From contig JANQRY010000003.1 of NCBI GenBank assembly GCA_028284345.1, positions 930,001 to 994,000 of the forward strand: 64,000 nucleotides of DNA. The letters run 5' to 3'. The stretch is from Hyphococcus sp. (GTDB taxonomy: Bacteria; Pseudomonadota; Alphaproteobacteria; Caulobacterales; Parvularculaceae). Of the stretch, positions 1-64,000 are shown in pieces. Positions within the stretch are counted from its first letter, which is position 1, and the number at the start of each line of letters is the position of its first letter. The translations under genes were made by a program, and so were the position numbers. A model generated the notes under the pieces. The model saw only the letters and a program-made list of their open reading frames with translations. It was not told the DNA's origin and did no database searches.

Positions 1-98
1 AAACCGGAATCCGCTATCTAGGTCAGGCGGATATCGGTCACGACACTGACAATAAAATTGTTCCATTCGGAGAATTTGCGGATCGCTACGCGTCATGA
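1..98 (+). CDS. C-terminal end of an unidentified protein (partial)
   Basis: An open frame enters from the left edge and ends at TGA 96-98, giving 31 residues that finish DNKIVPFGEFADRYAS. The stop overlaps the ATG of the next gene (ATGA), a usual sign of translational coupling, so the frame is probably real. There is too little sequence to name a family. Confidence 0.5.
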   Translation, partial: TGIRYLGQADIGHDTDNKIVPFGEFADRYAS

Positions 99-688
99 CA
101 CCTACGGAATTCAACGATATTATCCGAACAAATCCCACAAACTGCGAAATACTGGATCGCCTCCCCCAGCTTAACGTGCCCGACACCTGGCTCGTCTCAG
201 GTGCTCTCTTTCAAACCGCTTGGAACCATCAAACAGGCCGCGCTCCCGCTTACGGCATCAAAGACTACGACGTTCTTTATTTGGATGCAGAAGATCTGTC
301 GTGGGAGGGCGAAGACAAGGTGATCAAACGGGCCGAACGCCTCTTTCAAGACGTACCGGCCGAAGTCGAAATCCGCAACCAGGCACGTGTCCATCTGTGG
401 TACGAAAAAAAGTTCGCCATGCCCTATCCGGCGCTAAAGTCGTGCAAGGCTGCAATTGATCGGTTCCTGTCACCGGCATGTATGGTTGGCTTACGCTCTG
501 ACGGCACCGAAACGGGGGAGCTTTATGCGCCTTACGGCCTCAATGACATTGAGCACATGATCGTTCGGCCTAATCCATCGGCCAATTTCAACTGGGATCG
601 GTTCATGGACAAGGCAAGGCGCTGGCAATCGGCATGGCCTGAGATCCGCATTGAAACGGCCCCACCTCAAGAGCGCAGCACCGCTTAG
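95..688 (+). CDS. Nucleotidyltransferase-like family protein (NTP_transf_6 type)
   Basis: 197 residues. The layout fits the small nucleotidyltransferase-like family PF06042: a glycine/serine strand VSGALFQTAWN (34-44) is followed by an acidic pair in GIKDYD (D57, D59), then VEIRNQARVHLWY, and a C-terminal block around APYGLNDIEHMIVRPNP. In nucleotidyltransferases the acidic pair binds metal. Substrates of this family are largely unknown, so no reaction is assigned. The ATG overlaps the stop of the upstream frame, suggesting a two-gene operon. The gene converges with the dehalogenase gene, with only ten bases between the two stop codons. Confidence 0.75.
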   Translation: MTPTEFNDIIRTNPTNCEILDRLPQLNVPDTWLVSGALFQTAWNHQTGRAPAYGIKDYDVLYLDAEDLSWEGEDKVIKRAERLFQDVPAEVEIRNQARVHLWYEKKFAMPYPALKSCKAAIDRFLSPACMVGLRSDGTETGELYAPYGLNDIEHMIVRPNPSANFNWDRFMDKARRWQSAWPEIRIETAPPQERSTA

Positions 689-698
689 CTGCCAACAG

Positions 699-1772
699 TC
701 ACTCCGAGAGACTTTCCTCACTCAACTCGCTGTCTTCCGTCCCTTGCTCCGCTGGTTCGTCAACGTCGCTGAGCTCCGAGAACCAAGCAACGATTTCGCG
801 GCCGATCTCTTCGGGGTGATCTTCCTGAACAAAATGAATCCCTTCCCCCAACTGAACCCCCTTTATGTTTGTCCAAGTCGAAACAATCTCTTCCGCGGCC
901 GCGGGAGGAATCAAAGCGCCCGGTTCAAAGTGCAACAAAAGTTTGGGCACAGAGGAAGACGGTAACCACGAGAGAAAATCTTCGACCCGGTCGGCGACAT
1001 CCTCAGGAGATCCATCGAAAGGAATCTGCCGGGGCCACACTAAGGTCGGAAGACGCGATCCAAACGTGGGGAACGGTTCCCGGTACGCCGCCATCTCATC
1101 CGCGGTCAATTCGCGCACCACGCTGAACGGCAACAGGCGCTCGACAAAGCCGTTAAACCCCAAAACGATCAGCTCGCCTATACCGGGCGTCCGAAATCCG
1201 CGAAAGATGGTCTGCCCAGGCTGTCCTAAGTCGCTGAGACTGCCAACCTGGTAGATGGCTTCCATGAACGCAATCGCGCGCACATTTTCTTGATGCCTGT
1301 AGGCGTAATCAAAACCAAGCGCCGACCCCCAATCATGGATAACAAGCGTGATGTCCTTCAATTCAAGAGCTTCGATGAAGCCTTCTAAATAGGTCGCATG
1401 CTCTGCGAACGTATAATCGATGTCCGGCCGATCCGACGCACCAAACCCGATATTGTCAACGGCAATGGCACGGACACCGCTATCGGCCACAATCGGCAAG
1501 ATGTTTCTCCACAAGTAGGAAGAGGTCGGGTTACCGTGCAGGAACAAAAAGACCTGCCCCTCGGCGTTTCCTTCATCGATATAGTGCAAGGTCGAACCGT
1601 TCACTTCGACATAGTGAGATCGAAACGGATAGTCCGCCCAGACCTCCGACATTTGCCGTTCTGGCTTTTCCACAGGATCGGGGCCCAACGTGGTCAAGTA
1701 AAACGAAAATCCCGCCCCAACCAAAAGGGTCAAAACGAGGATCCGTAAGAACCACTTGATCAAGAACCCCAT
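699..1772 (-). CDS. Haloalkane dehalogenase (HLD-II-like) with N-terminal membrane anchor
   Basis: 357 residues in the alpha/beta-hydrolase fold. The catalytic pentad of subfamily II haloalkane dehalogenases (DhaA type) can be placed: Asp147 nucleophile and Trp148 in VIHDWGS, halide-binding Asn81 in HGNPTSSYLWRN, catalytic acid Glu171 in FMEAI, and base His313 in GIHFVQEDHP. Such enzymes hydrolyse carbon-halogen bonds to alcohols. Unlike classical soluble members, residues 4-24 form a hydrophobic segment that should anchor the protein in the membrane. A Glu-rich tail follows the fold. I chose the ATG at 1772 because GGGAGG lies just upstream; a longer frame has no such site and would put 40 odd residues before the anchor. 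Substrate range is unknown. Confidence 0.85.
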   Translation of the reverse strand: MGFLIKWFLRILVLTLLVGAGFSFYLTTLGPDPVEKPERQMSEVWADYPFRSHYVEVNGSTLHYIDEGNAEGQVFLFLHGNPTSSYLWRNILPIVADSGVRAIAVDNIGFGASDRPDIDYTFAEHATYLEGFIEALELKDITLVIHDWGSALGFDYAYRHQENVRAIAFMEAIYQVGSLSDLGQPGQTIFRGFRTPGIGELIVLGFNGFVERLLPFSVVRELTADEMAAYREPFPTFGSRLPTLVWPRQIPFDGSPEDVADRVEDFLSWLPSSSVPKLLLHFEPGALIPPAAAEEIVSTWTNIKGVQLGEGIHFVQEDHPEEIGREIVAWFSELSDVDEPAEQGTEDSELSEESLSE

Positions 1773-1904
1773 ATTTTCCTCCCGAATCACCAAGCCAAGT
1801 CGCTGACGAACTCTGAAACCATCGTCAAGCAGCATAGGCAGAACGCCAAGAGGAACAATGAAACGAAAGGCCGCCTCGCGATATCGTGACATCTCCCAGC
1901 CAAG

Positions 1905-1937
1905 AAAAAAGCCGCTTCGCTGTATGCGAAGCGGCTT
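1905..1937 (-). terminator. Intrinsic terminator of the candidate small RNA
   Basis: A perfect 12-bp stem (AAGCCGCTTCGC at 1909-1920 against 1926-1937) with a five-base loop is followed on the minus strand by six T residues. It ends the small RNA rather than any coding gene. Confidence 0.85.
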
Positions 1938-1983
1938 TAGTTTAGGGAGGAAACGCCCAGGAAGGGCCGCGATTCATATCGCA
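1905..1983 (-). ncRNA. Candidate small RNA of the alpha-r8 / MmgR type
   Basis: Read on the minus strand, about 79 nt can be folded in order: a 5-bp hairpin GCGAT/ATCGC (1982-1969), a second hairpin GCCC/GGGC with loop TTCCT (1967-1955), a single-stranded TTTCCTCCCT (1953-1944), and a 12-bp intrinsic terminator ending in T6. From memory, the ten-base TTTCCTCCCT and a size near 77 nt are hallmarks of the alphaproteobacterial alpha-r8 family, whose member MmgR limits polyhydroxybutyrate storage in Sinorhizobium. The CU-rich loops could pair with Shine-Dalgarno sequences. No open reading frame explains this terminator. The family call is from recall, not a database match. Confidence 0.65.
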
Positions 1984-1984
1984 C

Positions 1985-2418
1985 CGCAACAATCGCCCGC
2001 TGCAACGCAAAAATCAAGTGAAACTTTTGTGTGTTTCACGATTTTCGGCCATTTGCGTCAGGAAGTCGCAGTATAGGAATCTGATATACGTTCTAAAGCG
2101 TGAAAAAGAGGGAAGAACAGCTCGCCCTTTGGATGCGCTGCAAAATAACGAATCGCCTCCTTAGAAAGACGCAAAGGAAGACGGGAAAAGGGATCCAAAA
2201 TGGCGGGCCGACTCCGATTGCAGCCCTCTTGCCTGGGTGGGTACGGCCAAGACGAGTGCTTGACGCCGGAAAACCTCCTCGGATAGACACCGAATGACGG
2301 AAGACACGGTTTGCGTACCGGCCCTTTGACACCATCATTGGGAATCTTGGAAGCGAAGATTTCGTGCTAGGGTTGGTTTGAAATCGATGGCGAAAATTTA
2401 GACGGCAGGCCAAGGCTT
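1985..2418. other. Intergenic stretch without a recognisable gene
   Basis: Apart from the candidate small-RNA promoter at its left end I see nothing convincing. The only sizeable frame (2100-2297, plus) is rich in Lys, Arg and Pro, has no convincing ribosome site and resembles no family known to me. Confidence 0.5.
1989..2017 (-). promoter_or_regulatory. Candidate sigma-70 promoter of the small RNA
   Basis: On the minus strand TTGATT (2017-2012) and GATTGT (1994-1989) are 17 bases apart, which places transcription start near 1983, right at the first hairpin. The -35 box is good and the -10 box is weak, so the call rests mainly on its position. Confidence 0.4.
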
Positions 2419-3654
2419 TTGCTACGAAATCGAACAAAATCGCAACAAAACAACAGCGACGACAAACCAGAGAACGAGCAAACGCCGAAACGCAGAGCGT
2501 TTCTGAAGCGAATCGCTAAGAGGATTACCAGGCGCAAAGTCGTAATTCCCGAAATCGATTTCTCCAAGCCACTTCGTATTCTGATCGTTACCGACGCTTG
2601 GAAGCCCCAAGTAAATGGCGTTGTGCGCACGCTCGAAACTCTTGGCGAAGAGCTCACCAAACACGGTCATGAAGTAAGATATCTAGAGCCGAGTCGCTTC
2701 AAGACCGTGCCGATGCCGTCGTATCCGGAGATAAGACTATCGCTTTTTGCCGGAAAAGAAGTTCGCCGGACAATACGAGAGTATCTGCCCAACGCCATCC
2801 ACATTGCCACGGAAGGGCCGCTCGGCTGGGCTGCGCGAAACTACTGTGTAAGAAAGAAGATCGCGTTTACGACCTCATTTCATACACGGTTCCCGGAATA
2901 CATCCACGCGCGCTGGCGCCTTCCAATGAGTTGGAGCTACGCCGTTCTCAGATGGTTTCACGGACGCGCACAGACGATGATGGTGGCAACCGACTCCCTC
3001 AGAGAAGAAATGGAAGCCAGAGGTTTCCCAAGGCTCAAAATATGGTCGCGGGGCGTCGACCTCGCTCAATTCTCGCCCGGCGACAAAGACTGGCTCGATT
3101 TTCCGCGCCCCATCTGGCTCCACGTCGGTCGGGTCGCCATTGAAAAGAACATCGAGGCCTTTCTCAAAATGAACGTGGACGGAACGAAAGTGGTGGTCGG
3201 CGATGGGCCGCAAACGGAGGAGTTGACCGCGCGCTATCCCGAAGCAAAATTCGTTGGTCCCAAATTCGGCGAGGAATTGGCCAAATACTATGCCGCGAGC
3301 GACGTGTTTGTCTTTCCCAGCAAAACCGACACGTTTGGGCTTGTGCAAATTGAAGCCTTGGCGAGCGGGATCCCCGTGGCCGCCTATCCGGTCAAGGGTC
3401 CGCTAGACGTAATTGGCGATGCGCCTGTCGGGGTTCTAGATGAAGATCTAGAACGAGCGGCGAAGTCAGCGCTCAATTGTGCCACACCCGAAGAATGCCG
3501 GGAATATGCGAACCTCTTTTCTTGGGAAGCGTGCTCACTTCAGTTTCTCTCGAACCTGACAGTTGACGAAGACAATCCGCCGCCGCTGGACAAGCTCGAA
3601 CACCAGCCGATGATGTCGATGCCGAGAGAACAAGAAGTGGATGCGGCCGAGTAA
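2419..3654 (+). CDS. GT4-type glycosyltransferase
   Basis: 411 residues. A charged N-terminal tail of about 45 residues precedes a GT-B fold. The N-terminal domain begins RILIVTDAWKPQVNGVVRTL and contains the TSFHTRFPEY motif. The C-terminal domain holds WLHVGRVAIEKNI and, near residues 299-315, FPSKTDTFGLVQIEALASG with the two glutamates of the E-x7-E motif that binds the sugar nucleotide in retaining GT4 enzymes. Close relatives transfer mannose, sulfoquinovose or uronic acids to lipids or glycans; donor and acceptor cannot be told here. The start is TTG: an in-frame stop at 2368 and the lack of ATG or GTG leave no better choice, and AAGG lies six bases upstream. Confidence 0.85.
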   Translation: MLRNRTKSQQNNSDDKPENEQTPKRRAFLKRIAKRITRRKVVIPEIDFSKPLRILIVTDAWKPQVNGVVRTLETLGEELTKHGHEVRYLEPSRFKTVPMPSYPEIRLSLFAGKEVRRTIREYLPNAIHIATEGPLGWAARNYCVRKKIAFTTSFHTRFPEYIHARWRLPMSWSYAVLRWFHGRAQTMMVATDSLREEMEARGFPRLKIWSRGVDLAQFSPGDKDWLDFPRPIWLHVGRVAIEKNIEAFLKMNVDGTKVVVGDGPQTEELTARYPEAKFVGPKFGEELAKYYAASDVFVFPSKTDTFGLVQIEALASGIPVAAYPVKGPLDVIGDAPVGVLDEDLERAAKSALNCATPEECREYANLFSWEACSLQFLSNLTVDEDNPPPLDKLEHQPMMSMPREQEVDAAE

Positions 3655-3690
3655 GGACGCACCGCTTACCTATGCGTGTCAACGCCCGTC

Positions 3691-4326
3691 CTATCCGTCA
3701 GCTTCGGGATGAAAGCGATAGTGACCATGCATGGGGTACTCAAATAGGACGTCTTCGAGCACAGTCCCCGCCCCCACATTGTGAACGATCAACGGCCGCT
3801 TCCCATCCGCCGATCTTCGGTTGGAGACAATTCCGATATGCGGCAGGCTGTGACCGAGGCGCCACGTAACGAGATCTCCGGGTCTGTAAGCGTTCGGATC
3901 TTCTGACAGCGCAATCTGCTCGCCATACCGCGCAAAATAAGTTTCCAAGTTCAGTACACGGCGGTGATCGATATTTGGATCCGGCCTGTTGAGCCCCCAC
4001 GCCTTCGGATAAAGGTTGAATTCGGCCGACATGTCTTCATGCACAAGCTGTTGTAAATCAAAGCCCAAAGCACGATAGGATCGGATCAGGACATCCGTAC
4101 ACACACCTCGATTACCGGGGACATCACCCATCGGATAAGCAATAACCCTGTAACTGCCGTCATAGATGACACGGGCCTTGGTGCGTACCTCCGCCGCAGC
4201 AGCCAACCGTTCACCGAACGTTGGAGTCGATGCGTGTACACTCACACGACCTTCCAAAAGCAGCGCAGCAAGTACGAAGACCGCAAACAGCGGAATAAAT
4301 CGGGAGTGGGCTGCAACATTGGCCAT
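3691..4326 (-). CDS. Exported DUF1287 protein
   Basis: About 212 residues from the ATG at 4326. The first 33 form a likely Sec signal (RFIPLFAVFVLAALLLEG then VHA). The mature part carries the DUF1287 signatures: IAYPMGDVPGNRGVCTDV with a conserved Cys, LVHEDM, DPNIDHRRV, PGDLVTWRLG, PHIGIVS and IVHNVGAG. These Cys/His blocks recall papain-like amidases, so a cell-wall or peptide hydrolase role is possible but unproven. A longer frame starts at TTG 4422; the ATG gives a cleaner signal peptide, though neither has a strong ribosome site. The gene is divergent from the TTL-PqqD-HprK fusion, 197 bases away. Confidence 0.8.
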   Translation of the reverse strand: MANVAAHSRFIPLFAVFVLAALLLEGRVSVHASTPTFGERLAAAAEVRTKARVIYDGSYRVIAYPMGDVPGNRGVCTDVLIRSYRALGFDLQQLVHEDMSAEFNLYPKAWGLNRPDPNIDHRRVLNLETYFARYGEQIALSEDPNAYRPGDLVTWRLGHSLPHIGIVSNRRSADGKRPLIVHNVGAGTVLEDVLFEYPMHGHYRFHPEADG

Positions 4327-4523
4327 ACGAAAGCGTAACCATCCGACCTGGGCGGAAATAAGGTCCTTATCGAGTGACGGACTGTCCCGCGAAATCGGCG
4401 GTGCGCCCTTCGGTCCCGTCAAAGTGAAGACTTGTGATTTTCCTCGTCACGGCGGACCTTTCATTGAAGACACTCAGAATTGGACCGTCCACCCTTCAAA
4501 GACTTGAAAGAGAGAAGACGAAC

Positions 4524-6929
4524 GTGAAACGCTATTGGCTCGGTGGAAAAGACCCAAAAGCCCAAGACAAGTTTTTTGTCGAAGCGCTCGATCCCGGTCG
4601 CTGGCAGGCGGGCTCGAAGGATGATTGGGACACATGCTGGTTTACCGGCATGCCCGATGCCGACCTGTTCGAGCATCTCAAGTCCGGCAATTCCATCAAC
4701 CACATTCCAGGAAACAACGGTGTCACAGTAAAGAGCCTCTTGTACAAAACCCTAAGCGCACAACGTAATCGTGTTGCCGGTCATGATATTCAACAGAAGT
4801 TCGACTTCTTTCCGCGCGTCTACTCGATGCCGGGTGAGTATTTCGATTTTCAACGAGATGCCGCCGCGAACCCCGACAAGTTATGGATCGCGAAGCCCAA
4901 GAGCCTGTCAAGAGGGCGCGGTTTGGGACTGGTCACCGACCCCGGCACCGTCGCCAAAACGTCCGACTGGCTCGTCCAGAGATACATAGACAATCCGCAT
5001 CTCTATGATGGTCACAAATATGTCCTCAGGTGCTATGTCCTCATCACTTCTGTCGAACCCTTAAGGGTCTATCTTTATAAGGAGGGCTTTGCCAAGCTCG
5101 CTTCGGAAAAGTACGCCAAAGAAGACCTATCGAACCCTTATGTCCATCTCACGAATCCGGACATCAACGAACTCAACGAGGAGGTGGAAACACCCGTTAT
5201 CTTCATCCCGTTTTCCGACTACAAGACATGGCTTACTGCGCAAGGAATGGATCCCAATGAGATCTTTGCAAAAATCAAAGACCTCGTTGTCCTTACCGCC
5301 ATTTCCGTTCGTGAGCGGATGAGAGAACGACTCTCCGAGATCGCTTCTGACACAAGCGGGTGCTATGAGTTGATCGGAATCGATTGCCTCGTAGACGAAA
5401 CTGGCAAGCCTTGGATTCTGGAATGCAATCTGAGCCCCTCGCTGGAGGTGGTATCCTCGTCCGGCGGCGGCGACGATGTGGAGGCCAGCGTGAAACGCAA
5501 CGTCGTCGAGGACATCGTTTCGATTAAAGGGCTAAACGAGGACAATCCACCTTGGCTCAACACGCAGGGCGCCCAGCGCATCGTCGCACAGCATGACTTC
5601 GAACAAGACCGGTCCGGGAAATACGAGCTCGTGTTCCCTTCGCAAGACGTTGATAACTATCTGCCGGCATTTCCAATTCCTCGCTACGCCGATCGTCTCT
5701 TGGCGGAGCATATGCTGGGCAAGCCCTTGCGCGAGCCCACCTATTCGATCGGACGCGTTACTGAATTCTACTTAGAAGATGGGCTGGTCCTTCATGACGC
5801 GACGAGTGGAGACATGCTTGTTCCCAATCCAACAGCATCGTGGATATGGTTGAACATGGGCAATGGCCGAACAACCAATCAGATCACCCAAGACCTCATC
5901 GAGAGAAAACTTCAAGCCGATGAAACCTCCGAAAACGAAAAAGCCCTCACCCGGCAAATCGAAGGAGAAGTTTGGGATGCGCTGGCCGATTGGGGACACA
6001 AAGGGCTTTTGGGACACTTTGATTCCGCGAGCGCTCCGAACCGAAGCGAAACGTGGTTTCCAAAAAAGTGGCACACAGAGCATAAGATAGATCTACTTGG
6101 AAACTCAGTCGCGTGGCGTTCAACCTGCCCGGCCGCATCCGCACGGATGACCGTGTTTGGTGAAGCTAAAGAAACAGATGATGCGCCCTCGCTCATTATC
6201 GAGATCCTGGAAGGGAGGCAAGGCTATGCAATAATCACTCGCTCTTCTGAGTCGGACATCCCCAAATTGACTGCGACCGACGTCAAACTGTCGCGAATTG
6301 CCCCCATTGTATCTGCCTCACTGGTTCAGTTCATCTGTGATCAGAACGAAAGGAACTCGGTCCTCCGAGGCTGTCTTTTGGAAACAGCTCCTGGGAAGGG
6401 CATATTCGTTACGGCTACCGGCGGCGGGGCATGGGACACACTCGCTCTGCGCCTCTCCCAACATGAAAAATTCAAACTGATGGGCGGGGCGGCACTGGCA
6501 ACACAGGACCTGGGCAAACTAATCCCCATTCCAATTCCTGCACGGTCCCCCATTCAATTGGCAGACGCCCCATCACAGGATAATCTGATCGCCGCGTCAT
6601 CAGCAAGCGAATGGACACGTGCTGAATCCGGGTTCTTGTTTCCCTGCGAATCGCAAGCGGCTTTAGAAGCAATCGACATTCAAGTTGTCCTCGTCCCGGA
6701 GGATAAACATGGGCAGACCAAAGCCGAAATGGCGGCATTGTCGGAAGCGGACACGATTGCGAACGTCTGGCCATGCCGGCTCGGCAGCGCAGATCCAGAT
6801 ATCGTTTCAGCAGCTGTCGATCAGCTTGCGAACATGCAATGCTTTCGCATAACGTTCTCCTATGAGCAGTGCAACACCACGGACTTGGCAAAGCTTGTAC
6901 ATAATGCCCTCAGCAAGAAGAACGTCTGA
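4524..6929 (+). CDS. Tubulin-tyrosine-ligase-like ATP-grasp / PqqD-like / degenerate HprK-like fusion protein
   Basis: 801 residues from GTG 4524 (GAGAAG seven bases upstream; another GTG at 4434 adds 30 residues). Residues 1-340 match the TTL family: FPRVYSMP, WIAKPKSLSRGRGLGL (121-136, ATP loop), QRYIDNPHLYDGHKYVLRCY (from 152), VHLTN, YELIGIDCLVD and ILECNLSPSL (298-307), whose Glu300 and Asn302 are the metal ligands. Residues about 411-497 look like PqqD, a peptide-recognition fold of RiPP pathways. Residues about 518-798 resemble HprK-related kinases, but the P-loop position (630-642, TATGGGAWDTLAL) lacks the GKS/T motif, so kinase activity is doubtful. TTL enzymes ligate amino acids to protein C-termini. 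The sequence suggests ligation to a peptide held by the PqqD domain; the substrate is inferred, possibly the product of 7069-7386. Confidence 0.8.
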   Translation: MKRYWLGGKDPKAQDKFFVEALDPGRWQAGSKDDWDTCWFTGMPDADLFEHLKSGNSINHIPGNNGVTVKSLLYKTLSAQRNRVAGHDIQQKFDFFPRVYSMPGEYFDFQRDAAANPDKLWIAKPKSLSRGRGLGLVTDPGTVAKTSDWLVQRYIDNPHLYDGHKYVLRCYVLITSVEPLRVYLYKEGFAKLASEKYAKEDLSNPYVHLTNPDINELNEEVETPVIFIPFSDYKTWLTAQGMDPNEIFAKIKDLVVLTAISVRERMRERLSEIASDTSGCYELIGIDCLVDETGKPWILECNLSPSLEVVSSSGGGDDVEASVKRNVVEDIVSIKGLNEDNPPWLNTQGAQRIVAQHDFEQDRSGKYELVFPSQDVDNYLPAFPIPRYADRLLAEHMLGKPLREPTYSIGRVTEFYLEDGLVLHDATSGDMLVPNPTASWIWLNMGNGRTTNQITQDLIERKLQADETSENEKALTRQIEGEVWDALADWGHKGLLGHFDSASAPNRSETWFPKKWHTEHKIDLLGNSVAWRSTCPAASARMTVFGEAKETDDAPSLIIEILEGRQGYAIITRSSESDIPKLTATDVKLSRIAPIVSASLVQFICDQNERNSVLRGCLLETAPGKGIFVTATGGGAWDTLALRLSQHEKFKLMGGAALATQDLGKLIPIPIPARSPIQLADAPSQDNLIAASSASEWTRAESGFLFPCESQAALEAIDIQVVLVPEDKHGQTKAEMAALSEADTIANVWPCRLGSADPDIVSAAVDQLANMQCFRITFSYEQCNTTDLAKLVHNALSKKNV

Positions 6930-6958
6930 AGAAGAGATTCATTAGCAAGCATCTCGGC

Positions 6959-6989
6959 AAAAAAAGAGGCCGGCTCCAAGAACCGGCCT
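6959..6989 (-). terminator. Intrinsic terminator of the acidic repeat peptide gene
   Basis: AGGCCGG (6967-6973) pairs with CCGGCCT (6983-6989) around a nine-base loop. On the minus strand the stem is followed by seven T residues, so it serves the gene at 7069-7386 and supports that this minus-strand frame is expressed. Confidence 0.75.
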
Positions 6990-7068
6990 TGCAGGAACAT
7001 TGATCCGCAAGCGTATTAAGCACCTGGAGTTCGCTCAACGCGCTCAGAACATTTTCGAAACAATCAGC

Positions 7069-7386
7069 CTACTCAGCGGATGCTTCCGCTTTGGCTTCAC
7101 CTTCAGCTTCGCCTTCGGCTTTCGCTTCACCTTCGCCCTCGGCTTTCGCTTCACCTTCGCCCTCGGCTTCAGCTTTCGCTTCGCCTTCAGCTTTTGCCTC
7201 GCCTTCGGCCTTGGCTTCGCCGTAGCCTTCCGCTTTGGCTTCCGACGCTTCAGCAACCACGATTTGCTTTTCGTCTACGTCTGTTTCTGCCTGCGCTGTT
7301 GCTGCAAGCAGAAGCGGCGCAGACACAACAAGACTTGTCGCCAGCTTTGCGAAAAGCTTTTCGCGTTTGTCAGTAGATGTCGTCAT
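7069..7386 (-). CDS. Exported small protein with Glu/Ala/Gly/Lys repeat tail
   Basis: 105 residues. The start ATG at 7386 has AAGGAAG upstream. Residues 1-33 form a Sec signal: a basic start (KREK), a hydrophobic core (LATSLVVSAPLLLAAT) and an AQA cleavage site. After a short linker (ETDVDEKQIVVAEA), residues 46-105 are a run of EAKAEGE-like units made only of Glu, Ala, Gly and Lys apart from two Ser and one Tyr, ending ...AEASAE. I know no family for it. It faces the TTL-PqqD-HprK fusion gene, and glutamate-rich C-terminal tails are what eukaryotic TTL enzymes modify, so it may be the substrate. It could also be a metal- or cation-binding periplasmic protein. The opposite strand has a long but artefactual frame. 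Confidence 0.7.
   Translation of the reverse strand: MTTSTDKREKLFAKLATSLVVSAPLLLAATAQAETDVDEKQIVVAEASEAKAEGYGEAKAEGEAKAEGEAKAEAEGEGEAKAEGEGEAKAEGEAEGEAKAEASAE
7072..7251 (-). repeat. Low-complexity coding repeat (EAKAEGE units)
   Basis: Short units of about 18-24 bases encoding combinations of EGEAKA recur through the last 60 codons of the small exported protein. Units vary in synonymous codons (GCC/GCT, GAA/GAG, GGC/GGT), so the amino-acid pattern rather than the DNA seems to be kept. Unit number is likely to vary between strains. Confidence 0.75.
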
Positions 7387-7553
7387 TGATACTTCCTTTT
7401 TTGCTTCGTCGCCGACCTGACAGTAGAGACAGGAGTTTGGTGAAGCAATCGGGCGCGCGATCAACTCTTCTCACACAAAGGCCATCTAACGGAATTGTGA
7501 TCTCCCGGTGCTGAGAGAATGCTTCCTCAATACCAGCCGAAGGAACGCAAACG

Positions 7554-7970
7554 CTAACGATCAAGCCATTGGCCCGTCGATGTGCCCTTCGCAACGATCA
7601 CACCGTCCGGATCCGTCAACCTTCCCTCCAAAAACATGACTTTCTTTCCCGATCGCTCGACCCAGCCCTCTGCGCGGTAGGTGACGCCGGCACGCGCGGG
7701 ACGAAAGAAAGAGATTTTCATTTCAAGCGTGGTCATACCCCGTTCCCAATGGACGGACGCCATCGCAGCCGTTGCCATCGCATTATCAATCCATCCGGTA
7801 ACAAAACCGCCCTGGACGATACCCCCCGAGTGGCACTGATCCTCATCAGGTGTAAACGCAACCACGGCGCGGCCGGCTTTTTCGTTGATTTCGACATGCT
7901 GACCGTTCCCCATACGGCGCATCAATCGCGCACCCTCTTCGGTCATTCCTTCATCTGTGGTGTCGGTCAT
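7554..7970 (-). CDS. PaaI-family hotdog thioesterase
   Basis: 138 residues from ATG 7970, with GGGAG twelve bases upstream. The hotdog-fold pattern is clear: QCHSGGIVQGGFVTGWIDNA (the helix with the HxGG-type active-site turn), TLEMKISFFRPAR, and a final strand GTSTGQWL. Proteins of this type hydrolyse acyl- or aryl-CoA thioesters, and several clear dead-end CoA esters. It lies upstream of the acidic repeat peptide gene on the same strand, 167 bases away, with no evidence of cotranscription. Substrate is not inferable. Confidence 0.8.
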   Translation of the reverse strand: MTDTTDEGMTEEGARLMRRMGNGQHVEINEKAGRAVVAFTPDEDQCHSGGIVQGGFVTGWIDNAMATAAMASVHWERGMTTLEMKISFFRPARAGVTYRAEGWVERSGKKVMFLEGRLTDPDGVIVAKGTSTGQWLDR

Positions 7971-8162
7971 GGCGTCCCGCTCCCCGCGTGAGAATTTCGG
8001 ACCTTTGACTAGGCGTTTTGGTCGCCCACGACAAGACGTACAACTGCATGGGTGCATGCGCAGGAACGCACCTTAAGGGGCGCGGACCGGGAGGCACATG
8101 TGGACGATTGGAAGATCGACCGGAACGCTACATCGGTGACCACATAAGCCGAATATCGAGAA

Positions 8163-8217
8163 AATTTAAAACGCGTTCTAATTTGGAATTGAAACGCGTT
8201 TTAAATTGCGCTATGGG
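8163..8217 (+). promoter_or_regulatory. Operator-like dyad and candidate promoter of the catabolic operon
   Basis: AATTTAAAACGCGTT (8163-8177) and its exact reverse complement (8193-8207) flank a 15-base spacer that itself contains AATT-TGG-AATT. Each arm contains the palindrome AACGCGTT. A possible -35 (TTGAAA, 8189-8194) and -10 (TATGGG, 8212-8217) lie 17 bases apart, so a bound repressor would cover the promoter. The likely repressor is the TetR protein encoded at the end of the operon. The dyad is seen directly; its ligand protein is inferred. Confidence 0.6.
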
Positions 8218-8252
8218 ACCGCCAACTTTTCAAGGAACGAGAAAGGGACGCA

Positions 8253-8489
8253 ATGCCCGACAAACTGTCTCCTGTGCGCCGATCTATCCTCCCACGTGAG
8301 GGGGACAATTGGCATGCAATCGCTGCCCGCGAATTGAAAGATACAAATACAGATGAAGCCGTGGGTTTGTTGCAAAGCTGGAACCTACACGTTTTTATGC
8401 GTCCTGCGGCGCCCGAGGGATCGGCGCGGGCCGGCAACCCCATCTTGCCGAGCGATGTAATTTTCGTCGAACCTCCGCTCCCGACTTAA
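8253..8489 (+). CDS. Small LysM-like protein, first gene of the catabolic operon
   Basis: 78 residues with AAAGGGA before the ATG. The segment GDNWHAIAARELK ... LQSWNLHVF ... NPILPSDVIFVEPP resembles the order of a LysM module (GDTLWxIA ... N ... PGxxLxIP), with an insertion, but the match is weak. No signal peptide is visible. It is followed after four bases by a second small gene, and then by the amidohydrolase, so the three are probably cotranscribed. Function unknown. Confidence 0.55.
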   Translation: MPDKLSPVRRSILPREGDNWHAIAARELKDTNTDEAVGLLQSWNLHVFMRPAAPEGSARAGNPILPSDVIFVEPPLPT

Positions 8490-8493
8490 CGGC

Positions 8494-8736
8494 ATGTCCG
8501 GCGCGATCATCGACGACGTGGAAGTCACGGCTGCGCATGACGGAGTGGCGGAGCTCAAACTGACCCTTCGTCATGCAAACGGCGGCGTGTCACCGATCAC
8601 GCTCGATGAGATTGCCACCGGCGCCCTCATGAAAGCGTGTGATACGGACAATCCGGCCGGGCTTATCGGCCAAAGCTGGGAAAAAGTCCGTGATGCCCTC
8701 AATCACTCTTGGAATAGATATTCAAAAACATCGTAA
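8494..8736 (+). CDS. Small conserved protein of the catabolic operon
   Basis: 80 residues. It pairs a beta-rich half (VEVTAAHDGVAELKLTLRH, GGVSPITLDE) with a helical half (TGALMKACDTDNPAGLIGQ, SWEKVRDALNHSW). I do not recognise a named family. The tight spacing to both neighbours (four bases before, 22 after) and the absence of a competing frame support a real gene. There is no clear ribosome site, so it may be translated by coupling to the preceding gene. Function unknown. Confidence 0.5.
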   Translation: MSGAIIDDVEVTAAHDGVAELKLTLRHANGGVSPITLDEIATGALMKACDTDNPAGLIGQSWEKVRDALNHSWNRYSKTS

Positions 8737-8758
8737 CCTGAAGAAAAGGTATAAACGC

Positions 8759-10447
8759 ATGTATGATCTCGTAATTCGAAATGGCTCAATTGTGGACGGG
8801 TCAGGCCTGCCGTCCTTCACTGCGGATGTCGCGATCAAAGAGGGCCGTATTGCCAAGATTGGCCGCGTGACCGAAGAGGCCAAAGAGACCATCGACGCAG
8901 CAGGCAAAAAGGTCTCGCCCGGTTTTATCGATCCGCACACGCATTTCGATGCCCAGCTCTTGTGGGACGGCGCCGCCAAACCCGCCCTGTCCCATGGCAT
9001 TACGACGATCGTGCCGGGCAATTGTTCCCTGTCCCTTGCCCCCCTGAAAGAAAAACACCGCAAGAAACTGGTGGGCATGTTCAATCAAATTGAAGAGATG
9101 CCGCTCAAAGCCTTCGAAGAAGGCGTTGATTGGAGCTGGGAAACGTTCTCTGACTACTTAGACCGCATCCGCAAAGGTTTGTCCGTGAACGTGGCGCCCC
9201 TTGTCGGTCATTCGTTAATTCGTCTGTGGGTCATGGACGATGCCGCGCTGGAACGCACGGCAACGGATGAAGAAATAGGCCAGATGCAATCTGTCCTGCG
9301 CGAATGTTTGGAAGCCGGCGCCATCGGCCTGTCCACAAGTTATGTCGACATGGACGAAACCCTCCAGCCGGTCCCCAGCCGCTTGGCCGATCACCGTGAG
9401 GTGGACGCTCTTGCCAGCGTGCTGAGCGAGTTCGGACGCATATTGCAGATTGTGCCGGAGTTCTACGACCCCGATCTCACCATCGCACGCCTTGATCAGC
9501 TTGCTGAGCTCTCGATCAAACATGGTATTCCCACAACATTCTCCCCCTTGTTTGTTCAGTCCGACAATGCAATCGACGTCAAGCGCATCATGGCGCGGGT
9601 CGATGAACAGTTTGCCAGGGGCGCCCGCGTTTGGCCCCAAGTTCAAACACGGCCGATTGACCTGAGTTTCTGTTTCGCAGTTCCGAGTTTATTGTTCATC
9701 CGCTTTCCGGGCTGGTACGGCACGATGCGCTTCGGCACCCACGACAGCATCGTTGCCACGTTCAGCGATGCGGAGCAGCGCAAGAACTTAATTGCGGAAA
9801 TCGAAGCGGTCCCGCAATTTGCGCCTGTCTGGCCGGCTCTTATCTTGCGCCAAGTGCAAACAGACGAAAACCAAAGGTTCGTCGGCAAAACCCTGGAAGA
9901 AATCGCCCGATTGAGAAACACGTCTCCTTTGGAGGCAATGATCGACATTTCTCTTGAAGAGGATCTGCAAGCGCACTTCTTGGCGGAAAATATGGGGCAC
10001 AATGACGATGATCAAGTGGGCGGCCTCCTCGCCCACCCCTGTGTCCATGTCGGCGCAAGCGACGGGGGCGCGCACATCCTGTCCTTTTCGACCTATGGGG
10101 ATACGGGCTACCTCTTCGGTCACTTCGTCCGTAATGTGCAGTCTATGAATTTGGAAGCCGCCGTGAAGAAGATCACGAGCGACACGGCCGCCATATGGAA
10201 CATTCCGGATCGCGGCCTTTTGCAAAAAGGGCTAAGAGCGGACATCACCATTTTCGATGCAGACGCCATTGATCGCGGTGCCGAATACTTCGTACGCGAT
10301 GTCCCCGGGGACGGCGACCGTTATGTCCGCGATTCGATCGGCATCGACACCGTCATCGTCGGCGGAGAAGTCGCATGGAGCGCAAGCACAGGTTACTCCG
10401 ATGCAACGGCCGGCGAGATCCTTCCCGGCGCGGAGGCGCGTGCGTGA
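8759..10447 (+). CDS. N-acyl-D-amino-acid deacylase family amidohydrolase
   Basis: 562 residues. The start MYDLVIRNGSIVDGSG, the metal-binding DPHTHFDAQ (HxH), the GNCSLSLAP block with its Cys, and the later GASDGGAH with the metal Asp place it in the D-aminoacylase branch of amidohydrolases, which hydrolyse amide bonds of N-acylated D-amino acids or related amides. Many members have other, unknown substrates. The ATG at 8759 has AAAAGG upstream; a longer frame from 8639 would start inside the previous gene. Its stop overlaps the GTG of the epoxide hydrolase gene (GTGA), so the two are translationally coupled. Confidence 0.85.
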   Translation: MYDLVIRNGSIVDGSGLPSFTADVAIKEGRIAKIGRVTEEAKETIDAAGKKVSPGFIDPHTHFDAQLLWDGAAKPALSHGITTIVPGNCSLSLAPLKEKHRKKLVGMFNQIEEMPLKAFEEGVDWSWETFSDYLDRIRKGLSVNVAPLVGHSLIRLWVMDDAALERTATDEEIGQMQSVLRECLEAGAIGLSTSYVDMDETLQPVPSRLADHREVDALASVLSEFGRILQIVPEFYDPDLTIARLDQLAELSIKHGIPTTFSPLFVQSDNAIDVKRIMARVDEQFARGARVWPQVQTRPIDLSFCFAVPSLLFIRFPGWYGTMRFGTHDSIVATFSDAEQRKNLIAEIEAVPQFAPVWPALILRQVQTDENQRFVGKTLEEIARLRNTSPLEAMIDISLEEDLQAHFLAENMGHNDDDQVGGLLAHPCVHVGASDGGAHILSFSTYGDTGYLFGHFVRNVQSMNLEAAVKKITSDTAAIWNIPDRGLLQKGLRADITIFDADAIDRGAEYFVRDVPGDGDRYVRDSIGIDTVIVGGEVAWSASTGYSDATAGEILPGAEARA

Positions 10448-11412
10448 CATTAGAAGAAATCAGTCAGCGGCGCGTTCCCACAAACGGCATAGAGCTCAAC
10501 ATAGCCGAACAGGGAGCAGAGAACGATAAACTGGTTCTATTGCTCCACGGCTTTCCGGAGTCTTGGTATTCGTGGCGCCATCAGTTCGCGCCCCTCGCCG
10601 CAGCGGGCTATCACGTCGTGGCGCCCGATATGCGCGGTTATGGCAAAAGCGACAAGCCGGCAGACATTACGGCCTACAATCAGGTCGAAGTGGTCAATGA
10701 CGCCATCGGGCTCATCGCCACTTTGGGCTATGACCAAGCCGTTGTCATTGGCCACGATTGGGGCGCGCCCTCTGCCTGGAGCACAGCTCTTCATCACCCG
10801 GACAAAGTGCGCGCCGTCGGCGCCCTGTCCGTGCCATTCACGCCAAGGGCGCCCAGCCCACCTATGGCAATGATGCGCGAGATGTTCAAAGGACAGTTTT
10901 TCTACCAGCTCTATTTCCAGGAACCCGGCGTAGCGGAAGCCGAACTGGAACGTGATCTCAGAGACGCCCTCGGCAAGTTTATGGCAATGGGCGGCGGCGA
11001 GACGGACCTCGCGAGCCTTCCCCAAAAACAAGAGGGCGACGACTTATTGACGGGGCTCGCCTTCCCCGACCCGCTTCCCAAATGGCTAACCCAAGCAGAT
11101 CTCGAGTTCTACACGAACGAATTCAAGGCCTCGGGCATGCGGGGCCCCTTAAACTACTACCGCAATCACGATCTCACTTGGGAGCTGACCGAGGGTGCCC
11201 CTGACAATATTCACCAGCCTTCCATGTTCGTCGCCGGTGAAAAGGACGGCGTCATCCTTATGGCCGCTGAGGCGCTGCAGGCCTTGCCGGAGCGCTGCAC
11301 TGATCTACGTCTCAACGAACTAATTCCGGGCATCGGCCACTGGACCCAACAAGAGGCGCCGGACCAAGTGAACGACGCTATGCTACGATTTTTGAAAGAC
11401 GTAGACGGATAA
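10444..11412 (+). CDS. Epoxide hydrolase (alpha/beta-hydrolase)
   Basis: 322 residues from GTG 10444, which overlaps the upstream stop and has GGAGG nine bases before it. Motifs of soluble epoxide hydrolases are present: HGFPESWYSWRHQ (35-47, oxyanion hole), nucleophile Asp105 in GHDWG, candidate acid Asp268 (GEKDG), base His299 (GIGHW), and tyrosines in cap segments (FFYQLYF, LNYYRN) that would polarise the epoxide. The reaction is hydrolysis of an epoxide to a diol. Its place between an amidohydrolase and an FAD monooxygenase suggests one degradative route in which an epoxide arises. Confidence 0.85.
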   Translation: MTLEEISQRRVPTNGIELNIAEQGAENDKLVLLLHGFPESWYSWRHQFAPLAAAGYHVVAPDMRGYGKSDKPADITAYNQVEVVNDAIGLIATLGYDQAVVIGHDWGAPSAWSTALHHPDKVRAVGALSVPFTPRAPSPPMAMMREMFKGQFFYQLYFQEPGVAEAELERDLRDALGKFMAMGGGETDLASLPQKQEGDDLLTGLAFPDPLPKWLTQADLEFYTNEFKASGMRGPLNYYRNHDLTWELTEGAPDNIHQPSMFVAGEKDGVILMAAEALQALPERCTDLRLNELIPGIGHWTQQEAPDQVNDAMLRFLKDVDG

Positions 11413-12915
11413 ATGAGCGAGAGTATTCTGGTCATTGGCGCGGGCATTGGCGGACTGTGCACCGCGTTGGCGCTCGCGCCCGCCGGTCACCACGTTACGC
11501 TCTTAGAGCGAGACGGCACGCCGCCGAGCGGTGACGCCGACGATGCATTCCAAAGCTGGAAACGAACCGGCGTGGGGCATCTGCGCCAGAGTCATGCTTT
11601 CCTCGCGCGTTTGCGCACAATCATCAAAGAGGTCCATCCTGAGCTCTTGCAAGAGCTTCTGGCCATGGGCGTCCGAGAATTGCCCTTTCAAAACATCGTC
11701 TCTCCCCTCCAACGCGAGAGGTACACTCCGGCTCCTGAAGATGAGGAGCTGACCATCATTACCAGCCGCCGCACGACCCTTGAACTTGTGATGCGCCGCT
11801 ATGTGGAAGCCCTGCCTAATGTGACGATCAGGTCGGGTGTTTTGGTCCGCCGCCTCCTTACGGACAAAATCGTGGACGGCACATTTGAGTGCCTTGGCGT
11901 GCTGGCGGAAGAAAATAGGAACGAAATTACTTTGACCGCGGACGTCGTCGTGGATGCCAGTGGCAAGAATAGCGACATTATTGAACAACTGATGGCGGCC
12001 GGAGCCAATATCGGGGACGAAAGCGAGACCGCGGGAATTCTCTACTTCACGCGCCACTACCGAATGAAACCCAGCAAGTCGGAACCGTCGCGCATTGGCA
12101 ATCCGCCCACGAACGGCGATCTCGGATTTTTGAAGTTCGGCGTTTTTCCCGGCGATAATGGGTGTTTCTCGATTACGATGTGCACCCCCGAAATCGAATA
12201 TGAACTCCGCAAAGCGATCGTTGATCCGGAAGTTTTTCACGCCATGACGCTCATGCTGCCGGGGCTGTATCCGTGGACGAATGAAGCACAGTCCGAGCCC
12301 ACCAGCAAAGTCTATGGTATGGGCGATCTTCACAGCCGCTGGCGCGACATGGTCGTCGACGGCAAGCCGGCTGTTCTGAATTATTTTCCGCTCGGCGATG
12401 CGATTATTCGCACGAACCCTCTGTACGGCCGCGGGTGTTCCTTCGCGGCGATCAGCGCCGTTGCCATTCGAGACATCCTTGCTGAAACCTCAGATCCAGG
12501 TACGCGAGCCCTCGCCTATCACGAACGTCTCCACCAAGAGCTCCGTCCCTATTACCTCGTTCAGCGCAGCCAAGACCGCAGCGCCATTAGGCGAGCTCGG
12601 AACACTTTAACCCCCGGTTATAAAAAAAGCCTCAAAGCAAAGCTCATGAAAAGCTTCGTTGAAGACGGCGTCACCATTGCCCTCCGTCACGATGTGAGCT
12701 TACTCCGCCAGGCCATGCGCGGCTTTCATATGCTGGAGCATCCAAATAAGTGGATTAAGAGACCTCAGAATTTGGCCAAAGTGCTCTACTATTGGTCTCG
12801 TGGAAAGAGGAAGAACGCCAAAGCCTATGCCCCCAAACCGGGACCGGACCGGGAAGACATGATGCGCGAATTGGGGCTTGATTTCCGCGCTGATTACATC
12901 AATCAGATCGCCTAA
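11413..12915 (+). CDS. FAD-dependent monooxygenase-like oxidoreductase
   Basis: 500 residues starting directly after the epoxide hydrolase stop. The N-terminus has the Rossmann GAGIGG (9-14) with an acidic end of the second strand (LLERD), and the second FAD motif appears as PLGDAIIRTNPLYGRGCS (from about 326). It looks like the group A flavin monooxygenase or tryptophan-halogenase/squalene-epoxidase superfamily; the halogenase motif WxWxIP is not seen. A role in epoxidising or hydroxylating the substrate that the neighbouring epoxide hydrolase then opens is a natural inference. Natural substrate unknown. Confidence 0.75.
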   Translation: MSESILVIGAGIGGLCTALALAPAGHHVTLLERDGTPPSGDADDAFQSWKRTGVGHLRQSHAFLARLRTIIKEVHPELLQELLAMGVRELPFQNIVSPLQRERYTPAPEDEELTIITSRRTTLELVMRRYVEALPNVTIRSGVLVRRLLTDKIVDGTFECLGVLAEENRNEITLTADVVVDASGKNSDIIEQLMAAGANIGDESETAGILYFTRHYRMKPSKSEPSRIGNPPTNGDLGFLKFGVFPGDNGCFSITMCTPEIEYELRKAIVDPEVFHAMTLMLPGLYPWTNEAQSEPTSKVYGMGDLHSRWRDMVVDGKPAVLNYFPLGDAIIRTNPLYGRGCSFAAISAVAIRDILAETSDPGTRALAYHERLHQELRPYYLVQRSQDRSAIRRARNTLTPGYKKSLKAKLMKSFVEDGVTIALRHDVSLLRQAMRGFHMLEHPNKWIKRPQNLAKVLYYWSRGKRKNAKAYAPKPGPDREDMMRELGLDFRADYINQIA

Positions 12916-12924
12916 TTTGATTTC

Positions 12925-13620
12925 ATGTCGAACATAGCAAAATCAGCGGCAGAGCCAACGAGCAAGCGCGAAGCGGGAAAAGCCGATCGCCGCAAACGCA
13001 TTGTAGAAGCGGCCCGCGAACTCATCAAAGAAACCGGAGACTTGGGCCTGTCCATGCGTGCGTTGGCGGAAAAAGCCCAAGTTAGCATCGCCACACCTTA
13101 CAATTTGTTTGGATCGAAGAGGGAAATCGTTTTAGCTCTGACTGAGGATGTAAAATCCTTTCAAAAACAATTTGACGCCCACAATGCCAGGGGCGGTATC
13201 GATAAGACGTTTTCTGCTTTGTCGATCATCCTCAAATACATACGGGACGAGCCGGATCTTTATCGCGCCATCTGGACAGCTATTTTGGACGCCAAAGCCA
13301 GCGAACAATTGCGCGCTGAACTTATCCCTCCCCAAGCGAATCAATTCTGGAACGGATTGCTGCAAGAGGCTGTGGATGACGGCGATTTGGAGCCGTCGAT
13401 CGACCTCCACGCTTTGCAAAACACGATGGGCAGCGTCTTTGCGGGTACGATGCTCAAATGGGTGATGGGCAATTGCGGCGTGGAGGAGATAGAGCCCGCT
13501 ATTGGTTTTGGCTACACGGCCGCGTTTTCAGCTGCGGCAACGGGGAAGAGCGCCGAGAAGCTCAGGCAGAAGATGCTGGAGTTTCAAAAGGAGTTGAATT
13601 CAATCGGTAGGGCGGGATGA
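12925..13620 (+). CDS. TetR/AcrR family transcriptional regulator
   Basis: 231 residues. A basic N-terminal tail leads into a typical TetR helix-turn-helix (about 20-66: RKRIVEAARELIKETG, LSMRALAEKAQVSIATPYNLFGSK). The rest is the helical ligand and dimer domain. It closes the operon that begins at 8253, nine bases after the monooxygenase stop, and probably represses it through the dyad at 8163-8207, releasing on binding a pathway compound. That control loop is inferred from position. Confidence 0.85.
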   Translation: MSNIAKSAAEPTSKREAGKADRRKRIVEAARELIKETGDLGLSMRALAEKAQVSIATPYNLFGSKREIVLALTEDVKSFQKQFDAHNARGGIDKTFSALSIILKYIRDEPDLYRAIWTAILDAKASEQLRAELIPPQANQFWNGLLQEAVDDGDLEPSIDLHALQNTMGSVFAGTMLKWVMGNCGVEEIEPAIGFGYTAAFSAAATGKSAEKLRQKMLEFQKELNSIGRAG

Positions 13621-13637
13621 ACTCCCGCCATCCTTTT
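13611..13637 (+). terminator. Intrinsic terminator of the TetR-controlled operon
   Basis: GGCGGGA (13611-13617) pairs with TCCCGCC (13623-13629) around five bases and is followed by ATCCTTTT. The stem includes the end of the TetR gene and its stop codon lies in the loop. Confidence 0.65.
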
Positions 13638-13690
13638 AGACTTCGCCCACACTTGACGGCGGGTTAGCCTTCCCCATCCTGCACGAATCA

Positions 13691-14581
13691 TTACAACGCA
13701 TTCTCGTAAGAAATCTTGTCGTCGTCCGTCCCGATCGTGATGCTCCTGCCACCCGGTGTGCGGCCGAGAGCCAGCTCAGGCGGCATGATGCTCCCCTCGA
13801 GCTTCGAACCCGGAGGCGGCGTAAAATACCCCAGCGCATACCCGCCCATTGTATAGCCAAGCAGATCCTGCAGCTCGTGCGGAAAGTCTTTGGCAATGTC
13901 AGGGGGACAGGACAGATACTGGTTTTCCTCTTGCCGGAGCCAACCGAGACAATAGGTGATATTCAGTCCCATTCGATCCCCGTTCGACGTATTTGCACCG
14001 CCGCCATGCACCACGGAACCGGAATACACCAAGCACGACCCTTTCGGCATCTCGGCAAACTGAACTTCTTCATCTTTGGGAATGCGTTCTGGGTCCCAGG
14101 AGGGACTGCCCGGCACAACTTGCGTCGCGCCATTTTGCTCTGTAAAGTCCGTCAGTGCCCAAATAGTATTGAACTGCGGTTCCACGTCCCGGATGTAAGG
14201 TCCCCACGCTAGCCGGTCCCGGTGCAACAATTGCTTCGTTTCGCCCGGACGTATGCGAATGATCTGCGTGAGGTGGAGCAGGGTCTTCTCGCAATACGGA
14301 CTGAGGAAAGAATCGCAGGCTTCTCGGATTCTCTTATGGAGCACCAAACCTCGGCAGGCTTCCGACCGCGCCACAAGGCCACCCGTACGGGTCGTCTTGT
14401 ATCCGGTAAAATCATCCCGTCCGTTTTCGGTGGCCTCAACATAGGGCATCGTTTCTTCGAGGAACCGATCAACTTCTGCCTCGCTTATGAGGTTCTCTAT
14501 GATCACGGCCCCGTCTTTTTGCACAGCTTCAACAATCTGTCCGGTAGACGCCCCCTTGGGCAAACGGATGAGATCTCCCAT
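13691..14581 (-). CDS. Phytanoyl-CoA dioxygenase (PhyH) family protein
   Basis: 296 residues. The start ATG at 14581 has AAGGAG seven bases upstream. The Fe(II)/2-oxoglutarate triad of the PhyH family can be placed: His120 and Asp122 in LLHRDR, His192 in VVHGGG, with Arg203 (NGDRMGLN) as the likely 2-oxoglutarate anchor. Such enzymes hydroxylate aliphatic carbons, often near a carboxylate or CoA ester. It stands alone, converging on the TetR operon. Substrate cannot be read from sequence. Confidence 0.85.
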   Translation of the reverse strand: MGDLIRLPKGASTGQIVEAVQKDGAVIIENLISEAEVDRFLEETMPYVEATENGRDDFTGYKTTRTGGLVARSEACRGLVLHKRIREACDSFLSPYCEKTLLHLTQIIRIRPGETKQLLHRDRLAWGPYIRDVEPQFNTIWALTDFTEQNGATQVVPGSPSWDPERIPKDEEVQFAEMPKGSCLVYSGSVVHGGGANTSNGDRMGLNITYCLGWLRQEENQYLSCPPDIAKDFPHELQDLLGYTMGGYALGYFTPPPGSKLEGSIMPPELALGRTPGGRSITIGTDDDKISYENAL

Positions 14582-14828
14582 CTTCCTCTCCTTGTCATCT
14601 TGCATTTCCACACGAAACCGCAGCCCGAAACCCCTTAAATTGGCGCAGTTTGGACGACACGCCGCGAGAACCGAGAGCTGACGCTAAGCTGAAGATCCTT
14701 GATCTGCAATAAGTTTGTCCGATCAGAACCATGGCATTATCGGGAAAATTTGGGTCAACAATCTTGTCTTGTTCGGCAGGGCTTGAATTCCCATTTAAAA
14801 GAAGTACACAGATTAGTTGGAGACGAAG

Positions 14829-15206
14829 ATGCTTAATGCAGTTCTTGTTTTCGGCGTCTTGATTGGGCTGATGAGCCTTTATGGGATCATTGCGCCGCAA
14901 AGCCTGTTAGACATGGTTCGACAAGTCAGTTCCAGTAGAATCGGTCTTGTGTTTGCGGTTTTGATCCGCCTCGTACTTGGCTGCGTGTTCCTATTGGCGG
15001 CACCGCTAACGGCTTTTCCAAACGCATTCTATTTCTTGGGCGTGTTGGCGTTGTTCTCAGGAGCAATTCTTCTGTTCCTTGGACAGGGCCGGATGACGGG
15101 CTTAGTGGAATGGTTCCAAAGCCAACCGAGTATTTTGACAAGGCTCTATTTGCTGTTTGGCTTGGCGTTTGCCAGCTTTCTCGTTTATGCCGGGGCAACA
15201 GCGTGA
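14829..15206 (+). CDS. Small integral membrane protein of unknown function
   Basis: 125 residues, ATG at 14829 with GGAG eight bases upstream (a TTG twelve bases earlier is less likely). Four hydrophobic segments alternate with short loops: LNAVLVFGVLIGLMSLYGI, IGLVFAVLIRLVLGCVFLL, AFYFLGVLALFSGAILLFL and LYLLFGLAFASFLVYAG. No recognisable domain. It converges on the quinone oxidoreductase gene, with nine bases between stops. Confidence 0.65.
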   Translation: MLNAVLVFGVLIGLMSLYGIIAPQSLLDMVRQVSSSRIGLVFAVLIRLVLGCVFLLAAPLTAFPNAFYFLGVLALFSGAILLFLGQGRMTGLVEWFQSQPSILTRLYLLFGLAFASFLVYAGATA

Positions 15207-15215
15207 GACCTAAGC

Positions 15216-16190
15216 TCAAGGGACCACAATGACCTTTCCTTTGGCCTTGCGCGCGACAACGTGATTGATCGCGTCTGCGCACTGGTCAAGGGAAAAGGTC
15301 TCGGAGACGAAGGGCTTCACTCTTCCTGTGACCGCCCACTGAACAATATCAGTGAGGCACTTACCGATCAGGTTTGGCTGATTCTCAACATATCCCCCGA
15401 AGTTGAGACCTAAGACATCGACGGTTTTTACCATGAGGATATTCGCGGGAATTTGCGGGATCGTACCGCTGGCAAATCCAATGGCCAAAATTCGGCCTTT
15501 GAAGTTAATACAGCGCAGCGAGACATCGAACGCTTCACCTCCGACGGGATCGTAGATGACATCGGCCCCCTTTCCGCCAGTCAGCTCTTTAACCCTAACG
15601 CGGATATCGTCCGTTTGGGAATTGAGAAGCTCATCAGCCCCATAGCGCTTGGCAACTTCGAGCTTTTCTTGTGAACTCGCGCAAGCAATCACACGCGCGC
15701 CGAGCGCCTTTCCCAGCTCGACAGCGGTCAGACCAACACCGCCCGACGCGCCGTGCACGAGCAACGTTTCGCCGGACTGCAAATGGGCCTTGTCTTCCAA
15801 AGCCAAAAGAGACGTGCAATAGGCGATCGGCAAAGCGGCCGCAATTTCCAATGGAAGGGCATCAGGCACCTTGGCAAGCGTCACCACGGGCACCAGAGCT
15901 TCCTCCGCAAAACCGCTGTGACCCGGCAGTCCCACCACCCGATCACCGACGGAAAAGTCTGCCACGCCCTCACCGATGGCCGAAATCGTACCAGCCACCT
16001 CGCTACCTGGCCCAAAAGGAAACGCAGGCTTGGCTTGATAGGTTCCCGCGAGCAACAAGCTGTCGGCGAAATTCACACCAGCGGCTGCAACCTCCACACG
16101 AACTTCACCTTTTTTTGGCGTTGGCGGAGGGATTTCTTCCAGGACAAGATCGTCAGGTTTTCCGTAAGAATGAACACGCGCAGCTTTCAT
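15216..16190 (-). CDS. NADPH:quinone oxidoreductase (zinc-independent MDR)
   Basis: 324 residues, starting MKAARVHSYGKPDDLVLEE at ATG 16190; a frame 109 codons longer is not credible. It has the GroES-like N-terminal half and a Rossmann half with LLVHGASGGVG and GADVIYDPVGG, as in zeta-crystallin-type quinone reductases. The structural and catalytic zinc cysteines of alcohol dehydrogenases are missing. It should reduce quinones or enones with NADPH. The gene is divergent from an XRE-family regulator 120 bases away, which may control it. Confidence 0.85.
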   Translation of the reverse strand: MKAARVHSYGKPDDLVLEEIPPPTPKKGEVRVEVAAAGVNFADSLLLAGTYQAKPAFPFGPGSEVAGTISAIGEGVADFSVGDRVVGLPGHSGFAEEALVPVVTLAKVPDALPLEIAAALPIAYCTSLLALEDKAHLQSGETLLVHGASGGVGLTAVELGKALGARVIACASSQEKLEVAKRYGADELLNSQTDDIRVRVKELTGGKGADVIYDPVGGEAFDVSLRCINFKGRILAIGFASGTIPQIPANILMVKTVDVLGLNFGGYVENQPNLIGKCLTDIVQWAVTGRVKPFVSETFSLDQCADAINHVVARKAKGKVIVVP

Positions 16191-16310
16191 TGCGTCAAAT
16201 CGAGCACTACCTTGATGAGAAAAGCGGCATACTAGTTGCACAGGGAAGAGCCGAACACAACTGGCTCGTGCCGGCTGTGAGAACACATAGTTTGAAGGGG
16301 TATGAGTACC

Positions 16311-16685
16311 ATGGCACACCCAGTAGACATTCACGTGGGCAGACAATTGCGCAACCGCCGCAAACTTCTCGGCATGACCCAGCAAGAATTGGGCGATTGT
16401 GTTGGCATAAGATTTCAACAGATCCAAAAGTACGAAAGTGGCGCCAATCGCGTAAGCGCGAGCCGCTTGTGGGAACTGAGCCGGGCGCTTGGCGTTCCTG
16501 TTGAGTTTTTCTACCAAGGTTTGGAGCCGTCCAACGCGGTCAACGACAACACGCCGTTCATCGACCCAGCAGTCATGGACAACAAAGAGACGATCGATCT
16601 TCTGCGTGCGTATTATGGCTTAGAAGAACAACCGCGCCAACGCTTGCTTGAATTGGCAAAGGCCATTCATCGGGCGGCATTTTAG
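16311..16685 (+). CDS. XRE-family helix-turn-helix regulator
   Basis: 124 residues. ATG 16311 lies ten bases after AAGGGG; an ATG at 16302 is almost on top of that site. The Cro/C1-type helix-turn-helix spans about residues 8-62 (GRQLRNRRKLLGMTQQELGD, GIRFQQIQKYESGANRVSAS). A short C-terminal part (DNKETIDLLRAYYGLEEQPRQ) is common in alphaproteobacterial members. It could regulate the divergent quinone reductase gene or itself. No ligand domain is seen. Confidence 0.8.
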   Translation: MAHPVDIHVGRQLRNRRKLLGMTQQELGDCVGIRFQQIQKYESGANRVSASRLWELSRALGVPVEFFYQGLEPSNAVNDNTPFIDPAVMDNKETIDLLRAYYGLEEQPRQRLLELAKAIHRAAF

Positions 16686-16760
16686 AGAGTTAGAAAGACC
16701 CAATCCAAGTCTCTCCCCATGCGAGTGAGGCAGGGCTCTTTCCCGGAGGGGGCAAGATGT

Positions 16761-16798
16761 GGCACACTCTCAATTCGCTAAGCGATTGAGAGTGTGCC
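16761..16798 (+). promoter_or_regulatory. Long inverted repeat abutting the hisN-like start codon
   Basis: GGCACACTCTCAAT (16761-16774) is exactly complementary to 16785-16798, with further near-pairing inward (TCGCT/AGCGA). It ends six bases before ATG 16805 and occupies the place where a ribosome site would lie. No T-run follows on either strand, so it is not a typical terminator. It could be a translational or transcriptional control site. Confidence 0.5.
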
Positions 16799-16804
16799 CC
16801 TCTT

Positions 16805-17626
16805 ATGTCTGACCTTTCAAAATCGACACTTGATGAATTGGTCGAGTTCTCCGGCCAGCTCGCCGAGGCCTCCGGCAGGGCGATCCTCCCATACTTCCGC
16901 ACCAATACCGCCATCGAGAATAAGCTCGAAAGCGATTTTGATCCCGTCACCGAAGGCGATCGGGCCGGCGAACGCGCGATCCGTGCGCTCATTGAAAGAC
17001 AGTATGCGCACCACGGAATAATAGGCGAAGAGTTTGGCAGCCAAAACGAAGGGGCGGACTTCTGTTGGATCATCGATCCCATCGACGGCACGCGGGGCTT
17101 CATTTCAGGTGCGCCCTTGTGGGGCACCCTCATCGGATGTCTGTTTGAGGGCAAACCTTTCCTTGGCGTCCTAGATCAACCCTATTTGCAAGAACGGTTG
17201 ATCGGCGTAACGAGCAAAGAACACAGACGCGCATCTGTCTCTGCAAGGACCGGACATCGCACACTACGCACACGTTCCTGCAGGACACTCGCCGAAGCCA
17301 CACTGACCACGACAAGTCCGGTGTTGTTTGACGAAGGTCCAGAAAAAGCCGCCTACGACGGCGTCGAAGATGCCTGCAAACTGGTCCGATATTCGATGGA
17401 CTGCTATGGCTATGGCTTGCTCGCCATGGGCTGTTTGGACATCGTCGTCGAATCCGGTTTGGCGCCCTACGATATCCTCGCTTTGATACCCATCATCGAA
17501 GCCGCCGGCGGCCAAGTCACCGATTGGCGAGGCAATCCGCCTCTCGACGGGGGTCAGATTCTAGCAACGGGCGATGCCCGGCTCCACCAAAAGGCTTTGG
17601 ATATCCTAAGCCCTGCCGCCTCTTAA
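16805..17626 (+). CDS. hisN: HisN-type histidinol-phosphatase (inositol monophosphatase fold)
   Basis: 273 residues. Metal-binding blocks of the IMPase superfamily are intact: TEGDRAGE, IGEEFG (73-78), WIIDPIDGTRGFISG (88-102) and APYDILALIPIIEAAGG near the C-terminus. The DPVTEGDRAGERAIR and IDGTRGF forms match the HisN branch, which removes phosphate from L-histidinol phosphate in histidine biosynthesis; other small sugar or inositol phosphates remain possible. No other his gene is nearby. No ribosome site is visible because a 38-base inverted repeat ends just before the ATG. Confidence 0.75.
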   Translation: MSDLSKSTLDELVEFSGQLAEASGRAILPYFRTNTAIENKLESDFDPVTEGDRAGERAIRALIERQYAHHGIIGEEFGSQNEGADFCWIIDPIDGTRGFISGAPLWGTLIGCLFEGKPFLGVLDQPYLQERLIGVTSKEHRRASVSARTGHRTLRTRSCRTLAEATLTTTSPVLFDEGPEKAAYDGVEDACKLVRYSMDCYGYGLLAMGCLDIVVESGLAPYDILALIPIIEAAGGQVTDWRGNPPLDGGQILATGDARLHQKALDILSPAAS

Positions 17627-17641
17627 AAACGAGTTTGTCGA

Positions 17642-18637
17642 TTACTGTTCGAGAGAGACTTTGAGCGACGTCACGAAGCGCTCGAATTGATCCCAGAAGA
17701 TCGAACGTTTGGCATCCGTCTCCATAAGAATTTCGTGAAATGCATTGTCGACCACGGCCACGCGTCCAAATCCTTGTGGCAGCCCCTCGACAAATTTCTT
17801 CTGCGCTTTGAGCCCGACTAACTTGTCGTCGCCGGCCGCAACAATCAACAGCCGCCGTTCGATATTCCTCAAGAATTGTGTACTGAGCAAAAGCCGCATG
17901 GACTTAAACGCTTCTCCAAGCCAACCGAACGTTGGAGCGCCCAAAGCCAGTTCCGGATGACTGTGTAACAAGTTGAGTTGCCGCTGAAATCGGCGTTCAT
18001 CATGAGTGACGATGTTTTCAGAAAACTGTTCCCGCAGCGGATCTTGCTTTTCGCCGCCGGGAACATACTCCTTTTTCTTGCCAAACAGCCCGGCAAAGAA
18101 TGAGATCATTTGAACAACAAAACCTGGAATAGGACGTGTACGAATCGAAAGCATCGGAGCCGAGAGAATAGCCCCATCCATCTCGGTGGGATGCGTCCCC
18201 AGATACCGGATGACGATATGACCGCCCAAGGAATGGCCGATCATCAAACGGGGCGCAGGACACTCTTTCATTTCAAGATCAATAAGAGCGGCCAGATCGT
18301 CCACATAGTCTTGAAACGTGCGCACATGGCCTTTGAGCCGGTCCGCAAGAGGCCGTGTGGACAGACCCTGTCCCCTTATATCCAAGGCCACGACGCCGAA
18401 GCCCCGATCCAGTAATTCCCCGATCACCTCAAAATACTTTTCAATGACTTCCGTTCGGCCGGGAACGATCAAAATCGTTCCCTCCACCTCTTTGCCGGCC
18501 AAAGGTTCCCAGACCGCGTACCGCAATTGTGTCGAATCCGGTCTGTCCAGCCAAGCGAAGCGTCCGCCGCGTGGCATGGGATTATCGTCCGTTGCAATAG
18601 GACCGATATATGTCGCTTGCGTGTTCTCTTTCAGCAT
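17642..18637 (-). CDS. Lysophospholipase-like alpha/beta-hydrolase (PldB/Hydrolase_4 type)
   Basis: 331 residues. The order fits the serine-aminopeptidase/monoglyceride-lipase branch: ILIVPGRTEVIEKYFEVIGEL, VVALDIRGQGLSTRP, the nucleophile elbow MIGHSLGGHI, and a late His in VVDNAFHEIL after an Asp in VAAGDDKLV. Such enzymes hydrolyse lysophospholipids or monoacylglycerols. No signal peptide is evident, so it is probably cytoplasmic. It converges on the HisN gene. Confidence 0.8.
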   Translation of the reverse strand: MLKENTQATYIGPIATDDNPMPRGGRFAWLDRPDSTQLRYAVWEPLAGKEVEGTILIVPGRTEVIEKYFEVIGELLDRGFGVVALDIRGQGLSTRPLADRLKGHVRTFQDYVDDLAALIDLEMKECPAPRLMIGHSLGGHIVIRYLGTHPTEMDGAILSAPMLSIRTRPIPGFVVQMISFFAGLFGKKKEYVPGGEKQDPLREQFSENIVTHDERRFQRQLNLLHSHPELALGAPTFGWLGEAFKSMRLLLSTQFLRNIERRLLIVAAGDDKLVGLKAQKKFVEGLPQGFGRVAVVDNAFHEILMETDAKRSIFWDQFERFVTSLKVSLEQ

Positions 18638-18738
18638 ACGCGGCTCGCGATCAGGCTGAGGCAGCAGGGAGGCGCTGCTTGCATTAGGTATCTATCCGAT
18701 CATAATGGTCTAAACAACAGGTTGAAGAGAGGGTGTGG

Positions 18739-20289
18739 ATGACCTGGGAAAAGGAGATTTCCGGCATCTTGGAGCGCCGAGAAGGCGCAAAACAGCAAGG
18801 GGGCACCGAGGCCATCGAGCGTCAACACGCCAAGGGCCGCCTGACCATCCGCGAGCGGATTGACAAAGCCACAGATCCCGGATCGTTCCAAGAATTGGGA
18901 GAAATGGCCGGCCAAACCGAATACAATGATGCCGGGGAGATGGTCGGGTTTTCCCCAGCTAATTTCATTTTGGGATTCGCTAAAATCGGCGGCAGGCGCG
19001 TTGCCATCGGCGGCGAGGACTTCACCCTCAAAGGCGGATCTCCAAATCAGGCAGGGCTGCGCAAGAGCGTCTATGCCGAGGATCTGGCCTACCAGTACAA
19101 AGTGCCTTTGATCCGCCTCCATGAGGGCGGTGGTGGCAGCGTAGCGGGCTCCAGCGGCAAAGGGCGCTCGATGGGTGAGCCGGTCTTTGCCCGCTCCCGA
19201 TTTCAGACGATGGCGGCCTTGCTGGGCCGGGTTCCTGTCGCAACCGCCGCCTTGGGCCCCGTTGCCGGTCTCCCCGCCGCCCGCCTCGTTTCTTCGCACT
19301 TCTCCGTTATGGCTGAAAACGCTCAGATCCTGATCGCCGGTCCCGCCGTGGTCGAACGCGCGTTGGGCGTGAAAATGACCAAGGAAGAGCTGGGCGGACC
19401 CGAAGTCCACGCCAAAAGCGGTGCAATCGACAATGTGGCAGAAACCGAAGCAGATGCCCTTGAGCAAATCGCGAGCTTCCTGAGCTTCATGCCCCAAAAC
19501 GTTTGGGAACTCCCACCGATCAGGCCCGCGACAGACGACCCCGAGCGGCGCGATGAAAAGCTCCTCTCGATTGTGCCGAAGGACCGCCGCAAGCCGTTCA
19601 ATATGCGCAAGATCGTTAAATCTGTGATGGACGACGGCACGTTCTTTGAGATGGGAAAAAAGTTCGGTTCCGGCCAAATCACCGGGTTGGCCCGGCTGAA
19701 CGGCCACCCGGTCGGCGTTCTCGCCAACGACTGCATGTTTTATGCAGGCGCCATGACCGCCGATGGTTGCCAAAAGGTCCGCCGCTTTGTGGATATGTGC
19801 AACACATTTCACTTGCCCATCGTGAGTTTTGTAGACGAACCCGGTTTTATGATTGGGCCTGACTCAGAAAAGGCCGCCACCATCCGACACGGCGCGGCCG
19901 TTCTGGCCGCGGTCGTCCAATCCCGCGTGCCCTGGGCCAGCATCATTATCCGTAAGGTGTTCGGTGTGGCAGGTGCAGCTCATTTCGGCCCCCAAGGATT
20001 TGTCATGGCTTGGCCGTCGGCCGAAACCGGCGCCCTGCCCGTCGAAGGCGGCGTGGCCGTAGCTTTCGCCAAGCAGCTGGCCGAAGCCGAAGATCCCGAT
20101 GCTCTGCGCGATGAATTGGAACGCAAAATGGCGGAGGCCAACTCACCCTTCCCGAGAGCGGAAAACTTCTCTGTCCACGAACTGATCGACCCCAGAGAAA
20201 CGCGGCCTCGCCTCTGCAATTGGCTGGATTGGGCCTGGGACGGCATGAAGTCCGACCTGGGGCCCCATCTCGTCCCTATGCGGCCATAA
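18739..20289 (+). CDS. Acyl-CoA carboxylase carboxyltransferase (beta) subunit, first of a tandem pair
   Basis: 516 residues. ATG 18739 follows GAGAGGG; a GTG six bases earlier is less well placed. The protein carries the crotonase-like carboxyltransferase halves: GRLTIRERI, GGEDFTLKGGS, IRLHEGGGGS, the HxKxGAIDNVAE-like block, then VSFVDEPGFMIGP, IRKVFGVAGAAHFG and LPVEGGVAVAF. These subunits move carboxyl groups from biotin to acyl-CoA in propionyl-, methylcrotonyl- or geranyl-CoA carboxylases. A paralogue follows after 28 bases. No biotin carboxylase or biotin carrier gene is in the window, so the substrate is undetermined. Confidence 0.85.
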   Translation: MTWEKEISGILERREGAKQQGGTEAIERQHAKGRLTIRERIDKATDPGSFQELGEMAGQTEYNDAGEMVGFSPANFILGFAKIGGRRVAIGGEDFTLKGGSPNQAGLRKSVYAEDLAYQYKVPLIRLHEGGGGSVAGSSGKGRSMGEPVFARSRFQTMAALLGRVPVATAALGPVAGLPAARLVSSHFSVMAENAQILIAGPAVVERALGVKMTKEELGGPEVHAKSGAIDNVAETEADALEQIASFLSFMPQNVWELPPIRPATDDPERRDEKLLSIVPKDRRKPFNMRKIVKSVMDDGTFFEMGKKFGSGQITGLARLNGHPVGVLANDCMFYAGAMTADGCQKVRRFVDMCNTFHLPIVSFVDEPGFMIGPDSEKAATIRHGAAVLAAVVQSRVPWASIIIRKVFGVAGAAHFGPQGFVMAWPSAETGALPVEGGVAVAFAKQLAEAEDPDALRDELERKMAEANSPFPRAENFSVHELIDPRETRPRLCNWLDWAWDGMKSDLGPHLVPMRP

Positions 20290-20317
20290 CTCGCAATCCA
20301 TCGAACTGGGAGGTTCC

Positions 20318-21865
20318 ATGACCTGGGAAGCAGAACTCGCCGAGCTCAAACGCCGTGAACAGATGGCCGAACAAATGGGCGGCGCCGAGAAGGTTGAGCG
20401 CCAGCGCTCGCGCGGCAAACTGAACATCCGGGAGCGCCTGGGCAAACTCTTGGACGAGAACTCCTTCCGCGAAGTCGGCAAAATCGCTGGTCAAGGCGAC
20501 TACGACGAGAACGGCGACTTGCAATCCTTCCGCCCCTCCAACTTCGTCTGCGGCCGAGGCAAAGTGGATGGCCGCACAGTCGTCGTGGCAGGCGATGACT
20601 TCACCGTGCGCGGCGGCGCGGCTGATGCCTCCATTTGGGGCAAACAGGCCCTCGCCGAACAGATGGCCAATGAACTCCGCCTGCCAATCATTCGCCTGAT
20701 TGACGGCACCGGCGGCGGCGGATCGGTGCGGTCTCTCGACAGCGATGCCCGCACTTATGTGCCCGCCAACCCGGCTTGGGACTGGGTCGTCGCGAATATG
20801 GCCACCGTGCCCACCGTCGCCTTGGGCCTCGGACCGGTGGCCGGTCTCGGCGCGGCACGCCTCGCCACCAGCCACTTCTCAGTCATGGTCCGTGAGCTGA
20901 CCCAAGTCTTTGTCGCAGGACCCCCGCTCGTCGCCCATTTGGGTGAAACAGTCACTAAGGAAGAACTGGGCGGCGAAGAAATCCACGGCCGCAACGGCAC
21001 CATCGACAATGTGGTGGACACAGAAGAAGAAGCCTTCGAGCACGCCCGCAGGTTTTTGAGCTATTTGCCGTCCTCGACGTTCGACGTCGCGCCACGCGCG
21101 CCCTGTGACGATTCTCCAGAGCGCAAAGACGAAGACCTCCTCACGATAGTCCCCAAGGACCGGCGCAAGGTCTATCAAATGCGCAAGATCATCAAATCCG
21201 CCGTGGACAAAGGCTCGTTCTTTGAGATTGGCAAGGGTTGGGGGCGCTCCACCATCACCGGCTTTGCACGTCTCGACGGCTGGCCCGTGGCGGTCCTTGC
21301 CAGCGATCCCTACCATTACGGCGGCGGCTGGACCGCCGATGCCTCCCTAAAAGCCAACCGCTTTGCAGATCTAGCCGAAACGTTCCACATGCCCGTCGTC
21401 AACTTTGTCGATAATCCAGGCTTCGTGATCGGTACCGAAGCTGAAAAAGCCTCGACCATCCGCCATGGCTGCCGAGCTCTGGCCGCCGTCTACCAAGCAA
21501 CGGTCCCATGGTGCTCCATCTTGGTACGGAAGTGTTTCGGCGTCGCCGGCGCGGCCCACATGAACGCCACCCGCCTCAAATATCGCTACGCTTGGCCCTC
21601 TGGAGACTGGGGCTCTCTCCCCGTCGAAGGCGGCATTGAGGCCGCCTACAAATCCGACCTCGAAAAAGCCGACGATCCAGACGCAATGATCGCAAACATC
21701 CTGGAGCGGATGAACAAGGTCCGCTCTCCGTTTAGATCAGCCGAAGCCTTCCTGGTCGAAGACATCATCGACCCGAGAGAGACGCGCCCCCTCCTCTGTG
21801 AGTTTGCCAACCTCGCTGCCCCCTTGCGGACACCGGGCCCTGTGGCCTTCGGCATGCGGCCGTAG
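20318..21865 (+). CDS. Acyl-CoA carboxylase carboxyltransferase (beta) subunit, second of a tandem pair
   Basis: 515 residues, with GGGAGG before the ATG. It shares its start (MTWE), length and all main blocks with the preceding protein: GKLNIRERLG, AGDDFTVRGG, IRLIDGTGGGGS, VNFVDNPGFVIGTEAEK, VRKCFGVAGAAHM and SLPVEGGIEAAY. The two differ throughout, so the duplication is old rather than recent. They may form a mixed hexamer or serve two substrates. The close spacing suggests one transcript. It lacks biotin and ATP-binding domains, which must come from other proteins. Confidence 0.85.
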   Translation: MTWEAELAELKRREQMAEQMGGAEKVERQRSRGKLNIRERLGKLLDENSFREVGKIAGQGDYDENGDLQSFRPSNFVCGRGKVDGRTVVVAGDDFTVRGGAADASIWGKQALAEQMANELRLPIIRLIDGTGGGGSVRSLDSDARTYVPANPAWDWVVANMATVPTVALGLGPVAGLGAARLATSHFSVMVRELTQVFVAGPPLVAHLGETVTKEELGGEEIHGRNGTIDNVVDTEEEAFEHARRFLSYLPSSTFDVAPRAPCDDSPERKDEDLLTIVPKDRRKVYQMRKIIKSAVDKGSFFEIGKGWGRSTITGFARLDGWPVAVLASDPYHYGGGWTADASLKANRFADLAETFHMPVVNFVDNPGFVIGTEAEKASTIRHGCRALAAVYQATVPWCSILVRKCFGVAGAAHMNATRLKYRYAWPSGDWGSLPVEGGIEAAYKSDLEKADDPDAMIANILERMNKVRSPFRSAEAFLVEDIIDPRETRPLLCEFANLAAPLRTPGPVAFGMRP

Positions 21866-21992
21866 CAACTAAGTTGCTCGTCATTGAAGCGCGGCTTCAA
21901 ATAGAGACCAAACGGCTCCACAACCCTCAGGATTGAAACTTCCCACTTTGCTATATATATTAATGGATGGGCCGGACTGATTGGGAGCTTTC

Positions 21993-22547
21993 ATGTCATC
22001 TATCCAAGCACTGACGATTGTTCTCATTCGTCTTATCGCTCTTACGTTCGTTTTTTCCCCGCTGGCAAACATTGTCGGCACCTTCCCTGGATATACGCTC
22101 CCCAGCTCAGACTCAGAAGAAGCGAACACTTACTACGTATACGCTCTGTCCATGTTGATTGCCTATATCGGCGTCGGGGTTTTACTTTGGTGGTTCTCTA
22201 AGCCAATCAGCAAACTGATCGTAAAAGGATTAGATCACGAAGACCCCTCCATCGACATCAGCCCACCACAACTCGTGGCGGTCGGCACATTCCTTATCGG
22301 CATCTATTTGGTATTAAGTGTCGCACCGAGCGTTGCCTTGGACACAGCGCAATATGTTAGCTTTCTGAATCAGTATCCGAACTCTTCAAGCTTCTGGTCA
22401 TCGAGATGGTCGGAGATTATCGCTGACTGGATTTTGCTCGGGCTCGGTCTCTTTTTGATTTTCCGATTAAGTGGCATTGTCAATGTCTTCAACTGGGCTC
22501 GCCAAGACAGCCTATCCGGAAAACGACCGGCGCAAGAGAACGATTGA
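21993..22547 (+). CDS. Integral membrane protein of unknown function
   Basis: 184 residues from ATG 21993, with GGGAG upstream (a TTG at 21981 lies before that site). About four hydrophobic segments: ALTIVLIRLIALTFVFSPLA, YVYALSMLIAYIGVGVLLWW, QLVAVGTFLIGIYLVLSVAP and IIADWILLGLGLFLIFRLSG. The loops are polar with a serine-rich stretch (PNSSSFWSSRWSE). No family recognised. It converges with the disrupted SMI1/KNR4 gene, two bases from its stop. Confidence 0.65.
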   Translation: MSSIQALTIVLIRLIALTFVFSPLANIVGTFPGYTLPSSDSEEANTYYVYALSMLIAYIGVGVLLWWFSKPISKLIVKGLDHEDPSIDISPPQLVAVGTFLIGIYLVLSVAPSVALDTAQYVSFLNQYPNSSSFWSSRWSEIIADWILLGLGLFLIFRLSGIVNVFNWARQDSLSGKRPAQEND

Positions 22548-22549
22548 CC

Positions 22550-23026
22550 CTAAATCATCTCGGGGATTGAGTTCTTTTCATTCACGTATCGACGGACTAA
22601 TTCCGCAAAGCCGTTGGCAACGCACCGATCGGGTGATCCGGTAACATAAACTCGGCCGCGGTGATCATCATCCGTACACGCAATAGCCCAGCCAAAACAC
22701 CAGACCATCCAGTCAGCGAAGAAGAGGTACTTATCCGCGTTCGCTCAGACTTGACGTAGATCGAAGCCGTGAGGATACTCATCTTTTGCGCTCTGCACCC
22801 GGTCCAGTCCCCACCAACACACTTCTTGGTCGTCAAATTCGACGGCGTCTTGTCCGATGTCTCGGTCTTCTCGACCAATTCGCAAGAGATAGTCGCGAAA
22901 GTCACTTGGCAGAGTTATGCGGTACTTGACTTCCAGCACCTCAACCAACCCTTTGTTGAGCAGGAGTTGCTCCGATGACCGCATCGGAACCTCAAGATGC
23001 TGAAAGAGTGTTTCGTGAGGCCTCAT
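22550..23026 (-). pseudogene. SMI1/KNR4-family gene interrupted by an in-frame TGA
   Basis: One reading frame of 158 codons encodes an SMI1/KNR4-like protein: KYRITLPSDFRDYLLRIG and EVCWWGLDRVQSAKDEYPHG, then after a stop KYLFFADWMVWCFGWAIACT, RGRVYVTGSP and a final FAELVRRYVNE. TGA at 22747-22745 splits it into 93 and 64 residues without any frame change, so a single base change (for example from TGG) or a sequencing error explains it. SMI1/KNR4 proteins are often immunity proteins to toxins or contact-dependent effectors. It lies 12 bases downstream of a glutamine amidotransferase gene. The 93-residue fragment could still be made. Confidence 0.7.
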
Positions 23027-23038
23027 AAAACGACCACG

Positions 23039-23743
23039 TTAGCGAAACCCCGCCCCATCCAACCACTTACCAAACACCTGCTCAGCCGCAGAAGTCAATG
23101 CTGGCGCTGAGCGCTCCGTATCCGCACGCAAATTTGGCACGCTTACACCCTCCGTGATTGAGATCTCGCAAGCATGGCCCACAAGCCATTGCTCGATGCG
23201 GCCTCCATCTACTTCCAAGTGAAACTGCAGGGCAAGCGCGTGGCTTCCGACGGCGAATGCTTGGTTCGGATAAAGCTCCGTAGACGCCAAAAGCTCTGCG
23301 CCGTCCGGAAGATCGAACGTATCCCCGTGCCAATGCAGCACCGGCAAGTCCGCCTCAAGGACCGGCGCCAAACACCCACCGTTCCCCACCGCGTTCAATG
23401 TCTTCCAACCAATCTCTTTCGCCGCGCCTTTATAGACCCGCGCGCCTAGAGCTCGGGCCATCAGCTGCGACCCGAAACAGACCCCCAGCGTCGGCAGTTT
23501 CTGATCCAACCGCCGGCGAATGAATTCGATCTCAGCTTTGAGAAACGGATAAAGATCGTCTTCATACGCCCCAAGAGGTCCGCCCAAGACAACGAGTAGA
23601 TCCGGGGCCAGAGGATCTCTTTGCGAAAGATCCGCAATCGCCATATCCATATATTGGATCTCAAATCCCCGCGCGGTCAGAAGCGGCTCAAGCAACCCTA
23701 AGTCTTCAAACGCCACGTGCTGAAGGGCAAGACAGGTTTTCAC
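23039..23743 (-). CDS. Class I glutamine amidotransferase (GMP-synthase-like domain)
   Basis: 234 residues from GTG 23743; longer frames overlap the upstream gene. The free-standing amidotransferase domain has the nucleophile Cys in LGVCFGSQLMARALG, the His/Glu pair in ALQFHLEVD, and the oxyanion GGPLGAYED loop. Such stand-alone domains hydrolyse glutamine or act as gamma-glutamyl hydrolases on small substrates; the acceptor is unknown. It starts four bases after the stop of the SDR gene, so the two are cotranscribed, with the broken SMI1 gene following. Confidence 0.8.
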   Translation of the reverse strand: MKTCLALQHVAFEDLGLLEPLLTARGFEIQYMDMAIADLSQRDPLAPDLLVVLGGPLGAYEDDLYPFLKAEIEFIRRRLDQKLPTLGVCFGSQLMARALGARVYKGAAKEIGWKTLNAVGNGGCLAPVLEADLPVLHWHGDTFDLPDGAELLASTELYPNQAFAVGSHALALQFHLEVDGGRIEQWLVGHACEISITEGVSVPNLRADTERSAPALTSAAEQVFGKWLDGAGFR

Positions 23744-23747
23744 GAGA

Positions 23748-24449
23748 CTACCACTTTTCTCCAAAGGGCCGCACATCGAGTTCAAACGACCACGCAGATT
23801 TGGGTTGTTGCGTCAAGTAATAGACGCTCTCGGCAATTTCATCGGGCTTGAGAAAGAAGTCATCTGGCGCATCCTTCATCATTTCGCGCGTTCTGGGAAT
23901 ATCAATGACCCCATCCACAATAACATAAGCGACGTGAATATTTTCCGGCCACAAATGTTTGGCAAGAGACTGCGCGAGCGCCCTCTGAGCGGCCTTAGCG
24001 GACGTAAAGGCCGAAAACTTGGCATTGTGCTTCACCGCAGATGTCGCTCCGATCACAACGATATTGCCTGAGCCCGCCTCGCGCATTTGTGGCAGCACGG
24101 CTTGCGTTGCCGCTGCCAGCCCAAATGTGTTCACGCGCCAAGCATCTTCAAAGGCCTGCAGTTCCAGATCATCGATGGAACCGAAAACGCCGGAGCCCGC
24201 ATTATAGACGAGCACATCAATGGGCCCCATCTCCTCTTTGATCTTTGGAAAGACGTTCCCGGCCGCGCTTGGATCCGTGGCATCGAAAGTATAAGTCCGC
24301 GCACCGGAGACTTCACTTTGCGCGGTGCTCAGTTTCGCCGCGTCCCGCGACAACAAGGCCACCTGGTAGCCATTATTCGCAAACATCTTCGGAATTGACG
24401 TTCCGTTGCCCGGGCCAACGCCGACAACGACACATACCGGATTTGCCAT
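23748..24449 (-). CDS. Short-chain dehydrogenase-like protein lacking the catalytic Tyr
   Basis: 233 residues from ATG 24449, with GAGGAG upstream. The cofactor loop is VGVGPGNGTSI instead of the classic TGxxxGIG, and NAG is present (VYNAGSG). The Y-x3-K motif reads FTSAK, so the catalytic Tyr is Phe while the Lys and an upstream Ser (GATSAV) remain. From memory, a widespread proteobacterial SDR branch shares this feature. It may bind NAD(P) without classical oxidoreduction, or use another residue. Function unknown. Confidence 0.75.
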   Translation of the reverse strand: MANPVCVVVGVGPGNGTSIPKMFANNGYQVALLSRDAAKLSTAQSEVSGARTYTFDATDPSAAGNVFPKIKEEMGPIDVLVYNAGSGVFGSIDDLELQAFEDAWRVNTFGLAAATQAVLPQMREAGSGNIVVIGATSAVKHNAKFSAFTSAKAAQRALAQSLAKHLWPENIHVAYVIVDGVIDIPRTREMMKDAPDDFFLKPDEIAESVYYLTQQPKSAWSFELDVRPFGEKW

Positions 24450-24541
24450 CGCACACTCTCCTCTGGTTCTGGGTATCGAGGATGACGTTAGATCAGACAC
24501 GAAGTCAATGTCGTCCCCGGAGGGGAGCTATGTGTGTGACG

Positions 24542-26026
24542 CTACAGCAGCGACTTGACCTGACTGGAGAGTTTCACTTTTCCGCGACCACGATAGTCTT
24601 CGTGATTGGACTCCATCTGTTCGCGCTTGTAAAGATAATTGACCATCATCCCGGCCGATTGTGAGAGCCCCTTTTCCGAGCGATCCGCACACCAATTTAG
24701 GCGTTCGATAAAAGCGCCATTTGACAAATGAAAATGCCCCACGGGATCAAGCACGCGCTTATGCAGGTCGTCAGCATCTATTGTCGTGGTCAGATACATC
24801 GCACACAAACGCATCATCAGAGGCTCAAGAGCCGGTCTGAGATCCTCGCTGTCGAGCCAAGCGCGATCCGAGAAGATCTCGCGTAGATTTTCAGGCTCGA
24901 AATCGGGCTCCACTTTTCGAATCGCAGCAAGCTCCTGAGCTTTTACCACCTCTTCCTCAGAGTCCAGCTGGCGCAAGAACCAACGACGAAATCCGGGGAT
25001 GGGCGACAGTGTCGCCAGTTTTTTGAGCTTGGGAAACTCCGAAGTTAATTCGTGCACAACCTGCTTAATCAGAAAGTCACCAAACGGAACGCCGGCCAAT
25101 CCTGCCTGGGCATTTGAAATCGAATAGAAAATTGCCGTGTCGGCTGCCTCCGGATCGCCAGCGTCACGAGAAACCTCCAATAGGTCCTGCACATTATCGG
25201 CAACGCCGCCGACCAAAGCAACTTCCACAAAGATGAGCGGTTCATCCGGCATTGCTGGGTGAAAGAACGCATAGCACCTGCGGTCGGAATCAAGACGTTT
25301 GCGCAAATCATCCCACGAGCAAATCTCATGCACTGCTTCATAATGCACCAGTTTCTCCAATAGCGAGGCGCTCGCCTGCCATGTGATGCGGCGCAATTCC
25401 AAAAAGCCCACATCGAACCACGAGGTAAGCAGCTCCTGCAGTTCAGCGTCCAACATGGACATATCTGGATCGGGTTCACTTTGGCTACGAAGGATGCCTA
25501 AAAGATCAGCCCTCAGATCGACGAGAAATTTGACGCCGTCTTCTAGACTGTTGAACTGCTTCAAGAGCTCAATTCGCGGCGAGCGCATGGCGGCCATCAG
25601 TTGCTCTCTTTCGGCCCGGCCGTCTCCGTTCGGATCGACCATCTGCAGCTCTGCCGCAACCGCCCGAAGGGCGGCCCAATCTGGCTTATACGACGTCGCC
25701 AATAAGGATAGAAAGCGCTGCTTGCCAAGGTCCGATAGGTCTACGTAAGCCCGCCCAAGCTCCGCAGCCCGCCCACGCGCCGAAACTTGACCGCCTTGCC
25801 CCGCAAGGCAGGCATCAATCTGCTTACGGATCAGCTCATGATCGGCTTCGGGAAGATCGGGATCGAGAGCCGCAAGCGCACTCTTATCACCGCGCATCCA
25901 CCCTCTCCAAACGCGGCGCAACGCAGCACCCCCTTTGTCCAAGAAGCCCTCACGTTCGTTTTGAAGCGTCTCTTCAGGTCCTTCGTCCACTTCGGACGTT
26001 TTGGAGACTGCCGGCGCTGTATTCAT
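24542..26026 (-). CDS. Malonyl-CoA decarboxylase
   Basis: 494 residues. The helical N-terminal domain runs to about residue 200. The catalytic GNAT-like part has CYAFFHPAMPDEPLIFVEVAL (251-271), IFYSISNAQAGLAGVPFG with candidate Ser302, LSPIPGF (340-346) and HFHLSNGAFIERLNW with the candidate catalytic His (431 or 433). The enzyme converts malonyl-CoA to acetyl-CoA and CO2. It could clear malonyl-CoA made by side reactions of acyl-CoA carboxylases or from malonate. It is divergent from the Hsp20 gene. No malonyl-CoA ligase is nearby. Confidence 0.9.
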   Translation of the reverse strand: MNTAPAVSKTSEVDEGPEETLQNEREGFLDKGGAALRRVWRGWMRGDKSALAALDPDLPEADHELIRKQIDACLAGQGGQVSARGRAAELGRAYVDLSDLGKQRFLSLLATSYKPDWAALRAVAAELQMVDPNGDGRAEREQLMAAMRSPRIELLKQFNSLEDGVKFLVDLRADLLGILRSQSEPDPDMSMLDAELQELLTSWFDVGFLELRRITWQASASLLEKLVHYEAVHEICSWDDLRKRLDSDRRCYAFFHPAMPDEPLIFVEVALVGGVADNVQDLLEVSRDAGDPEAADTAIFYSISNAQAGLAGVPFGDFLIKQVVHELTSEFPKLKKLATLSPIPGFRRWFLRQLDSEEEVVKAQELAAIRKVEPDFEPENLREIFSDRAWLDSEDLRPALEPLMMRLCAMYLTTTIDADDLHKRVLDPVGHFHLSNGAFIERLNWCADRSEKGLSQSAGMMVNYLYKREQMESNHEDYRGRGKVKLSSQVKSLL

Positions 26027-26233
26027 TGTGATTTTCCGCTTTGTTCACCCGCAAGGCACTGTTATGCGCCCGCAAGTCATGACAACAAGTTAGGAGCCCA
26101 CTTAAAATGTGCCTGAAACATGCGGCATCAATAAGCCGCAGGCATGAAATTATTGTTTCATCCCCGCGCAGGCAAAAGCGCGACTAACTGAAAAAGCAGC
26201 GCAATAACAAAGAGTTAATGAGACCCACCGACC

Positions 26234-26261
26234 CTTGAATTCAAATTTGGGCACCCCATAT
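26234..26261 (+). promoter_or_regulatory. Sigma-32 (heat shock) promoter of hsp20
   Basis: CTTGAA (26234-26239) and CCCCATAT (26254-26261) are 14 bases apart, matching the RpoH consensus CTTGAA - CCCCATNT almost exactly. Transcription should start near 26268. Confidence 0.85.
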
Positions 26262-26267
26262 CCCACC

Positions 26268-26364
26268 TATGGAAGCCAAGTTTGGGTCCACGGCCGAGGC
26301 TCAGCCGCAAGGTGAGCACGCGGTTAGATTTAACATCATATTGCTTAGTGAAAGGATATGTCCC
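26268..26364 (+). promoter_or_regulatory. ROSE-type RNA thermometer in the hsp20 leader
   Basis: The leader of about 97 nt ends in a hairpin where CATA-TTGCT (26337-26345) pairs with AGGA-TATG (26353-26360). In ROSE elements the conserved UYGCU covers the AGGA ribosome site through an unusual G pairing that melts on warming. Here UUGCU, the AGGA and the spacing all fit, and the AGGA is the ribosome site of ATG 26365. The upstream leader contains further complementary segments. Confidence 0.8.
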
Positions 26365-26826
26365 ATGCGAACATACGATCTCTCTCCCCTTTATCGCGCA
26401 ACCGTAGGTTTTGATCACCTGTTTAATACCCTCGATAGGGTCACTGCGGACAGCGTAAATGCTTCTTATCCTCCCTATAACATCGAACGCACCGACGAGA
26501 ATGCGTATCGCATTTCTGTTGCGGTTGCCGGGTTCAACGATGATGAATTGGATGTGGAGGTCAAGGAGAACACTCTAACAATCTCAGGCAAGAAACAGTC
26601 CTCCGAGGACGAAGAAGGACGCAAGTTTCTTCATCGCGGCATCGCCGCGCGCAGCTTCACCCGTAAGTTCGAACTCGCGGATAACGTCGAAGTTCGAGGT
26701 GCAGGTCTCGAAAACGGCCTCTTGAACATTGATCTCGTGCGCGAGATCCCGGAGGAGCAAAAGCCGCGCCGGATTGAAATCGCGTCAAGCGGCACAAAAA
26801 CCATCGAGGGCAAAAAAGCCGCTTAA
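26365..26826 (+). CDS. Small heat shock protein (Hsp20/IbpA type)
   Basis: 153 residues. The alpha-crystallin domain covers about residues 35-130: YPPYNIERTDENAYRISVAV, ELDVEVKENTLTISGKK, LHRGIAARSFTRKFELAD and LENGLLNIDLVREIPE. It opens with MRTYDLSPLYR and FDHLFN, as in IbpA-like proteins of alphaproteobacteria. These oligomeric chaperones hold unfolding proteins. The ATG at 26365 is chosen because the AGGA site and thermometer hairpin end just before it; an in-frame ATG at 26269 would lie in the leader. Control is by sigma-32 and an RNA thermometer. Confidence 0.95.
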   Translation: MRTYDLSPLYRATVGFDHLFNTLDRVTADSVNASYPPYNIERTDENAYRISVAVAGFNDDELDVEVKENTLTISGKKQSSEDEEGRKFLHRGIAARSFTRKFELADNVEVRGAGLENGLLNIDLVREIPEEQKPRRIEIASSGTKTIEGKKAA

Positions 26827-26873
26827 ACTGCCTTGAGCTCCTAATACACCAACCAACGAGTGTGCCCCTTAAA

Positions 26874-26971
26874 GCGTTTCCAGGTGAAGTGGCATCCGGT
26901 TCGCCGTCAGGAAACGCGCAAAACTAAGAACCTGGAGCCGTTTTATGTCTCTATGAAAACTAAAACGGCTC
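26874..26971. repeat. Palindromic intergenic element of rhizobial type
   Basis: Two hairpins in a row: GCGTTTCC (26874-26881) with GGAAACGC (26910-26917), holding an inner GGTGAA/TTCGCC pair, then GAGCCGTTTTA (26935-26945) with TAAAACGGCTC (26961-26971). The first part resembles, from memory, the GCGTTTCC...CCGGTTCGCCGTCCGGAAACGC intergenic elements common in Hyphomicrobiales genomes. It lies between convergent genes and may also stop transcription from both sides. Confidence 0.6.
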
Positions 26972-27050
26972 TAGGGGGCGCACATTTACTTGAACGTGGA
27001 TAGGATTCGGCCCGGAGGTTCCAGTCCGAAGAAGTGGTGTTGTGCAACAC

Positions 27051-28358
27051 TTAGACGGCTCTGAGGCGTAAACCTTCGGCGTCTTCGAATTCAGCCTGCA
27101 GAAAAGCCGAGTGGTCCGCAACGGCACCGGTGAAACACGCCTCGGTGAATTCAGCCTTCTTCAGAGAACACTCACAAAGGTCCGCGTAGGACAGATCCGC
27201 ACCTGACGCGTTCACGTGATCCAGTTGCGCAGTACTTAAATTGGCATATCTCAGCATCGCATGCTGAAGAGAGGTTCGGTGCGCGCGATTCTTGGCAATT
27301 CTCAGTGGGCCCAAGTTTGCGCCGCGCAGATCGGCATGGCACAGATTGGCCCCAGACAGACGCGCCCCTCTGAGATCCGCATACCGCAAATTCGTATGCC
27401 GAAGATCGGCGTTTTCCAACTTTGCGCCTTGCAGACTGACACCTTCCATGTTGAGACCGAAGAACACCGCATTCGGGGCCGCCAGGCCTGTGAGTTGTTG
27501 ATGGGCCAATGAGGAAACATTCCGCAAGTCGGCATTCGCCAAGACGGCCACGCTGCCTTCCGTTCCCCCTGAGGCAACCCATGCACTATGTCGCTCCAGC
27601 GTGTCCTGAACGGAATGCGATACCCCCAAACTTCGATTGTCCTCACGCGAGCCGGTCAAAATACCGTTCATCTTCGCGTTATCGGTCGTCGTAAGGTGGA
27701 GTTTCGCCCCCGTGAGAACAGCACCGGACAGATTCGCATCCGAAATGTTCGCTTCGGTGAGATCTGCTCCCTGCAGGTCAGCTGAGCACAGATTTGCACG
27801 GCGCATTTTCGCCCGCGTCAGATTGGCTTGACGCAGGAGCGCGTCTGACAAGTCGCAGCTGCGGGGCGGGCTCTTCGCAAATCGCTCAACAAGAGCACGT
27901 TCTTGAAAAAGAGCAGCCGGCGCATCAGGGTCGGCCCGATCGTGGTGCAAAAGAAAAAGTGACCCTTGTGCGAGACGCTCCGCGAGAACGCCTTCGGTCA
28001 TATCTGCGTGCGACAGATCCGCCCGCGATAGATCGGACCCTGTGAGAATGGCGCCTCGTAAATCGGCATAGCGCAAACTCGCCTCGTTGAGATCACTGCT
28101 TCGCATATCCGCGCAAAAGAAGACGGCATCGTCCAGACAAGCGCCGCCGAAGCAGCTGCCCTGCAGAACGGAACCGGTGAAGTTCGCCTCTTTAAGATTT
28201 CGGTAAGAAAAATCGAGACCGCGCAAATCCATGAAACTCAAATCGGCCCGCACGCCATGACGGCGTCCCGCCATGAGGTTTTCGTGGCCGGACACGATGG
28301 CTTCCACTTCCTGAAGAGTGGCCGAACGATATCGCGCTTTCTTAGGCTTGATGGACAT
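27051..28358 (-). CDS. Pentapeptide-repeat protein
   Basis: 435 residues with two long blocks of A(D/N)LXX pentapeptides (about 37-115 and 165-225, then 275-435), expected to form right-handed quadrilateral beta-helices. Between them are non-repeat stretches, one (QGSLFLLHHDRADPDAPAAL) near residue 135 and one (DTLERHSAWVASGGTEGS) near 260; the HxxWxxxGGxxG pattern is a frequent cap in alphaproteobacterial members. There is no signal peptide or catalytic domain. Some pentapeptide proteins shield DNA gyrase, but no such role is shown. It converges on hsp20. Confidence 0.85.
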   Translation of the reverse strand: MSIKPKKARYRSATLQEVEAIVSGHENLMAGRRHGVRADLSFMDLRGLDFSYRNLKEANFTGSVLQGSCFGGACLDDAVFFCADMRSSDLNEASLRYADLRGAILTGSDLSRADLSHADMTEGVLAERLAQGSLFLLHHDRADPDAPAALFQERALVERFAKSPPRSCDLSDALLRQANLTRAKMRRANLCSADLQGADLTEANISDANLSGAVLTGAKLHLTTTDNAKMNGILTGSREDNRSLGVSHSVQDTLERHSAWVASGGTEGSVAVLANADLRNVSSLAHQQLTGLAAPNAVFFGLNMEGVSLQGAKLENADLRHTNLRYADLRGARLSGANLCHADLRGANLGPLRIAKNRAHRTSLQHAMLRYANLSTAQLDHVNASGADLSYADLCECSLKKAEFTEACFTGAVADHSAFLQAEFEDAEGLRLRAV

Positions 28359-28496
28359 GCTAGGGCGTTCCCCAATGTAAACCCAAAGTTAACAAACTCG
28401 CGAAATTGGCGAGAGCTTCAGGAAAATGAGGCTATCTGCGAGTTTCTAAAAAGTGTTTAATCAGCGTAAACGCATTTTCAGAAAGGCGGCGGCTGC

Positions 28497-28916
28497 ATGA
28501 AGTATTTGCACACCATGGTTCGGGTGAATGACCTCGATAAATCCCTGGAATTCTATTGCGACAAACTGGGCTTAGAACAACGCGGCAGATATGATGTGGA
28601 GGCGGGACGTTTTACTCTGGTGTTTCTGTCGGCCCCCGGCAACGAAGACGCCCAAGTGGAACTCACCCATAATTGGGATCCGGAAGAGCTTGACGAAGGC
28701 CGAAATTTTGGACATCTCGCCTATGAAGTTGAGAACATCTACGACGTCTGCCAACGCTTGCAAGACAACGGCGTAACCATCAATCGCCCGCCCCGCGACG
28801 GCCGAATGGCGTTTGTGCGCTCTCCGGACAACATCTCCATCGAGCTCCTGCAAAGGGGCGAAGCCTTGCCAATCCAAGAACCATGGGCCTCCATGGACAA
28901 TGTCGGGCATTGGTAG
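28497..28916 (+). CDS. gloA: Lactoylglutathione lyase (glyoxalase I)
   Basis: 139 residues of the vicinal-oxygen-chelate fold in two halves. The four metal ligands of GloA are present: His5 (YLHTMVRV), Glu55 (QVELTHN), His73 (FGHLAYEV) and Glu116 (SIELLQ). The short length matches the Ni-dependent bacterial type. It isomerises the methylglyoxal-glutathione hemithioacetal to lactoylglutathione. A glycosyltransferase gene follows within ten bases and may share the transcript. Confidence 0.92.
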   Translation: MKYLHTMVRVNDLDKSLEFYCDKLGLEQRGRYDVEAGRFTLVFLSAPGNEDAQVELTHNWDPEELDEGRNFGHLAYEVENIYDVCQRLQDNGVTINRPPRDGRMAFVRSPDNISIELLQRGEALPIQEPWASMDNVGHW

Positions 28917-28925
28917 GGATTGAAC

Positions 28926-30002
28926 GTGCACACCACATTCGATACGCAGTCTCATCTCGTGGACGGTCGGCCGCTGCGGGTCATGCATGTGATCGCCGGC
29001 GCCGAACAAGGCGGTGCGGAAACATTCTTTAGCGATGCAGCCGACGCGTTGGCCGACCGGGCGGTGAGCCAATTCGTGGTCACGCGGCCCCACAACAAAT
29101 TCAGGCTCGATCGCCTCGCATCGAAGGACATTCCCTACAAAGTAGCCTCGTTCAACAAATTCATCCGTTGGCCAACTCAAAAAATCATTCGTGAGGCGGC
29201 AAACGAATTTGATCCGGACATCATCCAATATTGGATGGGTCGGGCGGGCACCTTTGCTCAAAAGACACGTGCAAAGAACATAGCCTGGTATGGCGGCTAC
29301 TACAAAGTGCGCAGATTCCCTCATTGCACGCATCATATCGGTGTGACCCGCGACCTCGCCCGGCACATTATCGATCAGGGGGTTCCCCCTCAAAACGTGC
29401 GCACCATCCACACCTATGCCGTTTATGACGTAAAGGATCCCGTATCGAGATCGACATTTTCGACACCGGAAGAAGTTCCGCTTCTTCTGGCTCTTGCGCG
29501 CCTTCACCCCAAAAAGGCCATCGACATCTTGCTCAAGTCCCTCGTCAACGTCCCCGATGCCCATTTGTGGATTGCCGGTGACGGCGAGCTCAAAACCGAG
29601 CTCCAAGACCTGGCCAAGACGCTGGGTGTGGACAGCCGTGTGCGGTTCTTAGGCTGGCGCAACGACCGGGAGGCGTTACTCGCAACGGCCGACATCTGCG
29701 TATTCCCCTCCAGGTATGAGCCGTTCGGCACTGTAACCATAGAGGCTTGGGCCGCCAAGACGCCCCTCATTGCGGCCAAAGCCGCCGGACCGAAAGCCTA
29801 TGTGGAGCACGAAACAAACGGTTTGCTCGTCGAAATCGACGATGTGGACGGACTAACAGCCGCCATCAATCGACTTATCGCGAATACGGATCTGCAGAAA
29901 CAATTGATCAAAGGGGGAACCGAAGCCTTTGACGCCCAGTTCACCAAATCAGTGTTCCAGGACGAGGCGCTCAAGTTCTACCAGGAAGTCCTTAAGAGTT
30001 AG
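28926..30002 (+). CDS. GT4-type glycosyltransferase
   Basis: 358 residues from GTG 28926 (AGGGA seven bases upstream; TTG 28920 is the alternative). The GT-B fold starts RVMHVIAGAEQGGAETFF, with the acceptor-domain glycine loop. The C-terminal domain has LLALARLHPKKAIDILLKSL, LWIAGDGELK, RVRFLGWRND and VFPSRYEPFGTVTIEAWA with the E-x7-E type motif. This resembles transferases of lipopolysaccharide or exopolysaccharide assembly. It is unrelated at detail level to the GT4 at 2419. Donor and acceptor are unknown. Confidence 0.85.
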   Translation: MHTTFDTQSHLVDGRPLRVMHVIAGAEQGGAETFFSDAADALADRAVSQFVVTRPHNKFRLDRLASKDIPYKVASFNKFIRWPTQKIIREAANEFDPDIIQYWMGRAGTFAQKTRAKNIAWYGGYYKVRRFPHCTHHIGVTRDLARHIIDQGVPPQNVRTIHTYAVYDVKDPVSRSTFSTPEEVPLLLALARLHPKKAIDILLKSLVNVPDAHLWIAGDGELKTELQDLAKTLGVDSRVRFLGWRNDREALLATADICVFPSRYEPFGTVTIEAWAAKTPLIAAKAAGPKAYVEHETNGLLVEIDDVDGLTAAINRLIANTDLQKQLIKGGTEAFDAQFTKSVFQDEALKFYQEVLKS

Positions 30003-30110
30003 GCACTGCTGACCAACTGCGCACCCACAACTATACGCTGACGGAGATAGCTGGCAGCGAGAAAAACATCAGCTCACAAACCATAACAGGTTGACATCAG
30101 GCGTGAGCCG

Positions 30111-30620
30111 TTATGATTTAGCCTCAACGCGGACCTTTAGCGCATCGTTCATCTCTCGGAAACCAGCCTCGGTGTTTTCTCCAAACATCGCGAAAAGAAC
30201 ATATGTCAGCACACCGCTGAAGTCCTCGCCATGTCGGAGAAGTGTCGTTCCGTCTTCTTGCTCCTCCAGGACAAAATAATGTTCCCCGTCGAAAAGACCG
30301 ATGAAGCCAGTTTGCCCAAGCCAGCGCAATTCCCGATTCTCGTCGACGACCAATACCTTGGGAGAAAAATTTAGGGGTGAAGCACCTGGCGGATGAACGG
30401 TCAATTGAAGAGTTTCACCGACCTGTAAGTTTCCTTCGAGTTGCGTAATGAACGGATTCCAATCCTCAACGTTTTCTCCGTTAGTCAACACTTGCCACAC
30501 AGCGCCTGGCGGCGCCGCAATTGTCACTTCGGTAGTGATCGATCTCGAGAATGTCTGTCCGACAACGTACAAAATTGCAAGTATGACGGCTGTAGCCGCA
30601 AGTACAGATTTGAGTGACAT
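30111..30620 (-). CDS. SRPBCC-superfamily protein with N-terminal membrane segment
   Basis: 169 residues from ATG 30620, with GAGG upstream. A hydrophobic stretch (VLAATAVILAILYVVGQTF) at residues 6-24 acts as signal or anchor. The rest follows the START/polyketide-cyclase pattern: ITTEVTIAAPPGAVWQVLTN, WNPFITQLEG, LRWLGQTGFIGLFDGEHYFVLEE and TTLLRHGEDFSGV. Such domains bind hydrophobic ligands. It is divergent from a LysR regulator 126 bases away, the usual arrangement for a LysR target. Confidence 0.75.
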   Translation of the reverse strand: MSLKSVLAATAVILAILYVVGQTFSRSITTEVTIAAPPGAVWQVLTNGENVEDWNPFITQLEGNLQVGETLQLTVHPPGASPLNFSPKVLVVDENRELRWLGQTGFIGLFDGEHYFVLEEQEDGTTLLRHGEDFSGVLTYVLFAMFGENTEAGFREMNDALKVRVEAKS

Positions 30621-30716
30621 GGTTCGTTCCTCTGCGATGACAGGCCCTTCGGCCCCTTCTCCGACACCCATGATCTATCTATTTGAATACGTATATCAAT
30701 ATCCAAAATATCGACA

Positions 30717-30735
30717 TATAATATAAAATATTATA
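30717..30735 (+). promoter_or_regulatory. AT-rich palindrome in the LysR/SRPBCC divergent promoter
   Basis: TATAATAT and ATATTATA flank three bases, 12 bases before the LysR ATG. The left arm contains TATAAT, so the palindrome may overlap a -10 box. Candidate autoregulatory site; the whole interval is far more AT-rich than its surroundings. Confidence 0.4.
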
Positions 30736-30746
30736 TACTGCGATTC

Positions 30747-31640
30747 ATGATTTCCCTTGATCATATCCGCACGTTCGCTGCGGTAGCGAGGTATGGCAGT
30801 CTCTCCGCTGCTGCTCGTTCCCTGGGGCTGACCCAACCAACTGTCGGCCGTCATATCGATCTCTTGGAATCAGAGCTCAAAGCCATTCTTTTCGCCCGCC
30901 GGCGTGAGGGAATGACCCTGACGGACAAGGGAGCCGCGCTCGTCGACGAAGCTGAGGAGATGCTGACGGCGGCGGCGGGATTCACGCGCCGGGCCTACGG
31001 CCTCGATGAAGACAATTCAGGCTCACTTCGGCTCTCCGTAAACGAAGTTATTGGAGTCCTAGTATTCCCGCACATCCTCCCTGAATTCATGGAACGCCAT
31101 TCGGAGATTCAAGTGGAACTGGTCGTCACGAACGCCCCCGCAAATCTCCATCGGCGCGATGCCGACATCGCAATCCGCATGTTCCGCCCTCAACAAAACG
31201 ACCTCATCGCTCGCAAAGTCTGCGAACTCCCGCTCGGGATCTATGCCCACCAACGGTACTTGAATCGACATGCGCCTCCAGAAACTCTGGGTGATCTCCG
31301 AAACCATCAAATGATCGGATATGATCGTGAAACCGGAATCATCGATGCGACAATCGCGTTGGGATCTGCCTTTACCGTCGAAGATTTTGCTTTCCGCACA
31401 GACAACTTGCTCGCTCAATTCGAAGCAATCCGAAGCGGAGTTGGAATCGGCCTCACCCATCAGGGACTGGCTGAGAAATGGAAGGGCGTCAAACGCCTAC
31501 TCCCTGAGCTTGCCATACCTCCACTCGAACTATGGCTCGCCTGTCATCGCGATGTCCGTCACAACCCGCGCGTCAGGCTGATGATGGAGTATTTGGCCGA
31601 AACACTTAAAGATCCATACAGTCGGGTTTATTCTGTCTAG
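30747..31640 (+). CDS. LysR-family transcriptional regulator
   Basis: 297 residues. The winged helix-turn-helix is at the N-terminus (LDHIRTFAAVARYGSLSAAA, RSLGLTQPTVGRHIDLLE), followed by a linker helix and a periplasmic-binding-protein-like effector domain (SGSLRLSVNEVIGVLVFPHI onward). No effector can be deduced. It probably controls the divergent SRPBCC gene and itself. Domain order and length are normal for the family. Confidence 0.88.
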   Translation: MISLDHIRTFAAVARYGSLSAAARSLGLTQPTVGRHIDLLESELKAILFARRREGMTLTDKGAALVDEAEEMLTAAAGFTRRAYGLDEDNSGSLRLSVNEVIGVLVFPHILPEFMERHSEIQVELVVTNAPANLHRRDADIAIRMFRPQQNDLIARKVCELPLGIYAHQRYLNRHAPPETLGDLRNHQMIGYDRETGIIDATIALGSAFTVEDFAFRTDNLLAQFEAIRSGVGIGLTHQGLAEKWKGVKRLLPELAIPPLELWLACHRDVRHNPRVRLMMEYLAETLKDPYSRVYSV

Positions 31641-31827
31641 CTCATAAACACTGTCAGTCGTCGGCCCTAATCGGACATAGGGCAGACATAGGACGAATGT
31701 CAGCTCAAGGCGAAAAACGCCCACTAGTCGGCACCATGCTCTGATCTAGTATTCTCTTTTCCTTGAGATATTTTTTGAGGATAGGGACCTGTCTTGATCT
31801 TCTCTCTCAGACCAAATAAATAGGCTT

Positions 31828-32904
31828 ATGATGCCAAAACGGGTGCCGGGTATTATCGGAATTGGAACACTGGTGCTGATCCTTTCGAGTGCCTGCAGTG
31901 ATCAGAGCAGCCAGCCAGGGCCAGACTTGAAACCAGATCCTCTGGCCTATGCAGAAACATTGCCTAAGCTCTACTGCGTTTACGCGTCAGGTGAGCCTTG
32001 CGAGATGAGCGCGCTCAATTCGGCAGCGGAGCTCCCGGTGGAAATCGGTCTTGATTTAGATCGCACAGAAAATCTGTCCTCTCCGGAGGATCACGGTCGC
32101 GATCCGGCTGTGAAGGGAATTGCATTACAGGTGCGCGAAGACGGCGTTGATTTGGAACAACCTCTCGTCGCGGTCAACTATTATACGCAGACGAATAGTT
32201 TCGTTGGTCGATTTCAGGACCTACAATACAAGCTCAAGATCGTACCTCATGTGCGCCTGACTGGCGTCTCGCTTGTTTTGAGCAAGGCCGATCTGCTCCC
32301 AACATTTGGCCCAACGCATAAGACCTTACTCAAACCCAAAGGCACGGCGCCTGACGGATTGCCTTGGGACCATGCAGAACTGACAGTGCCCATTTATCCG
32401 TCTGCATCCGCATTTTTCATTCAGATGGACCATCCGGGATACTTTGACGATGTGAGCTTTAAGGACCAGGCGCTCGAGTCCGGCGGTTATTACATGTTGC
32501 AAGAACCTTTATTTGGGCTCGAGCAGCTAAAGCGGGGCCGTATTGGAGCCCCTGCTCTAACGGAAAAACATCTTGTCTACTTCTTTACGCACGCTGGCGG
32601 GTACAAAGCCGCGCCAGGACTCCTTGAGGAAGTCAAACAAAAATTCGAAACAGACCACGCCATTCTCAAACTGGAGTTTTTTGGAAGGGCTGTTGCTGAC
32701 GTGAAAATCGCCATGAAAGACGGAACGCACCGGGACATGTTTCAAAAACCACATTGGGCTGATGGTTCCATAATCTTCAGTTTTAAGTCGGAGATGGCCC
32801 AAGTGAACGAAGCAAGTGATATCTGGTTGCACGAAGTTGTCACTGACTCCGCGATGCGAGGGCTTGTTCAGGCCACTGAAAGTGAAGTGATCATGTTTAA
32901 GTGA
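31828..32904 (+). CDS. Putative lipoprotein of unknown function
   Basis: 358 residues (ATG 31828 or the next codon 31831; no strong ribosome site). The N-terminus looks like a lipoprotein signal: basic start, hydrophobic GIIGIGTLVLIL, then SSAC with Cys23 as the likely lipidated residue. The mature part has mixed alpha/beta composition with no recognised domain; notable stretches are YCVYASGEPCEM with two Cys, and HLVYFFTHAGGY. Normal codon use supports a real gene. Function unknown. Confidence 0.65.
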   Translation: MMPKRVPGIIGIGTLVLILSSACSDQSSQPGPDLKPDPLAYAETLPKLYCVYASGEPCEMSALNSAAELPVEIGLDLDRTENLSSPEDHGRDPAVKGIALQVREDGVDLEQPLVAVNYYTQTNSFVGRFQDLQYKLKIVPHVRLTGVSLVLSKADLLPTFGPTHKTLLKPKGTAPDGLPWDHAELTVPIYPSASAFFIQMDHPGYFDDVSFKDQALESGGYYMLQEPLFGLEQLKRGRIGAPALTEKHLVYFFTHAGGYKAAPGLLEEVKQKFETDHAILKLEFFGRAVADVKIAMKDGTHRDMFQKPHWADGSIIFSFKSEMAQVNEASDIWLHEVVTDSAMRGLVQATESEVIMFK

Positions 32905-33054
32905 GTCAACAGCAAAGACGGTTGACGCGATGCAAGTGGCCCTACGTTCAAGTAAAAGCAACAACACCGTTGCCAAGTCTGACTGTCAGAAAGTGTCGAA
33001 AACTCGCCAACCCCTGCGAAGGGGCGCCGCCAATAGATACAATGCGCCCGAACC

Positions 33055-33429
33055 CTAGGCTTCAATGAATTCGTAGTCATCCCCGTAGAAGGAAATGAAT
33101 TCCTTTATAGGCAGGCACTCTTCATAAGGATCGTCATAGGCCCAAGCGCTATTCTCAGCGCGGACAGACCCCGTATCAACCGACCAATAGCGCGCCGTTC
33201 CTTTGTACGGACAATAGGTCGAATGATCCGTCGGCGTAAGTTTCCCCATGTCCACATCGCCTTTGGGCACATAATACCGGATCGGGCACCGGTCCTCGTC
33301 AAGTCGTACGGCCGCATTCGATTTCGCGATTTCCACACCGGACAAACGAACGGTCACCCCCACACTAGGGGCGCTGAGCTCAACTTTGTGGTTGGGGTTC
33401 TTTTCAAATCCTGGGGCAGGTTGTGCCAT
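33055..33429 (-). CDS. DUF427-domain protein
   Basis: 124 residues from ATG 33429. The DUF427 pattern is clear: VRLSGVEIAKS, RYYVPKGDVDM, STYCPYKGTARYWSV and NSAWAYDDPYEE. The CPYKG core is the family signature. No reaction is established for the family. It follows the DNA glycosylase gene by 29 bases on the same strand, so the two are probably cotranscribed. Confidence 0.88.
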   Translation of the reverse strand: MAQPAPGFEKNPNHKVELSAPSVGVTVRLSGVEIAKSNAAVRLDEDRCPIRYYVPKGDVDMGKLTPTDHSTYCPYKGTARYWSVDTGSVRAENSAWAYDDPYEECLPIKEFISFYGDDYEFIEA

Positions 33430-33458
33430 AATTCGATATCCTCTTTGTTTGCCATTGC

Positions 33459-34127
33459 TCAGTCTACGGTGAAAGCCAGCACTCTCGAGACCTTTGTGAG
33501 GGACGCCTTTCCTTCTTCCATCCATTGATTGAAGGCCTCCTGACAGGCTGACAGATCCTTTTGGGAACTCGGCTTTTTGGTCACGACCCCTTCCCGCATC
33601 AACGCCTTCACCACATGATCGGAGAGGACAAAACTGTCGACCCCCATTTGCCGGAGAAAGTATTGAGCCGATGTTCCACCTAACCGCGCCGCGCGCTTCT
33701 TCAGATCCGTCAGCAAATTGACATATTCCGTCGGGGAAACACCGGCAAAGTAGGAACCGGCCGATCCATGTTCTTTCGTCAGCTCATTGACGAAAATGGC
33801 ATTGTCGCGGATCGAGAGGATCTTCTTGGCATGACGCACAATGCGCGTGTCTTTCAAATGGCGGTCGAGATCGTCATCCGACATCATCGCGCAGCGCCCG
33901 GGGGCAAAACCGTCGAACGCCTCTTCAAATCCCTCCCATTTGCTCTCGATCACTTTCCAGCTGAAGCCCGCCTGAAAGACGACCCGCGACATGCCCGCAA
34001 GATAGCGGTCATCGGGGATTTTTTTCAGCGCCGCCGGTGATCTGGGCGTGGGGATAAGCTCCTCCAGCGCGCCCGCGCCGCCCTTTCGCTCGGCGGCAAT
34101 GTCATAAAGTTCAGGGAAAGAGCGCAT
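33459..34127 (-). CDS. DNA-3-methyladenine glycosylase I family protein
   Basis: 222 residues with AAGG before the ATG. It follows the Tag-like helix-hairpin-helix fold: RYLAGMSRVVFQAGFSWKVIESKWEGFEEAF, VRHAKKILSIRDNA, LGGTSAQYFLRQMGVDSFVLSDHVVKAL. The classical zinc-binding Cys/His residues of E. coli Tag are not evident, as in many alphaproteobacterial members. The family removes alkylated adenine from DNA, and activity in this branch is inferred. An operon with the DUF427 gene is likely. Confidence 0.78.
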   Translation of the reverse strand: MRSFPELYDIAAERKGGAGALEELIPTPRSPAALKKIPDDRYLAGMSRVVFQAGFSWKVIESKWEGFEEAFDGFAPGRCAMMSDDDLDRHLKDTRIVRHAKKILSIRDNAIFVNELTKEHGSAGSYFAGVSPTEYVNLLTDLKKRAARLGGTSAQYFLRQMGVDSFVLSDHVVKALMREGVVTKKPSSQKDLSACQEAFNQWMEEGKASLTKVSRVLAFTVD

Positions 34128-34295
34128 GATGAAACCTTAGCAGCCTTTTGCGGAGCTCGTCACGCAATGACGGCAAAGCTGCACTGCGCCCAGCTGAGTT
34201 ATCATGCAGTGTTGAACTGAGCCGAAGTTCGTGGCTACGAAGCAAATACCCAATTAATCTGTTGGATCGCAGCTTGACTTTGGAGATGTCTTTGA

Positions 34296-34793
34296 ATGCC
34301 TGCAACGACGAAGGACGAACTATTCGAGGTGACCAAACGGGAGTTTCTCAAACTAGAGAAGCTGCTCGCGAGCATTCATCCCGATGAGGCTCTCATTAAG
34401 GACGCGGACGACATCTCAATCAAAGATATCGTTGCCCACCGCGCCCATTGGATTGACCTCTTCTTGGGCTGGTACGAGGACGGTCAGGCGGGCAAAGACG
34501 TCTTCTTTCCTGCAAAAGGCTATAAGTGGAATGAACTCAAGCAGTACAATGCAGACCTTCGGGCAAAGCAAATCCGGGTGAGTTGGACGCAGGCATGCAG
34601 CGCCTTGAAAACGTCCCACGACCGGCTCTTGGCGTTCATCTCAAGGTCCCCGGATAGTGTGTTGTACGACGGCCCCATGAAGGGCGCTAAGAACGACTGG
34701 ACGACGGGCCGCTGGGCCGAGGCCGCCGGGCCAAGCCACTATAGGTCCGCTGGCAAATACATCAGGGCCCGACTAAAGGTGCTCAGAGAGTGA
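34296..34793 (+). CDS. ClbS/DfsB-family protein
   Basis: 165 residues with GGAG before the ATG. Four-helix DinB-like fold: TKDELFEVTKREFLKLEKLL, SIKDIVAHRAHWIDLFLGWYEDG, FFPAKGYKWNELKQYN and SHYRSAGKYIRARLK. The family includes ClbS, which opens the cyclopropane of colibactin and protects DNA. No colibactin-like genes are here, so a role in resisting another reactive compound is only a possibility. Confidence 0.8.
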   Translation: MPATTKDELFEVTKREFLKLEKLLASIHPDEALIKDADDISIKDIVAHRAHWIDLFLGWYEDGQAGKDVFFPAKGYKWNELKQYNADLRAKQIRVSWTQACSALKTSHDRLLAFISRSPDSVLYDGPMKGAKNDWTTGRWAEAAGPSHYRSAGKYIRARLKVLRE

Positions 34794-34936
34794 GTGCTCC
34801 GTGCCAAAATCAGGTCTTGGCGTTCACATGAACCCGTAATGGAAGATCTGCCCCGGCCAAGACAACCGCCTGGTGAAAAACCGAGTCTTGAGTGGCCGCC
34901 CAACACGATCAAAAAAAACAATAGAGGAGCAACCCC

Positions 34937-35566
34937 TTGAATCCGATCCGCGAGCGAACGAAAGACCAGTTTCCATCTGTCCTTTTGACTTTGTTGAGCA
35001 TTGTGCAGGCCTTGGCCCTTGGCATGCTCTGGACCCATATCGAGGAATCGCCCTTCCTCTTCGAGCCATCGTTCTCTGCTGCCTTTTATTGGTCGCAGGC
35101 GGTCGTCACGTTTCTTTCGATGCTCTTGATTTGGCTTCTCTATGTCAACACGGTCATGAGGTTCAGGTGGGTGCCGGGCATCGTGGAATCGGTCCTGCCG
35201 TTCTTCATCGGGCTTCTCGAATTTGTCATGGTCGCAACCATGGGCCCCGATTTGATTGGTCTTTGGTTTGTCTTGTTCGCCGCTATTTGCGCAATCGCTT
35301 CCTATTCCGCACATCAGACTTTCGTCCGTGCACGTTTGGAAGAGGAAAACCAAACATTCTTTCAGAACGTAGCACCCGCAACCTACCGCGACTACCTGCC
35401 AAGCATCATCTTGGTCGTCACGTTCGCATTTGCTGGACTGCTGTTGCTTCAGTCAGACCACCCGAATGTGCTCGCGGTCATCATGATGGCGGGCGCCTAT
35501 GCATTTGTAATCAGCCAGTTCATCACGTCGGCGAAATGGTGGCAGAGCTCGCTGGGGGAAGGGTGA
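34937..35566 (+). CDS. Integral membrane protein of unknown function
   Basis: 209 residues from TTG 34937, which is preceded by GAGGAG at good spacing. About six hydrophobic segments: VLLTLLSIVQALALGMLW, AVVTFLSMLLIWLLYVNTV, SVLPFFIGLLEFVMVATMG, LIGLWFVLFAAICAIASYS, YLPSIILVVTFAFAGLLLL and VLAVIMMAGAYAFVISQFI. No catalytic motif or family recognised. Confidence 0.7.
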   Translation: MNPIRERTKDQFPSVLLTLLSIVQALALGMLWTHIEESPFLFEPSFSAAFYWSQAVVTFLSMLLIWLLYVNTVMRFRWVPGIVESVLPFFIGLLEFVMVATMGPDLIGLWFVLFAAICAIASYSAHQTFVRARLEEENQTFFQNVAPATYRDYLPSIILVVTFAFAGLLLLQSDHPNVLAVIMMAGAYAFVISQFITSAKWWQSSLGEG

Positions 35567-35728
35567 GGACGGAAGGAACGCTAAGCAACCAAACGCTGCG
35601 TAATGCTGCGAAGGATTACGGGCCATGTTCAACCGAAAGGCCACCCATACCTCGCTTGAATTGAAGGGCTTCGGTATGAAAGAAGCATACGTCTTAACCT
35701 GAACCTGTACGAGTGCTATCATCGAGAA

Positions 35729-36382
35729 ATGAAACAGAGGCCTCAAGTTCTTTACTTCGATATCCGAGGACGAGCAGAGCCAATCCGAATGCTATTGGAG
35801 TTTGTCGGGGTCGATTTCGAGGACAGACAAATCACTTTGGAACAATGGGAAACGCTCCGTTCAACTACACCATTTGGACGAATGCCGGTGTACAAGGAAG
35901 GTGATTTAGAGATTCCTGAGACGTTCGCCATCATGAACTACCTCGGGCGCAAACATGGCTTGTGCGGCGACAATGACCATGATCGCATCCGCAGTGATGT
36001 GACAACCGAAGCTTGGAGGGACTACGGAAATCGGGTGGCTAATACATTTGGCGCGCAGTCCAACTCTGACGATGCCAGGAAACGCTTCTTGGCAGAGGAA
36101 CAACCCGCTTTGCTAGCAGACCTGGAGGCCTATTACCTCCAGCGAGATACAACATCGCAGTATTGGGCGGGAGCATCGCCCACTATCGGAGACTTCGCTG
36201 CCTTTCACCTAATCGAAGGTCTAGCGAGGCAGTTTCCGAACGTCTTAAGGAATTTCCATGCCCTTGAGTCGTTCCATCAGTTCTTCGCAGCTCAGCCAAA
36301 AATAAAAAAATACCTTGAGTCACCTCGAAGACCTTCGGCTCTATTTTACGGTCCAAATGGGAAGATATATCCAAAAGAGTGA
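35729..36382 (+). CDS. Glutathione S-transferase (sigma-like)
   Basis: 217 residues. The thioredoxin-like N-terminal domain starts VLYFDIRGRAEPIRMLLEF, the sigma/alpha-type signature with the catalytic Tyr, and includes FGRMPVYKEGDLEIPETFAIMNYL, where Pro and the ETFAI glutathione contacts are visible (sigma enzymes have QSxAI). The helical C-terminal domain carries ASPTIGDFAAFHLIEG. It conjugates or isomerises electrophiles with glutathione. It is monocistronic in appearance. Confidence 0.88.
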   Translation: MKQRPQVLYFDIRGRAEPIRMLLEFVGVDFEDRQITLEQWETLRSTTPFGRMPVYKEGDLEIPETFAIMNYLGRKHGLCGDNDHDRIRSDVTTEAWRDYGNRVANTFGAQSNSDDARKRFLAEEQPALLADLEAYYLQRDTTSQYWAGASPTIGDFAAFHLIEGLARQFPNVLRNFHALESFHQFFAAQPKIKKYLESPRRPSALFYGPNGKIYPKE

Positions 36383-36550
36383 CTCATGTGAGGGCCCCGC
36401 ATTGTGTTAAAGGCAGACCCTCATTGTGGCCGCAATTGGATTTCGCCGCGGCAAAAAAGGAGAAGTTCTCCCCTCTCGCCCCCGCCCCCTCTATCCAACC
36501 AGTTTTGACCCTCTCCCGTATTCGCGATATCCATAGCGTTTTCTGCGGGA

Positions 36551-37285
36551 ATGCGAATGACGATTAAGGGCGTATTTTTTGACTTGGGGGGCACGTTGTT
36601 CTCCTATGTCCAGCTGAACAACAATCGGGGGAGCGCGCTCCTTGACGCCGTCTACCGATTGGCAGGGGACGACAAACCCGAGCCGAAAACGATCGGACTG
36701 TCGTACAGGCAAGCCAGCAGCGAGATCGCCAAAGAATACGCCGAGCTCGACTACTACCTGCATTCGGATCTGTTCTCCGACACCTTCAAAAGGCTGACCC
36801 AGATCCTCGATATCCCCTTCGATCAAAATATCTATGCGGACTATCAGGCCCAGCAACAAGCCGACATCATCAACGGTCTGCACCTCAAACACGATTGCCA
36901 CGCCACCCTGCAAGCCTTAAAGGACCAAGGCCTTTACCTTTCCATCGTCTCCAACATCGATGAGAACATGCTCCAGCCGCTGGTGGAACGCGAACAGCTC
37001 CATGACTATCTCGACCATTGGACCAGCTCAGAGGCGGCACAGTCGTGCAAACCCCACAGCCGTTTCTTTGAGGTCAGTCTGGAGAAATCCGGACTGAACC
37101 CGGAAAACGTGATGTTCGTGGGCGACTCCCCTGAACACGATGTCAACGGAGCATCCCCCTTCGGTATGCGCACCGTGCTGATCAAAAACGGAGGCGAACC
37201 CGCCCCCCTCCAATCGGGAGAAAAGGACCTCACAGATCCCCATCATACGATCACGCATCTGTCGGAACTCTTAGAACTGGTGTAG
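36551..37285 (+). CDS. HAD-superfamily hydrolase
   Basis: 244 residues. Motif I reads VFFDLGGTLF, so the nucleophile Asp is present but the second Asp of the usual DxD is Gly. Motif II is SIVSNID, motif III Lys is in AAQSCKPHSRFFE, and motif IV is FVGDSPEHDVNGAS. The helical cap is of the C1 type. DxG variants act in some dehalogenases and phosphatases, so activity cannot be excluded. It is followed after three bases by a kinase-like phosphotransferase gene, likely cotranscribed. Confidence 0.82.
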   Translation: MRMTIKGVFFDLGGTLFSYVQLNNNRGSALLDAVYRLAGDDKPEPKTIGLSYRQASSEIAKEYAELDYYLHSDLFSDTFKRLTQILDIPFDQNIYADYQAQQQADIINGLHLKHDCHATLQALKDQGLYLSIVSNIDENMLQPLVEREQLHDYLDHWTSSEAAQSCKPHSRFFEVSLEKSGLNPENVMFVGDSPEHDVNGASPFGMRTVLIKNGGEPAPLQSGEKDLTDPHHTITHLSELLELV

Positions 37286-37288
37286 ACC

Positions 37289-38440
37289 ATGACAACAGAC
37301 AGGGTTATCCCCGAAACCCTCGAGGCATTGACACCCGAATGGCTCACGTCCGCATTCACCGAGACGGGCATCCTGAGCGGACCCAAGATCACCGCCACCT
37401 CGGCACAGCAACTGGGAGAGGGTGAAGGCTTTGTCGGCGAGATCTTCCGTATAACGCCGACATATGATTCGGATGGTGCTCAGCCGCACACGTTCATCCT
37501 CAAAATCCCCAAACTCGCCAATCGAGCCATGGGGGAACTGCTCGGCGCCTATGAACGCGAAAACATGTTCTATATGACGTTCGGTCGCGACCTCCCCATA
37601 CAAACGCCCACTCTGTATTTCGGCGACTTCGACAGGGATGTGGGCAGCGAAAATCAAGAAAAGATTATTCGCCAGGCGGACAAAATTCCGAAGTTTCTCA
37701 ATCCACCCATGATGTGGTTATCCCGGAAAATCGCCGCCGGCAAAAAACGTCGATACATCCTTCTCATTGAAGACATTAAGAACGCCGCACCCGGCGATCA
37801 GATCGCCGGAGCCGATCGGAACCGATGCGCCAGGGTGATGCAAGAAACCGCAAAACTGCACGCCCGCTTTTGGGAGCGCGAAGAACTTCAAAACCAATTC
37901 TGGCTCATGCCCATGGACGTGGACACGCGCATGCGCCACCACATGATGAAAGGGGCTCGGCCGACCTTTGAGAGCCTCTTCCCGGAAACCGTGAAGAACG
38001 GGCTCGGAACCTATTTGGACCGTGTTATGACGGACGGCATAGAGCAGATGTACAAACTCTGCGAAGGCCCCACCACGCTGCTTCACTGCGACTTGCGTCT
38101 CGACAATCTGTTTTTTCGCGGCGAAGAAGTCATCTTCATCGACTGGCAGTTGGTCCGCCGGGGACCGCCCGCTTATGATCTCGCCTATTTCCTCTCCAGC
38201 GCTCTCAACGATGGTGACAGCGCCGGAGACCTTTTGGAGATCTATCATGCCGCGCTCACATCCGAAGGGATCAACGGGTATTCGCTTGCTGATTTGAAGG
38301 CGGACTATACCCTGGCGCTGCACGTTGTTCTGATGACGCTCTCCACCGTCGACCAAGTCGATGTGGGCGACGGACGTGGTTCAGTGCTCCTCCAACGCTG
38401 GATGGATCGCCTTCTGCAAAGGCTGCAAGCCGACGGCTAA
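37289..38440 (+). CDS. APH/ecdysteroid-kinase-like phosphotransferase
   Basis: 383 residues. Kinase-like fold with the glycine loop region (QLGEGEGFVGEIFRI), Lys in TFILKIPK, the catalytic loop LLHCDLRLDNLFF (Asp and Asn), and the metal Asp in VIFIDWQLVRRGPPAYDLAYFL. The length and HCDLRLDN form are closer to the EcKinase/CHK-like group than to aminoglycoside kinases. The substrate is probably a small alcohol or sterol-like molecule, unknown. It sits three bases after the HAD gene, a possible kinase/phosphatase pair. Confidence 0.82.
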   Translation: MTTDRVIPETLEALTPEWLTSAFTETGILSGPKITATSAQQLGEGEGFVGEIFRITPTYDSDGAQPHTFILKIPKLANRAMGELLGAYERENMFYMTFGRDLPIQTPTLYFGDFDRDVGSENQEKIIRQADKIPKFLNPPMMWLSRKIAAGKKRRYILLIEDIKNAAPGDQIAGADRNRCARVMQETAKLHARFWEREELQNQFWLMPMDVDTRMRHHMMKGARPTFESLFPETVKNGLGTYLDRVMTDGIEQMYKLCEGPTTLLHCDLRLDNLFFRGEEVIFIDWQLVRRGPPAYDLAYFLSSALNDGDSAGDLLEIYHAALTSEGINGYSLADLKADYTLALHVVLMTLSTVDQVDVGDGRGSVLLQRWMDRLLQRLQADG

Positions 38441-38463
38441 ATCTTTACGTTCAGCGCAATCGT

Positions 38464-39297
38464 CTACAGTCCGCGCTTGCCCGCCTCACGCAATACATCC
38501 GCAGACTGAAAATGAAACTCGGTGGGAGTCATGGTAAAGGCCGTCTGGCCGGAATCAACAACCAACGTGTGGCCCGTCACATAGCGTGCCTCGTCGCTCG
38601 CCAGATACAAGAGCGCATTCGCAATATCGCTGGGCGCGCCGGCAATGCCAAGCGGCGCCATAGAACTAACTTGTTTTTCAGCCGTCGCCGAGTCGTTGGG
38701 ATCCCCGCTGATAACCGCATTCACCATCGCCGTAACCGTGTTTCCCGGCGCCACGGCGTTCACCCGGATTCCGTCCCGCGCCAATTCCGAACCGACAGAT
38801 TTCGTCAGCCCGGAAACCGCGTGTTTGCACGCGGTATAGCAGTGTGGACCGAGTCCGCCTTGCACGCCCGCGGTCGAGGCGATGGATAAGATGCTCCCGC
38901 TCTTGTTCGGCTTCATCACCCGGGCCGCATGCTTCATGCCGTAGAAAACACCGTCCAAAAGAACGGCAACCGTGCGCTCCCAGGACTCAGAAGACGTCTC
39001 GGCGATCGGACCGACAGCACCGACGATGCCGGCATTATTGACCATGATATCGAGCTTGCCGAACGCGTCGACCGCATGATCCACGGCGGCTTGGACATCG
39101 GCTTCTTTCGTCACATCACACGTGACAAACCGGGCTGTGTTTCCCAGCGAGGCCGCCACTTTGGAACCCGCCTCCTCTTGCAGATCGGCCACCACGATGG
39201 ACGCCCCCTCTTCGGCAAACCGTTTCACGGTGCCTTCGCCGATCCCGCTTGCAGCACCGGTAACCAGCGCAACTTTTCCTTCCAGACGCCCAGCCAT
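38464..39297 (-). CDS. Short-chain dehydrogenase/reductase
   Basis: 277 residues from ATG 39297, with GGGAGA upstream; a longer frame overlaps the ribD-like gene and is rejected. All classical SDR motifs are intact: TGAASGIG, VNNAG, Ser in SIASTAG, and YTACK (Tyr and Lys). The substrate is unknown. It lies downstream of gpmA and the ribD-like gene on the same strand and could be the last gene of that transcript. Confidence 0.88.
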   Translation of the reverse strand: MAGRLEGKVALVTGAASGIGEGTVKRFAEEGASIVVADLQEEAGSKVAASLGNTARFVTCDVTKEADVQAAVDHAVDAFGKLDIMVNNAGIVGAVGPIAETSSESWERTVAVLLDGVFYGMKHAARVMKPNKSGSILSIASTAGVQGGLGPHCYTACKHAVSGLTKSVGSELARDGIRVNAVAPGNTVTAMVNAVISGDPNDSATAEKQVSSMAPLGIAGAPSDIANALLYLASDEARYVTGHTLVVDSGQTAFTMTPTEFHFQSADVLREAGKRGL

Positions 39298-39359
39298 TTT
39301 GGAGTTCTCCCTGATGTATTTTGCGTTGGCGGGGACGTTATACGCGGTCGCTCGCTGCT

Positions 39360-40184
39360 TCAAGCGGTCCTGACGGTTTTTTGTGAGAGCACCTGAACCA
39401 CCCCCACGCGGGTAAGTCCCGCTTCGCCCAGCCGGCGCAGCACGACGGAGGAATCGAGCTTCTTCTTGTTGAGAGCCCCCGCTTCGACCACACGGGCAAA
39501 ATGGCCAAGCAGCAGATCGTTCGCCCGTCCGGCAATAATCCACGCAGACGGATCGCACAGCGCCAGCCGCTCAGTGACATAGTCCCGGTCGGACGAGGTA
39601 GCGACGGCCAACAACAGGAGATTGGCCTCTTCCCAATCGGAGGGCGACTCCAAATAGGTCCGCACAGAGAGCAGAATAGCATCAAAAATTGATAGAGTCT
39701 TGGTATCGAACCGCGAGATTTCGTAGGTCTTGGGCACACCCTTCTCGATACGGTGGAAAAAGCCCTCATTGATCTCCGCCGCCGCCTCATGCAAAAGCCC
39801 AAGATCGACCGAGATCCCCGCCGCCTGCAATTGCTCAACCCCTGTGCCGTCCACGCGCTCATCCGGGTCGGCCAAGGCAACGACACAGCGAGAGATTCCG
39901 GCCTTGATAAGAGCGTCCGCACACGGCGGTGTTTGGCCTGTATGGCTACACGGCTCCAGGGTCACATAGGCGGTAGCGCCGGCTGCCTCCCGGCCCGCGT
40001 CCGCAAGCGCAACAGCTTCCGCGTGGGGCCGTCCCCCCTTTTGCGTGGCGCCCTCGCCAACGACGATGCCATCTCGCACCAGGACGCAGCCTACCGCCGG
40101 ATTCGGCCAAACCAACCCGAGTTGCCCGCGCGCCAGATCAAGCGCCCGCTGCATGTAGCGCTCGTCTTGGTCGTCGGAAGTCAT
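39360..40184 (-). CDS. RibD-type pyrimidine deaminase with degenerate, shortened reductase domain
   Basis: 274 residues against roughly 360 in full-length RibD. The deaminase half is intact: PNPAVGCVLV, zinc His54 with catalytic Glu56 (HAEA), and Cys79 and Cys88 in EPCSHTGQTPPCADAL. The second half aligns only loosely with the reductase: DAILLSVRTYLESP stands for the usual DAILVGxGTVLxDDP, the SLDG substrate motif is gone, and after LDSSVVLRRLGEAGLTRV the VEGG motif and final 50-60 residues are missing. No alternative frame restores them. It should deaminate the riboflavin precursor, with reduction done elsewhere, or it has a new role. Confidence 0.75.
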   Translation of the reverse strand: MTSDDQDERYMQRALDLARGQLGLVWPNPAVGCVLVRDGIVVGEGATQKGGRPHAEAVALADAGREAAGATAYVTLEPCSHTGQTPPCADALIKAGISRCVVALADPDERVDGTGVEQLQAAGISVDLGLLHEAAAEINEGFFHRIEKGVPKTYEISRFDTKTLSIFDAILLSVRTYLESPSDWEEANLLLLAVATSSDRDYVTERLALCDPSAWIIAGRANDLLLGHFARVVEAGALNKKKLDSSVVLRRLGEAGLTRVGVVQVLSQKTVRTA

Positions 40185-40196
40185 CGTATCTAGCCT

Positions 40197-40913
40197 TTAG
40201 GTGGGCAAGTCTGCAGCGCGGTCTTTGTCCAAATAGCCACAGGACTTCACGTTGAGGTCTGCATCGAGATCAAAGAGCAACGGATTACCTGTCGGAATCT
40301 CCAAAGACGTGATCTCATCATCAGAGATTTCCAATAAATGCTTACAAAGCGCCCGCAAACTGTTGCCATGCGCTGCGATGATGATGTTCTCGCCTGCTTG
40401 CGCGATCGGTGCAATCTCCCGGCTCCAGTACGGCAAGACCCGGTCGAGCGTCGTCTTAAGGGACTCGGTTGCGGGAAGGAGCGCGGCCGGCACTTTCGCA
40501 TATCGTTTATCTGAACGCGGATGATAGGGACTATCGAGATCAAGCTCCGGCGGCGGAATATCAAAACTGCGCCGCCATATGTGAACCTGCTCATCACCGT
40601 GCTTTTCTGCGGTTTCGGCTTTGTTAAGCCCCGTCAGTCCCCCATAATGGCGTTCATTCAACTCCCAAGCGGTCGTCTGCGGCAACCACATTATGTCGGC
40701 CTCATCGAGCACCATCCACAGTGTACGAATAGCCCGCGTAAGGACAGACGTATACGCTCGGTCAAACGTGACAGGCAACGCCTTCAAGAGTTCGCCGGAC
40801 TTCTTGGCTTCCGCCCGGCCCTGCTCGGTCAGATCCACATCATGCCAACCGGTGAAGCGATTCTCCAGGTTCCACTGGCTTTGGCCGTGACGAATAAGAA
40901 CAAGGTGCGGCAT
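40197..40913 (-). CDS. gpmA: 2,3-bisphosphoglycerate-dependent phosphoglycerate mutase
   Basis: 238 residues from ATG 40913, with GGAG eight bases upstream. The phosphohistidine motif [10 protein letters not shown] (His9), [11 protein letters not shown], the [14 protein letters not shown] helix, [13 protein letters not shown] and the second His in [12 protein letters not shown] are all present. It interconverts 3- and 2-phosphoglycerate in glycolysis. It is first in a three-gene run (gpmA, ribD-like, SDR), with 12 bases to the ribD-like gene. Confidence 0.93.
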
Positions 40914-41022
40914 GCAAAACTCCGGATTGTCGAAAAGTTTCATTGATCCTGTGTGCGGTTATGACAAGACACCACCCACCGTGCAAGCAGCCATGACGCA
41001 GTCGCAATTGATTCGAGCCGCT

Positions 41023-41070
41023 AAAGGGGCATAACAAGCCGGAACAAAAGGGGCATAACAAGCCGGAACA
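41023..41070 (+). repeat. 24-base tandem duplication upstream of an SDR gene
   Basis: The unit AAAGGGGCATAACAAGCCGGAACA occurs twice in a row, with copies at 41023-41046 and 41047-41070, ending 14 bases before the ATG at 41085. The copies are essentially identical, pointing to a recent slip duplication in the leader. Confidence 0.75.
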
Positions 41071-41084
41071 AACGGGAGGACCTA

Positions 41085-41924
41085 ATGTTTGATCTAAAGG
41101 GAAAAGTTGCTGTCATCACGGGCGGCGCCAGCGGGATGGGCCGTGCAACTGTCGAGCTTTTCATCAAGGCGGGGGCGCAAGTGGCGTGCCTTGATATTTT
41201 GGATGACAAGCAAGCAGCGATGGCAGCCCAGTTCGGCGAGAACTTCCGCTACGTCCACACCGACGTCACCAACGATGAGGAGTTGAGATCCTCAATCGAC
41301 GAAGTGGCCGAAACCTTCGGCGGGCTCCACATCCTTTTCAACAATGCCGGTGCCGCCCGCGCCCTCGACGAAGACCCGTTCGATTTAGAAGGGTACGACA
41401 AAGACATAAAGCTGCTGCAAAGAGCGGTCGTAGCCGGCACGAAGTTTGCCGTTCCCCATATGATCGCAGCGGGAGGGGGTAGCATCATCAACACCGCCAG
41501 CATAGCCGGCCTTCAGGCGGGCTATGGGCCCTTTGGATATTCCGTTGCCAAAGCAGCCGTTGCGCAGATGGCCCGTCACTTTGCAACCAGATTGGCCACA
41601 CACAAAATCCGTGTCAATACGATCTGTCCCGGGTTCATTCCCACCGCGATCTTCGGACGCGCCATGGGCGAAACACAAGCCCAAGCGGAGCAACGATCAG
41701 CTATGATTGCTGAAAACGCGAACCGCATGCAGCCCCTGCCCCTCGCCGGCCGGCCTGAAGACATCGCCAATATGGCGCTCTTCTTCGCCAGTGACGCCAG
41801 CCAGTTCATCACCGGGCAGACAATAGCGGTGGATGGCGGCATTACATGCGGCCCCCGCTCCGCTTGGGACGAAGAAGCCGCCAGCGTTCTTCAAGAAGTT
41901 CTCGGCATGGTTCCAGAGGATTAA
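41085..41924 (+). CDS. Short-chain dehydrogenase/reductase
   Basis: 279 residues with GGGAGG before the ATG. Classical motifs: TGGASGMG, FNNAGAA, Ser in NTASIAG and YSVAK. Its cofactor strand ends ACLDILD, which favours NAD over NADP. Substrate unknown. It stands alone between gpmA and ald. The 24-base tandem duplication lies in its leader. Confidence 0.88.
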   Translation: MFDLKGKVAVITGGASGMGRATVELFIKAGAQVACLDILDDKQAAMAAQFGENFRYVHTDVTNDEELRSSIDEVAETFGGLHILFNNAGAARALDEDPFDLEGYDKDIKLLQRAVVAGTKFAVPHMIAAGGGSIINTASIAGLQAGYGPFGYSVAKAAVAQMARHFATRLATHKIRVNTICPGFIPTAIFGRAMGETQAQAEQRSAMIAENANRMQPLPLAGRPEDIANMALFFASDASQFITGQTIAVDGGITCGPRSAWDEEAASVLQEVLGMVPED

Positions 41925-42064
41925 GCTTCCCAAAAGTCCATTATCCCAAAACATTGATCTCTCACAAAGCATTGACGCCGCCTTATGGTTAGCAATCGTT
42001 AAACCGTAACCTATATTCTTAGAGGAACTGGCCACATCTTCTGCGGCAAAAACGGAGTGGCGCG

Positions 42065-43177
42065 ATGCTGATCGGGATCCCCAAAGAGGTAAAGACACAC
42101 GAATACCGGGTGGGCATGACCCCGGCGAGTGTCCGGGAACTGGTCGAACGCGGCCACGACATTTTGGTCGAAACCAATGCCGCCTTGAGGTTGGGATTTT
42201 CAGATAGCGACTACCAGAGATCCGGTGCGTCAATCGCATCGACGGCCGCTGAGATTTTTGAGCGAGCGGATATGATCGTGAAGGTGAAAGAGCCACTCCC
42301 CGAAGAGGGGGACGCACTGCGCCACGACCAGATCCTGTTCACGTACCTGCACTTGGCGGCGAACAAGGATCTCGCTGAAACGCTTGCCGAGCGGGGCGTC
42401 ACAGCAATCGCCTACGAGACTGTCACCGACAAGGCCGGCCGGTTGCCGCTTTTGGGTCCGATGAGCGAAATCGCTGGCCGCATGTCCGTTCAAGCCGGCG
42501 CTCATTGCCTGGAAATGGAACAGGGGGGACGCGGCATGCTCCTTGGCGGCGCCGCTGGCGTTGCTCCCGCCGACGTCGTCATCTTAGGCGGCGGTGTTGC
42601 CGGCACGAATGCGGCGCGTATGGCCATCGGCCTGGAAGCCAGAACGACCATCATCGATATTAATACCGACCGTCTTTACGCGCTGGACCAGATGTTCGGT
42701 GCGGCCCTGAACACCATTCATTCCACACGCACATCGATCGAAGACTACGTAACCAACGCGGATCTCGTCATCTGTTCGGTCCTTGTGACAGGTGCCGCCA
42801 CGCCACGATTAATTACGAAGGACCATGTCGAAAAGATGCGCCGCGGTTCTGTGATTGTCGACATATCCATCGATCAAGGCGGCTGCTCGGAGACGTCGCG
42901 TCCCACCAGCCATGCCGAGCCAACATATGTGGTGGACGACGTCGTCCACTATTGCGTGACAAATATGCCAGGCGCCGTCGCCCGGACATCAACAAACGCG
43001 TTGAACAATGCAACGCTTCCGTTCGTGATCAGCCTGGCTGAGCAAGGTGCGGAACAAGCCGTCGCCGCAGATCCGCACTTGAGAAACGGGGTGAATGTCT
43101 ATCGCGGTGCGATTGCCCACGAAGCGGTGGCCGATGCCCTGTCAATGGAGTTCGTCCCCCTCGCGGACAAACTTTAG
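42065..43177 (+). CDS. ald: Alanine dehydrogenase
   Basis: 370 residues, the usual length, with GGAG before the ATG. Signatures: MLIGIPKEVKTHEYRVGMTP, KVKEPL (substrate Lys), YLHLA (catalytic His), the Rossmann VVILGGGVAGTNAA with acidic IIDIN, and DISIDQGGCSETSRPTSH. It interconverts L-alanine and pyruvate with NAD. Its stop overlaps that of the convergent IMPase gene by four bases. Confidence 0.95.
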   Translation: MLIGIPKEVKTHEYRVGMTPASVRELVERGHDILVETNAALRLGFSDSDYQRSGASIASTAAEIFERADMIVKVKEPLPEEGDALRHDQILFTYLHLAANKDLAETLAERGVTAIAYETVTDKAGRLPLLGPMSEIAGRMSVQAGAHCLEMEQGGRGMLLGGAAGVAPADVVILGGGVAGTNAARMAIGLEARTTIIDINTDRLYALDQMFGAALNTIHSTRTSIEDYVTNADLVICSVLVTGAATPRLITKDHVEKMRRGSVIVDISIDQGGCSETSRPTSHAEPTYVVDDVVHYCVTNMPGAVARTSTNALNNATLPFVISLAEQGAEQAVAADPHLRNGVNVYRGAIAHEAVADALSMEFVPLADKL

Positions 43178-43932
43178 GCGGACAAAAGTCCGTTCGAGGC
43201 AAGGACGGTCTTTGGTTCGTCGAGCGGCCCCTCGCTGAGGGTCACCGTACCCCCCGCCGCCTCGACAAGCGCACACCCCGCCGCCACATCCCACATCATG
43301 GAGTTTTCCTCATGATACTGATCGGCGCGGCCGGCTGCCACATATGCCAGAGCAAGCGCGGCACTTCCGATCATTCGCACCTTCCGCCAAGCAGCCATCT
43401 CTTCCCCGAACGCTCGCATTGCCTCAGGAGAAAAGTCACGCCGCACGGGAAGCCCCGTCATCAATGTCGCTTTTCCCTTCTCGCTCTCAACCGATACCCG
43501 CATCGGCACGTGATTGAGCCAAGCACCGGCGCTGTCCCCATCCGTAAATCCCGAAAACAGTTCATCGCGGTAGAAATCGTAAATGACACCCATCACGGGA
43601 CGACCCTCTCGAACGAACGCGATACTGACGGCGCATGCAGGAAAGTCGCGCGAGTAATTGGAACTGCCGTCCAGAGGATCGACAACCCAAACCCCGCTCG
43701 CACTGTTCCTCTGAATCCAGCCCGTCTCTTCTGAGAGAATTGTATGAGGCGTAGCGTGAGAGAGTTGGGCGACGATGAGATCCTCCGCCCGCTTGTCGGC
43801 ACTGACCTTCACGTCTTTCCCGTCACCGCCGGTGACCTGCTGCCACCTGGAATCGCGAACTTTCAGGGCCTTACCTGCCTCGAGCGCGACACCGGCCGCC
43901 AAATGCATGATCTGCTCAAGATCACCTGCCAT
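43174..43932 (-). CDS. Inositol-monophosphatase family protein
   Basis: 252 residues. ATG 43932 lies ten bases after AGGAGGT; TTG 43935 is the alternative. Metal motifs: LSEETGW (Glu), VVDPLDGSSNYSRDF and a C-terminal MMWDVAAGCALVEAAGG. DPLDGSSNY and WDVAAG are typical of the IMPase/CysQ/SuhB branch. It hydrolyses a phosphomonoester such as inositol phosphate or 3'-phosphoadenosine phosphate; the sequence alone does not settle which. It overlaps the ald stop. Confidence 0.82.
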   Translation of the reverse strand: MAGDLEQIMHLAAGVALEAGKALKVRDSRWQQVTGGDGKDVKVSADKRAEDLIVAQLSHATPHTILSEETGWIQRNSASGVWVVDPLDGSSNYSRDFPACAVSIAFVREGRPVMGVIYDFYRDELFSGFTDGDSAGAWLNHVPMRVSVESEKGKATLMTGLPVRRDFSPEAMRAFGEEMAAWRKVRMIGSAALALAYVAAGRADQYHEENSMMWDVAAGCALVEAAGGTVTLSEGPLDEPKTVLASNGLLSA

Positions 43933-43994
43933 CAATTGCGCTACCTCCTAAGACTCCGTAGACCTTTAGTAGCATGTCCGACCGCTATGCAAAG

Positions 43995-44027
43995 AAAAAC
44001 CCCGGCAAGGTCATTTGCCGGGGTGCA
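43995..44027 (-). terminator. Intrinsic terminator of rcdA
   Basis: CCCCGGCAA and TTGCCGGGG flank a short loop; on the minus strand the stem is followed by T5. It lies about 30 bases after the rcdA stop. Confidence 0.8.
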
Positions 44028-44055
44028 TAAGCTTAGCTTTTGAGATCGTTCCGTA

Positions 44056-44580
44056 TCAGGAAAAAGCGTCACGCAACCGGTCAAGGGCGTCATTGACGAC
44101 AACGGGCATCGGTTCGTGATCGATATAGAGCGAACTATCAAGGCGCTCCACACGGTCATAAAGGCGCTCACTTTCATCAAGCAATTCTTTCAAACGCAAC
44201 GGCAAGTCCTCGTAGCCATCGACCATAGCGGGACGGCAGACATCTTGACCACCCAACCGATGCTTTTCGGAGAGGGCTTCGGAGGGCTCCATTTCACCTT
44301 CCGCGATAGCCTTTTGCACAAGCAACCAAGACGCCACCTGCATAAGGCGAGTCGTGAGCCGCATACTCTCTCCTGCATAAGCAAGAGCAATACGGCGAGG
44401 CAGAGTTTTTGAATCTTCACGTCCGGGCCCATCCAAATAGGCTGCGGTCTCTTCGACGAGAGCCATCCCTTCATCGAACAATCGGGTGAACATCGCGGAG
44501 GAGGCGAATTGGAGGATCTTCTCTTCGCCTGCGGCCGACGCCACCGAGAAAGGATCAGTCTTTTGCGTGTTTTCGCTCAT
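44056..44580 (-). CDS. rcdA: RcdA-like protein (DUF1465)
   Basis: 174 residues. The DUF1465 pattern is clear: SSAMFTRLFDEGMALVEETA, AYLDGPGREDSKTLPRRIAL, YAGESMRLTTRLMQVASWLL and VQKAIAEGEM. In Caulobacter, RcdA helps deliver the master regulator CtrA and other proteins to the ClpXP protease during the cell cycle. Function here is inferred from family. It is divergent from the DUF429 gene, 51 bases away, and has its own terminator. Confidence 0.85.
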   Translation of the reverse strand: MSENTQKTDPFSVASAAGEEKILQFASSAMFTRLFDEGMALVEETAAYLDGPGREDSKTLPRRIALAYAGESMRLTTRLMQVASWLLVQKAIAEGEMEPSEALSEKHRLGGQDVCRPAMVDGYEDLPLRLKELLDESERLYDRVERLDSSLYIDHEPMPVVVNDALDRLRDAFS

Positions 44581-44631
44581 TGTTTCAGCCTAGAATAGGA
44601 AACCAAATGAGCCTAGTTGAATGCGAAACAC

Positions 44632-45387
44632 ATGCCAAACGTTAAAGCCAAATCCTTAAACACCGCCGCGGTTGGCGTTGATGGCTGCCCGGATGGGTGG
44701 CTCGCTGCATTTCGAACGAACACGTCTCCCGAAATCAATTGGACGTTTTTTGCGAGCTGGCTTGAGCTGGTGCAGCATTTCAAGCCAAGGCCCATATGCC
44801 TCGCTGTTGATATGCCGATTGGCCTAATCGAATGTGGCAGGCGGCTGTGTGACGTTGAAGCTCGCGAGCGTCTCACACGCTCTAGCGTGTCGAGCATCTT
44901 CTCACCGCCCCGCCGGCCTATGTTGGACTTTACCACTTATGAAGAAGCCAATGAATGGGGACGAACCCAAGGCCCCAGAGAAAAATGCGGCGGCGGGCTA
45001 TCCAAGCAGTCTTGGAACCTGCGAGAAAAGATCAAAGAGATTGACGCGTGGATCAATCCCAGGGATCAGGCGTGGATTATTGAGGCTCACCCGGAGCTCG
45101 CGTTTGATCAATCCATCGATTGCAACGAGCTGAGCATCGAACGCCTGCCGGGCAAGAAAACTCTTAAAGGGCAAGTCATCCGTGCCCGAATATTATCCGA
45201 GGTTGGAGTCATCATCCCGCCCATGGCCGCGTTTCCGATCAAGAGTGGGAACGCACAAATGGATGACTTCCTGGATGCGGCCATCCTTCTTCATGTCGCA
45301 GAGCGCAAACAAAAAGGGGAAGCGATTTGCCTCCCCCGGACACCTCAGCATGACTGCCGCAGATTGAGAATGGAAATCTGGTACTAG
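44632..45387 (+). CDS. DUF429-domain protein
   Basis: 251 residues from ATG 44632 (TTG 44617 is possible; neither has a clear ribosome site). The start AVGVDGCPDGWLAA with its Asp, AVDMPIG, and late DDFLDAAILLHVA resemble the RNase H-like fold of DUF429 proteins, whose conserved acids suggest a nuclease, not proven. YEEANEWGRTQGP and EAHPELAF are typical of the family. It sits between rcdA and a DUF1192 gene. Confidence 0.8.
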   Translation: MPNVKAKSLNTAAVGVDGCPDGWLAAFRTNTSPEINWTFFASWLELVQHFKPRPICLAVDMPIGLIECGRRLCDVEARERLTRSSVSSIFSPPRRPMLDFTTYEEANEWGRTQGPREKCGGGLSKQSWNLREKIKEIDAWINPRDQAWIIEAHPELAFDQSIDCNELSIERLPGKKTLKGQVIRARILSEVGVIIPPMAAFPIKSGNAQMDDFLDAAILLHVAERKQKGEAICLPRTPQHDCRRLRMEIWY

Positions 45388-45420
45388 CGCTGCAAGCATC
45401 TTGTTTCCAAGACCGAACGC

Positions 45421-45612
45421 TTACTTTTTAAAGAAGGCCTCCGCCCCCTCAAGCGATGCCCGTTTTGATTTGATTTCAGACTCGCATCGCTCGATTTCAC
45501 TGCGCAGATCTTCAATGCGCTCCTCCAAATCTTCGATGGAAAATGAGGAAAGATCCTGACGCAAATACTCATCCGGCTGCTTAGCTTTAGGCTCCATTTC
45601 ATCCAAGTTCAT
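45421..45612 (-). CDS. DUF1192 small protein
   Basis: 63 residues. LSSFSIEDLEERIEDLRSEI and IERCESEIKSKRASLEGAEA form the conserved acidic coiled-coil of DUF1192, an alphaproteobacterial family of unknown function. It lies between the DUF429 gene and the quinone oxidoreductase, an arrangement often seen in the class. Confidence 0.85.
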   Translation of the reverse strand: MNLDEMEPKAKQPDEYLRQDLSSFSIEDLEERIEDLRSEIERCESEIKSKRASLEGAEAFFKK

Positions 45613-45726
45613 AAGTCCAACTCCTTGCCCTTTTTCAAAGGACGATGTCGTCCTGTCCTAGTTTGCGCGACGAACCTGTTTCGTGCAAGGATGGATTTAG
45701 AACGCGAATAAACCATAGGATTTTCC

Positions 45727-46722
45727 ATGTTGCCCGATAAAATGCGCGCCGTCGTCGCGCCCGAGCCCGGCGATGCGGACAAGCTTGTCTTGACCGAAAT
45801 CGAAGTTCCCCAGCCGGGGGCCCGAGAGGTTTTAATCAGAGTTGCCGGCGCCGCTCTCAACCGAGGCGACATTGTTCAACGACAGGGCTTTTATCCCCCT
45901 CCGCCAGGCGCGCCGGACACGTTGGGTCTCGAAGCCTCAGGTGAAGTAGTCGCCGTTGGATCGCAGGTTTCGGACATACAGATCGGCGAAAGTGTCTGCG
46001 TCCTTGTAGCAGGCGGAGGGTATGCCGAATACTGCCTTGCGCCTGTTGAGACATGCCTGCCCTTTCCCGCGGGAACAACCGCCATCGAGGCGGCCTCACT
46101 TCCCGAAATCTACATGACAGTTTGGTCTAATGTTTACGACAGAGCGCGCTTGAAATCAGGTGAAAGCTTTCTGGTTCACGGGGGCTCGAGCGGGATCGGG
46201 ACCGCGGCAATTCAACTTGCCAAGGCGCGCGGATCCACGGTGATCGCGACGGCGGGATCGGACGAGAAATGCCAAGTCTGCACAGACCTGGGCGCCGACT
46301 TGGCCGTCAACTACAACACCACCGATTTCGTGGAAGCAGTAAAGGACTTTACGGGGTCAGGCGTGAACGTGATCCTGGATATGGTTGGAGGGGACTATTA
46401 CGAGCGCAACATCAAAGCCCTCGCGGTCGAGGGCCGTCTGGTGAACATCGGCTTTCAGAACGGCGCGATTATTGAGGCCAATCTGATGCTGGTCATGTTG
46501 AACCGATTGACCCTCACAGGCTCCACATTGCGGGCGAGAGAGCTCGAATTCAAGGGACGCATCGCACAAGAGGTAAAGCAGGAAGTCTGGCCATTATTCG
46601 AGACGGGGGCCCTCAAGCCCATCGTCGACAGCACCTTTCCTTTAAGTGAGGCGGCCGCTGCCCACCGCCATATGGAATCGAGCACCCATATCGGAAAAAT
46701 TGTGTTGACGATGGACGATTAG
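45727..46722 (+). CDS. NAD(P)H:quinone oxidoreductase (PIG3/zeta-crystallin type)
   Basis: 331 residues. The GroES-like half starts MRAVVAPEPGDADKLVLTEI and has LGLEASGEVVAVG; the Rossmann half has FLVHGGSSGIGTAAIQLAKA and VNVILDMVGGDYYERN. No zinc ligands. This PIG3-like branch reduces quinones with NADPH. It differs clearly from the quinone reductase at 15216. Conserved neighbours (DUF1192, trcR) suggest a housekeeping role. Confidence 0.87.
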   Translation: MLPDKMRAVVAPEPGDADKLVLTEIEVPQPGAREVLIRVAGAALNRGDIVQRQGFYPPPPGAPDTLGLEASGEVVAVGSQVSDIQIGESVCVLVAGGGYAEYCLAPVETCLPFPAGTTAIEAASLPEIYMTVWSNVYDRARLKSGESFLVHGGSSGIGTAAIQLAKARGSTVIATAGSDEKCQVCTDLGADLAVNYNTTDFVEAVKDFTGSGVNVILDMVGGDYYERNIKALAVEGRLVNIGFQNGAIIEANLMLVMLNRLTLTGSTLRARELEFKGRIAQEVKQEVWPLFETGALKPIVDSTFPLSEAAAAHRHMESSTHIGKIVLTMDD

Positions 46723-46893
46723 AATTTGCGCCTCGCCAGACATTTCGTGTAATTATCGCGCTAACGGTCTTCAACACATATTGCCGGCGGCATCCTTAGG
46801 ATTGGGTCCTTTGGGCACCAGAAGACGAGTATGGTAACAGCGCTCAGCATTGCGCCTCCCCGGCATTTGTCTCAAAATGGGAAGGAAACACGC

Positions 46894-47724
46894 ATGGCAA
46901 CCCCACTCATGCCGAAAGCGACCGCAGTTTGGCTTGTCGAAAACACAGCTCTGACCTTCGAACAAATCGGCGAGTTTTGCGGTCTCCACCGCTTAGAGGT
47001 GCAAGGCATAGCAGACGGCGATGTCGCTCAAGGCATTAAGGGCCTCGACCCCGTTTCCTCGGGTCAACTGACCCGAGAGCAAATCGAAAAGGCGCAAAAC
47101 GATCCCAAGGTGCGGTTGAAAATTCTGGAGCCCAAAACAAGCGTGCCAACGAAAAAGCGCAAAAAGGGCCCGCGATACACGCCTCTTTCTCGGCGCCAGA
47201 ACCGACCTGATGCGATTTACTGGATGCTTCGGCATCATCCAGAGATCAGCGACGCTCAAATTTCCAAGCTGCTGGGGACCACCAAGCAAACCATCCAATC
47301 GATCCGCGATCGCTCCCACTGGAACTCCGCCAATCTTCAACCCACCGATCCGGTATCACTTGGACTGTGCTCTCAGATTGAATTGGATGAGATCGTCGCC
47401 AAGGCGGCTAAGAAAAAAGCGAAGATGGATAAAGAGGCAGCGGCGGAGTTGGAAGCGGCTGGAACTATTGTTCCCACCACTGAAAGCCTCGCCGATGAAG
47501 CACCCCAGCCCGCCGAAGAGTCTACTCCGTTTGCTGAGACTTTCAGCGTAGCCCCTCCCGAGCCAAAACCTCCCGAAGAAACCCGGCCGGAAGATGTGTT
47601 CAAAGACACTGGCGCAGAGACAGTTCCTTCGCCCAATCAAGATGAAGAACTTGAGCCGGATTATAATCCTGACTCGGTCTTTGCCGGCTTGGACAAAAAA
47701 CTGGAAGAAGCGCAAAAGAAGTGA
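46894..47724 (+). CDS. trcR: TrcR-type cell-cycle regulator (DUF1013)
   Basis: 276 residues from ATG 46894 (AAGGA nine bases upstream); the upstream 21 codons are rejected. The N-terminal part (PLMPKATAVWLVENTALTFE, QIGEFCGLHRLEVQGIADGD) and a second helix-turn-helix-like block (RPDAIYWMLRHHPEISDAQ, KLLGTTKQTIQSIRDR) are typical of DUF1013. A Lys-rich helix and a long Pro/Glu-rich acidic tail follow. Family members are reported as essential cell-cycle regulators that associate with RNA polymerase. Function here is by family. Confidence 0.83.
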   Translation: MATPLMPKATAVWLVENTALTFEQIGEFCGLHRLEVQGIADGDVAQGIKGLDPVSSGQLTREQIEKAQNDPKVRLKILEPKTSVPTKKRKKGPRYTPLSRRQNRPDAIYWMLRHHPEISDAQISKLLGTTKQTIQSIRDRSHWNSANLQPTDPVSLGLCSQIELDEIVAKAAKKKAKMDKEAAAELEAAGTIVPTTESLADEAPQPAEESTPFAETFSVAPPEPKPPEETRPEDVFKDTGAETVPSPNQDEELEPDYNPDSVFAGLDKKLEEAQKK

Positions 47725-47768
47725 GGCGGAAGGGATGTGAACACGTCCGCATCCACCGGCACCTTGAG

Positions 47769-48575
47769 TTAGTCCTTGGCCATCGTGTAGTTGAGCGCCA
47801 GCCGTCCGCCGTCTGCATAAATGCACTGACCTGTTACATAAGCCGCATCAGGTGAAGCGAGAAAGCGCGCGATAGACGCTATTTCATCAGGATCACCAAT
47901 CCGGCCAAGAGGCGTTCGCGACAGAATCCGGTCGCGCGCAGCCCCTGAGGCCATCTCTTCTTTGGCCAAATTCGTGCTGATGTTTCCTGGAGCAATGGCG
48001 TTCACGCGAATGCCTTTGGGCGCCAACGACAACGCCATGGCGCGTGTGAGTTGATTGAGCCCAGCTTTCGATGCAGCAAAAATGGCATTGTCGGGACTGG
48101 TCGCAATCGCGCTGACAGAGGACATATTGATGATGCTGTAGCCCCGTTCTCCCTTTTGACCAGCCTCGCCTGAGTCTTCCATTTGCTGGATCATTTGCCG
48201 CGCCACTGTCTGAGAACACAAAAAGGGACCCTTGAGGTTGGTTTGGATGACCCGGTCGAAGTCGGCCTCTTCCAACTCAAGAAAGTCGCGCCCCACAGAA
48301 AGTCCGGCATTGTTGATCAAGATATCAACTTCGCCGAACGCGTCGAGTGTAGCTGCCAGCATATTGTGCACGTCCAGGCGCTCACCCACATCCGCATGGA
48401 TGTATTCAACGGCTCGGCCGCCCTTTTTCAAAGTCTCCGCAGCGTCCTTGCCTTGTTCCTCATCCAAATCTGCAATGACCACCTTTGCCCCTTCGTTCAG
48501 GAATTGCCTGGCGCAGGCAAGGCCGATGCCCTGTGCACCCCCCGTGATAATGACGACCTTGTCGGAGAATTGCAC
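47769..48575 (-). CDS. Short-chain dehydrogenase/reductase with Phe at the catalytic Tyr position
   Basis: 268 residues. TGGAQGIG, INNAG and the Ser of NMSSVSA are normal, but the Y-x3-K motif reads FAASK. The rest, including NAIAPGNISTNLA and VTGQCIYADGG, is fully conserved. Loss of Tyr usually cripples SDR catalysis, so it may be inactive, use another base, or be regulatory. It converges on trcR. Confidence 0.8.
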   Translation of the reverse strand: MQFSDKVVIITGGAQGIGLACARQFLNEGAKVVIADLDEEQGKDAAETLKKGGRAVEYIHADVGERLDVHNMLAATLDAFGEVDILINNAGLSVGRDFLELEEADFDRVIQTNLKGPFLCSQTVARQMIQQMEDSGEAGQKGERGYSIINMSSVSAIATSPDNAIFAASKAGLNQLTRAMALSLAPKGIRVNAIAPGNISTNLAKEEMASGAARDRILSRTPLGRIGDPDEIASIARFLASPDAAYVTGQCIYADGGRLALNYTMAKD

Positions 48576-48956
48576 TGTGAGCCTCCTTTATTGGCTTGGT
48601 GAATTAAGCTGAGCTGCGGAAAAGTGGAAGATAGATGATGGAACCGAGCCACCTATTGAAACTGAGCATTCCGCAAATGAATCGCCACGAAAGCGAATGC
48701 GGCTCTTACAATTATAGGCGCAAGCCCGGTCTCAAGCCAACACTCATTGGGCCATCGCGCTATTCGCGATGCTATTGTCACAGGCCATAGCTGAAGCAAC
48801 AACTCAGACGCAGCCTGTTCTCAATTTGTCCTATCCACAAAGACGATCACTATGAGATTGCAAAAGTGCGCACGGCCGGATCTGTCTCACATCTGGGAAT
48901 TGTCGCCACACCGCGCATTGGATAAAGTCGCGCAACGAGCAAGAAGAAGGCGCGAA
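48576..48956. other. Long intergenic region before the acyl-CoA synthetase gene
   Basis: This 381-base divergent interval should hold promoters for both flanking genes. I see no tRNA, clear small RNA or strong palindrome apart from a short ATCGCG-ctatt-CGCGAT hairpin near 48755-48771. The ORF extending the synthetase upstream through its right end is not supported. Confidence 0.5.
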
Positions 48957-50588
48957 ATGACCAATCCCACCAATCCCTATGAAACAGATCTCGACAAGAA
49001 CAGCGCGAACTATCAAGCACTGACGCCGCTGAGCTTTTTGGAACGAACGGCAAAATCTTTTCCGGACCATATTGCGGTGATCGGCAGTCAAGGCAAAACG
49101 ACTTACCGAGACTTTTACATCAGGTGCAAGAAGCTGGCTTCCGCGTTGACGCGCCACGGTATTCAAAAGGGAGACACAGTCGCCGTGATCGCCCCCAACG
49201 TCCAGCCGATGTTAGAGTGTCATTACGGCGTGCCTATGACGGGAGCAGTGATCAACACAATCAACATCCGCCTCGATGCCGCCGCTATCGCATTCATCCT
49301 CGACCATGGTGAAGCTAAAGTTTTATTCGTGGACAGAGAGTTTTCAGATGTCGCCAAAGACGCTTTGGCCCAATGCGAAGTCAAACCCTTTGTCATCGCA
49401 ATGGATGATGCGGAATTCAAAGACGGCGAGTTGATCGGAAACAGCGAGTACGAAGCTTTTATAGCGGATGGAGATCCCGACTTCGAATGGCTGCGGCCCA
49501 CGGACGAGTGGGAGGCGATCGCGCTGAACTACACGTCGGGGACGACGGGAAATCCGAAAGGCGTCGTCTATCATCACAGAGGGGCCTATTTGCTGGCCAT
49601 GGGAAATGTCATCACAACATCCATGTCCCGCCATGCGACCTATCTGTGGACGGTTCCCATGTTTCACTGCAACGGCTGGTGCTTCACCTGGTCCCTGAGT
49701 GTCGTTGCTGGCACCCATGTGTGTCTTAGGCGTGTAGAAGCAGGAGCCATCTTTGATGCGTGTGCGGACCATGGAGTGACTCATATGTGCGGCGCTCCTA
49801 TTGTGATGGGTTTTATCGCAAACGCAAGCGACCACGACCGCAGGGACCTGGAGCATCGAGTCAATTTCTTTACCGCCGCGGCGCCCCCACCCGCATCGAT
49901 CATCCAGAAGATGGAAGAATCGGGTTTTGACGTCACGCATCTATACGGACTAACGGAAACATATGGTCCGGCCGTCATCAATGCTTGGCATGCGGAATGG
50001 GATGAATTGCCTCCTCAGGAACGAGCCCAGATGAAAGCAAGACAAGGCGTCAATTATGAGGTCTTGGAAGATCTGTCCGTCCGCGATCCAGAAACCATGG
50101 CGCCGGTACCGAGAGACGGCGAAACAATGGGCGAGGTGATGTTCAAAGGGAATGTCGTCATGAAGGGATATCTCAAAAACCCGTCCGCCACGAAAGATGC
50201 TTTTATAGGCGGTTGGTTTCACTCCGGTGATCTGGGCGTATGGCACCCCGATGGGTATGTTCAACTCAAGGACCGTTCAAAAGACATCATCATTTCAGGC
50301 GGCGAGAACATTTCGTCGATCGAGGTCGAAGACACCCTTTATCGCCATCCCGCCATCTTAGAAGCCGCCGTGGTCGCCCGCCCAGACGAGAAGTGGGGAG
50401 AAACGCCCTGCGCTTTCATAAACCTTAAAGAAGGCCATGACGCTGTTTCCGAACAAGACATCATTGATTTCTGCAGAGACAATCTTGCCCACTACAAATG
50501 CCCCAAACACATTGTCTTCGGCGAACTCCCTAAGACTTCGACGGGCAAGATACAAAAGTTCAAACTAAGGGACCGCGTTCCTTCGTGA
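48957..50588 (+). CDS. AMP-forming acyl-CoA synthetase
   Basis: 543 residues from ATG 48957 (AAGG seven bases upstream). ANL-superfamily motifs: P-loop YTSGTTGNPKG, VPMFHCNGW, YGLTETYGP, the hinge GWFHSGDLG and KDRSKDIIISGGENISS, and the C-terminal Lys in PKTSTGKIQKF. FHCNGW and GLTETYGP are typical of the medium-chain/methylmercaptopropionate-CoA ligase branch (DmdB-like), but the acid is not determined. It activates a carboxylic acid to its CoA thioester and would feed the beta-oxidation genes at the end of the window. Confidence 0.87.
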   Translation: MTNPTNPYETDLDKNSANYQALTPLSFLERTAKSFPDHIAVIGSQGKTTYRDFYIRCKKLASALTRHGIQKGDTVAVIAPNVQPMLECHYGVPMTGAVINTINIRLDAAAIAFILDHGEAKVLFVDREFSDVAKDALAQCEVKPFVIAMDDAEFKDGELIGNSEYEAFIADGDPDFEWLRPTDEWEAIALNYTSGTTGNPKGVVYHHRGAYLLAMGNVITTSMSRHATYLWTVPMFHCNGWCFTWSLSVVAGTHVCLRRVEAGAIFDACADHGVTHMCGAPIVMGFIANASDHDRRDLEHRVNFFTAAAPPPASIIQKMEESGFDVTHLYGLTETYGPAVINAWHAEWDELPPQERAQMKARQGVNYEVLEDLSVRDPETMAPVPRDGETMGEVMFKGNVVMKGYLKNPSATKDAFIGGWFHSGDLGVWHPDGYVQLKDRSKDIIISGGENISSIEVEDTLYRHPAILEAAVVARPDEKWGETPCAFINLKEGHDAVSEQDIIDFCRDNLAHYKCPKHIVFGELPKTSTGKIQKFKLRDRVPS

Positions 50589-50662
50589 GGCAGCCAACGA
50601 GCAAATCAAGCAAGGCGTCTTTAACAAACGCGTATGCTGAGGATTCTTGGCGTTAAACCTTG

Positions 50663-50693
50663 TTGGCTCGCGCACCGAGTCGGTGCGCGCCAA
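50663..50693. other. Strong GC hairpin between the synthetase and DUF465 genes
   Basis: GCGCACC and GGTGCGC flank GAGTC, with outer TTGGC/GCCAA pairing. It lies between convergent genes, 80 bases after the synthetase stop. There is no T-run, so it may be a rho-assisted stop or a processed 3' end. Confidence 0.45.
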
Positions 50694-50722
50694 TGCCTCA
50701 CTTAGGAATGCTGACTACGTCG

Positions 50723-50899
50723 TCAGTGGACGTGCTTACTCTCTAAAACGCTGATTTGATCTTTGATTCGCAATTTTTCGCGTTTCAATTCCATTATTCG
50801 TAGATCACTATAACTGGGACTTTGAAGTTCTTGTTGGATGAGGAGTTCAAGCTGACGATGCTTTTCGGCTAAATCTGAAATGCTCTCGGGTGTTGACAT
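50723..50899 (-). CDS. YdcH-family (DUF465) small protein
   Basis: 58 residues from ATG 50899, which has AGGAGG upstream; a longer frame is not credible. SDLAEKHRQLELLIQQEL and LRIMELKREKLRIKDQIS are the hallmark helices of DUF465, a coiled-coil family of unknown function. The conserved LKREKLRIKDQI end identifies it. Confidence 0.87.
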   Translation of the reverse strand: MSTPESISDLAEKHRQLELLIQQELQSPSYSDLRIMELKREKLRIKDQISVLESKHVH

Positions 50900-51208
50900 C
50901 CCATCTACCTCCTGTGTCGATATAGCCCCAAAAGTGAAACACAATTTGTTTCCGTTGTCAGTAGGCAACAGCCAAGAGTTTAAAGGAATTTTAAGGAACC
51001 ATTCCGTGACCTTCTCCCCACCGAGGAAAAGGGTGCAAAACTGCCTCAAAACCAAGCAATTTTGACAACATCATCGGCTTACGGTACGCCCTATTGCACC
51101 GCAATATTCTCTCGCAAGCGCGGCAAAGGCGATGATCGGTCGTTTACGGAAGAAAACTAACTTGTGGAAAAGGGCAGCCAGGTTGTCTGAACCAGCGGGC
51201 GGCGAATC

Positions 51209-51961
51209 CTAGCGCCGAGGTGAGCTCTTCTGCTGTTCTTGTTTCTCTTGGGCTTTGCGCTCATACATGGCCCGGTCGGCCTGCGCCAAAGCCTCTTCAG
51301 GGTCTTGACCATGTTCGAAACTGTAAACGCCGTATGCCGCAGAGACGCGCAGTTGATTGCCTTCCCACAAGAGGGGACGCCGGTCCAAAGACGCAATCAG
51401 CGACCGCGCTTTGGCGGCAGCAACATCCTTGTTCGCGCGGGCCAGGATGATGCCAAACTCATCTCCGCCGAGGCGGCCGACGATATCGGACGCGCGGACA
51501 CTTTTAACAAGGTGAGTTGCGATGTGACTGAGCATGGCGTCACCAGCCGCATGACCGTGTTCGTCGTTGATCTTCTTGAAATCGTTAAGATCCACGTAAA
51601 TGAGCGCCGCTTGCACTTCGTAGCGCTCTGCAAAGGACATGATGCGCGTAAGCTCTCGCAAGAATGCCCGCCGATTGTATACAGGGACAAGCGGATCCTG
51701 ATCCGCTAACTCTCCCAATTCTTCAAGACGGGACTTTGCCGATCCCAATTCGCGCCGCAATTTGTCAACTTCCGCGACGAGCGACACAAGGGCATCGCGA
51801 ACCTTCGGCGTCAGTTCCGCTTCAGGGATATTCCAAACGGTGGCAACATCCGCAACCGGTTCGCTCGTCGAAACTGCAGCCGCTTTCGCCGGCTGCCCGA
51901 CGCTCTTTGTAGAACGCACGGCCGTAGTTCGATTAATCGCTCGCGAACCGTCAATTTTCAT
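51209..51961 (-). CDS. Diguanylate cyclase (GGDEF)
   Basis: 250 residues. A coiled-coil of about 60-85 (LVAEVDKLRRELGSAKSRLE) precedes a complete GGDEF domain: DPLVPVYNRRAF, DLNDFKKINDEHGHAAGD and RLGGDEFG (GGDEF 165-169). An inhibitory I-site RASD lies five residues before it, so product feedback is likely. It should make cyclic di-GMP from two GTP. No sensor domain or membrane segment is seen, so the first 60 residues may bind a partner. Confidence 0.9.
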   Translation of the reverse strand: MKIDGSRAINRTTAVRSTKSVGQPAKAAAVSTSEPVADVATVWNIPEAELTPKVRDALVSLVAEVDKLRRELGSAKSRLEELGELADQDPLVPVYNRRAFLRELTRIMSFAERYEVQAALIYVDLNDFKKINDEHGHAAGDAMLSHIATHLVKSVRASDIVGRLGGDEFGIILARANKDVAAAKARSLIASLDRRPLLWEGNQLRVSAAYGVYSFEHGQDPEEALAQADRAMYERKAQEKQEQQKSSPRR

Positions 51962-52248
51962 ATGTCGTTGCCCCGCACCAGAGCTGTTTTGGATTTAGTG
52001 AAAACACAAAACGGCCCCAGACTCCTTCAATTGCGCGCTTCCTAACGGCGAACCAGGGGTCAACTTCGCTCGGAAACGCTTTAACGCGCACGATGGTTTA
52101 CCAAAAAGCACAGTGACTTGAGCAGGTTAAGAAACCACCAAATTTGGCCATTTAGGCAGTTTAGCCCATTTTGGAAGGTCCCGTGAAGAAGAGTTGCTCA
52201 AGATGCCGATTCTCCTGTATTTCCTGGGTTTTGAGCGAGGATACCACC

Positions 52249-52737
52249 ATGACATCTGTCGTTCCCGTGGCCATCGTGATGGGCAGCCAATCGGATTGGA
52301 CAACCATGAGCCATGCATCGTCCACACTTGATGCAATTGGTATCCCGCATTCTGCGAGGATCGTATCTGCGCACCGTACGCCAGATCGCCTCATTGAATT
52401 CGCAAAATCGGCACAGAAACGAGGGTTTCAGGTGATTATCGCCGGTGCCGGAGGAGCCGCCCATCTCCCTGGTATGATCGCATCGCTGACAACTTTGCCG
52501 GTTCTGGGCGTTCCGGTCGAAAGCAAAACGCTAAATGGGCTGGACAGTTTACTTTCCATCGTGCAGATGCCGGGGGGCATTCCCGTTTCGACCTTTGCGA
52601 TTGGCAAGCCAGGCGCCATCAACGCGGCACTCGCGGCCGCCGCGATATTAGCTTTAGGCAGCGAAGATATTTCTCGTGCTTTGCTACAATGGAGAACAGA
52701 GCAGACCGATTCGGTTGCTCAGGAGCCCTCAACTTAG
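52249..52737 (+). CDS. purE: N5-carboxyaminoimidazole ribonucleotide mutase
   Basis: 162 residues from ATG 52249 (GAGG nine bases upstream). Class I PurE motifs: [18 protein letters not shown] with the active-site His, and [12 protein letters not shown]. It isomerises N5-CAIR to CAIR in purine synthesis. purK follows after 36 bases, as in most bacteria. The longer frame from 52171 is not supported. Confidence 0.95.
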
Positions 52738-52773
52738 ATTTCGCGCCGTTCCAAAGTCGGATCAAAGTCGGTA

Positions 52774-53868
52774 ATGATGGAACCACTCAAACCAGGCGAT
52801 ACAATCGGCATTCTTGGCGGTGGCCAGTTAGGACGCATGCTGGCTTTGTCGGCGGCCCAACTGGGACTGCGAAGCCACATCTACTGCCCCGAGGACGATT
52901 GCCCAGCATCCCATGTCTCCACTGAATTCACCAAAGCAAGCTATACGGACGATCACAACCTCAAACAATTTGCCAGCAGTGTCGACCGCATTACTTTTGA
53001 ATTTGAAAACATACCTCTACAAACTATAGACACGGTCGCACAACTAAAAGCGGTGTGTCCCAGCAGAAAAGCCCTAGAAGTGACGCAAGACCGGTTGACG
53101 GAAAAACATTTCCTCGCGTCCCTCGGCATACAAACAGCCTCGTTCGCGGCCATTGATGCCGAAGCCGACCTTGAAGCGTGTCCGCATTTGACATCTGCTG
53201 GAGCGATACTCAAGACCCGTCGGTTCGGCTATGATGGTAAGGGCCAGGTCCGGGTGAAAGATAGAGCGCAACTCCAGAACGCCTGGAACGAAATCAGTAA
53301 AGCACCCGCAATATTGGAAGAAATTGTGCCCTTCAAATTTGAGATCTCAGTTGTTGGGGCAAGAACCCAGTCCGGAGAAACTGCATTCTATGATCCTCCG
53401 CTTAATGAACATCGCAACCAAATTCTCTTTCGCAGCACGGTTCCATCTCCCATCAGCGAAAGCACTCGTGCACAAGCCTTAGAGATCGCCCAACGTATTG
53501 CTGATCAGCTAGATTATGTCGGAATTCTTGCCGTTGAGATGTTCGTCATCGACCGCGGCAGCGAGCACTCTTTGTTGGTGAATGAAATCGCCCCGCGCGT
53601 CCACAATACCGGCCATTGGACCTTGGATGCCTGCGTTGCCTCTCAATTCGAGAACCATATTCGCGCCGTCTGCGGCTGGCCGCTTGGCACGACAGAACGG
53701 ACCGCAGACGCGGAAATGACAAATCTGATCGGTACAGACTTTGAAGATTGGTGCCGGGCGGCAAAGTCCGCAAATACGGCGGTTCACCTCTATGGAAAGA
53801 ACCAGGTGCGGCCGGGCCGCAAAATGGGCCACGTCACCAAGCTCACATCTCTGACAAAGGGACGCTGA
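52774..53868 (+). CDS. purK: N5-carboxyaminoimidazole ribonucleotide synthase
   Basis: 364 residues. ATP-grasp enzyme: IGILGGGQLGRMLALSA, FEFENIP, KTRRFGYDGKGQ, EEIVPFKFEISV and a metal-binding NEIAPRVHNTGHWT. It carboxylates AIR to N5-CAIR with ATP and bicarbonate. Two ATGs (52774, 52777) are possible. It forms the purEK pair with the preceding gene and converges on coq9. Confidence 0.95.
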   Translation: MMEPLKPGDTIGILGGGQLGRMLALSAAQLGLRSHIYCPEDDCPASHVSTEFTKASYTDDHNLKQFASSVDRITFEFENIPLQTIDTVAQLKAVCPSRKALEVTQDRLTEKHFLASLGIQTASFAAIDAEADLEACPHLTSAGAILKTRRFGYDGKGQVRVKDRAQLQNAWNEISKAPAILEEIVPFKFEISVVGARTQSGETAFYDPPLNEHRNQILFRSTVPSPISESTRAQALEIAQRIADQLDYVGILAVEMFVIDRGSEHSLLVNEIAPRVHNTGHWTLDACVASQFENHIRAVCGWPLGTTERTADAEMTNLIGTDFEDWCRAAKSANTAVHLYGKNQVRPGRKMGHVTKLTSLTKGR

Positions 53869-53891
53869 CAGGGCAACGGGACCTTGGATGA

Positions 53892-54551
53892 TTAAGACCG
53901 GCCGGGATACCGCAAGGCACCAAGCACCGAGAGCGGGTTGGGAAGTTTTTCACCGACTTTGCGCGCTTGTGCTTTGACCTTTTCAATCTGCATCACGTCG
54001 GCAATCCGCCTATCGAGAAACTCCCAGGTTCGTTCGGACTGCTCACTTTCGTCTGTCATCCAATACAAAAACGATGACGAATACACGCCAGATAAAATAG
54101 CCCGCTTTGAGTAGAAGTTAAAGTCTGTAGACGTATCACCTATTCCATGCCAAATGGTGTCAACCGTGCGATAAATGAGTTTAGACGCAAGCAGACCGTT
54201 CGGCGGCAGAGCCAAAAACAAAGCCGCTCGTCGCGCGGCCTCTTTGTGATCCGCCATAAACTCCAAACGGGTTCTCACGCCGAATGTCACCCGTTCGCGA
54301 ATCCGCATGGCCTCAAGATCCGCATTTTGAAGCGTCTCAGCAAGCTCGAGATCGCCGCGCATAGAGCTGAATTGTAACAGATCGCGCGCTCCCCCTGGAA
54401 ACAAGCGCCGCAGCTCTGACCGCGGAATGTCATGCGCTTCCGCCGCGGAACGGAGCACACGATCAGTCCACCCCTCAAACGGAATATGTTTGAAGGCTTC
54501 GTCTAGGACAAGAGAGCGAATCTCATCCCTTCCATCATCCGTCTTCCACAT
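53892..54551 (-). CDS. COQ9-family protein
   Basis: 219 residues. The TetR-like helical start (VLDEAFKHIPFEGWTDRVLR, AEAHDIPRSELRRLFPGG) and C-terminal LPPNGLLASKLIYRTVDTIWHGIGDTSTDFNFYSKRA with its WHxxGD-like motif identify COQ9, an accessory protein of ubiquinone biosynthesis that presents lipid intermediates. It follows the peptide deformylase gene by eight bases and its ribosome site lies in that gene's end. Confidence 0.9.
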   Translation of the reverse strand: MWKTDDGRDEIRSLVLDEAFKHIPFEGWTDRVLRSAAEAHDIPRSELRRLFPGGARDLLQFSSMRGDLELAETLQNADLEAMRIRERVTFGVRTRLEFMADHKEAARRAALFLALPPNGLLASKLIYRTVDTIWHGIGDTSTDFNFYSKRAILSGVYSSSFLYWMTDESEQSERTWEFLDRRIADVMQIEKVKAQARKVGEKLPNPLSVLGALRYPGRS

Positions 54552-54559
54552 AACGTCTT

Positions 54560-55129
54560 TTACACTCCTACGTCTTCGTCTTGAGCCTGCACACGCACAT
54601 AGTGCCGGAATTCGGACTCGAACACCAGCTTAGACAGGTCGGTCATACGTTGGGGATAGAGCACACCATCCAAATGATCGCACTCATGCTGAACGACACG
54701 GGCATGGAAGCCCTTTGCTTCTCGTTCGATGACGTCTCCGTCCACGCCGAGCCCCTGATACCGAAGGTGCGTATAGCGAGGCACCAGACCCCGCAGCCCA
54801 GGGACAGAAAGGCACCCCTCCCACCCTTCTTCTTGGTCTTGCGATAGGATTTCAATGACTGGATTAATGAGAACGGTCAATGGTGCCGTATGATCGAATG
54901 CTTCTTCTCCCGCCTCTTCCGAGGCCCGCTCCGGCGGCGCCTGAAAGATAACGATCCGCAGACTCTCATGAACTTGAGGCGCAGCCAGGCCCGCCCCGTC
55001 CGCATCGATCATCGTTTCAATCATGTCTTTCACAAGCGCTCGAACAACAGCGCTCGAGGGATCCTCCACCAGATCGGCAACACGGCGCAAAACCGGATGC
55101 CCCATCTTCGAAATCTTCCGAATGGCCAA
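54560..55129 (-). CDS. def: Peptide deformylase
   Basis: 189 residues, starting at TTG 55129 (AAGAGGT upstream) or TTG 55150. The three metalloprotease motifs are present: [16 protein letters not shown] (Cys ligand) and QHECDHLDG (two His ligands with Glu). It removes the formyl group from nascent proteins. The usual Def partner fmt is not adjacent, so this may be a second deformylase. It is cotranscribed with coq9. Confidence 0.87.
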
Positions 55130-55230
55130 CGCTACACCTCTTCCGTGCAAGAAAATCCGATAACCAAGCTCATGTAAGCATACGTGTTCCTATGGACAAC
55201 AGACCAGTGATTTGATATCTGTCCGGCCCG

Positions 55231-55252
55231 AAGGCTTGGGCGACCAAGCCTT
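55231..55252 (+). promoter_or_regulatory. GNRA hairpin in the rpsU leader
   Basis: AAGGCTTGG (55231-55239) pairs perfectly with CCAAGCCTT (55244-55252) around GCGA, a GNRA-type tetraloop, 33 bases before the rpsU GTG. It is followed by ATTTATTT, so it could work as an attenuator or mRNA-stabilising element. No gene from the left would be terminated here. Confidence 0.45.
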
Positions 55253-55285
55253 ATTTATTTGGCTGAACAAGACGGAGGTAACAAC

Positions 55286-55492
55286 GTGGAAATTGTGGTT
55301 CGCGACAACGATATCGATCAGGCTCTTCGAGCGCTCAAGAAGAAGATGCAGCGCGAAGGCACGATCAGAGAGATGAAGCGCCGCAGATTCTACGAAAAAC
55401 CCTCGGAAAAACGTGTTCGCCAAAAGGCAGAAGCCATTAAACGGGCACGCAAATTGGCACGCAAGCGGGCCCGCCTCGAAGGAGGCAACTAG
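55286..55492 (+). CDS. rpsU: Ribosomal protein bS21
   Basis: 68 residues from GTG 55286, six bases after GGAGGT; a TTG 27 bases upstream is rejected because the ribosome site lies after it. [37 protein letters not shown] and the basic tail match bS21 of the small ribosomal subunit. It stands alone, convergent with a hydrolase gene. Confidence 0.95.
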
Positions 55493-55502
55493 CGCGTCCT
55501 GG

Positions 55503-56390
55503 TCATGCAGACCAGTGTGCCTCCAGATAGTCGGCCATTCTGACAATCGCTTCGTCTCCCTCCGGCAAGAGAGAGCGATACATATGCCAAACATGGAACA
55601 TGTCGTCCCATACTTCTAAGGTGGACTCGACACCCGCCGCCATTGCCTTTTCATGCAAGGCTTGTGCATCCCCTAAGAGAACTTCGTGATCGCCCACTTG
55701 AATGAGGAGCGGTGGCAAACCTGAAAGTTCGGCAAAAATCGGCGAAGCGAGAGGGGATTCAGAACTCTTGCCACCAAGATACGCGCCGGCGATCTGCACA
55801 AGGCTGTCTTTCTGAACCATCGGATCCACCGACGCGCGGGTCTCCATAGTCTCGGAAGCTCCCGTCAAATCCACCCAAGGGCTGATAGGAATCGCGCAAG
55901 CCGGCATGGCAAGCCCTTGTTCCCGCGCTGAGAGCAAAGCGGCAACAGTAAGACCGCCGCCGGCCGAGTCCCCCGCAATCCCTATTTGGCTCGCAGAGAA
56001 ACCGTTCTCAAGCAACCAAGCGTAGGCGGCAACCCCATCCTCGACGGCGGCTGGAAACGGCGCCTCCGGAGCAAGCCGATAGTCCACCGAAAGGACGCGG
56101 CACCGCGCCACCTCCGCGAGACGAGAGGTCAAAGTCCGATGCGAGGCGGGAGAGCCCATAATGTAACCCCCACCGTGATAGTAGAGAACAACCCGGTCGT
56201 CCCGGGCATTCGGCAAAAACACCCATTCACACGGCACACCACCCGCTTTTACAGGTTCAAAGGATGCTCCTTCCACGGAAGGCAGTACGTCCGCCATCGC
56301 GTCCATGGCGGCACGCATCTCCTCGATCGTCGGATTTTCACCAGATCCTGTTACGGGGCGCGCGCGGATCATCTGCACGACATCCGCCAA
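55503..56390 (-). CDS. Alpha/beta-hydrolase of the HSL (fold-3) family
   Basis: 295 residues from TTG 56390; the ATG at 56372 is an equally plausible start. The hormone-sensitive-lipase family motifs are VLYYHGGGYIMG (oxyanion HGGG), DYRLAPE, the nucleophile elbow GIAGDSAGGG, LIQVGDHEVLL (acid) and a final WDDMFHVWHM with the catalytic His. It should hydrolyse short acyl esters. Substrate unknown. No neighbour clarifies its role. Confidence 0.85.
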   Translation of the reverse strand: MADVVQMIRARPVTGSGENPTIEEMRAAMDAMADVLPSVEGASFEPVKAGGVPCEWVFLPNARDDRVVLYYHGGGYIMGSPASHRTLTSRLAEVARCRVLSVDYRLAPEAPFPAAVEDGVAAYAWLLENGFSASQIGIAGDSAGGGLTVAALLSAREQGLAMPACAIPISPWVDLTGASETMETRASVDPMVQKDSLVQIAGAYLGGKSSESPLASPIFAELSGLPPLLIQVGDHEVLLGDAQALHEKAMAAGVESTLEVWDDMFHVWHMYRSLLPEGDEAIVRMADYLEAHWSA

Positions 56391-56515
56391 TTAATCTGAA
56401 GCCACATCCACCTCCCAGCAATAGCGCTTAATCCAACAATCAACCTATACCGGAGAAGGGCGAGAAGAAAGGTTCTTTCGCGTGCGAGCGCCCCAGCGGC
56501 TAAATCGCCTTCAAC

Positions 56516-57649
56516 CTACTGTGTGAGCTCGGGATGAACCACCTGACCGTCCCGCGTCAAACCTGTGCCTTGGATAATTTCGTCTTCCCAATCAATCTTG
56601 AGCTCGGAGGTTTCTTTGTCGATCATCGGTGTAAGGAAGTTCAGGAGATTCTTGGCATACATATTCGATGCATCAGAGGCAAGCCGTCCCGGCACGTTCA
56701 AATGGCCCATAATGGTCACACCGTCAACCTCAACCACCTCACCGGGCTGACACAGTTCACAGTTCCCGCCCTGTTCTGCTGCCAAATCAACAATAATAGA
56801 ACCCGGTTTCATCGACCGCACCATCTCGGCCGTAATGAGCGTCGGCGCCGCACGGCCCGGAATTAGGGCGGTGCAGATCGCAATATCTTGTTTTTTGAGC
56901 GTCTCAGCAACGAGTTCAGCCTGGCGCCGCTGATAGTCTTCGCTCATCTCTTTCGCATAGCCGCCGGCTGTCTCCGCGTCCTTGGTTTCTTCGCTTTCGA
57001 CCTGAACAAAGTTCGCACCCAGACTTTCAACTTGCTCTTTGACGGCAGGCCGCACATCAGTAGCACTCACAATAGCACCTAGACGTTTGGCCGTTGCAAT
57101 CGCCTGTAAGCCGGCAACACCAGCGCCTAAGACCATCACACGCGCTGGCGCAATCGTTCCAGCGGCTGTCATCATCATGGGCAAACTCCGACCATAGGCG
57201 GCCGCTGCATCTACAACCGCCTTGTAGCCCGCCAAATTCGACTGCGAGGAGAGCACATCCATTGACTGGGCTCGGGTAATCCGCGGCATGAAGTCCATGG
57301 CAAATGCATGCAAGTTTTGCTCCGCATACGCCTTCACAGAATCCCCGTTCTGGTACGGAGACAGGATGGCGGCAAAAGCAGCACCGGACGGCATCGCCTG
57401 AATTTCTTCGTCCGTCGGCGGCATAACCTTAAGAATGAAATCCGCGCCGTCGACTGTATCCGTCAGAGATGCCCCAATGGTTGCGCCCGCGTCTTTGTAG
57501 GCCTCATCCGAAATATGCGAACCTTCACCCGCCCCCGTTTCCACAACAACGGATAAGCCCAGACCAACGAATTTCTTGATGGTCTCAGGCGTGGCGGCCA
57601 CGCGCGGCTCGTTTTCGCGCCGCTCTTTCAAAATGGCGATTTTTGTCAT
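56516..57649 (-). CDS. pntAA: NAD(P) transhydrogenase subunit alpha part 1
   Basis: 377 residues from ATG 57649 (ATG 57661 adds four). The NAD-binding domain I is complete: MTKIAILKERRENEPRVAAT, RITRAQSMDVLSSQSNLAGY, VMVLGAGVAGLQAIATAKRLGA and the C-terminal SMKPGSIIVDLAAEQGGNCE. With the membrane parts PntAB and PntB it couples proton flow to hydride transfer between NADH and NADP. Those partner genes normally follow at once, but here an unrelated hydrolase comes next, so they must be elsewhere. A CoxIV gene precedes it. Confidence 0.9.
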   Translation of the reverse strand: MTKIAILKERRENEPRVAATPETIKKFVGLGLSVVVETGAGEGSHISDEAYKDAGATIGASLTDTVDGADFILKVMPPTDEEIQAMPSGAAFAAILSPYQNGDSVKAYAEQNLHAFAMDFMPRITRAQSMDVLSSQSNLAGYKAVVDAAAAYGRSLPMMMTAAGTIAPARVMVLGAGVAGLQAIATAKRLGAIVSATDVRPAVKEQVESLGANFVQVESEETKDAETAGGYAKEMSEDYQRRQAELVAETLKKQDIAICTALIPGRAAPTLITAEMVRSMKPGSIIVDLAAEQGGNCELCQPGEVVEVDGVTIMGHLNVPGRLASDASNMYAKNLLNFLTPMIDKETSELKIDWEDEIIQGTGLTRDGQVVHPELTQ

Positions 57650-57710
57650 TGGGGTGTCCATTTATTCGCGCACACGGCACATTCGGCAAACACCACGGTG
57701 TGCGCGATGT

Positions 57711-57869
57711 TTAGTGTTGGGCGTAGTGGGACAAGTAAACCAGATAAAACGCGATGAAGGTGAAGATAGCAGTCGCAACCGACCCGATTTTCACGGCATT
57801 CATGAACCCATCCCAGGTCTTTTCCTGCTCATCAATGTCCATTTCGCCCGGCTTAAAGTCGTCTGCCAT
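57711..57869 (-). CDS. aa3-type cytochrome c oxidase subunit IV
   Basis: 52 residues, missed by long-ORF searches. ATG 57869 has AAGGAG eight bases upstream. MADDFKPGEMDIDEQEKTW then GFMNAVKIGSVATAIFTF and IAFYLVYLSHYAQH: an acidic cytoplasmic start, one membrane helix and a short tail, the pattern of bacterial aa3-type CoxIV (PF07835). It is a small accessory subunit of the terminal oxidase. Its location directly before pntAA is a known alphaproteobacterial arrangement. Confidence 0.88.
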   Translation of the reverse strand: MADDFKPGEMDIDEQEKTWDGFMNAVKIGSVATAIFTFIAFYLVYLSHYAQH

Positions 57870-57996
57870 GAAGACTCTCCTTCATCTGAATCGGGCGGAA
57901 TATATCAAAAGAATCGGCTAGAGCAAGTAAACGCACGCCCTCCTGTCTCTCCGCGATCTCGGACATATCCGCGCATGAAGCCATCGGGTGCGAGTA

Positions 57997-59358
57997 TCAC
58001 AGGTGTGCGTGAGGAGCCGTAAGTCCGGCCGCGGTGAGCGCACGCTCTTGTTGTTGCGCAAGACGGTCAATTGCAAAATTATCAATCGAACGATTAAAGA
58101 GCTGGTAGAAGTTGAGCCGGCAGTCCAAATGCAAAAAGACGGCACCCAATCCAATTGCAGCCCGGTCCATGAAGACGAACTCCCGCGGGGGTTTCACAGG
58201 ACCGAGGCGCCGTAGTTCGCTGTGCACGAGCATCGCCTCTTTGCGTCCATACTCGCTCGGCTTGAGACCATCCGCGATACTTCGCACACGATCATCGAGC
58301 AGCGGCCCATATATGAACTCGGCCCATACGTTAAGCACATCGATCATTTCATTTGAGAGATCGCGGAACCCCCAACGCTCGTACCCGGCCACCATGAGGT
58401 CGCGGTCTCCAGTTTCGATCGCACGATAGAGATCAACCACACCTGCGACAAACTGAGGTGAAAAAATACGTATGCATCCGAAATCGAGAAGATTGAGACC
58501 ATTATTGTCCGGCCAGACCGTATAGTTTCCCAGATGCGGGTCTCCGTGAATAGCCCCATAATGACTGAAGGGGTGCCACCAAGCCTGGTAAATCGTCTCA
58601 GCAATCCGGTTCCGGACGTCGAGCGGTTGATCCTTGATCTTCAAGACGGAGTGACCATCAAGCCAAGTCATCGCCAAATGGCGGGGTGTGGACAGCTCTT
58701 CCACGACCTCAGGTACGCAAATGCGCTCAAAGGGCGCCAAAACGGACCGATAGAGGCGCATGTGCTTGGCTTCCAGTTCATAGTCCAATTCTTCGCGTAG
58801 GCGGTCGCCCACTTCCATCGCGATCTCGCTTGTATCGATTGCCGTATCGAACCGGCGATGGATCGAAAGGATCAAACTGAGTTGCTTGAGATCGGCTTCC
58901 ACGGCGGACTGCATATCGGGGTATTGCAGCTTGCACGCCAGCGCACGCCCGTCCGGATGCACAGCCTTGTGCACTTGCCCAAGCGAAGCCGCAGCGGCCG
59001 CCTCGCGCTCGAACGAGGTGAATTTGCTTTGCCAATCCGCACCAAGCTCTGCTTTCATGCGCCTACGAACAAAAGGCCAGCCCATGGGTGGCGCACTGTT
59101 TTGCAGCTGCGCGAGTTCTTCTGCATACTCCTCGGGAAGGACCTCCGGAATGGTTGCGAGCATTTGCGCAACCTTCATCAGGGGTCCCTTCAACCCTCCC
59201 AAGGCCGCCTTTAGCTCTTGAGCGTCCTTATCGTTCTTGGGCTCCAACCCCAACAATCGCGAACCGGCAAATCGAACCGCCAAACCTCCGACGCCGGTAC
59301 CCACCTGCGCGTAGCGTTTCACGCGACCACCAAACCGATTTGCTTCATCTGAAGACAT
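57997..59358 (-). CDS. ABC1/ADCK (UbiB-type) kinase-like protein
   Basis: 453 residues. The ABC1 core has LMKVAQMLATIPEVLPEEYAEELAQLQ (the KxGQ-equivalent helix, here K-V-A-Q), the Ala-rich loop AAAASLGQVHKA, FAD-like Lys in ALACKLQYP, catalytic IHGDPHLGNYTV and LLDFGCIRIF. UbiB/ADCK proteins support ubiquinone synthesis and have atypical kinase or ATPase activity. COQ9 is encoded 4 kb away. No membrane helix is evident at the C-terminus. It is divergent from the sigma-54 regulator. Confidence 0.85.
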   Translation of the reverse strand: MSSDEANRFGGRVKRYAQVGTGVGGLAVRFAGSRLLGLEPKNDKDAQELKAALGGLKGPLMKVAQMLATIPEVLPEEYAEELAQLQNSAPPMGWPFVRRRMKAELGADWQSKFTSFEREAAAAASLGQVHKAVHPDGRALACKLQYPDMQSAVEADLKQLSLILSIHRRFDTAIDTSEIAMEVGDRLREELDYELEAKHMRLYRSVLAPFERICVPEVVEELSTPRHLAMTWLDGHSVLKIKDQPLDVRNRIAETIYQAWWHPFSHYGAIHGDPHLGNYTVWPDNNGLNLLDFGCIRIFSPQFVAGVVDLYRAIETGDRDLMVAGYERWGFRDLSNEMIDVLNVWAEFIYGPLLDDRVRSIADGLKPSEYGRKEAMLVHSELRRLGPVKPPREFVFMDRAAIGLGAVFLHLDCRLNFYQLFNRSIDNFAIDRLAQQQERALTAAGLTAPHAHL

Positions 59359-59617
59359 ATACGGAAACTCATTGAACCTGAATCAGAACCGTTTCAGACA
59401 TAGGACGTCGTGCGGCCCGCGCCAACAGGCAATATACATATCGGCCAAAAATAGCGGTTTCTTGCGGTCGGCGCAAAAAAGTGTGCCGTCTTTGAACACT
59501 TTAAACTCCGCCTTTACCAATCTTGGTCACACTGCGGGACAACCCGGTGAAAGAACCAAACGGAGACGTTGGGCCAGCAGGGTTTTCTGTCGTGGGGCAC
59601 CAAATTCGAGGCAAGAC

Positions 59618-61189
59618 ATGGGAAATACCGTTCTAATCGTTGACGACGATCCAACACAACGGCGCCTAATGGAAGGCGTCATTAGTCGTCTGGGATACAA
59701 AACGGCAACCGCTGAGAATGGCGGACAAGCGGTCGATCTCCTTCAGAGTAATGAAGGTCAAAACATTTCCATGATGATGCTTGACCTGGTCATGCCTGAG
59801 CTCGATGGCTTTGAAGTCTTGGAACAGATCCGCCCTTTTAAGCCAGATCTTCCCGTCATCGTGCTCACGGCCCAAGGCGGCATTGACACAGTCGTCAAAG
59901 CAATGCGGGCAGGCGCCGTCGATTTCTTTGTCAAACCCACAAGCCCGGAACGTATTAAGATCGGAATCGAGAATGCTCTGAAACTCCGCGCTCTGACCGG
60001 AGAGATCCGCCGTCTCAACAAGAAACACAAAGGCGAAATGACGTTCGCTGATCTCATCGCCGATAGCCCGGCCATGCGCCAGGTCATCCGTCTTGGGGAG
60101 CGCGCTGCAAAGTCAAACATCCCAATCCTCATCGAAGGCGAGAGCGGCGTCGGCAAAGAACTCATCGCACGGGCGATTCAAGGTCAATCCGACCGCGCCG
60201 GTAAGCCTTTCGTGACCGTGAACTGCGGCGCCATTCCGGAGAACCTTTTCGAGAGTATTTTGTTCGGTCACGAGAAAGGTTCGTTCACCGGGGCAAGCGA
60301 AAAACACACTGGAAAGTTTCAAGAAGCAAACGGGGGTACGCTATTCCTGGACGAGATCGGCGAACTTCCACTCGACATGCAGGTAAAACTGCTTCGTGCA
60401 CTGCAAGAAGGTGAAGTCGATCCGGTCGGAGCCAAACGACCGGTAAAAGTCGATGTCAGACTCATCTCGGCCACAAACAAGGACCTATTGACCCTGGCGC
60501 AATCCGGGGACTTCCGCGAAGATCTCTACTACCGTCTCAACGTGTTTCCCATTCACGTTCCGCCCCTGCGCGACCGGAGCGAAGACGTTCCGCTGTTGGC
60601 CGAGCACTTCGTGCAAAGGTTTGCAGCTGAGGAAGGAAAACAAGTGGGCGGCATCAACGGTGAAGCGGCTGAACTGCTAAAGACCTATCACTGGCCGGGC
60701 AACGTACGGCAACTGGAGAACACCGTCTTTCGGGCGGTGGTCTTGGCGGACCGAGATCGATTGGGCTTTGCCGACTTCCCGCAGATTTCGAGCGCCATGG
60801 GACTTGAAGCACCCAAGTCGGACTGGGCCGCGAATGACGCTGGGACCCCCGCGGACAGAGGCACACTTCTAGACACACCAGTTGCGCAGCCAAGCGACTA
60901 TATCGGTGAGCCTGTTCAGAACAATACACAGCCCTTAGACAGTATAAATGGCCGGTCGAGCCCGAGCTACGCGAGCGAACTCGATGAACACAGCGCCCGC
61001 GCAATCGCGGCTGTCGATCCCAGCGGCCATTTGCGGACACTCGAAGCCATCGAAAGCGACATGATCAGGCTGGCCATAGAAACCTACAGTGGTCACATGT
61101 CCGAAGTGGCGCGCCGTTTAGGAATTGGCCGGTCAACGCTGTATCGCAAAGTTCGGGAATTGGGACTGGACAAGCAAGCGTCAGGTTAG
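59618..61189 (+). CDS. Sigma-54-dependent response regulator
   Basis: 523 residues from ATG 59618, with GAGG upstream; an 82-codon extension is rejected. Receiver domain with VLIVDDD, phospho-acceptor Asp56 (LDLVMP), Thr84 and Lys106. The AAA+ domain has Walker A GESGVGKE (174-181), the sigma-54 contact loop GSFTGA (221-226, where GAFTGA is usual), and LFLDEIGEL. A Gln/Asn/Pro-rich linker of about 80 residues leads to a Fis-type helix-turn-helix (MSEVARRLGIGRSTLYRKV). It should activate sigma-54 promoters when phosphorylated. No histidine kinase gene is adjacent. Confidence 0.9.
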   Translation: MGNTVLIVDDDPTQRRLMEGVISRLGYKTATAENGGQAVDLLQSNEGQNISMMMLDLVMPELDGFEVLEQIRPFKPDLPVIVLTAQGGIDTVVKAMRAGAVDFFVKPTSPERIKIGIENALKLRALTGEIRRLNKKHKGEMTFADLIADSPAMRQVIRLGERAAKSNIPILIEGESGVGKELIARAIQGQSDRAGKPFVTVNCGAIPENLFESILFGHEKGSFTGASEKHTGKFQEANGGTLFLDEIGELPLDMQVKLLRALQEGEVDPVGAKRPVKVDVRLISATNKDLLTLAQSGDFREDLYYRLNVFPIHVPPLRDRSEDVPLLAEHFVQRFAAEEGKQVGGINGEAAELLKTYHWPGNVRQLENTVFRAVVLADRDRLGFADFPQISSAMGLEAPKSDWAANDAGTPADRGTLLDTPVAQPSDYIGEPVQNNTQPLDSINGRSSPSYASELDEHSARAIAAVDPSGHLRTLEAIESDMIRLAIETYSGHMSEVARRLGIGRSTLYRKVRELGLDKQASG

Positions 61190-61198
61190 GTCGCTCGA

Positions 61199-62074
61199 TC
61201 ACCGGGTGGGGACCGGCGTTTCGCCGCGATAGTCGTAAAAGCCACGATCTGTCTTCTGCCCGAGCCAGCCGGCTTCCACATATTTGACGAGCAACGGACA
61301 CGGACGATATTTGGTATCGGCTAGCCCCTCATTCAGGACCTGCATGATGGAAAGACACGTATCAAGACCAATAAAGTCCGCGAGTTCCAAAGGTCCCATC
61401 GGATGGTTAGCGCCCAGTTTCATCGCTGTGTCGATCGCCTCGACACTTCCTACACCTTCATAAAGCGTATAGATCGCTTCGTTGATCATCGGCATAAGAA
61501 CGCGATTCACGATGAAAGCCGGAAAGTCCTCCGCCACAGCGACCTTCTTGCCCAACCTTTCAATTAGCTCCGCACCCGCCGTATACGTCTCTTCCGACGT
61601 GGCAATGCCCCTGATGACTTCAACCAGTTGCATCAAGGGCACCGGATTCATAAAGTGCAGACCAATAAACTTCTCAGGGCGGTCCGTCCGTGACGCTAAA
61701 CGCGTAATCGAGATGGAGGACGTGTTTGAAGCAATATAGGCTTCAGGCTTAAGAACGGGACACAATTGCTCAATAATTCCGACCTTCACATCCTCTTTCT
61801 CAACCGCCGACTCGATCGCGAGATCCACATCCCCTAAGTGCCCGTAGCTGAGCGTCGTCGAAACACGCTTTAGAGCGGGAGCAACATCATCACTCGAAAT
61901 AAGACCACGGGCCGCTTGTCGCTGAAGATTTCGCTCGATCGTGCGCGTCGCCTGATCCAAAAGCTCTTGATTGAGATCAAGGACAAGCACGTCTAAACCG
62001 GCGAGGGCGCACACATGGGCAATGCCATTGCCCATTTGCCCCGCCCCGATGACGCCGATTTTTTGTATGGTCAT
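61199..62074 (-). CDS. 3-hydroxybutyryl-CoA dehydrogenase
   Basis: 291 residues. IGVIGAGQMGNGIAHVCALA binds NAD; LIESAVEKEDVK-like (AIESAVEKED) and IASNTSSISITRLA with FIGLHFMNPVPLM carry the catalytic Ser and His; FPAFIVNRVLMPMINEAI follows. The size and order match HbdA/PaaH-type enzymes that oxidise L-3-hydroxyacyl-CoA. It is the last gene of an etfB-etfA-hbd run, nine bases after etfA, so the dehydrogenation electrons and the carrier are coexpressed. Confidence 0.92.
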   Translation of the reverse strand: MTIQKIGVIGAGQMGNGIAHVCALAGLDVLVLDLNQELLDQATRTIERNLQRQAARGLISSDDVAPALKRVSTTLSYGHLGDVDLAIESAVEKEDVKVGIIEQLCPVLKPEAYIASNTSSISITRLASRTDRPEKFIGLHFMNPVPLMQLVEVIRGIATSEETYTAGAELIERLGKKVAVAEDFPAFIVNRVLMPMINEAIYTLYEGVGSVEAIDTAMKLGANHPMGPLELADFIGLDTCLSIMQVLNEGLADTKYRPCPLLVKYVEAGWLGQKTDRGFYDYRGETPVPTR

Positions 62075-62083
62075 GAACCTGCC

Positions 62084-63025
62084 CTACAAGCCCGCTTTGG
62101 CCAATTCCTCTTCCAATTCCGGAACGGCCTGGAAAAGATCTGCCACCAGACCATAATCCGCCACCTGAAAAATGGGGGCCTCTTCGTCTTTGTTGATGGC
62201 AACGATCACCTTTGAGTCTTTCATACCGGCCAGATGTTGAATGGCACCTGAAATGCCCACCGCAATGTAGAGTTCAGGTGCAACCACCTTGCCAGTTTGA
62301 CCCACTTGATAGTCGTTAGGGACAAAGCCAGCATCAACCGCGGCCCGAGAGGCACCAATTGCTGCATTGAGTTTGTCTGCGACCTTCTCGAGAAGGGCAA
62401 AATTTTCGCCTGATTGCATGCCTCGTCCACCGGAAATGATGATCTTCGCTGCGGTAAGTTCAGGGCGATCAGATTTCGTGAGTTCTTCACTCACAAAGCT
62501 CGACAGGCCGGGATCGTCCACGGCATCCACGTTTTCGACCGCAGCAGATCCACCTTCCTCTGCAGCCTTAAACGCCGTAGTCCGTACCGTGATTATCTTC
62601 TTTGGGTCGCCGGATTGAACCGTTTGCATGGCATTGCCGGCATAGATTGGGCGAACAAACGTATCCGCAGACTGAACTTCAACGATATCGGAAATCTGCA
62701 TGACATCAAGCAGCGCAGCGACCCGGGGCATGACATTCTTACCCGTTGTCGTGGCTCCCGCCAGTGCGGCGTCATAGTTCGCCATCAGTTGAACAATGAG
62801 GGCGGCGGTTGGTTCCGCCAATTGTTTCTCATAGTGCGGAGCATCGGCAACCAGAACTTTTCCAACACCGCTGATTTTACTTGCCGCTTCACCGACAGCG
62901 CCGCATCCAGATCCGACAACAAGAACATCAACGTCAGATCCTAAGGCAGCCGCAGCACTCACGATCTTATGCGTGGAGTCACTAAGGGATTCATTGTTGT
63001 GATCAGCAATTACCAAGCTCGCCAT
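62084..63025 (-). CDS. etfA: Electron transfer flavoprotein subunit alpha
   Basis: 313 residues. The C-terminal FAD domain is clear: [18 protein letters not shown] block ([10 protein letters not shown]), [40 protein letters not shown] and [14 protein letters not shown]. It carries FAD that accepts electrons from acyl-CoA dehydrogenases. It overlaps the etfB stop by one base (TAATG), ensuring equal synthesis of the two subunits. Confidence 0.95.
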
Positions 63026-63774
63026 TAGATTACCCCCGCTTCATTGCGTAGCTTTTCAACCAGCTCCGCTACAGATTCGACTTTAACCCCGCCTTCTCTT
63101 TCCGGTGGTTCACTGACCTTCAGCACCGACAAGCGCGGAGTGAGATCAACACCGTACTCTTCGGGCGCCTTCTCATCGATCGGCTTCTTTTTGGCCTTCA
63201 TAATGTTGGGAAGCGACGCATAACGCGGTTCGTTCAAGCGGAGATCAACTGTCACGATTGCTGGCATAGCCAACTGCACAGTTTGCAAGCCACCATCAAT
63301 TTCCCGCGTAACATTAAGTTTGCCGTCCACCTGCTCAAGATTGAAGGCGAACGTCCCTTGCGGCCAGCCCAGCAAAGCTGCCAGCATTTGCCCCGTCTGA
63401 TTGCAATCATCGTCGATGGCCTGTTTTCCCAAGATCACCAACTCCGGGGATTCCGCGTCAACAATTCCTTTGAGAATCTTCGCAACCGCCAAAGGCTCAA
63501 CGGTTTCATCTGTTTTTACCAAGATCCCACGATCCGCACCCATCGCCAGCGCTGTACGGATGGTCTCTTGCGCTTGCTGTGGACCCACAGAGACTGCAAT
63601 TACTTCCGATGCGGCTCCAGCTTCCTTCAACCGCACTGCTTCCTCTACAGAGATCTCGTCAAATGGGTTCATCGACATCTTGACATTGGCCAGATCGACT
63701 CCCGTTTCGTCAGGCTTTACCCGAATCTTAACGTTGTAATCGACGACCCGCTTTATGGGCACCAAGACCTTCAT
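63025..63774 (-). CDS. etfB: Electron transfer flavoprotein subunit beta
   Basis: 249 residues with GGAG before the [62 protein letters not shown] and the ETF-beta signature [20 protein letters not shown] are intact. It binds AMP and pairs with EtfA to pass electrons to ETF:ubiquinone oxidoreductase. It is first in the etfB-etfA-hbd operon, whose promoter should lie in 63775-63950. Confidence 0.95.
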
Positions 63775-64000
63775 GAAGTTTCTCCGTCCATAACCTATTT
63801 TTTTCTCAAAAACTGACCGCGCATCTTGCGCGTTTGGCGCGCTTTGGCAAGTAGAGGTTCGCCTGTCCTACGGCAAATCAAAGAAACCGGACCACAGAGA
63901 CATATTAGACACGTCAACGCAGGTTTCTATGGGAATTTTGTGCGCTGCAAAACTAATGACCGGTCGAATTGATGTCAATGGATGGGCGCCGGATGTTGGA

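Follow-up and report, generated by a model that had tools for sequence, protein, structure and literature searches.

The window analysed here, a stretch of 64,000 nucleotides from Hyphococcus sp., carries on its forward strand a gene for an 801-residue protein in which a tubulin-tyrosine-ligase (TTL) domain is followed by a PqqD-like and a remotely HprK-like domain. A second, short gene converges on it from the opposite strand and encodes a predicted exported protein that we propose as its substrate. The features of the locus, numbered by position in the window, are as follows.

4524..6929, + strand: TTL-PqqD-HprK-like fusion protein, 801 aa (open reading frame, Pfam and homologue alignment)
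4686..5525, + strand: TTL (ATP-grasp) ligase domain, residues 55-334 (Pfam and aligned sequences)
5745..6023, + strand: PqqD/RRE-like domain, residues 408-500, the proposed leader-binding part (Pfam and profile searches)
6096..6926, + strand: C-terminal domain, residues 525-801, remotely HprK-related, P-loop absent (profile-profile comparison)
6967..6989, - strand: terminator-like hairpin, 10 pairs followed by a T-run, 3' of the proposed substrate gene
7069..7386, - strand: proposed substrate, a 105-aa predicted exported protein (open reading frame, convergent with the ligase gene)
7072..7251, - strand: Glu-Ala-Gly-Lys comb tail, residues 46-105, with GEAKAEGE-type repeats
7288..7386, - strand: leader and signal peptide, residues 1-33, with an AxA-like end (by eye)

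The ligase fusion and its relatives

The fusion gene starts with GTG, codes over positions 4524-6926 and stops at 6927-6929, which is the single 801-residue frame that the earlier note had described. The frame is open already from a GTG at 4434, and full-length homologues align from the first residues of the 801-aa protein. By eye the protein has no hydrophobic N-terminus, and it is taken as cytoplasmic.

A scan of contigs with the fusion protein alone as query returned no relatives, while an alignment of 13 ligases (A1) searched against contigs of one genome per species returned 110, of which 80 were kept. The kept loci come from Parvularculaceae, Robiginitomaculum and Rhodobacteraceae-type alphaproteobacteria and, on the gamma side, from Halomonas, Billgrantia, Marinobacter, Aquisalimonas, Ectothiorhodospiraceae, Arenicella and Natronospira; many of the named homologues belong to marine or halophilic genera. 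The resulting set of ligase open reading frames numbers 82, five of them shorter than 740 aa (L053, L060, L088, L093 and L096), with L053 and L060 stopping at a contig end. A second ligase gene in the window's genome encodes a protein 38% identical to the 801-aa fusion. At the level of the phylum, PF03133 matched 4 of 398 sampled genomes (E <= 1e-10), the window's genome among them; a different TTL fusion (G413) was set aside. No match to the system was obtained in the plasmid collection searched, PADLOC matched neither the fusion nor the partner protein, and Pfam and NCBIfam match its single domains and hold no model for the whole fusion.

The TTL assignment is certain. PF03133 matched residues 55-334 with an E-value of 3.3e-58 (197.7 bits against a cut-off of 20.1) and matched all 30 sequences compared, namely the window protein and 29 homologues that are 32-41% identical to it. 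In the alignment of these 30 sequences K124, K165, R169, T210, N211, D287, E300 and N302 are invariant and line up with the catalytic positions of TTLL6; we take them to serve in ATP, metal and substrate contacts. L303 is invariant as well. Overall, the three-domain architecture given in the earlier note is upheld. Against solved structures, the domain matched TTLL6 best (1.7e-45 for 6vzq and 5.7e-44 for 6vzt), followed by TTLL7 (4.6e-34) and TTLL11 (8.2e-21), with weaker matches to 5vlq, which we take to be the glycylase TTLL3 (3.6e-16), and to TTL itself (2e-11). This corrects the earlier note in one respect, since the nearest solved enzymes by sequence are polyglutamylases and not the tyrosine ligase.

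The PqqD-like character of the middle domain is well supported. On the window protein alone the Pfam PqqD model matched residues 422-467 slightly under its cut-off (E 2.5e-4, 21.7 bits against 23.4), while 27 of the 30 sequences were matched at E-values up to 1, the best being 7.6e-10. A profile of this region searched against the PDB found the lasso-peptide leader binders TbiB1 (5.9e-6) and TfuB1 (8.1e-5), the nearest solved relatives of the domain, and NCBIfam added sub-threshold PqqD relatives alone, from lasso and SynChlorMet systems.

The C-terminal domain is the weakest of the three assignments. No family model of Pfam or NCBIfam, those of HprK included, matched the C-terminal 277 residues. 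By contrast, an hhalign comparison of the 30-sequence C-terminal profile with 12 HPr-rel-A kinase-like proteins (TIGR04352) gave a probability of 83% with an E-value of 9e-6, a value that applies to that single comparison, and the alignment is collinear over 188 columns up to the C-terminus. One unrelated family used as a control scored 0.8%, and the whole fusion as query scored 29% against the TIGR04352 proteins. When the C-terminal profile was compared with the PDB, one match came back (E 0.46) and was discarded as unconvincing. TIGR04352 itself matched nothing at 1e-5 in the window's genome. The P-loop pattern was found in the C-terminal region of none of the 82 open reading frames, five of which are shorter than 740 aa. 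For the HprK-like region proposed earlier, the loss of the P-loop agrees with this count, and kinship to HprK appears remote, with at most moderate support.

The Glu-comb partner and its pairing with the ligase

The gene at 7069-7386 ends 139 bp from the ligase stop on the opposite strand, in convergent orientation, and its ATG is preceded by GGAAG, a ribosome-binding-like sequence. It does not appear in the earlier note. Terminator-like sites in 3.4 kb number 4 against 3.6 expected by chance, and the one at 6967..6989 has the longest stem. The most similar partners, at loci L031 and L032, are likewise convergent with their ligases. Repeats in the DNA of the comb tail are 65-82% alike, yet the repeat is more regular at the protein level, which suggests that it is selected as protein. 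In Pfam and NCBIfam the comb partner has no model of its own and draws low-complexity or sub-threshold matches.

At 74 of the 80 loci the leader model matched a protein encoded no more than 1.2 kb from the ligase gene, a count that shows regularity rather than independent support because the model was built from these same loci. The nearest partner is co-directional at 44 loci, divergent at 20 and convergent at 10, and the occurrence of all three orientations indicates that the pairing survives rearrangement. Among the six loci with no leader match within 1.2 kb (L045, L053, L062, L077, L076 and L084), L062 supplies a 75th pair through a divergent comb protein recognised by eye at 10614-10925, the ligase gene of L045 lies 0.9 kb from the contig start, and the contig of L053 ends inside the ligase. 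The other three count against reading the partner as the substrate: the sole leader of L077 lies 4.75 kb away, and at L076 and L084 no partner was found with both flanks present.

The leader proteins have a RiPP-type precursor layout, being short and enzyme-linked with a conserved leader and a variable tail. We characterised 100 of them, 80 contig loci and the second copy in the window's genome being the sources; the window's own partner fell below the cut of that model and so lies outside the 100. The leader consensus, RxxLLxxLSRGLxYxAP, stands ahead of a hydrophobic stretch. A lipobox pattern occurs in nine leader proteins (that of L041 may be chance), and in others, the window's included, the hydrophobic stretch ends by eye in an AxA-like site. 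Glu (30%), Ala (26%) and Gly (17%) dominate the tails. The dipeptides EA (1047), AE (966), GE (810) and EG (759) are common while EE (68) is rare, which describes a comb whose carboxylates fall on roughly every other residue. In 30 of the 100 proteins the comb is followed by the haem-c motif CxxCH, and of five partners examined by Pfam four carry a SoxA/TsdA-type cytochrome c domain above cut-off and one consists of the comb only. Among the 70 free leader proteins the last residue varies, being G in 35, E in 7, N in 7, Y in 6, S, T and Q in 4 each and A in 3, so that a C-terminal Glu is missing from 63 of them.

Co-inheritance across genomes is an independent test of the ligase-leader pairing. 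Of 100 relatives of the window's genome, 13 carry the ligase and the same 13 carry the leader (E <= 1.8e-5), while the other 87 gave four weak leader matches (E 0.004-0.007) in frames of 427-714 aa. PF03133 occurs in 10 of 101 genomes of a gamma family, and the same 10 have the leader (E <= 0.001). In a second gamma family of 151 genomes, 24 hold both, one holds the ligase only (G593, where it is a fragment in a 285-aa frame) and one the leader only (G689). Summed over the 352 genomes of the three clades with the leader counted at E <= 0.001, 47 have both, one the ligase only, one the leader only and 303 neither, the genomes being related and so not independent of one another. The leader model used (A3) includes the window's peptide, and 7 of the 13 ligase-bearing relatives contributed rows to it, with the remaining six held out; the gamma genomes may share species with A3 rows, and the 303 negatives contribute no A3 rows that we know of. 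An earlier leader model built without the window's peptide matches that peptide weakly (E 0.076). The window's genome itself holds two ligase genes and two strong leader matches (6.2e-12 and 7.8e-10), each adjoining a ligase gene, and further matches at E 0.96 and 5.65.

Other neighbours were grouped into 118 clusters present in at least five loci, of which 45 were listed, 22 inspected and about 14 sampled by Pfam; they contain many spurious open reading frames, the genomes being GC-rich. They include a DinB-like protein, rhodanese, DUF302, DoxX, CMD, VTT, DUF3179, DUF3047, DUF2064, a glycosyltransferase, a HAD hydrolase, TetR, a small cytochrome c and a C92 amidase, and none was tied closely enough to the ligase loci to be accepted as part of the system. 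The window's own neighbours are rare at the 80 loci (DUF1287 and NTP_transf_6 at none, glycosyltransferase at three, haloalkane-dehalogenase-like and thioesterase-like proteins at one each).

Proposed modification and competing explanations

We consider it probable that the fusion is a TTL-type enzyme of leader-guided protein-tail modification, which would (poly)glutamylate exported Glu-comb proteins. The partner would be made with an N-terminal leader running straight into the signal peptide, and the PqqD-like domain may bind this leader in the cytoplasm, thereby setting the comb tail at the neighbouring TTL active site. This arrangement is suggested by a domain of leader-binder type standing beside the ligase and by a partner that bears a leader. 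With ATP, the TTL domain would then join an amino acid, most likely glutamate, to side-chain carboxylates of the regularly spaced tail glutamates and may thus produce a branched, strongly anionic comb, while the HprK-like domain, having no P-loop, would probably be a scaffold or binding module and not a kinase. Given that the ligase has no hydrophobic N-terminus, the tail would be modified before export if the partner is the substrate. The modified partner would leave via its signal peptide, and its tail would lie in the envelope as a free protein, on a lipid anchor or joined to a c-type cytochrome domain. Counting against binding of the leader by the PqqD-like domain, the leader may be conserved partly as a portion of the signal peptide. 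These findings agree with the idea put forward earlier of a single protein that holds a peptide and joins amino acids to it. They add a candidate substrate, the adjacent, co-inherited, predicted exported protein with its shared leader and Glu comb.

Where the residue would be attached was approached through two positions reported to govern TTLL6. In excerpts of PMC7970040 and PMC12366701, Q180 and H362 of TTLL6 set elongation over initiation and an Arg at position 180 favours gamma-linked attachment to the acceptor glutamate, while TTLL7 is credited with both initiation and elongation in those of PMC7970040. The window fusion has R130 and L303 at these two positions. Over the 82 open reading frames position 130 is R in 44 and K in 38 (77 parsed by pattern, 42 R and 35 K; five by eye, 2 R and 3 K), while all 82 have L at position 303. 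The solved chains have R/I (6vzq), Q/H (6vzt) and Met/Arg (TTLL7) there. These residues are a hint toward an initiation-type ligase and do not decide the matter alone, because 38 of the 82 frames carry Lys at position 130 in place of the Arg reported to favour initiation, and TTLL7, reported to initiate too, has Met. Combined with combs that lie internally and C-termini that vary, they favour attachment to side chains, and the proteins that run on into CxxCH or end in a residue other than Glu favour it over a C-terminal target as well. Internal side chains are thus the likelier target.

The same enzyme and substrate could instead be joined by a different chemistry, in which glycine, alanine or another residue is added, or the C-terminal carboxylate is the acceptor. 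The TTL family includes tyrosine, glycine and glutamate ligases according to passages of PMC7970040, main-chain extension is attributed to TTLL11 and TTLL6 in parts of PMC12366701 and PMC11574253, and likeness in sequence does not by itself fix the donor. However, that the nearest solved relatives are polyglutamylases, and that free C-termini vary while 30 other leader proteins continue into CxxCH, makes this version rather unlikely, and glutamate is judged the most likely donor by likeness to these enzymes.

A second alternative is that the Glu comb is a mere carrier. The ligase would then assemble a peptide-like product on it for later release, in the manner of PEARL ligases on scaffold peptides. 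A leader-bearing scaffold served by a ligase is the logic of 3-thiaglutamate biosynthesis, as presented in excerpts of PMC9016710. At 17 of 80 loci a C92 permuted papain-like amidase (PF05708; E 2e-9 and 2e-6 for the two members tested) is encoded 1.2-6.9 kb away from the ligase, so that a different product, made by processing, is conceivable. Of the recurrent neighbours this amidase bears most on the mechanism; it could act on the partner, also as a candidate for leader removal or maturation, or be present through synteny. Most neighbourhoods, however, have no such amidase, its distance from the ligase is not constant, and next to the window's copy, with a DUF1287 protein upstream, none was found. 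The lipobox-like or AxA-like signal ends, or the CxxCH, of many combs also suit a structural end product, and we hold release of a product from the comb to be distinctly improbable.

Even less can be said for mere linkage, with the acidic exported proteins left unmodified and the ligase acting elsewhere, considering that 47 of the 49 genomes with either gene hold both, in three clades and three gene orientations. A catalytically dead TTL domain, with the fusion serving as a binding chaperone for the acidic protein, would agree with decay of one catalytic part as the P-loop-less HprK-like domain might suggest, but is scarcely credible given that all 30 sequences, 29 of them at 32-41% identity to the window protein, keep the ATP and metal positions unchanged.

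Known systems and significance

TTL-type glutamylation is known mainly as a modification of eukaryotic tubulin tails. The TTLL6 and TTLL7 polyglutamylases share with the fusion the PF03133 ligase domain, the kept catalytic positions and an acidic-tail target, which for the fusion is a proposed one. By contrast, the system of the window is bacterial and has PqqD-like and HprK-like domains after the ligase, and its family has R or K and L where TTLL6 has Q180 and H362. Excerpts of PMC13052805 describe how TTLL5 glutamylates the Glu-Gly repeats of RPGR-ORF15, which it finds via a separate docking domain that binds the C-terminal basic domain of RPGR. With a TTL enzyme, a separate dock and a long Glu repeat of a non-tubulin protein, that pair may be seen as a close functional parallel of the fusion and its comb, although here the proposed docking site is an N-terminal leader beside a signal peptide and the target is predicted to be exported.

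Among bacterial systems, the ATP-grasp ligase RimK adds glutamates to ribosomal protein S6, as stated in part of PMC4431377. Bacterial protein glutamylation as such is therefore already known, with RimK differing in its ribosomal-protein target, which has neither leader nor exported comb. We take RimK to be a separate ATP-grasp branch that has no TTL, PqqD or HprK parts. The lasso B1 proteins TbiB1 and TfuB1 and other PqqD-type RREs resemble the system in the family of the middle domain and in the leader-plus-tail layout of the partner, while in the window this domain is fused to a TTL ligase and has as its partner a signal-peptide-bearing Glu comb. No lasso cyclase came to notice at these loci. 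HPr-rel-A (TIGR04352) shares remote profile similarity with the fusion's C-terminal domain, which differs in having no P-loop; the HPr-rel-A system has a PqqD-related partner and, to our knowledge, no TTL ligase. Searches of an open-access library brought up no account of TTL polyglutamylation in a bacterium; the phrase 'bacterial TTL' occurs once in a Legionella genome paper. The parts are of known kinds, and their combination is new.

Going beyond the enzyme and its substrate, the system could represent an undescribed class of bacterial modification, in which RiPP-style, leader-guided (poly)glutamylation of TTLL type builds branched polyanionic brushes in the envelope. We put this forward tentatively, at slightly less than even chances, and it would cover exported or lipid-anchored Glu-comb proteins, some of them bearing cytochromes. 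Roles as a surface polyanion, as an ion buffer or, in the cytochrome-fused forms, as an electron-transfer tether are guesses. What the locus offers is a bacterial TTL enzyme linked genetically to a defined family of proposed substrates that have an idealised glutamate repeat as their tail, a two-protein system in which the specificity and evolution of the ligase become testable. If the proposal is true, leader-guided peptide modification would gain a new type of ligase, and a new sort of polymer, a polyanionic surface or cytochrome-linked one, would become known; it may also bear on the origin of the eukaryotic TTLL glutamylases.

Second copy and window neighbours

The genome of the window carries a second copy of the system (G000 C7:463358-465700, locus L017), 38% identical, in which the partner, the small exported protein proposed as the ligase substrate, possesses an LAGC lipobox and an EEAAEAAEEA-type tail replacing the GEAKAEGE comb.

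L017, ends at 10692: ligase ORF
L017, 10757-11122, minus strand: partner

A divergent DUF1287 gene lies immediately upstream of the window ligase gene, and no DUF1287 relatives were found in the examined flanks of the 80 other loci. By eye, the haloalkane-dehalogenase-like protein of the window has a hydrophobic N-terminal extension.

Window 3691-4422, minus strand: DUF1287 protein (E 6.6e-67)
Window 699-1892, minus strand: haloalkane-dehalogenase-like protein (NF002938, E 3e-112)

Exceptions, possibly broken systems and a different fusion

Two genomes are the exceptions to ligase-leader co-occurrence: G593 has a ligase fragment (285-aa frame, C12:523086-523517) without the leader protein, and G689 has a leader protein (250-aa frame, C85:128791-128907) without the ligase. 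At L030 (G010 C28), a leader protein adjoins an apparent N-terminal ligase remnant comprising residues 2-55 alone; a complete system is present elsewhere in that genome.

L030, 6726-7082, minus strand: leader protein
L030, about 6490-6651, plus strand: apparent ligase remnant

At L014/L015/L029 (G024 C62), two ORFs make up a split ligase gene next to an intact comb lipoprotein; either the gene is broken or the split stems from a fault in the assembly. Another alphaproteobacterium (G413) hosts a different bacterial fusion, with a C-terminal TTL domain (E 8.5e-13) and, by eye, oxygenase-like and glycosyltransferase-like parts.

L146, 6045-8672, minus strand: other TTL fusion

Second leader class and C92 amidase

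In a second class of leader proteins, perhaps membrane-anchored, an SD....GYYM-like stretch precedes the comb and a cleavage site is not evident. Some loci have a DoxX-like gene nearby.

L106, 10838-10969, plus strand: second-class leader
L109, 10845-10976, plus strand: second-class leader
L067, 7123-7254, plus strand: second-class leader

Seventeen loci, three of them listed below as examples, have a C92 permuted papain-like amidase (PF05708) at 1.2-6.9 kb from the ligase.

L069, 15127-15879, minus strand: C92 amidase
L052, 14041-14814, minus strand: C92 amidase
L067, 11635-12528, plus strand: C92 amidase

Its recurrence could reflect mere synteny, or else the amidase may possibly serve as a maturation enzyme.
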